From an uncultured Ruminococcus sp. (GTDB lineage: Bacteria > Bacillota > Clostridia > Oscillospirales > Ruminococcaceae), in assembly GCA_902796865.1 (NCBI GenBank), contig CADBQZ010000166.1, positions 1 through 11,468 on the forward strand: a stretch of 11,468 nucleotides of DNA. The letters run 5' to 3'. Shown one piece after another: positions 1 through 11,468 of this stretch; positions within the stretch are counted from its first letter, which is position 1; each line of letters starts with the position of its first letter. Made by a program: the position numbers and the translations under genes. The notes under the pieces are model-generated. The model was not told where the DNA came from, did not search any database, and saw nothing but the letters and a program-made list of their open reading frames with translations.

Positions 1-1785
1 ATCAGACATTTCTGCTGGTTTTGTTTCACTTATTATCCCGACGGGACAGCATATGCTGCTTGTGCCTCTTTTAAGGTCACCATCGATCTTTTCTATATCA
101 TAATACGATTTAAGATCGTAATATGCGCCGATCGAATATTTTATGCTCAGAAGAGCATCTGTAAGAACGGTACCACCGTTTGCGCCTACCTCCATCCAAT
201 ATGACGAATAACCGAGTTTTTTCATTGTGAACATAAAATCTTCGGAGGTAAGAGAGGTATAGTGTGCAAGTGAATTATAACCAAGACCGCCAAGCATATT
301 CACATGAAGATACTTTTTTTCGGTCTTTGTCCGGTAATAAGGTTCATCGGTACTGTCGGTCACGAGCGGTTCAGAGGTCCTGAGTACGCCGCCGTCATTT
401 GAAGCGAAACCGATATTCATAGAAAATGAGAGGAAAAATTCACCTATAAACACTATTGAAAATATCAGACTGACTGTTCGGGTATTAAGATGTCCCTGCT
501 TGTACATTGCAAGAGAAACTATGTATACGAGCAGCGCACAGGCAAACAGTCCGACTATTATTTTAAAATGCTTTTTGTTTATATCTAAAGAGTTTATATA
601 ACTCATAAGATCAGAATGTCTTGTTTTTACAATGTAAAATGAAAGAGCCGCAGAAGCAACAGATAATACTATAAGGAATATTGCTGCCGGAGAGCGTTTA
701 CATTGTTTATTAGCAGGGTATTTCAGCTGTCCTGCTGCAAGCTTCATCATTGTGAAAACTATTATAAATCCGTATCTGAGCGGAAAACACTGATAACTTC
801 CGGTATGCCATAGCTTATTTACTGTATCAAATAGTACCGGAATAAACAGTATACCAAGAGTGATAAGGTCATATCTTACCGTTTTCTTCTTTAAGAGAGG
901 AGACCTGAAATAGAGAGGCAATACTGCCCAGAAAAGCGCTGTGAGCATAAGCAAAGCAAGCTTATCGTCTAGCATATCGAACATAGGCTTGAATGCAAGC
1001 TCTGTAAGTGTATTTCCGCTTCTTGCCGAGCTGCTGACCTGCATAAAGGCACAAAGCCATATCGGAGCAGTGACCAGCGCTGAAGCAAAACTTGTAAGGA
1101 TAAAGTATAAAGAAGCAGTTTTTTTCTGCTCTTTTTTACAGCGTATCCTTATAAAGAGAGGAACAGTAAGCAGTATATATATTATCAGCATGAACGATAT
1201 ATAATAATTTATCGCCATAGCTGAAATTAAACATATAAAATAAAGCCATGGTTTCCCACAAAGGCACATTCTTTCTATTCCGAGAACGAGCAGAGGGAAA
1301 AGTGCCAGCATATCAAGCCAAACAAGTGTCTGGCAATACATTATACCATAACCGCAGCAGCCATACATAACAGCTAATACTACGGAAAAAATGGGAGACA
1401 GACTTTTATACGAATATTTCAAATAAACCGCTGCGGTAAAAGCCGATAATGCAAGCTTGACCGCAAGGAGTATGTTTACAAGATATACAATATCCTGCTT
1501 TGCAACGAATTTAACTGTAATGTACAAAGGGCTTGCAAGGAAGAATAAGAATACGCCCCAGAAGTTCATGCCTCCGGCATTTCCTGTACTATACAGTATG
1601 CTTGTTTTCCCGTCCAGGATATCTTTAAGATCCATAAGAAGAGGTATGGTCTGCTGATCCATGTCACACCATGAGATCGTATTATCACCGAAAGGGAAAA
1701 TACCGTACAAAGCGAACATAGCTGATACGACAATGAGGACTGCCGCCGGAGCTATAATAAGAGAGAGGTTATTATTCGCTTTCAT
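1..1785 (-). CDS. YfhO-family multi-pass membrane protein (3' end outside window)
   Basis: An uninterrupted minus-strand frame of 595 codons runs from ATG at 1785 to the window edge, so the C-terminus is missing; YfhO proteins are usually around 850-900 residues. The N-terminus is a membrane anchor (about residues 7-31). It is followed by the family-typical acidic loop PFGDNTISWCDMDQQ (residues 31-45), whose Asp41/Asp43 resemble the catalytic acidic residues of GT-C glycosyltransferases. Many more hydrophobic helices follow, with conserved segments such as YGCCGYGIMYCQ. YfhO/GtlB-type proteins are known in Bacillus and Listeria to glycosylate lipoteichoic acid on the outer membrane face using undecaprenyl-phosphate sugars; applying that role here is inference. 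The Shine-Dalgarno is weak (GTGAT just upstream), but the start directly follows the N-terminal anchor and in-frame stops lie upstream. No CsbB or GtcA partner is visible in the window. Positive-frame readings over 941-1846 are antisense shadows. Confidence 0.88.
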   Translation of the reverse strand, partial: MKANNNLSLIIAPAAVLIVVSAMFALYGIFPFGDNTISWCDMDQQTIPLLMDLKDILDGKTSILYSTGNAGGMNFWGVFLFFLASPLYITVKFVAKQDIVYLVNILLAVKLALSAFTAAVYLKYSYKSLSPIFSVVLAVMYGCCGYGIMYCQTLVWLDMLALFPLLVLGIERMCLCGKPWLYFICLISAMAINYYISFMLIIYILLTVPLFIRIRCKKEQKKTASLYFILTSFASALVTAPIWLCAFMQVSSSARSGNTLTELAFKPMFDMLDDKLALLMLTALFWAVLPLYFRSPLLKKKTVRYDLITLGILFIPVLFDTVNKLWHTGSYQCFPLRYGFIIVFTMMKLAAGQLKYPANKQCKRSPAAIFLIVLSVASAALSFYIVKTRHSDLMSYINSLDINKKHFKIIVGLFACALLVYIVSLAMYKQGHLNTRTVSLIFSIVFIGEFFLSFSMNIGFASNDGGVLRTSEPLVTDSTDEPYYRTKTEKKYLHVNMLGGLGYNSLAHYTSLTSEDFMFTMKKLGYSSYWMEVGANGGTVLTDALLSIKYSIGAYYDLKSYYDIEKIDGDLKRGTSSICCPVGIISETKPAEMSD

Positions 1786-1859
1786 AATATCACGTTATTT
1801 TGTATATATAAAAATTAAATTTTATTTATACATCTCTAATTCTTAATTAACTTACCAAT

Positions 1860-1888
1860 ATTATACACCATAAATCATCTTAAATCAA
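1860..1888 (-). promoter_or_regulatory. Sigma-A promoter for the yfhO-like gene
   Basis: On the minus strand, TTGATT (1883-1888) and a perfect TATAAT (1860-1865) are separated by 17 bases. Transcription would begin near 1853, leaving a leader of about 70 bases before the ATG at 1785. The surrounding 1786-2004 is very AT-rich and shows no gene. Confidence 0.7.
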
Positions 1889-2004
1889 GTACTTTTTAAC
1901 AAAGAATTATAAAGTTTTTAAATTTTATAGCTTTGCACAAAATGAATAATTCTTTAATTTTTTTTTTGTAAATGTGCTAAAACACAATATTAAAATTAAA
2001 AACT

Positions 2005-2036
2005 AAAAGGGACTTTTTAACGAAAAAGTCCCTTTT
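2005..2036 (-). terminator. Rho-independent terminator after the amidase gene
   Basis: A perfect 14-bp stem (2005-2018 with 2023-2036) closes a 4-base loop. Read on the minus strand it begins 3 bases after the amidase stop codon and is followed by a T-rich run (TTTTAGTTTTTAATTTT). It separates the amidase from the yfhO-like gene, whose promoter lies about 120 bases further on. Confidence 0.9.
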
Positions 2037-2039
2037 AGG

Positions 2040-2783
2040 TCAGCTTAATACTATATAATCACCGCTTGCATAACCGGTCGTTCCGTTATAGTTCACTACA
2101 TACCAGCCATTCCCGACATCACCATAAATACTGATCCTGCTCTGATCCGGGATACTGCCTGTTATTTTTCCATTCGTAGACGGATAGTCTCTTATGTTGA
2201 GATTTGATCCATCTGCTGAAACGATGCCAACCGATACAGGACCCGGCTCTGCAAATGGGATACCAAAATAATCGCATAATGAACCGGTAAGATTTTTAGC
2301 AATATTGTTTAGATTTCTTTTTATCCATGCTTCGTCGTCAATGTTATCATGATATCCAAGCTCGCAGAGTACCGCAACTGCTTTTGTTTTTGATATTTCA
2401 GCAAGACTTCTTGTCGGTACAGCACTCGCCTTATCCGGAAGCGGATATATCTGTTTGAGATTATTAGCTATTATATTAGCAAGTCTTTCTGAATTGCTGC
2501 TTGAAGGTTCATAAAAGATATTTATCCCTCTAAGAAGACCGGAAAGTCTGTCAGGCGAAGCGTTTGAATGAAGTGCAAGATGTACGTCATAGTATGCAGA
2601 GTTGGAATCAATTATCGCACCCGAAACATTTCGTTCACGGTCATTTCTTACATATGAGATACCGCATGAACGAAGATAAGGCTCCATTCTGTCGGCAAGC
2701 AGATTCATGTAAAGTTCTTCATTGCCGCCAGATATATAATTATTGAATTCCTGAGTGGAAGGACTTAAAAATACTTTCGGCAT
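2040..2783 (-). CDS. N-acetylmuramoyl-L-alanine amidase (Amidase_3-like) with SH3b domain, no signal peptide
   Basis: The 247-residue protein has an amidase domain at about residues 3-176 and a bacterial SH3 domain at about 184-247 (NLNIRDYPS and GYASGDYI are typical SH3b strands), which would bind peptidoglycan. The catalytic-domain landmarks are Glu22/Glu23 (zinc ligand), His72 in ALHSNAS (zinc ligand) and Glu141 in CELGYHDN (catalytic Glu). The usual first zinc-binding His of a GHGG motif is absent: the corresponding stretch reads LSPSTQ. I recall this variant N-terminus from other clostridial amidases, so it is probably a subfamily trait rather than damage. There is no signal peptide, so export would need cell lysis, a holin, or mother-cell lysis during sporulation. 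ATG follows AGGAG (2792-2796) with 8-base spacing. It is monocistronic, divergent from the regulatory cassette to its right, and ends at a strong terminator. Confidence 0.85.
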   Translation of the reverse strand: MPKVFLSPSTQEFNNYISGGNEELYMNLLADRMEPYLRSCGISYVRNDRERNVSGAIIDSNSAYYDVHLALHSNASPDRLSGLLRGINIFYEPSSSNSERLANIIANNLKQIYPLPDKASAVPTRSLAEISKTKAVAVLCELGYHDNIDDEAWIKRNLNNIAKNLTGSLCDYFGIPFAEPGPVSVGIVSADGSNLNIRDYPSTNGKITGSIPDQSRISIYGDVGNGWYVVNYNGTTGYASGDYIVLS

Positions 2784-2827
2784 ATTCTTTGCTCCTTTTT
2801 TGTTGTTGTGACCGCTATGGTCTTCTA

Positions 2828-2857
2828 TAAGATATGAATCAGCATATAAAAAAGTTA
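2828..2857 (-). promoter_or_regulatory. Possible promoter of the amidase gene, sigma-K-like
   Basis: Read on the minus strand, CATATCTTA (2828-2836) matches the sigma-K -10 pattern CATAnnnTA. TAAC (2854-2857) lies 17 bases upstream, where sigma-K promoters carry an AC-containing -35. A start near 2821 would leave a 38-base leader holding the AGGAG site. No good sigma-A -35 is seen, although TATAGA (2823-2828) could serve as a sigma-A -10. Short degenerate motifs like these occur by chance. Confidence 0.35.
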
Positions 2858-2900
2858 CGGTGAAAGTTATGTGATGAAAGTGAAAAAATCGAAAAAACTA

Positions 2901-2930
2901 TTGACAAAGCTATCTATAATATGCTATAGT
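2901..2930 (+). promoter_or_regulatory. Sigma-A promoter of the Cys-rich peptide/sigma-like operon
   Basis: TTGACA (2901-2906) is a perfect -35. The -10 TATAGT (2925-2930) lies 18 bases on and is preceded by an extended TGC (2922-2924). Transcription would start near 2937, so the operator-like motifs at 2942-2989 all fall in the initial transcribed region and could block initiation or early elongation. Confidence 0.8.
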
Positions 2931-2941
2931 ATGTACAGAAA

Positions 2942-2989
2942 TCTAAACAAGAACATATGTTCTTTAAGTAATAGTTTAGAAAGCTAAAC
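2942..2989. promoter_or_regulatory. Operator cluster of GTTTAGA half-sites
   Basis: TCTAAAC (2942-2948) and GTTTAGA (2974-2980) form an inverted pair around the LexA-like palindrome. GTTTAG (2974-2979) also pairs with CTAAAC (2984-2989) as a compact palindrome with a 4-base centre. The same half-site occurs twice at the promoter of the XRE gene (3618-3624 and 3663-3669), so the XRE protein is the likely ligand. Confidence 0.5.
2949..2964. promoter_or_regulatory. LexA/SOS-box-like 16-bp palindrome
   Basis: AAGAACATATGTTCTT is a perfect palindrome placed about 12-27 bases after the expected transcription start. Its core GAACATATGTTC is the heart of the Firmicutes LexA (DinR/Cheo) box CGAACatatGTTCG; only the outer C and G differ. 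This suggests derepression upon DNA damage. It could alternatively be a site for the XRE repressor encoded downstream. Confidence 0.6.
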
Positions 2990-3001
2990 CAAGGAGGTAA
3001 A

Positions 3002-3166
3002 ATGAGAGCGTGTATATACGACAGATCATGTCAATGTTTTGATGATTGCTGTGACTGCAAAGCAGTTTTGAACAAACGTATCGCAGATCATGCGGATGAT
3101 ATTGCAGAGTATGAAAACGAAAAAGAACGTGAAGAAAAAGCGCTTCGTGATAAAAGGGAGGGATAA
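3002..3166 (+). CDS. Small Cys-rich protein, 54 residues, function unknown
   Basis: An ATG at 3002 sits 4 bases after a full AAGGAGG (2991-2997) and opens a 54-codon frame ending in TAA at 3166. The protein has two halves. The first 19 residues hold six cysteines (4, 10, 12, 16, 17, 19), enough to bind a metal or form disulfides. Residues 28-54 are highly charged and helical in character (AEYENEKEREEKALRDK). It is the first gene after a consensus promoter with a LexA-like box, and its stop is separated by one base from the ATG of the next gene, so the two are very likely co-translated. I do not recognise a family. Similar tiny Cys-rich proteins occur near late-gene regulators in clostridial prophages, but that comparison is from memory. 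The frame, RBS and operon position make it a real gene. Confidence 0.7.
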   Translation: MRACIYDRSCQCFDDCCDCKAVLNKRIADHADDIAEYENEKEREEKALRDKREG

Positions 3167-3167
3167 A

Positions 3168-3581
3168 ATGACTGAAATACAGCTTGAAAAGATAAATATA
3201 CTTTCAAGACTGAAGTTCGCTGAAAAAAAGATAAGATCGCTTGCAGCATTGAAAGAACGTGATATACAGCGTGCTGAAAGCTTTCTTAAGGGATTTCCTG
3301 ATAAAGAAGACCAGGCAGGCATGAAAGAGTGTATCCTGCAAACAGAAAGACTGAAAAAAATATCAGCCGATAATTACAATGACGCATTGAAAGAATATAA
3401 TTTAATATACGAAGATACTATGCGTCTTATAAATGACATTCCAGATCAGCAGCTAGCAGAGACTTTGAGGCTTAGGTATATAGATGATCTTACGTGGGAA
3501 GAGATCGCTGTGCGTACATACTATAGTCTAAGGAATGTCAAATATATGCATAAAAAGGCTTTGGATATGATCAAAATTTAG
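3168..3581 (+). CDS. Phage-type transcription regulator, ArpU/RinA/DUF1492-like (sigma-70 region 4-like)
   Basis: The 137-residue protein has a charged, coiled-coil-like N-terminal half (about residues 5-80). Its C-terminal helix-turn-helix (about 95-135) resembles sigma-70 region 4: the pattern LRLRYIDDLTWEEIA followed by LRNVKYMHKKAL is characteristic of the ArpU/RinA/DUF1492 phage proteins that activate late or packaging genes. The frame is open back to 3090, but the start at 3168 is preferred because GGGAGG lies 5-6 bases upstream and because the longer version would overlap the Cys-rich gene. The second gene of a two-gene unit, it would be controlled by the LexA-like box and GTTTAGA operators in front of gene one. 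No phage structural genes are nearby, so its target promoter is unknown. The family assignment rests on pattern recognition. Confidence 0.65.
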   Translation: MTEIQLEKINILSRLKFAEKKIRSLAALKERDIQRAESFLKGFPDKEDQAGMKECILQTERLKKISADNYNDALKEYNLIYEDTMRLINDIPDQQLAETLRLRYIDDLTWEEIAVRTYYSLRNVKYMHKKALDMIKI

Positions 3582-3608
3582 AAAACTGAATAAAATTCCA
3601 AAAAACAC

Positions 3609-3637
3609 TTGATTTTTTCTAAACTCTGTGATATAAT
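3609..3637 (+). promoter_or_regulatory. Sigma-A promoter of the XRE/ImmA operon
   Basis: TTGATT (3609-3614) and a perfect TATAAT (3632-3637) are 17 bases apart, with an extended TGA before the -10. The half-site TCTAAAC (3618-3624) lies inside the spacer, so a bound protein would occlude RNA polymerase. Confidence 0.8.
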
Positions 3638-3669
3638 GAAACTACAATAAAAAAACAGGAGTGTTTAGA
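3618..3669. promoter_or_regulatory. GTTTAGA operator pair at the XRE gene promoter
   Basis: TCTAAAC (3618-3624) and its exact inverse GTTTAGA (3663-3669) flank the -10 and the ribosome binding site; the second copy lies between AGGAG (3657-3661) and the ATG at 3671. A near copy, ATTTAGA, lies at 3576-3582. The arrangement suggests autoregulation by the XRE protein, and the downstream copy could also interfere with translation start. Confidence 0.5.
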
Positions 3670-3670
3670 A

Positions 3671-4024
3671 ATGGAAGAATTTCATGAAAGACTCAAAAAA
3701 GCAATGGAAGAAAAAAATATCAGTCAGACAGAGCTATGCCTGAGGACCGGTATACCAAAATCGGCAATGTGTCAGTATATTTCGGGTGCTTTTCGTCCAA
3801 AGCAGCAGCGTACTCATCTTATTGCCAGGGCGCTTGGTGTCAGCGAGATGTGGCTGAGCGGTCTGGAAGAAAACAAGCATGAAAAGCCATCTGATGATGA
3901 AATTAAATTTGCCTTATGGGGCGGAACTGAAGGTATCACCGATGAAATGTATGAGGAGGTAAAACAGTTTGCGGAAATGGTTCGTCTTCGTGAACAGGCA
4001 AAACTCAGTAAAGACGGTAAATAG
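3671..4024 (+). CDS. XRE-family (Cro/cI-type) helix-turn-helix repressor
   Basis: The 117-residue protein begins with an HTH_XRE domain (about residues 5-63). The first DNA-binding helix is SQTELCLRTG (18-27), and the recognition helix is around PKSAMCQYISG (29-39). These are followed by the typical RPKQQRTHLIARALGVSEMWLSG tail, in which residues 42-64 close the domain. The C-terminal 50 residues are charged and helical and probably dimerise. Small one-domain repressors of this kind control lysogeny or conjugative-element genes. The ATG follows AGGAG at 9-base spacing. The gene is the first of a two-gene operon with the ImmA-like peptidase (12-base gap), the order of immR-immA in ICEBs1, where the peptidase cleaves the repressor upon induction. 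Repeated GTTTAGA half-sites at its own promoter and at the 2901 promoter make it the probable master repressor of the cassette; that part is inference. Confidence 0.85.
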   Translation: MEEFHERLKKAMEEKNISQTELCLRTGIPKSAMCQYISGAFRPKQQRTHLIARALGVSEMWLSGLEENKHEKPSDDEIKFALWGGTEGITDEMYEEVKQFAEMVRLREQAKLSKDGK

Positions 4025-4036
4025 AGGTAATAGTCT

Positions 4037-4447
4037 ATGAATAAAAGCGTTAAGCTTGATAATATCGCCGAAAAAGACGATATAGAGATAATGGAGATAA
4101 GATCAGAAAGCTGTCCGTCGGTATCAGTAATGGCGGACAGTGGAAGATGCTATATCGGCATTGACAGCAGGAATCTATCGGGTGCCGAAGAAATAGTACG
4201 TAAAGCTCACGAGCTTGGACATTGTGAGACAGGCGCATTCTACAACAGATATGCTGCCTGCGACCTTGTATCAAGATGTGAGTATCGTGCTGATGTATGG
4301 GCGATAGAAACGCTTGTAACACGCACAGAGCTTATGGAAGCTATGCGTTCGGGGAAAACAGAGATATGGGAACTTGCGGAATATTTTTCGGTAACGGAAG
4401 ATTTTATGCGTAAGGTCTGTGTGCACTATGGATTTCTTGATATGTAA
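4037..4447 (+). CDS. ImmA/IrrE-type zinc metallopeptidase
   Basis: The 136-residue protein carries a clear HEXXH zinc motif, HELGH (residues 58-62), preceded by the usual helix AEEIVRKA. Glu82 in CEYRADVWA is the likely third ligand, matching the E-x-x-A-(D/N) pattern of ImmA/IrrE (formerly DUF955). Residues 93-136 form a helical C-terminal part (WELAEYFSVTEDFMRKV) typical of the family. Such enzymes cleave a partner XRE repressor (ImmR in ICEBs1, DdrO in Deinococcus) in response to DNA damage or quorum signals. The ATG follows AGAGG about 8-9 bases upstream, and the gene is 12 bases after the XRE stop. At 136 residues it is close to the minimal family size and looks intact. It converges with hemW across 34 bases without a clear terminator. 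Cleavage of the neighbouring XRE protein is inferred from context. Confidence 0.88.
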   Translation: MNKSVKLDNIAEKDDIEIMEIRSESCPSVSVMADSGRCYIGIDSRNLSGAEEIVRKAHELGHCETGAFYNRYAACDLVSRCEYRADVWAIETLVTRTELMEAMRSGKTEIWELAEYFSVTEDFMRKVCVHYGFLDM

Positions 4448-4481
4448 AGATGATGTATAGATCATAATAAAGAAAGTGAAA

Positions 4482-5561
4482 TTATAGGATAAGATCGGAA
4501 ATTATACTGTTTGAAACAAGAAAGCCCTTTGGCGTAAGAGAAAGTCTGTTATTCTGCTTTGTCATAAGTCCGGCTTTTATGAATTTTTCCGAGCGTTCTG
4601 AAATGATATGAGCCTTTTCAGGATAATCATCAAGTGCTATGCCTTCTTTGAGTCTTAGGCCAAGCATTATCCTTTCATCATATCCGCCGGCTGCATCATC
4701 GGTGATTTTATAAGACATCGGAGCTTTAAAAAAATCTTCTATAGAATCAGGAAGAAAATAACGTTTGCCTTTATGATAAGAGTGTGCCGACGGTCCGAAG
4801 CCTATGTATTCTTCACAGTGCCAGTATTTTAGATTGTGTCTGCTTTCATATCCTTTTTTGGATAAATTGGATATTTCATATTGCATGAATCCTTTTTGTT
4901 CAAGCTTATTTACCATAAACAGATAGAGTTCTGCTGAGTAGTCATCGTCGGGAAGTGTATTTATAAATTCTTCATTGTAAAAAGGCGTTCCGGGTTCAGC
5001 TTTAAGTATATAGCTTGAAATATGCGTCACCGGAAGATCACTTATCATATCTATCGTGTGTCCAAGTTTTTGCGTCGTCTGAGCAGGAAGGCCTGTCATT
5101 ATATCACAAGAGATGTTATTAAAACCGCAGCTGTAAGCTTCATTTACAGCTGCGGCTGCTTTTTCATAATTGTGTAGCCGTCCCAGAAGCTTCAATTCAT
5201 CATCATTTGCCGACTGAACTCCGAATGAAAGTCTGTTTATGCCTGCTTGTCTGTACAATTCGAGTTTATTTCTGTATACAGTTGACGGATTTACTTCCAT
5301 GGTCACTTCAGGAGAAATAATATCAAACTTATTCTTTAAAGCTTCGAGCATAAGTGATATGCTTTCCGCTTTAAGAAGTGACGGAGTGCCGCCGCCAAAA
5401 TAAATTGTATCAGAAGTTATTCTTTCTGGAAAATTTTCAATATCACGAACAATAGCCCTTACAAATCTCATCTCGTTATCAGCAGTATAATTTTTCGAGA
5501 AGAAATCACAGTAAGGGCATTTTTTTGCACAGAAAGGGACGTGTATATATATACCCGTCAT
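4482..5561 (-). CDS. hemW: Radical SAM heme chaperone HemW (formerly annotated as HemN-like coproporphyrinogen oxidase)
   Basis: The 359-residue protein opens with IYIHVPFCAKKCPYC, giving the CxxxCxxC cluster ligands Cys11, Cys15 and Cys18 for the radical SAM [4Fe-4S] cluster. GGGTPS (56-61) is the SAM-binding glycine motif, and RLSFGVQS (110-117) is typical of the family. RHNLKYW (241-247) contains HNxxYW, the heme-binding signature that separates HemW from true HemN; HemW transfers heme to respiratory enzymes rather than oxidising coproporphyrinogen. The C-terminal HemN_C winged domain is present. The start is fixed by a 4-base ATGA overlap with the stop of the upstream membrane zinc-ribbon gene, with AAGGA at 5572-5576, implying translational coupling. 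It is the last gene of the lepA operon, in line with the lepA-hemW order common in Firmicutes. No hrcA follows; the phage-style cassette does. Confidence 0.93.
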   Translation of the reverse strand: MTGIYIHVPFCAKKCPYCDFFSKNYTADNEMRFVRAIVRDIENFPERITSDTIYFGGGTPSLLKAESISLMLEALKNKFDIISPEVTMEVNPSTVYRNKLELYRQAGINRLSFGVQSANDDELKLLGRLHNYEKAAAAVNEAYSCGFNNISCDIMTGLPAQTTQKLGHTIDMISDLPVTHISSYILKAEPGTPFYNEEFINTLPDDDYSAELYLFMVNKLEQKGFMQYEISNLSKKGYESRHNLKYWHCEEYIGFGPSAHSYHKGKRYFLPDSIEDFFKAPMSYKITDDAAGGYDERIMLGLRLKEGIALDDYPEKAHIISERSEKFIKAGLMTKQNNRLSLTPKGFLVSNSIISDLIL

Positions 5562-5875
5562 TTTGTATCGATCCTTATTGCAGGAACAAGCTTAAAAAAC
5601 AGAGCATCACCTATACGGGTGATAAGGAATGCTCCTATAAGCGCTCCTGCCATGTAGTAAAGTCCGATAGTCGAGTCGATCTTTATGTAAGTAAATACCA
5701 CAAAGATCAAAACTAAAACATCGACTATCACATGAAATATAGCTGAATGTATATCATTAGTGCTTCTTTTTCCGCAGGCAGGACAAACAGTGCCTTTTGA
5801 TTGTGGATTGCCTGCAAAAGCTTTTTTGATTGGTGATATAGTTTTTTCTCCGCAATGCGGACAAGTATGCTTCAT
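5558..5875 (-). CDS. Small membrane protein with N-terminal zinc ribbon, function unknown
   Basis: The 105-residue protein starts with a zinc-ribbon made of two CxxCG knuckles: Cys5/Cys8 (CPHCG) and Cys31/Cys34 (CPACG). Two predicted transmembrane helices follow (about residues 44-65 and 72-93), with a short basic tail. This topology puts the zinc ribbon in the cytoplasm, or outside as a short sensor head; the sequence does not decide. The ATG lies 8 bases after AGGAG (5884-5888) and 13 bases after the lepA stop, and its TGA overlaps the hemW start by 4 bases, so it is a genuine member of the operon. No specific function is recognised. Position between lepA and hemW could reflect simple insertion into an old pair or a membrane or heme-related role; neither is shown. 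Confidence 0.82.
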   Translation of the reverse strand: MKHTCPHCGEKTISPIKKAFAGNPQSKGTVCPACGKRSTNDIHSAIFHVIVDVLVLIFVVFTYIKIDSTIGLYYMAGALIGAFLITRIGDALFFKLVPAIRIDTK

Positions 5876-5888
5876 TTAAAAAACTCCT

Positions 5889-7691
5889 TTATTCATCAAG
5901 TTTTAATACGCTCATGAATGCTTCCTGAGGAACGGTCACTGTTCCTAACTGACGCATTCGCTTTTTACCTTCTTTTTGCTTTTCAAGCAGCTTTTTCTTT
6001 CTTGTTATATCGCCGCCGTAGCATTTAGCCAGAACGTCTTTACGAAGAGCTTTTACAGTTTCTCTTGCAATTATTTTTCCGCCTATTGCTGCCTGTATCG
6101 GAACTTCAAAAAGCTGGCGCGGGATATTTTCTTTAAGCTTTTCTACCATTTTTCTACCTCTTGAATAAGCGCCGTCAGCGTGTACGATAAATGAAAGTGC
6201 ATCGACTATATCGCCGTTGAGAAGTATGTCAAGCTTCACGAGTTTTGAAGGAACATATCCTTTCATCTCGTAATCAAATGAAGCGTAGCCTCTTGTGCGT
6301 GATTTCAAAGCATCGAAAAAGTCATATACTATCTCGTTGAGCGGCAGCTGATAGTGCAGTGCCACACGGCTTTCATCAAGATATTTCATGTCGTTGAATG
6401 TTCCTCGTCTTTCCTGACAAAGTTCCATTATGCTTCCGACAAAATCCGAAGGCGCTAATATCTCAGCGTTAACCACAGGCTCTTCGGCACTTTCTATCGT
6501 TCCGGGGTCAGGGAAATTTGTAGGATTGTCTATCATAAGCGTTTCGCCGCTTGCTAAAGTTACTTTGTATATTACCGAAGGTGCGGTAGTGATAAGATCG
6601 AGATTATATTCTCTCTCAAGTCTTTCCTGGATTATCTCCATATGAAGAAGTCCTAAGAATCCGCATCTGAATCCGAATCCAAGTGCAGCAGATGTTTCGG
6701 GTTCAAATGAAAGCGCAGCATCATTGAGCTGAAGTTTTTCAAGAGCATCACGAAGATCGCCGTATTTTGCACCGTCTGCCGGATAGATACCGGAATAGAC
6801 CATAGGGTTTACTTTTCTATAACCCGGAAGTGCTTCATCACATGGGCGTTCAGAAAGAGTAACTGTATCACCGACCTGAGTATCGCCAATACTTTTTATA
6901 GAAGCGGATATGTAGCCTACTTCGCCGGCAGTAAGACTGCCTCTGTTTATGTGACTGTCAGCATCCATGTAACCTGCTTCTACAACGTCAAATTCCGCAC
7001 CGGTAGCCATAAGCTTTATACGATCGCCTGTTTTAACAGTGCCTTCCTTGACACGAACGTAGATTATAACGCCTTTATATGCGTCATAATAGCTGTCGAA
7101 TATAAGCGCTTTCAGCGGCTTTTCGGGGTCTCCGGAAGGAGAGGGGATATCGGTCACTATCTTTTCGAGGACTTGTTCTATATTTATGCCGGCTTTAGCT
7201 GAAATTTTTGGAGCGTCCATTGCCGGTATGCCTATAACGCTTTCTATCTCTTCACACACTCTTTCGGGGTCTGCCGAAGGGAGATCTATCTTATTTACGA
7301 CAGGGACTACTTCAAGATCATGCTCGATAGCAAGATATGTATTGGCAAGCGTCTGAGCTTCTATGCCCTGTGAAGCGTCAACAACAAGTATCGCTCCTTC
7401 ACAGGCAGCAAGAGAACGTGATACTTCATAGTTGAAGTCAACGTGTCCTGGTGTATCTATGAGATTGAATATATATTCTTTTCCGTCTTCTGCTTTATAT
7501 GTAAGGCGTACAGCTCTTGCCTTTATAGTGATGCCTCTTTCACGCTCGATGTCCATGTTGTCGAGCAGCTGTTCTTCCATATCACGTTCTGCCACAGTGT
7601 ATGTTTTTTCAAGTATCCTGTCTGCAAGAGTAGATTTTCCGTGATCTATGTGAGCTATTATGCAGAAGTTGCGAATGTTTTCGTTTGCCAA
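5889..7691 (-). CDS. lepA: Elongation factor 4 (LepA), ribosomal back-translocase GTPase
   Basis: At 600 residues the protein matches full-length LepA. The GTPase motifs are all present: P-loop AHIDHGKST (13-21), switch I ERGIT (51-55), DTPGH (79-83), NKID (133-136) and SAK (164-166). EF-G-like domains II, III and V follow, then the LepA-specific C-terminal domain (about 490-600: [23 protein letters not shown]). EF4 binds stalled ribosomes and affects initiation and fidelity under ionic or low-pH stress. The start codon is TTG (7689-7691): GGAGGG (7699-7704) lies 7 bases upstream and the N-terminus MANENIRNF matches the family, so TTG is preferred over any downstream start. It is the first gene of the lepA/zinc-ribbon/hemW operon, driven by the promoter at 7757-7785. 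Confidence 0.97.
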
Positions 7692-7698
7692 AGCCTTT

Positions 7699-7704
7699 CC
7701 CTCC
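7699..7704 (-). promoter_or_regulatory. Ribosome binding site that fixes the TTG start of lepA
   Basis: GGAGGG on the minus strand is 7 bases before TTG. A strong Shine-Dalgarno offsets the weaker start codon, which usually lowers translation. Confidence 0.8.
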
Positions 7705-7756
7705 GAATAAAATATCTATATATAGTAAACGACAAATATATTTAAGTCTAATATAA

Positions 7757-7785
7757 ATTATAACATAGATTTTGCCGGTTGTCCA
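7757..7785 (-). promoter_or_regulatory. Sigma-A promoter of the lepA operon
   Basis: On the minus strand, TGGACA (7780-7785) and a perfect TATAAT (7757-7762) are 17 bases apart, with an extended TGT before the -10. AT tracts at 7791-7808 lie where an UP element would. The leader to the TTG start is about 60 bases. Confidence 0.75.
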
Positions 7786-7836
7786 CAGATTTTTTAAAAA
7801 ACGTTTTTGTTAAGGAAATATTGCCGTATAAAGAGC

Positions 7837-7864
7837 AATGCTCCTCTGATAACAGAGGAGCATT
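7837..7864 (-). terminator. Hairpin terminator after the spore protein gene
   Basis: A perfect 12-bp stem (7837-7848 with 7853-7864) closes a 4-base loop. On the minus strand, where the spore protein gene lies, the following bases (GCTCTTTAT) are only moderately T-rich; on the plus strand a run of five Ts follows. A smaller GGGC/GCCC hairpin lies at about 7875-7886. Together they isolate the spore protein gene from the lepA promoter. Confidence 0.7.
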
Positions 7865-7899
7865 TTTAATGATAGGGCTTATGCCCCGTATAAACTGAT

Positions 7900-8079
7900 T
7901 TACTGGACTTTGTAAGCGTCGATCATCTTCTTGACCATCTGGCCGCCTACTGAACCGGCTTCTCTTGATGTGAGATCACCGTTATATCCCTGCTTTAAGT
8001 TTACGCCTACTTCGCTTGCAGCTTCCATTTTAAATCTTTCAAGAGCTTCTTTGCCCTTCTGAGTAAATTCACCTTTCAT
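7900..8079 (-). CDS. Alpha/beta-type small acid-soluble spore protein (SASP)
   Basis: The 59-residue protein matches the alpha/beta SASP family that coats and protects spore DNA. KMEAASEVGVNL (17-28) is the first conserved block and contains the site where the germination protease cuts after Glu19. GYNGDLTSREAGSVGGQMVKKMI (31-53) is the second, DNA-binding block; only its key residues SR (38-39) and GSVGG (42-46) need be noted. The start is placed at 8079, where AGAGG lies 8 bases upstream; the frame is open further upstream to 8163 but that stretch is basic, unlike the family, and lacks a ribosome binding site. It lies 80 bases after ptsI with no strong terminator between them. Normal SASP genes use sigma-G; I could not identify a convincing sigma-G site. 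Its presence implies a sporulating lineage or a relic of one. Confidence 0.88.
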   Translation of the reverse strand: MKGEFTQKGKEALERFKMEAASEVGVNLKQGYNGDLTSREAGSVGGQMVKKMIDAYKVQ

Positions 8080-8159
8080 TTTGAATACCTCTTTAAAAAT
8101 TATTTTCTGCCGCATTAGTATTATTATCTTTTTAAAGAGATATATTAAAGGAAATTTTT

Positions 8160-9785
8160 TCAAAGAGAAAGGTTTCTTATTTTTTTACGCAAAGGGAGTA
8201 TGTAAGACGGAGCGGCTGAAAGCTCATCTATGCCCATTTCAAGGAACTTCTTTGTAAGTTCTGTATCTGCTGCGAGTTCACCGCATATGCCAATCCACTT
8301 TCCATTTTTGTGAGCATTGTCTGCTGCCGTTTTTATAAGTCTTATGACCGGCTCGTTTCTCTTATAAATATGAGATATACTGCTGTTCTGTCTGTCACAG
8401 GCTAAAGTATATTGCAGCAGATCGTTAGTTCCGACACTAAAAAAATCGACCAGTGGTGCAAGCCTGTCACTCATTATGGCAGCAGCAGGTGTTTCTATCA
8501 TGATGCCGTGTTCTGTATTTTCATCGAAAGAGATACCTTCCTGCAAAAGCTCCTGCCTTACTTCTTTGCAGATATCAAGAGCCTCTGTGACTTCTGTTTC
8601 GTCAGTTATCATAGGAAACATTATTCCAAGTCTGCCAAATACAGAAGCACGGTAAAGAGCACGAAGCTGTATCTTGAAAATATCCTTATGCAGAAAGCTC
8701 GCTCTGATGCCTCGTATTCCGAGTGCAGGATTTTCTTCAGGAGTCAGTTTTATAAATTCAGGCTGTTTGTCCGCACCGATATCAAGTGTTCTTATTATGA
8801 CCTTTTTGCCCTGCATTTTTTCAAGTACGCTTTTGTAGGCTTCAAACTGTTTTTGCTCATCCGGAGCATTATTTGAATCCAAAAAGAGAAATTCGCTTCT
8901 GAAAAGACCGATGCCTTCAGCATCGTTTTTCAACGCTTCATCAGCATCTTCAGCAGAACCTATGTTTGCAAAAAGCTTTATTCCCATTCCGTCGAGAGTA
9001 ATTGTTTCTTTTCCTTTGAGATCATAAAGAAGGTCTTTTTGTATTGCTTCATTCTGCTGCTTTTCATTGAATTCTTTTAAAAATTCTTCATCAGGCGATA
9101 TTACCACTTCGCCCGAATATCCATCAACAGTTATTATATCATCGTCGTTTAAATTCTCTAAAAATTTATTGCCGACGCCTACGACTGCAGCGATACCCAT
9201 ACTTCTTGCAAGTATTGCAGTATGTGAATTTACCGAACCGTTTTCTGTCACAAAAGCAAGTATCTTATCTTTAGGCAGTGCTACCGTTTCACTCGGAGTA
9301 AGATCGTCAGCTGCGATGATCGCTTTATGACTGAACTCCTGTATGGTATTTTTAGAACCCGTAAGATTTTTTATAAGTCTCTTTACGATATCCTGTACAT
9401 CAGCAGCCCTTGCCTGCATATAATCGTCGTCCATAGAAGAAAATCTTTCGGCAAATTTTTTTCCAGTGATAAATACTGCATATTCTGCATTAGTTTTCAT
9501 TGAATATAATACGTCTTTTATATGGCTGTTGAATTCCTTATCTTCTGTCATCAGTGCGTGCATACCGAATATCTCAGCGATCTCTTCGTCTGAATTTTCG
9601 AGCACCTTTTTATAATCAGCATCAATATCTAAAAGAGTCTTTTTTTTGGCTGCTTCAAATCTTTCAAGTTCAGCATCGGTATCTTCAGAGATAGTATGAG
9701 AAACGCCCGGTTCATAACGATGAAGAATTTTTACTTTGCCTGCTGCAAGAGCGCCGCTTGCGCCTGTTCCGTTCAGTTTAAGCAT
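8160..9785 (-). CDS. ptsI: PTS Enzyme I (phosphoenolpyruvate-protein phosphotransferase)
   Basis: The 541-residue protein is a full Enzyme I, slightly shorter than the usual 570-575. Domains in order: N-terminal HPr-binding helical domain (about 1-140); phosphohistidine domain with NSHTAILARSMGI (186-198), in which His188 is the phosphorylated residue; and the C-terminal PEP-binding barrel (about 255-541). The barrel holds LFRSEFLF (294-301), RTLDIGADKQPEF (332-344), GTNDLLQYTLACDR (452-465) and active-site Cys501 in GICGELA. It takes phosphate from PEP and passes it to HPr His15, starting sugar uptake by the PTS in the cytoplasm. The ATG follows AGAGG at 10-base spacing and lies 24 bases after ptsH, the usual ptsHI operon order. 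No sugar-specific EII gene is in the window. Confidence 0.96.
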   Translation of the reverse strand: MLKLNGTGASGALAAGKVKILHRYEPGVSHTISEDTDAELERFEAAKKKTLLDIDADYKKVLENSDEEIAEIFGMHALMTEDKEFNSHIKDVLYSMKTNAEYAVFITGKKFAERFSSMDDDYMQARAADVQDIVKRLIKNLTGSKNTIQEFSHKAIIAADDLTPSETVALPKDKILAFVTENGSVNSHTAILARSMGIAAVVGVGNKFLENLNDDDIITVDGYSGEVVISPDEEFLKEFNEKQQNEAIQKDLLYDLKGKETITLDGMGIKLFANIGSAEDADEALKNDAEGIGLFRSEFLFLDSNNAPDEQKQFEAYKSVLEKMQGKKVIIRTLDIGADKQPEFIKLTPEENPALGIRGIRASFLHKDIFKIQLRALYRASVFGRLGIMFPMITDETEVTEALDICKEVRQELLQEGISFDENTEHGIMIETPAAAIMSDRLAPLVDFFSVGTNDLLQYTLACDRQNSSISHIYKRNEPVIRLIKTAADNAHKNGKWIGICGELAADTELTKKFLEMGIDELSAAPSYILPLRKKIRNLSL

Positions 9786-9809
9786 AGCTATATATCCTCT
9801 TTGCCCAGA

Positions 9810-10067
9810 TCATAGATTTTGCTTGAAAAATTCTTCAACGGCATTTGCAGCTATCTGCTCGTCCGGACCTTCAATAGTTATTGTAACGGTATCGCCTTTT
9901 CTTACACCCATACTCATAACAGCCATAAGCATTGTAAGATCATTTGAAACATCGCCTTTTTTTATTATGATAGTACTCTTGAATGTTCCGGCAAGTTTAA
10001 CAAGGTTTCCGGCAGGACGTCCGTGTATGCCGTTTGCAGCTGTAACAGTGTAATCGAATGTTTTCAT
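9810..10067 (-). CDS. ptsH: PTS phosphocarrier protein HPr, with Met in place of Ser46
   Basis: The 85-residue protein has the HPr fold length and active site GIHGRPAG with His15, the residue phosphorylated by Enzyme I. Aligned without gaps on Bacillus HPr, NLKSIMGVMSLG becomes NDLTMLMAVMSMG, so the regulatory Ser46 is Met46, with Thr45 just before it. Ser46 is what HPr kinase phosphorylates to drive CcpA-dependent carbon catabolite repression. This HPr probably retains sugar-PTS transport function but not classical Ser46 signalling. Similar Ser46-lacking HPr proteins are, to my recollection, not rare in Clostridia. Gly16 replaces the usual Ala in the HARPA motif. The ATG lies 7 bases after AGGAGG (10075-10080). 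It is the first gene of the ptsHI operon, with a perfect consensus promoter. Confidence 0.93.
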   Translation of the reverse strand: MKTFDYTVTAANGIHGRPAGNLVKLAGTFKSTIIIKKGDVSNDLTMLMAVMSMGVRKGDTVTITIEGPDEQIAANAVEEFFKQNL

Positions 10068-10110
10068 AAGCGTTCCTCCTTTTGAATGATCATTATAGTG
10101 ATTTTTTTAT

Positions 10111-10139
10111 ATTATACAATAAAATACAGTCGTTGTCAA
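10111..10139 (-). promoter_or_regulatory. Perfect consensus sigma-A promoter of ptsHI
   Basis: On the minus strand, TTGACA (10134-10139), a 17-base spacer and TATAAT (10111-10116) match the consensus exactly. Expected start near 10104, leaving a 37-base leader that includes the palindrome AATGATCATT (10085-10094). No CcpA cre site was recognised. High constitutive expression is expected. Confidence 0.9.
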
Positions 10140-10247
10140 CCGCTATGAAAAAGTGGAAATGAACAATTGCAGATTTTATAATTGTAAATAGATATTGTTG
10201 TTTATTTGATCCTATAACACCGCAAAAATCCACTTTCAAAAAATCAA
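10140..10247. other. Intergenic AT-rich stretch without a recognisable gene
   Basis: Together with the ptsH promoter and leader (10068-10139) and the hairpin and tail to 10363, this fills the nearly 300 bases between ptsH and the next frame. No supported coding frame or RNA motif is seen. AAAGTGGA (10150-10157) and TCCACTTT (10229-10236) are an 8-bp inverted repeat 71 bases apart, of unclear meaning. Confidence 0.5.
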
Positions 10248-10282
10248 CAGCCGCACAGTGATTTAAAGTACTGTAACGGCTG
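10248..10282 (-). terminator. Hairpin terminator at the end of the accessory strip
   Basis: CAGCCG (10248-10253) pairs with CGGCTG (10277-10282) and ACAGT (10255-10259) with ACTGT (10270-10274), with a small internal bulge and a 10-base loop. On the minus strand it is followed by TTGATTTTTTG. It ends minus-strand transcription before the ptsH promoter. Confidence 0.8.
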
Positions 10283-10363
10283 AAGGTTTATCGTATGAAG
10301 AGGAATGCACTAGTATTGTTAATCAAAAATTGTCAACTGATAAACGAGTTTTAAAAGAAAACA

Positions 10364-10591
10364 TTAATTGGCTAATTCCGCTCTTTTAGCTTTTTCACAT
10401 ATATCAGACATTACAGTAAATGGATTTGCTCCTTCTTCACTTCCGGAAATATCTCCAACAATATTGAATTGCTTAATATATGTAAGATCTGAAGCATATG
10501 ATTCAAATTCACTAACTGAAACAGAATCGTTATTGTCCAGTACTAAAAAAACATTGCCATCACGTCCTTGAGATGCATATAAATACGGTTC
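10364..10591 (-). pseudogene. Start-less 75-codon remnant of an unknown protein
   Basis: A minus-strand frame of 75 codons ends in TAA (10364-10366) and begins directly after a TAA at 10592-10594. It has no ATG, GTG or TTG near its beginning; the first Met is residue 61. The peptide looks protein-like rather than random: a predicted strand-rich part (NVFLVLDNND, residues 13-22), acidic and amphipathic stretches, and a helical end (CEKAKRAELAN). The preceding in-frame sequence has several stops before the EF-hand gene 60 bases upstream, so an N-terminal part appears to have been lost by deletion or frameshift. The hairpin terminator lies about 80 bases after its stop, consistent with it having once been the last gene of this unit. 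The family is not recognised. An opposite-strand reading of this region lacks a ribosome binding site. Confidence 0.4.
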
Positions 10592-10654
10592 TTATCTAAA
10601 CAATGCCTTTATCGAAAAGCTGAAATTGTTATATTTTTAAATGATATAAATTTA

Positions 10655-10885
10655 TCAATAGCCGTGATCGTCCATCCAGTCACCTACCGCATTTTGAAAT
10701 TCTTTATCATTGATGTTGCCGTCTTTATTACTGTCGTTATTGCTGTAATAGCTGTCATTTTTGTTATAATTTCCGTTTCCAGTGGACGAACGTTTCGATG
10801 ATGAGCCACAGCCTATTGCAGATAAACTATACATTGTCAAAACTGCTATAACCGCAATCGTTCTTATTGCTTTACTCATTTTCAT
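10655..10885 (-). CDS. Small lipoprotein with a single EF-hand/dockerin-like calcium loop
   Basis: The 76-residue protein has a basic start, a hydrophobic segment and a lipobox ending SAIGC, so Cys26 would be lipidated and the rest displayed outside the cell. Residues 27-50 are a low-complexity Ser/Asn/Gly/Tyr linker. Residues 51-62 (DSNKDGNINDKE) match the 12-residue EF-hand loop exactly: acidic or Asn ligands at positions 1, 3 and 5, Gly at 6, Ile at 8 and Glu at 12. The following helix FQNAVGDWMDDHGY ends the protein. One EF-hand suggests calcium binding as a dimer, or a half of a dockerin-type module; Ruminococcus is known for cellulosomal dockerins, but two repeats would be needed for a true dockerin. 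The ATG follows AGGAGG (10893-10898) at 7-base spacing. It is in line with two small genes upstream. Confidence 0.72.
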   Translation of the reverse strand: MKMSKAIRTIAVIAVLTMYSLSAIGCGSSSKRSSTGNGNYNKNDSYYSNNDSNKDGNINDKEFQNAVGDWMDDHGY

Positions 10886-10960
10886 ATAAAAACCTCCTAT
10901 TATTTATCTTTCATCAAGCGGCACTCTTGGACTGCTATCCAGATTGTGATGTTTTATCCA

Positions 10961-11095
10961 TCACTTATCATATGCTTCCACATCTGGGTCTCTTTTACTG
11001 TCATCACAGGCAGTAAAAAAAGACAACGAAGCGCCAATAATCAAGAGAGCCAATAAACCTGTAAATAATCTTTTAAACATAATATTTTTCCTCAT
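10961..11095 (-). CDS. Short lipoprotein, 44 residues, probably truncated by an in-frame TGA
   Basis: ATG at 11095 follows AAGGA at 8-base spacing and begins 4 bases after the stop of the zinc-ribbon gene. The product has a basic N-terminus, a hydrophobic stretch (residues 10-29) and a lipobox-like FTAC, with Cys30 as the lipidated residue, followed by the charged tail DDSKRDPDVEAYDK. A TGA at 10961-10963 ends it. Downstream, the same frame continues for another 18 plausible codons (WIKHHNLDSSPRVPLDER) to a TAA at 10904-10906, just before the ribosome binding site of the EF-hand gene. That spacing is what one expects if the original gene ended at 10904, so the TGA is probably a nonsense mutation. 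A second ATG at 11080 is also usable. The function is unknown. Confidence 0.55.
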   Translation of the reverse strand: MRKNIMFKRLFTGLLALLIIGASLSFFTACDDSKRDPDVEAYDK

Positions 11096-11099
11096 GGTA

Positions 11100-11309
11100 T
11101 CAATCCTTATAGTCATGCTGAAAACCACATTTTCCGCAGCAATAGGTACTCATTTTCTTTCCTAAAGCACCGCCGAGCAATCCGACAGGTCCCAAAAGTA
11201 TTCCGCCAACCGCTGCTTTACCGACACTATAGCCTTTCTTAGAAGTATCGACTTTTTTCCAATTGAGACTTTCACCACACATGGGACATTTATTTGGTGT
11301 ATAACCCAT
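11100..11309 (-). CDS. Small zinc-ribbon protein with a glycine-rich hydrophobic centre, function unknown
   Basis: The 69-residue protein has two CxxC knuckles: Cys8/Cys11 near the N-terminus (CPMCGES) and Cys58/Cys61 near the C-terminus (CCGKCGF). Between them lies a Gly- and Leu-rich segment (about residues 28-50, GKAAVGGILLGPVGLLGGALGKK) that resembles a membrane-active or glycine-zipper helix flanked by the split zinc ribbon. This layout recurs in many small Firmicutes and phage proteins of unknown role. The frame is open upstream to 11390, but the start at 11309 is chosen for AGAGG 7 bases upstream and for family-like length. It is first in the minus-strand strip and shares a divergent control region with a plus-strand gene at 11439. 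Confidence 0.65.
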   Translation of the reverse strand: MGYTPNKCPMCGESLNWKKVDTSKKGYSVGKAAVGGILLGPVGLLGGALGKKMSTYCCGKCGFQHDYKD

Positions 11310-11341
11310 ACCCTCACCTCTCTTAAACATGATAATTAAAT

Positions 11342-11394
11342 AGTGCACTTTTTTATTATTAATCCCATTATTGCACTTATATAGGTGCAATAAT
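11342..11394. promoter_or_regulatory. Palindromic operator-like region between divergent genes
   Basis: A perfect 10-bp inverted repeat, ATTATTGCAC (11367-11376) and GTGCAATAAT (11385-11394), has an 8-base centre. A second palindrome, AGTGCACT (11342-11349), contains the same GTGCA element. The larger repeat lies exactly at the expected transcription start of the minus-strand strip, so a bound regulator could repress it. Confidence 0.55.
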
Positions 11395-11403
11395 ATTGTA
11401 GCA
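11395..11403 (-). promoter_or_regulatory. Likely extended -10 of the minus-strand accessory strip
   Basis: On the minus strand TGC precedes TACAAT (11395-11400), an extended -10. No good -35 is seen, as is common with extended -10 sites. Transcription would start near 11388, inside the inverted repeat. Confidence 0.4.
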
Positions 11404-11438
11404 TAGATATATAATAATGAGAGGAGAATTTGTATAGA

Positions 11439-11468
11439 ATGAACAAGGAAGTTGAAATCAAGATTAGA
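11439..11468 (+). CDS. Start of a divergent gene, cut by the window end
   Basis: ATG at 11439 opens a frame reading MNKEVEIKIR up to the last base. GAGGAG (11421-11426) lies 12 bases upstream, somewhat far. A TTG at 11430 is in frame but too close to that site. Ten residues are too few to name the product; it could encode the regulator binding the adjacent inverted repeat, which is a guess. Confidence 0.45.
   Translation, partial: MNKEVEIKIR

Follow-up and report, generated by a model that had tools for sequence, protein, structure and literature searches.

A phage-type switch cassette without a phage in a Ruminococcus genome suggests a detached regulator of a dispersed gene transfer agent-like element

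What is a phage-type genetic switch doing on a bacterial chromosome with no phage beside it? The question arises from four tandem plus-strand genes that, by open reading frame (ORF) reading, fill positions 3002-4447 of an 11,468-nt stretch of DNA from an uncultured Ruminococcus sp. This stretch, hereafter the window, is an entire contig (C166) of the genome called G000 here. In order, the genes encode a Cys-rich peptide, an ArpU/RinA-type activator, an XRE repressor and an ImmA-type peptidase. Because all four recur in identical order in a second genome of the genus (locus L061 of G006), the arrangement goes beyond chance and, together with the ORFs and profile matches, this bears out the initial annotation in treating the cassette as real. 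No integrase, replication or structural gene was seen among the ORFs across this whole contig, so that the switch indeed stands with no phage attached and outside any complete prophage there; nor did Rfam match anything in the window. All the evidence is computational and comes from draft genomes, the genus sample comprising 11 genomes in 60-450 contigs.

The first gene (3002-3166) encodes an acidic peptide of 54 residues. Its C-[IM]-[YR]-D sequence, followed by a Cys cluster, is common to the peptides that precede the activators at L061, L141 and L142, and a large-database search found a single match, a near-identical protein. The second gene (3168-3581; 137 residues) encodes a putative late-gene activator, matching phrog_36 (E = 7e-11) and phrog_248 (E = 7.5e-5), both annotated as transcriptional regulator/activator. 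The ArpU label is indirect: the ArpU, RinA and DUF1492 families all went unmatched in the profile search, and a match to sigma region 4 fell below cut-off. Small size, a sigma-region-4-like end and repeats before a late promoter, at which binding is predicted, are the features that place the protein with the ArpU/RinA type. Its helix is RNVKYMHKK; in a set of 30 loci the corresponding helix was read at all but L046, L047, L055 and L056. A PDB sequence search gave nothing convincing (best E = 0.26).

The repressor gene (3671-4024; 117 residues) matches HTH_3 (E = 8e-8); its product and the L061 repressor share 68% identity across 117 aligned residues, and a search of viral contigs found no relative of the window's protein. 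The last gene (4037-4447; 136 residues) encodes an ImmA/IrrE-type metallopeptidase (PF06114, E = 1.6e-6; phrog_87, E = 2e-24) with an intact HELGH that is invariant across five aligned ImmA-like proteins, the PDB again yielding nothing convincing (best E = 0.11). The order, first an XRE repressor gene and then an ImmA-type gene encoding HEXXH, is that of ImmR/ImmA, the two proteins being encoded in tandem in ICEBs1. The window shares this tandem with ICEBs1 but, unlike that element, shows no ICE, integrase or excision genes.

Upstream of the peptide/activator operon lies a sigma-70-type promoter (2901-2930, plus strand; TTGACA-18-TATAGT, 11 of 12 consensus bases), and the layout at L061 is similar. 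Immediately 3' of its -10 is a putative XRE operator (2933-2948, plus strand; two mismatches to GTTTAGNNNNCTAAAC), followed by a second at 2974-2989 on the same strand, a perfect GTTTAGAAAGCTAAAC palindrome; binding at both is predicted. Their L061 counterparts are at 1127-1142 and, with one mismatch, at 1159-1174. With three mismatches allowed, the window holds five operator matches against 6.2 expected by chance, which is no excess. The plus-strand xre-immA promoter (3609-3637; TTGATT-17-TATAAT) carries in its spacer an operator-like half site, CTAAAC, as read directly.

Matches to the activator (E ≤ 1e-3) are found in four of the 11 genus genomes, G000, G002, G006 and G010, and the same four, with none of the other seven, carry one type of large terminase subunit (TerL; 68-75% identity). 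For an agent maintained by vertical descent, such a distribution over 4 of 11 genomes is patchy. The closest cassette, that of G006, adjoins phage small and large terminase subunit genes (TerS and TerL), the small subunit being truncated. Two more genomes have the Cys-peptide/activator pair with a self-cleaving-type S24 repressor instead of XRE; these repressors are 82% identical, and both cassettes stand away from visible phage genes on contigs of only 3.6 and 6.9 kb, that of G002 having a single readable flank. Identity of the activators of other cassettes to that of the window is low (33-43%). A prophage on contig C163 of G010 holds a further copy of the activator and of this TerL.

A candidate site for the activator is the TGCA-N6-TGCA motif GTGCAAANNNNTGCA, picked by eye from five sites, the G000 TerS site among them. 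It does not occur in the window; its single occurrence in the 1.77-Mb G000 genome is upstream of a TerS operon on another contig, C21, in whose 7.9 kb the chance expectation is 0.01. In G006 it lies between the cassette and TerS/TerL, and capsid and tail modules that stand apart in the genus have it upstream too. Searching with it revealed a previously unrecognised module in G002, a tail-tip-like protein and an amidase beside host genes. Of the 14 sites that the four cassette genomes contain, 8 lie away from the modules named here. All four capsid/tail promoters place the motif exactly 39 bp from TATAAT; since the capsid and tail leaders have an RNA element in common, this equal spacing may reflect shared ancestry. 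Rfam matched nothing there at gathering score except tRNAs, one leader giving weak matches to unrelated families. At TerS promoters the motif is reversed, 12 bp from TATACT in G006, TATAAT in a prophage of G037 and CATACT (by eye) in G000, where the -10 is poor and a script detected only TATATA at 17-19 bp. Among phages with related activators, the motif stands at the 3' end of the activator gene in 5 of 14 IMG/VR loci and 1 of 27 family loci. Direct control of the C21 operon by XRE was rejected, as no operator with up to three mismatches is present there.

The C21 operon encodes a truncated TerS, TerL of the shared type, portal, head-tail and tail proteins. No integrase or replication gene was seen in the 7.9 kb of this open-ended contig; C21 and several other modules end at contig edges. 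Its TerL is of the PBSX family (TIGR01547, 164 bits against a cut-off of 105). TerS corresponds to no more than the C-terminal portion of its phage counterparts, and its sole match in a large-database search was an identical protein. Neither of two truncated TerS scanned had any Pfam match, Terminase_2 included, whereas four of five phage or prophage TerS match Terminase_2 and the fifth other HTH models. By sequence, therefore, it appears to lack a DNA-binding domain, as reported for FpGTA, the gene transfer agent (GTA) of Faecalibacterium prausnitzii. The tetranucleotide correlation of C21 with the window is 0.96, but other genus contigs reach 0.94, so this likeness hardly proves a common origin. 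pN/pS is 0.19-0.29 for TerL and 0.09-0.23 for capsid.

Together, these data suggest that the switch activates genes for DNA packaging and tails at other chromosomal places, as that of a GTA would. We think it likely that the cassette serves in trans as the detached master switch of a dispersed GTA-like element, a domesticated phage of PBSX/FpGTA type. Gene content, co-occurrence, motif positions and spacing are the support at sequence level; from them we infer activator and repressor binding, induction and particle production. XRE would repress the peptide/activator operon via GTTTAG-N4-CTAAAC sites; on a damage or starvation signal the ImmA-type peptidase would inactivate it, as in ICEBs1, and the ArpU-type activator then made would act in trans on TGCA-N6-TGCA promoters. 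Its target in G000 would be the C21 operon described above, to which relatives would add a scaffold-capsid module and a tail/endolysin module located elsewhere. Control of genes elsewhere, one suggestion of the initial annotation, is probable, and the domestication that it proposed is plausible.

More tentatively, the GTA of the genus may be split into separate chromosomal modules wired by one ArpU-type activator and the TGCA-N6-TGCA site, with an exchangeable sensing half (XRE and ImmA in two genomes, S24 in two) joined to the same peptide/activator pair. In this quite possible scheme the modules would be the switch; terminase, portal and tail; scaffold, capsid and a sigma-like factor; and tail tip, holin and endolysin. 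G010 has all four on four contigs and G002 all four on three, and capsid and TerL clusters lie apart in G006 and G010. The capsid/tail modules of G006, G010 and G002 showed no integrase or replication gene on their short, open-ended contigs. The head, tail and lysis set is incomplete in G000 (89% complete), where no capsid, tail-tip protein or capsid-type RNA leader was found. In G006 an IS110-like transposase comes after the portal (by eye, taking contig C291 as the continuation of C204), and a tail module was looked for without success; this copy may therefore be in decay. Capsid also occurs in G007 and G009, both without the cassette or a C21-type TerL.

Could the cassette instead serve its neighbour? 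The amidase gene (2040-2783, minus strand; Amidase_3 and SH3_3 profile matches) is divergent from it and 218 bp away, as local control would have it; hemW flanks it on the other side (4482-5561, minus strand). Yet 6 of the other 10 genomes of the genus each carry one amidase counterpart (68-74% identity); in the six relatives read a radical-SAM gene (labelled by eye) adjoins it five times and the cassette never, and the hemW-zinc ribbon-lepA order is kept in all seven relatives fetched, none with a cassette past hemW. Since both are host genes with no cassette neighbour in the relatives read, amidase control is unsupported; the motif's absence from the window also speaks against it, and we regard it as highly improbable. 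Of the check proposed in the initial annotation, the first half, a constant place by the amidase, fails; for the second, never with an integrase, the four cassettes showed none beside them on their short contigs. The amidase counterparts and radical-SAM neighbour also led to rejection of the amidase as a phage endolysin left from a deleted prophage, and site-specific insertion behind hemW was discarded, no direct repeat of at least 14 nt being found on both sides of the cassette (2000-5600). That result, the lack of any visible integrase, replication or packaging gene in the window and the confinement of motif-bearing TerS/TerL to the four cassette genomes make it very unlikely that the cassette is a minimal satellite-like parasite whose activator takes over motif-bearing late promoters of resident or incoming phages, despite the presence of the motif in phages, weak activator relatives (E = 6e-3) in two streptococcal satellites and an integrase-like gene near the G007 capsid.

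A plain remnant, the immunity and late-control region of a lost prophage on which nothing elsewhere depends, would be in keeping with the prophage of G037 (L144), whose related activator sits between replication-type genes (labels by eye) and TerS, and with TerL matches in 42 of 100 relatives. We nevertheless find it unlikely: all four reading frames are uninterrupted, their promoters and operators have parallels at L061, pN/pS is 0.25 for XRE and 0.36 for ImmA, comparable activator cassettes stand clear of visible phage genes in two more genomes, and the sole genome-wide motif site stands at a phage operon. Somewhat less probable again is a tailocin-type killer, in which cassette and C21 make a PBSX-like particle directed at relatives, gene transfer being absent or incidental. 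The TerL score favours it, as do tail, head-tail and terminase genes without a capsid in G000 and the description of PBSX, in the part of PMC12946183 available, as not injecting its own DNA. Retention of terminase and portal argues against it, as do the capsid and scaffold kept in relatives under the same motif.

How does a detached GTA-like switch compare with known systems? The PBSX of Bacillus subtilis has an XRE-type repressor with an ImmA-like gene beside it, in one contiguous cluster with its own regulators inside. C21 shares with this defective phage its TerL family, but three of the four genomes have the switch separated from the terminase cluster, the former lying on C166 and the latter on C21 in G000. 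PBSX also has a sigma-like factor, Xpf (PMC4243946, in part). FpGTA, as far as the accessible text of PMC12946183 goes, has an operon I with a TerS lacking an obvious DNA-binding domain, TerL, portal, scaffold and capsid, in which no replication or phage metabolism genes were identified, and a second operon with baseplate, holin and endolysin, ~125 kb away in one strain; it is called most likely podovirus-like. Likeness to FpGTA, judged from that description, lies in the related gut Firmicutes group and a TerS with no evident DNA-binding domain. The genus differs in its separate switch cassette, for which that text names no FpGTA counterpart, in the separation of capsid from TerL clusters noted above and in a tape-measure-like protein that matches weakly.

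In Caulobacter, the phage-type repressor RogA silences the GafYZ activator operon, whose products activate the particle cluster together with some 18 accessory promoters; RogA is LexA-like without key cleavage residues (PMC9632790, PMC11150451, both in part). The logic of repressor over activator operon is alike, with activators of another kind here, and the window has an ImmA-type gene where those portions do not mention ImmA. The RinA/Ltr/Alt late regulators of Gram-positive phages are about 130 residues long, encoded near terS, and the RinA/Ltr type bind to repeats that lie ahead of the late promoter (PMC13123087, in part). Those genes adjoin their own target, whereas the only motif site for the window's activator is on another contig. 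The initial annotation's 'undescribed regulatory system' holds for the layout and not for the parts, which are of known kinds: literature searches listed no such detached switch.

GTA-like packaging is common in Ruminococcaceae and Oscillospiraceae according to a 2026 report (PMC12946183), which, in the portion available, lists Ruminococcus callidus among the packagers, with 4.6-kb fragments; the four MAGs in which it looked for GTA elements include none of R. callidus, and no regulator is named there. If our reading is true, it offers candidate genes for one GTA-like lineage, a toggleable master switch and, for locating the remaining modules in other genomes, a promoter motif. It would also be a concrete case of a phage regulator outliving its phage as a chromosome-wide controller, and could show how GTA-like particles are controlled in gut bacteria.

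The initial annotation had described a four-gene switch cassette, and the open reading frames of the window bear this out: four tandem genes occupy 3002-4447 (+), and family scans matched the activator, XRE and ImmA types. The Cys-rich peptide encoded first matched no family in these scans. The second product is a transcriptional regulator or activator (phrog_36, E 7e-11; phrog_248, E 7.5e-5) whose C-terminus is sigma-region-4-like, the match lying under the Pfam cut-off, while the third carries an XRE HTH and the fourth is an ImmA/IrrE-type peptidase. One XRE homologue carries the name Porcipelethomonas sp. A near-consensus promoter precedes the cassette, and past its -10 lie two putative operators, of which one forms a perfect palindrome; each has an equivalent in the related locus L061. 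The window is the whole of contig C166 in the draft genome G000 (1.77 Mb, 276 contigs, 89% complete).

All four genes recur in unchanged order in G006 (L061), one of 11 genomes compared in this Ruminococcus-related genus, where divergent terminase genes stand at one flank and a dockerin-like gene (by eye) with an LdcB-like gene at the other. In G002 (L141) and G010 (L142) the Cys-rich peptide and activator genes face an XRE-S24 repressor (Peptidase_S24 E 2e-25 in L141; the two repressors 82% identical). Since the peptide/activator pair stands beside either XRE and ImmA or XRE-S24, we take it as one effector pair served by two kinds of sensing. Identity to the window activator is 43% in G006, 33% in G002 and 35% in G010. 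The G010 cassette, on a 6.9-kb contig, has host genes at both flanks; that of G002 has an ABC-F gene at one flank, its 3.6-kb contig stopping inside the repressor at the other. A similar ABC-F gene (by eye) adjoins both this cassette (G002:C59) and a TerS-TerL-like frame in G005 (L187, G005:C246), through a shared hot spot or chance. More distant ImmA-like genes in rumen Eubacterium-like and Oscillospiraceae loci (L062-L065) and in IMG/VR contig L116 adjoin terminase, portal and capsid genes (by eye), and an XRE gene was called beside them in L062-L064. Elsewhere, a lone ArpU-like gene (L145:9579-10028, G024:C95) lies directly 5' of two large genes, apparently addB and addA to judge by the start of each sequence, and no phage genes were seen near it.

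The amidase and hemW flanks of the window are host genes. A counterpart of the amidase, 68-74% identical, occurs in six of the ten other genus genomes, where it adjoins a radical-SAM gene (named by eye) in five of the six and this cassette in none. The order hemW-zinc ribbon-lepA is conserved in all seven same-genus relatives fetched, again with no cassette past hemW; the genes found there are common to G001, G007 and G009 and differ in the other four. As both neighbours occur without the cassette in relatives, they are uninformative as partners.

Contig C21 of G000 carries a TerL that is 70% identical to that of L061 and belongs, over cut-off, to the PBSX TerL family. Behind it lie portal, head-tail, major tail and weakly tape-measure-like (E 0.001) proteins, and upstream of the terminase is a dockerin gene; up to the contig end neither an integrase nor a replication gene was seen. 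TerL of this type (at least 68% identity) occurs, among the 11 genomes, only in G000, G002, G006 and G010, which are also the genomes matching the window activator. A prophage in G010 (C163) holds a second copy of both, and a profile search (E<=1e-6) found more distant activators also in G004 and G007. The named phages ranking highest, among the best 12 of 908 records, have TerL at 55-66% identity. In four such phages read, the portal is followed by a minor capsid protein (two), a head morphogenesis protein (one) or unnamed genes (one); in C21 a head-tail-type protein comes directly after it. The C21 TerS, of 56 residues, is alignable only to the C-terminal part of full-length phage TerS. Close to two tRNA genes, L183 (G054:C2) carries a PBSX-like element: XRE, ArpU-like, TerS, TerL, portal, capsid and tail-sheath-like genes, several of them named by eye, with no integrase seen in the stretch.

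Comparison of upstream regions by eye gave a putative activator site, GTGCAAANNNNTGCA, picked with the target already known. The 11 genomes hold 23 sites, against 7 for the reversed pattern; the four cassette genomes hold 14, against 2. Six of these 14 precede modules (G000 C21; G006 C204 and C177; G010 C157; G002 C186 and C354) and eight lie away from them, while among the nine sites of the other seven genomes none of the four read is at phage genes. The only site in G000 is upstream of TerS. That on G002 C354, not known beforehand, precedes tail-tip-like and Amidase_3 genes, so that a motif taken from the terminase and capsid loci pointed to a tail/endolysin module. In all four capsid/tail promoters the motif stands 39 bp from TATAAT. 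At TerS promoters it is reversed, 12 bp from TATACT (G006), TATAAT (a G037 prophage) or, as a weaker match read by eye, CATACT (G000).

The motif appears, on sequence grounds, to belong to the activator class of the cassette. Scanning 30 activator loci, up to 1.5 kb each side, found it in two, those of G006 and the G037 prophage, whose activators share an R[NT][IV]KYKHK helix. It lies at the activator 3' end in 5 of 14 IMG/VR loci holding relatives of the activator (L311, L314, L315, L316, L321) and in 1 of 27 further family loci (L283); as L311 resembles G037 and L315 resembles L316, this makes about five lineages. The helices differ in L314-L316 and L321 (RNVHY, RNIHY, RNTQY), and downstream lie TerS genes (L311, L283) or HNH-like genes (L314, L315, L321; by eye). 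Activator gene ends in L312 and L313 pair helix RN[IV]RYKH with TTGCC repeats, as against TTGCA for RNVKYKH, a possible recognition code. In the viral contig L321, five TTGCA repeats of 10-base period span the activator gene end (6967-7010).

The capsid module, whose scaffold and sigma-like labels are backed by domain matches, stands alone among host genes (by eye) in G010, between recJ/relA and a leucine-rich-repeat gene, and in G006, between Rrf2 and LacI-like genes. Scaffold and capsid immediately precede TerL in G002; further copies lie on a 3.8-kb contig of G009 and near integrase-like and primase-like genes in G007. None was found in the 89% complete G000 draft, nor was a tail-tip module. 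The latter, on G002 C354, comprises a 930-aa tail-tip-like protein (by eye; Pfam gave coiled-coil matches only) and an Amidase_3 protein, with host genes upstream; its counterpart on G010 C3 encodes a small protein, holin-like by eye, between the two. Locus L212 (G007:C106) resembles a capsid-coding satellite: it has integrase-like, primase-like, scaffold, capsid and ArpU-like genes, most of them named by eye, and no terminase was seen.

A conserved RNA leader, GUACCGC..GUUAG..CAUGGGAA..CAUGCC-U-run, lies 5' of scaffold/capsid genes and, in one case, of a tail gene, at L180:3245-3334(-), L209:11642-11722(-), L210:1603-1750(+), L211:870-966(+), L212:5475-5570(-), L243:4160-4241(-) and in L254-L266. 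Six of its 14 predicted pairs have compensatory changes (16 aligned sequences), and no Rfam family was matched at gathering score among the scanned loci. It is possibly an antitermination or attenuation element. The activator motif was absent from all 13 IMG/VR loci sharing the leader.

With synonymous distances mostly saturated, pN/pS was 0.19-0.29 for TerL, 0.09-0.23 for capsid, 0.31-0.36 for portal and 0.43 for a head-tail protein; 0.25 for XRE, 0.36 for ImmA and 0.38-0.57 for the activator; and 0.07-0.09 for lepA and 0.39 for hemW as host controls. C21 and the window correlate at tetranucleotide r 0.96 (GC 0.39 and 0.38), but contigs from other genus genomes reach 0.94 to the window.

We consider it fairly probable that the cassette is the detached master switch, acting in trans, of a dispersed gene-transfer-agent-like (GTA-like) element. 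That switch, terminase, capsid and tail modules make up a full agent is a more tentative proposal, falling just short of probable. Both gradings reflect draft genomes, contig ends, the modules missing from G000, the choice of motif, the G002 flank and, in G006, an IS110-like transposase behind the portal gene. Excerpts of PMC12946183 describe a similar split in the Faecalibacterium FpGTA, a head/packaging operon and a separate baseplate/lysis operon, with no obvious DNA-binding domain in its TerS, and report GTA-like packaging for Ruminococcus callidus, its genes unnamed in that account. The closest analogy in logic, from excerpts of PMC11150451, is Caulobacter, where gafYZ is repressed by RogA and GafYZ target the GTA cluster together with some 18 accessory promoters. 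No ImmA- or ArpU-controlled GTA appeared among the papers listed on Ruminococcus/Faecalibacterium GTA, PBSX/Firmicutes, ImmA and GafY/RogA, a scope with few subscription papers or preprints.

From family knowledge and the positions of the sites, XRE would hold the peptide/activator operon off until a signal switched on the ImmA-type peptidase and XRE was lost. The activator, of which the Cys-rich peptide may be an accessory, would then be made and would open the TerS operon and, where they exist, the capsid and tail/lysis modules.
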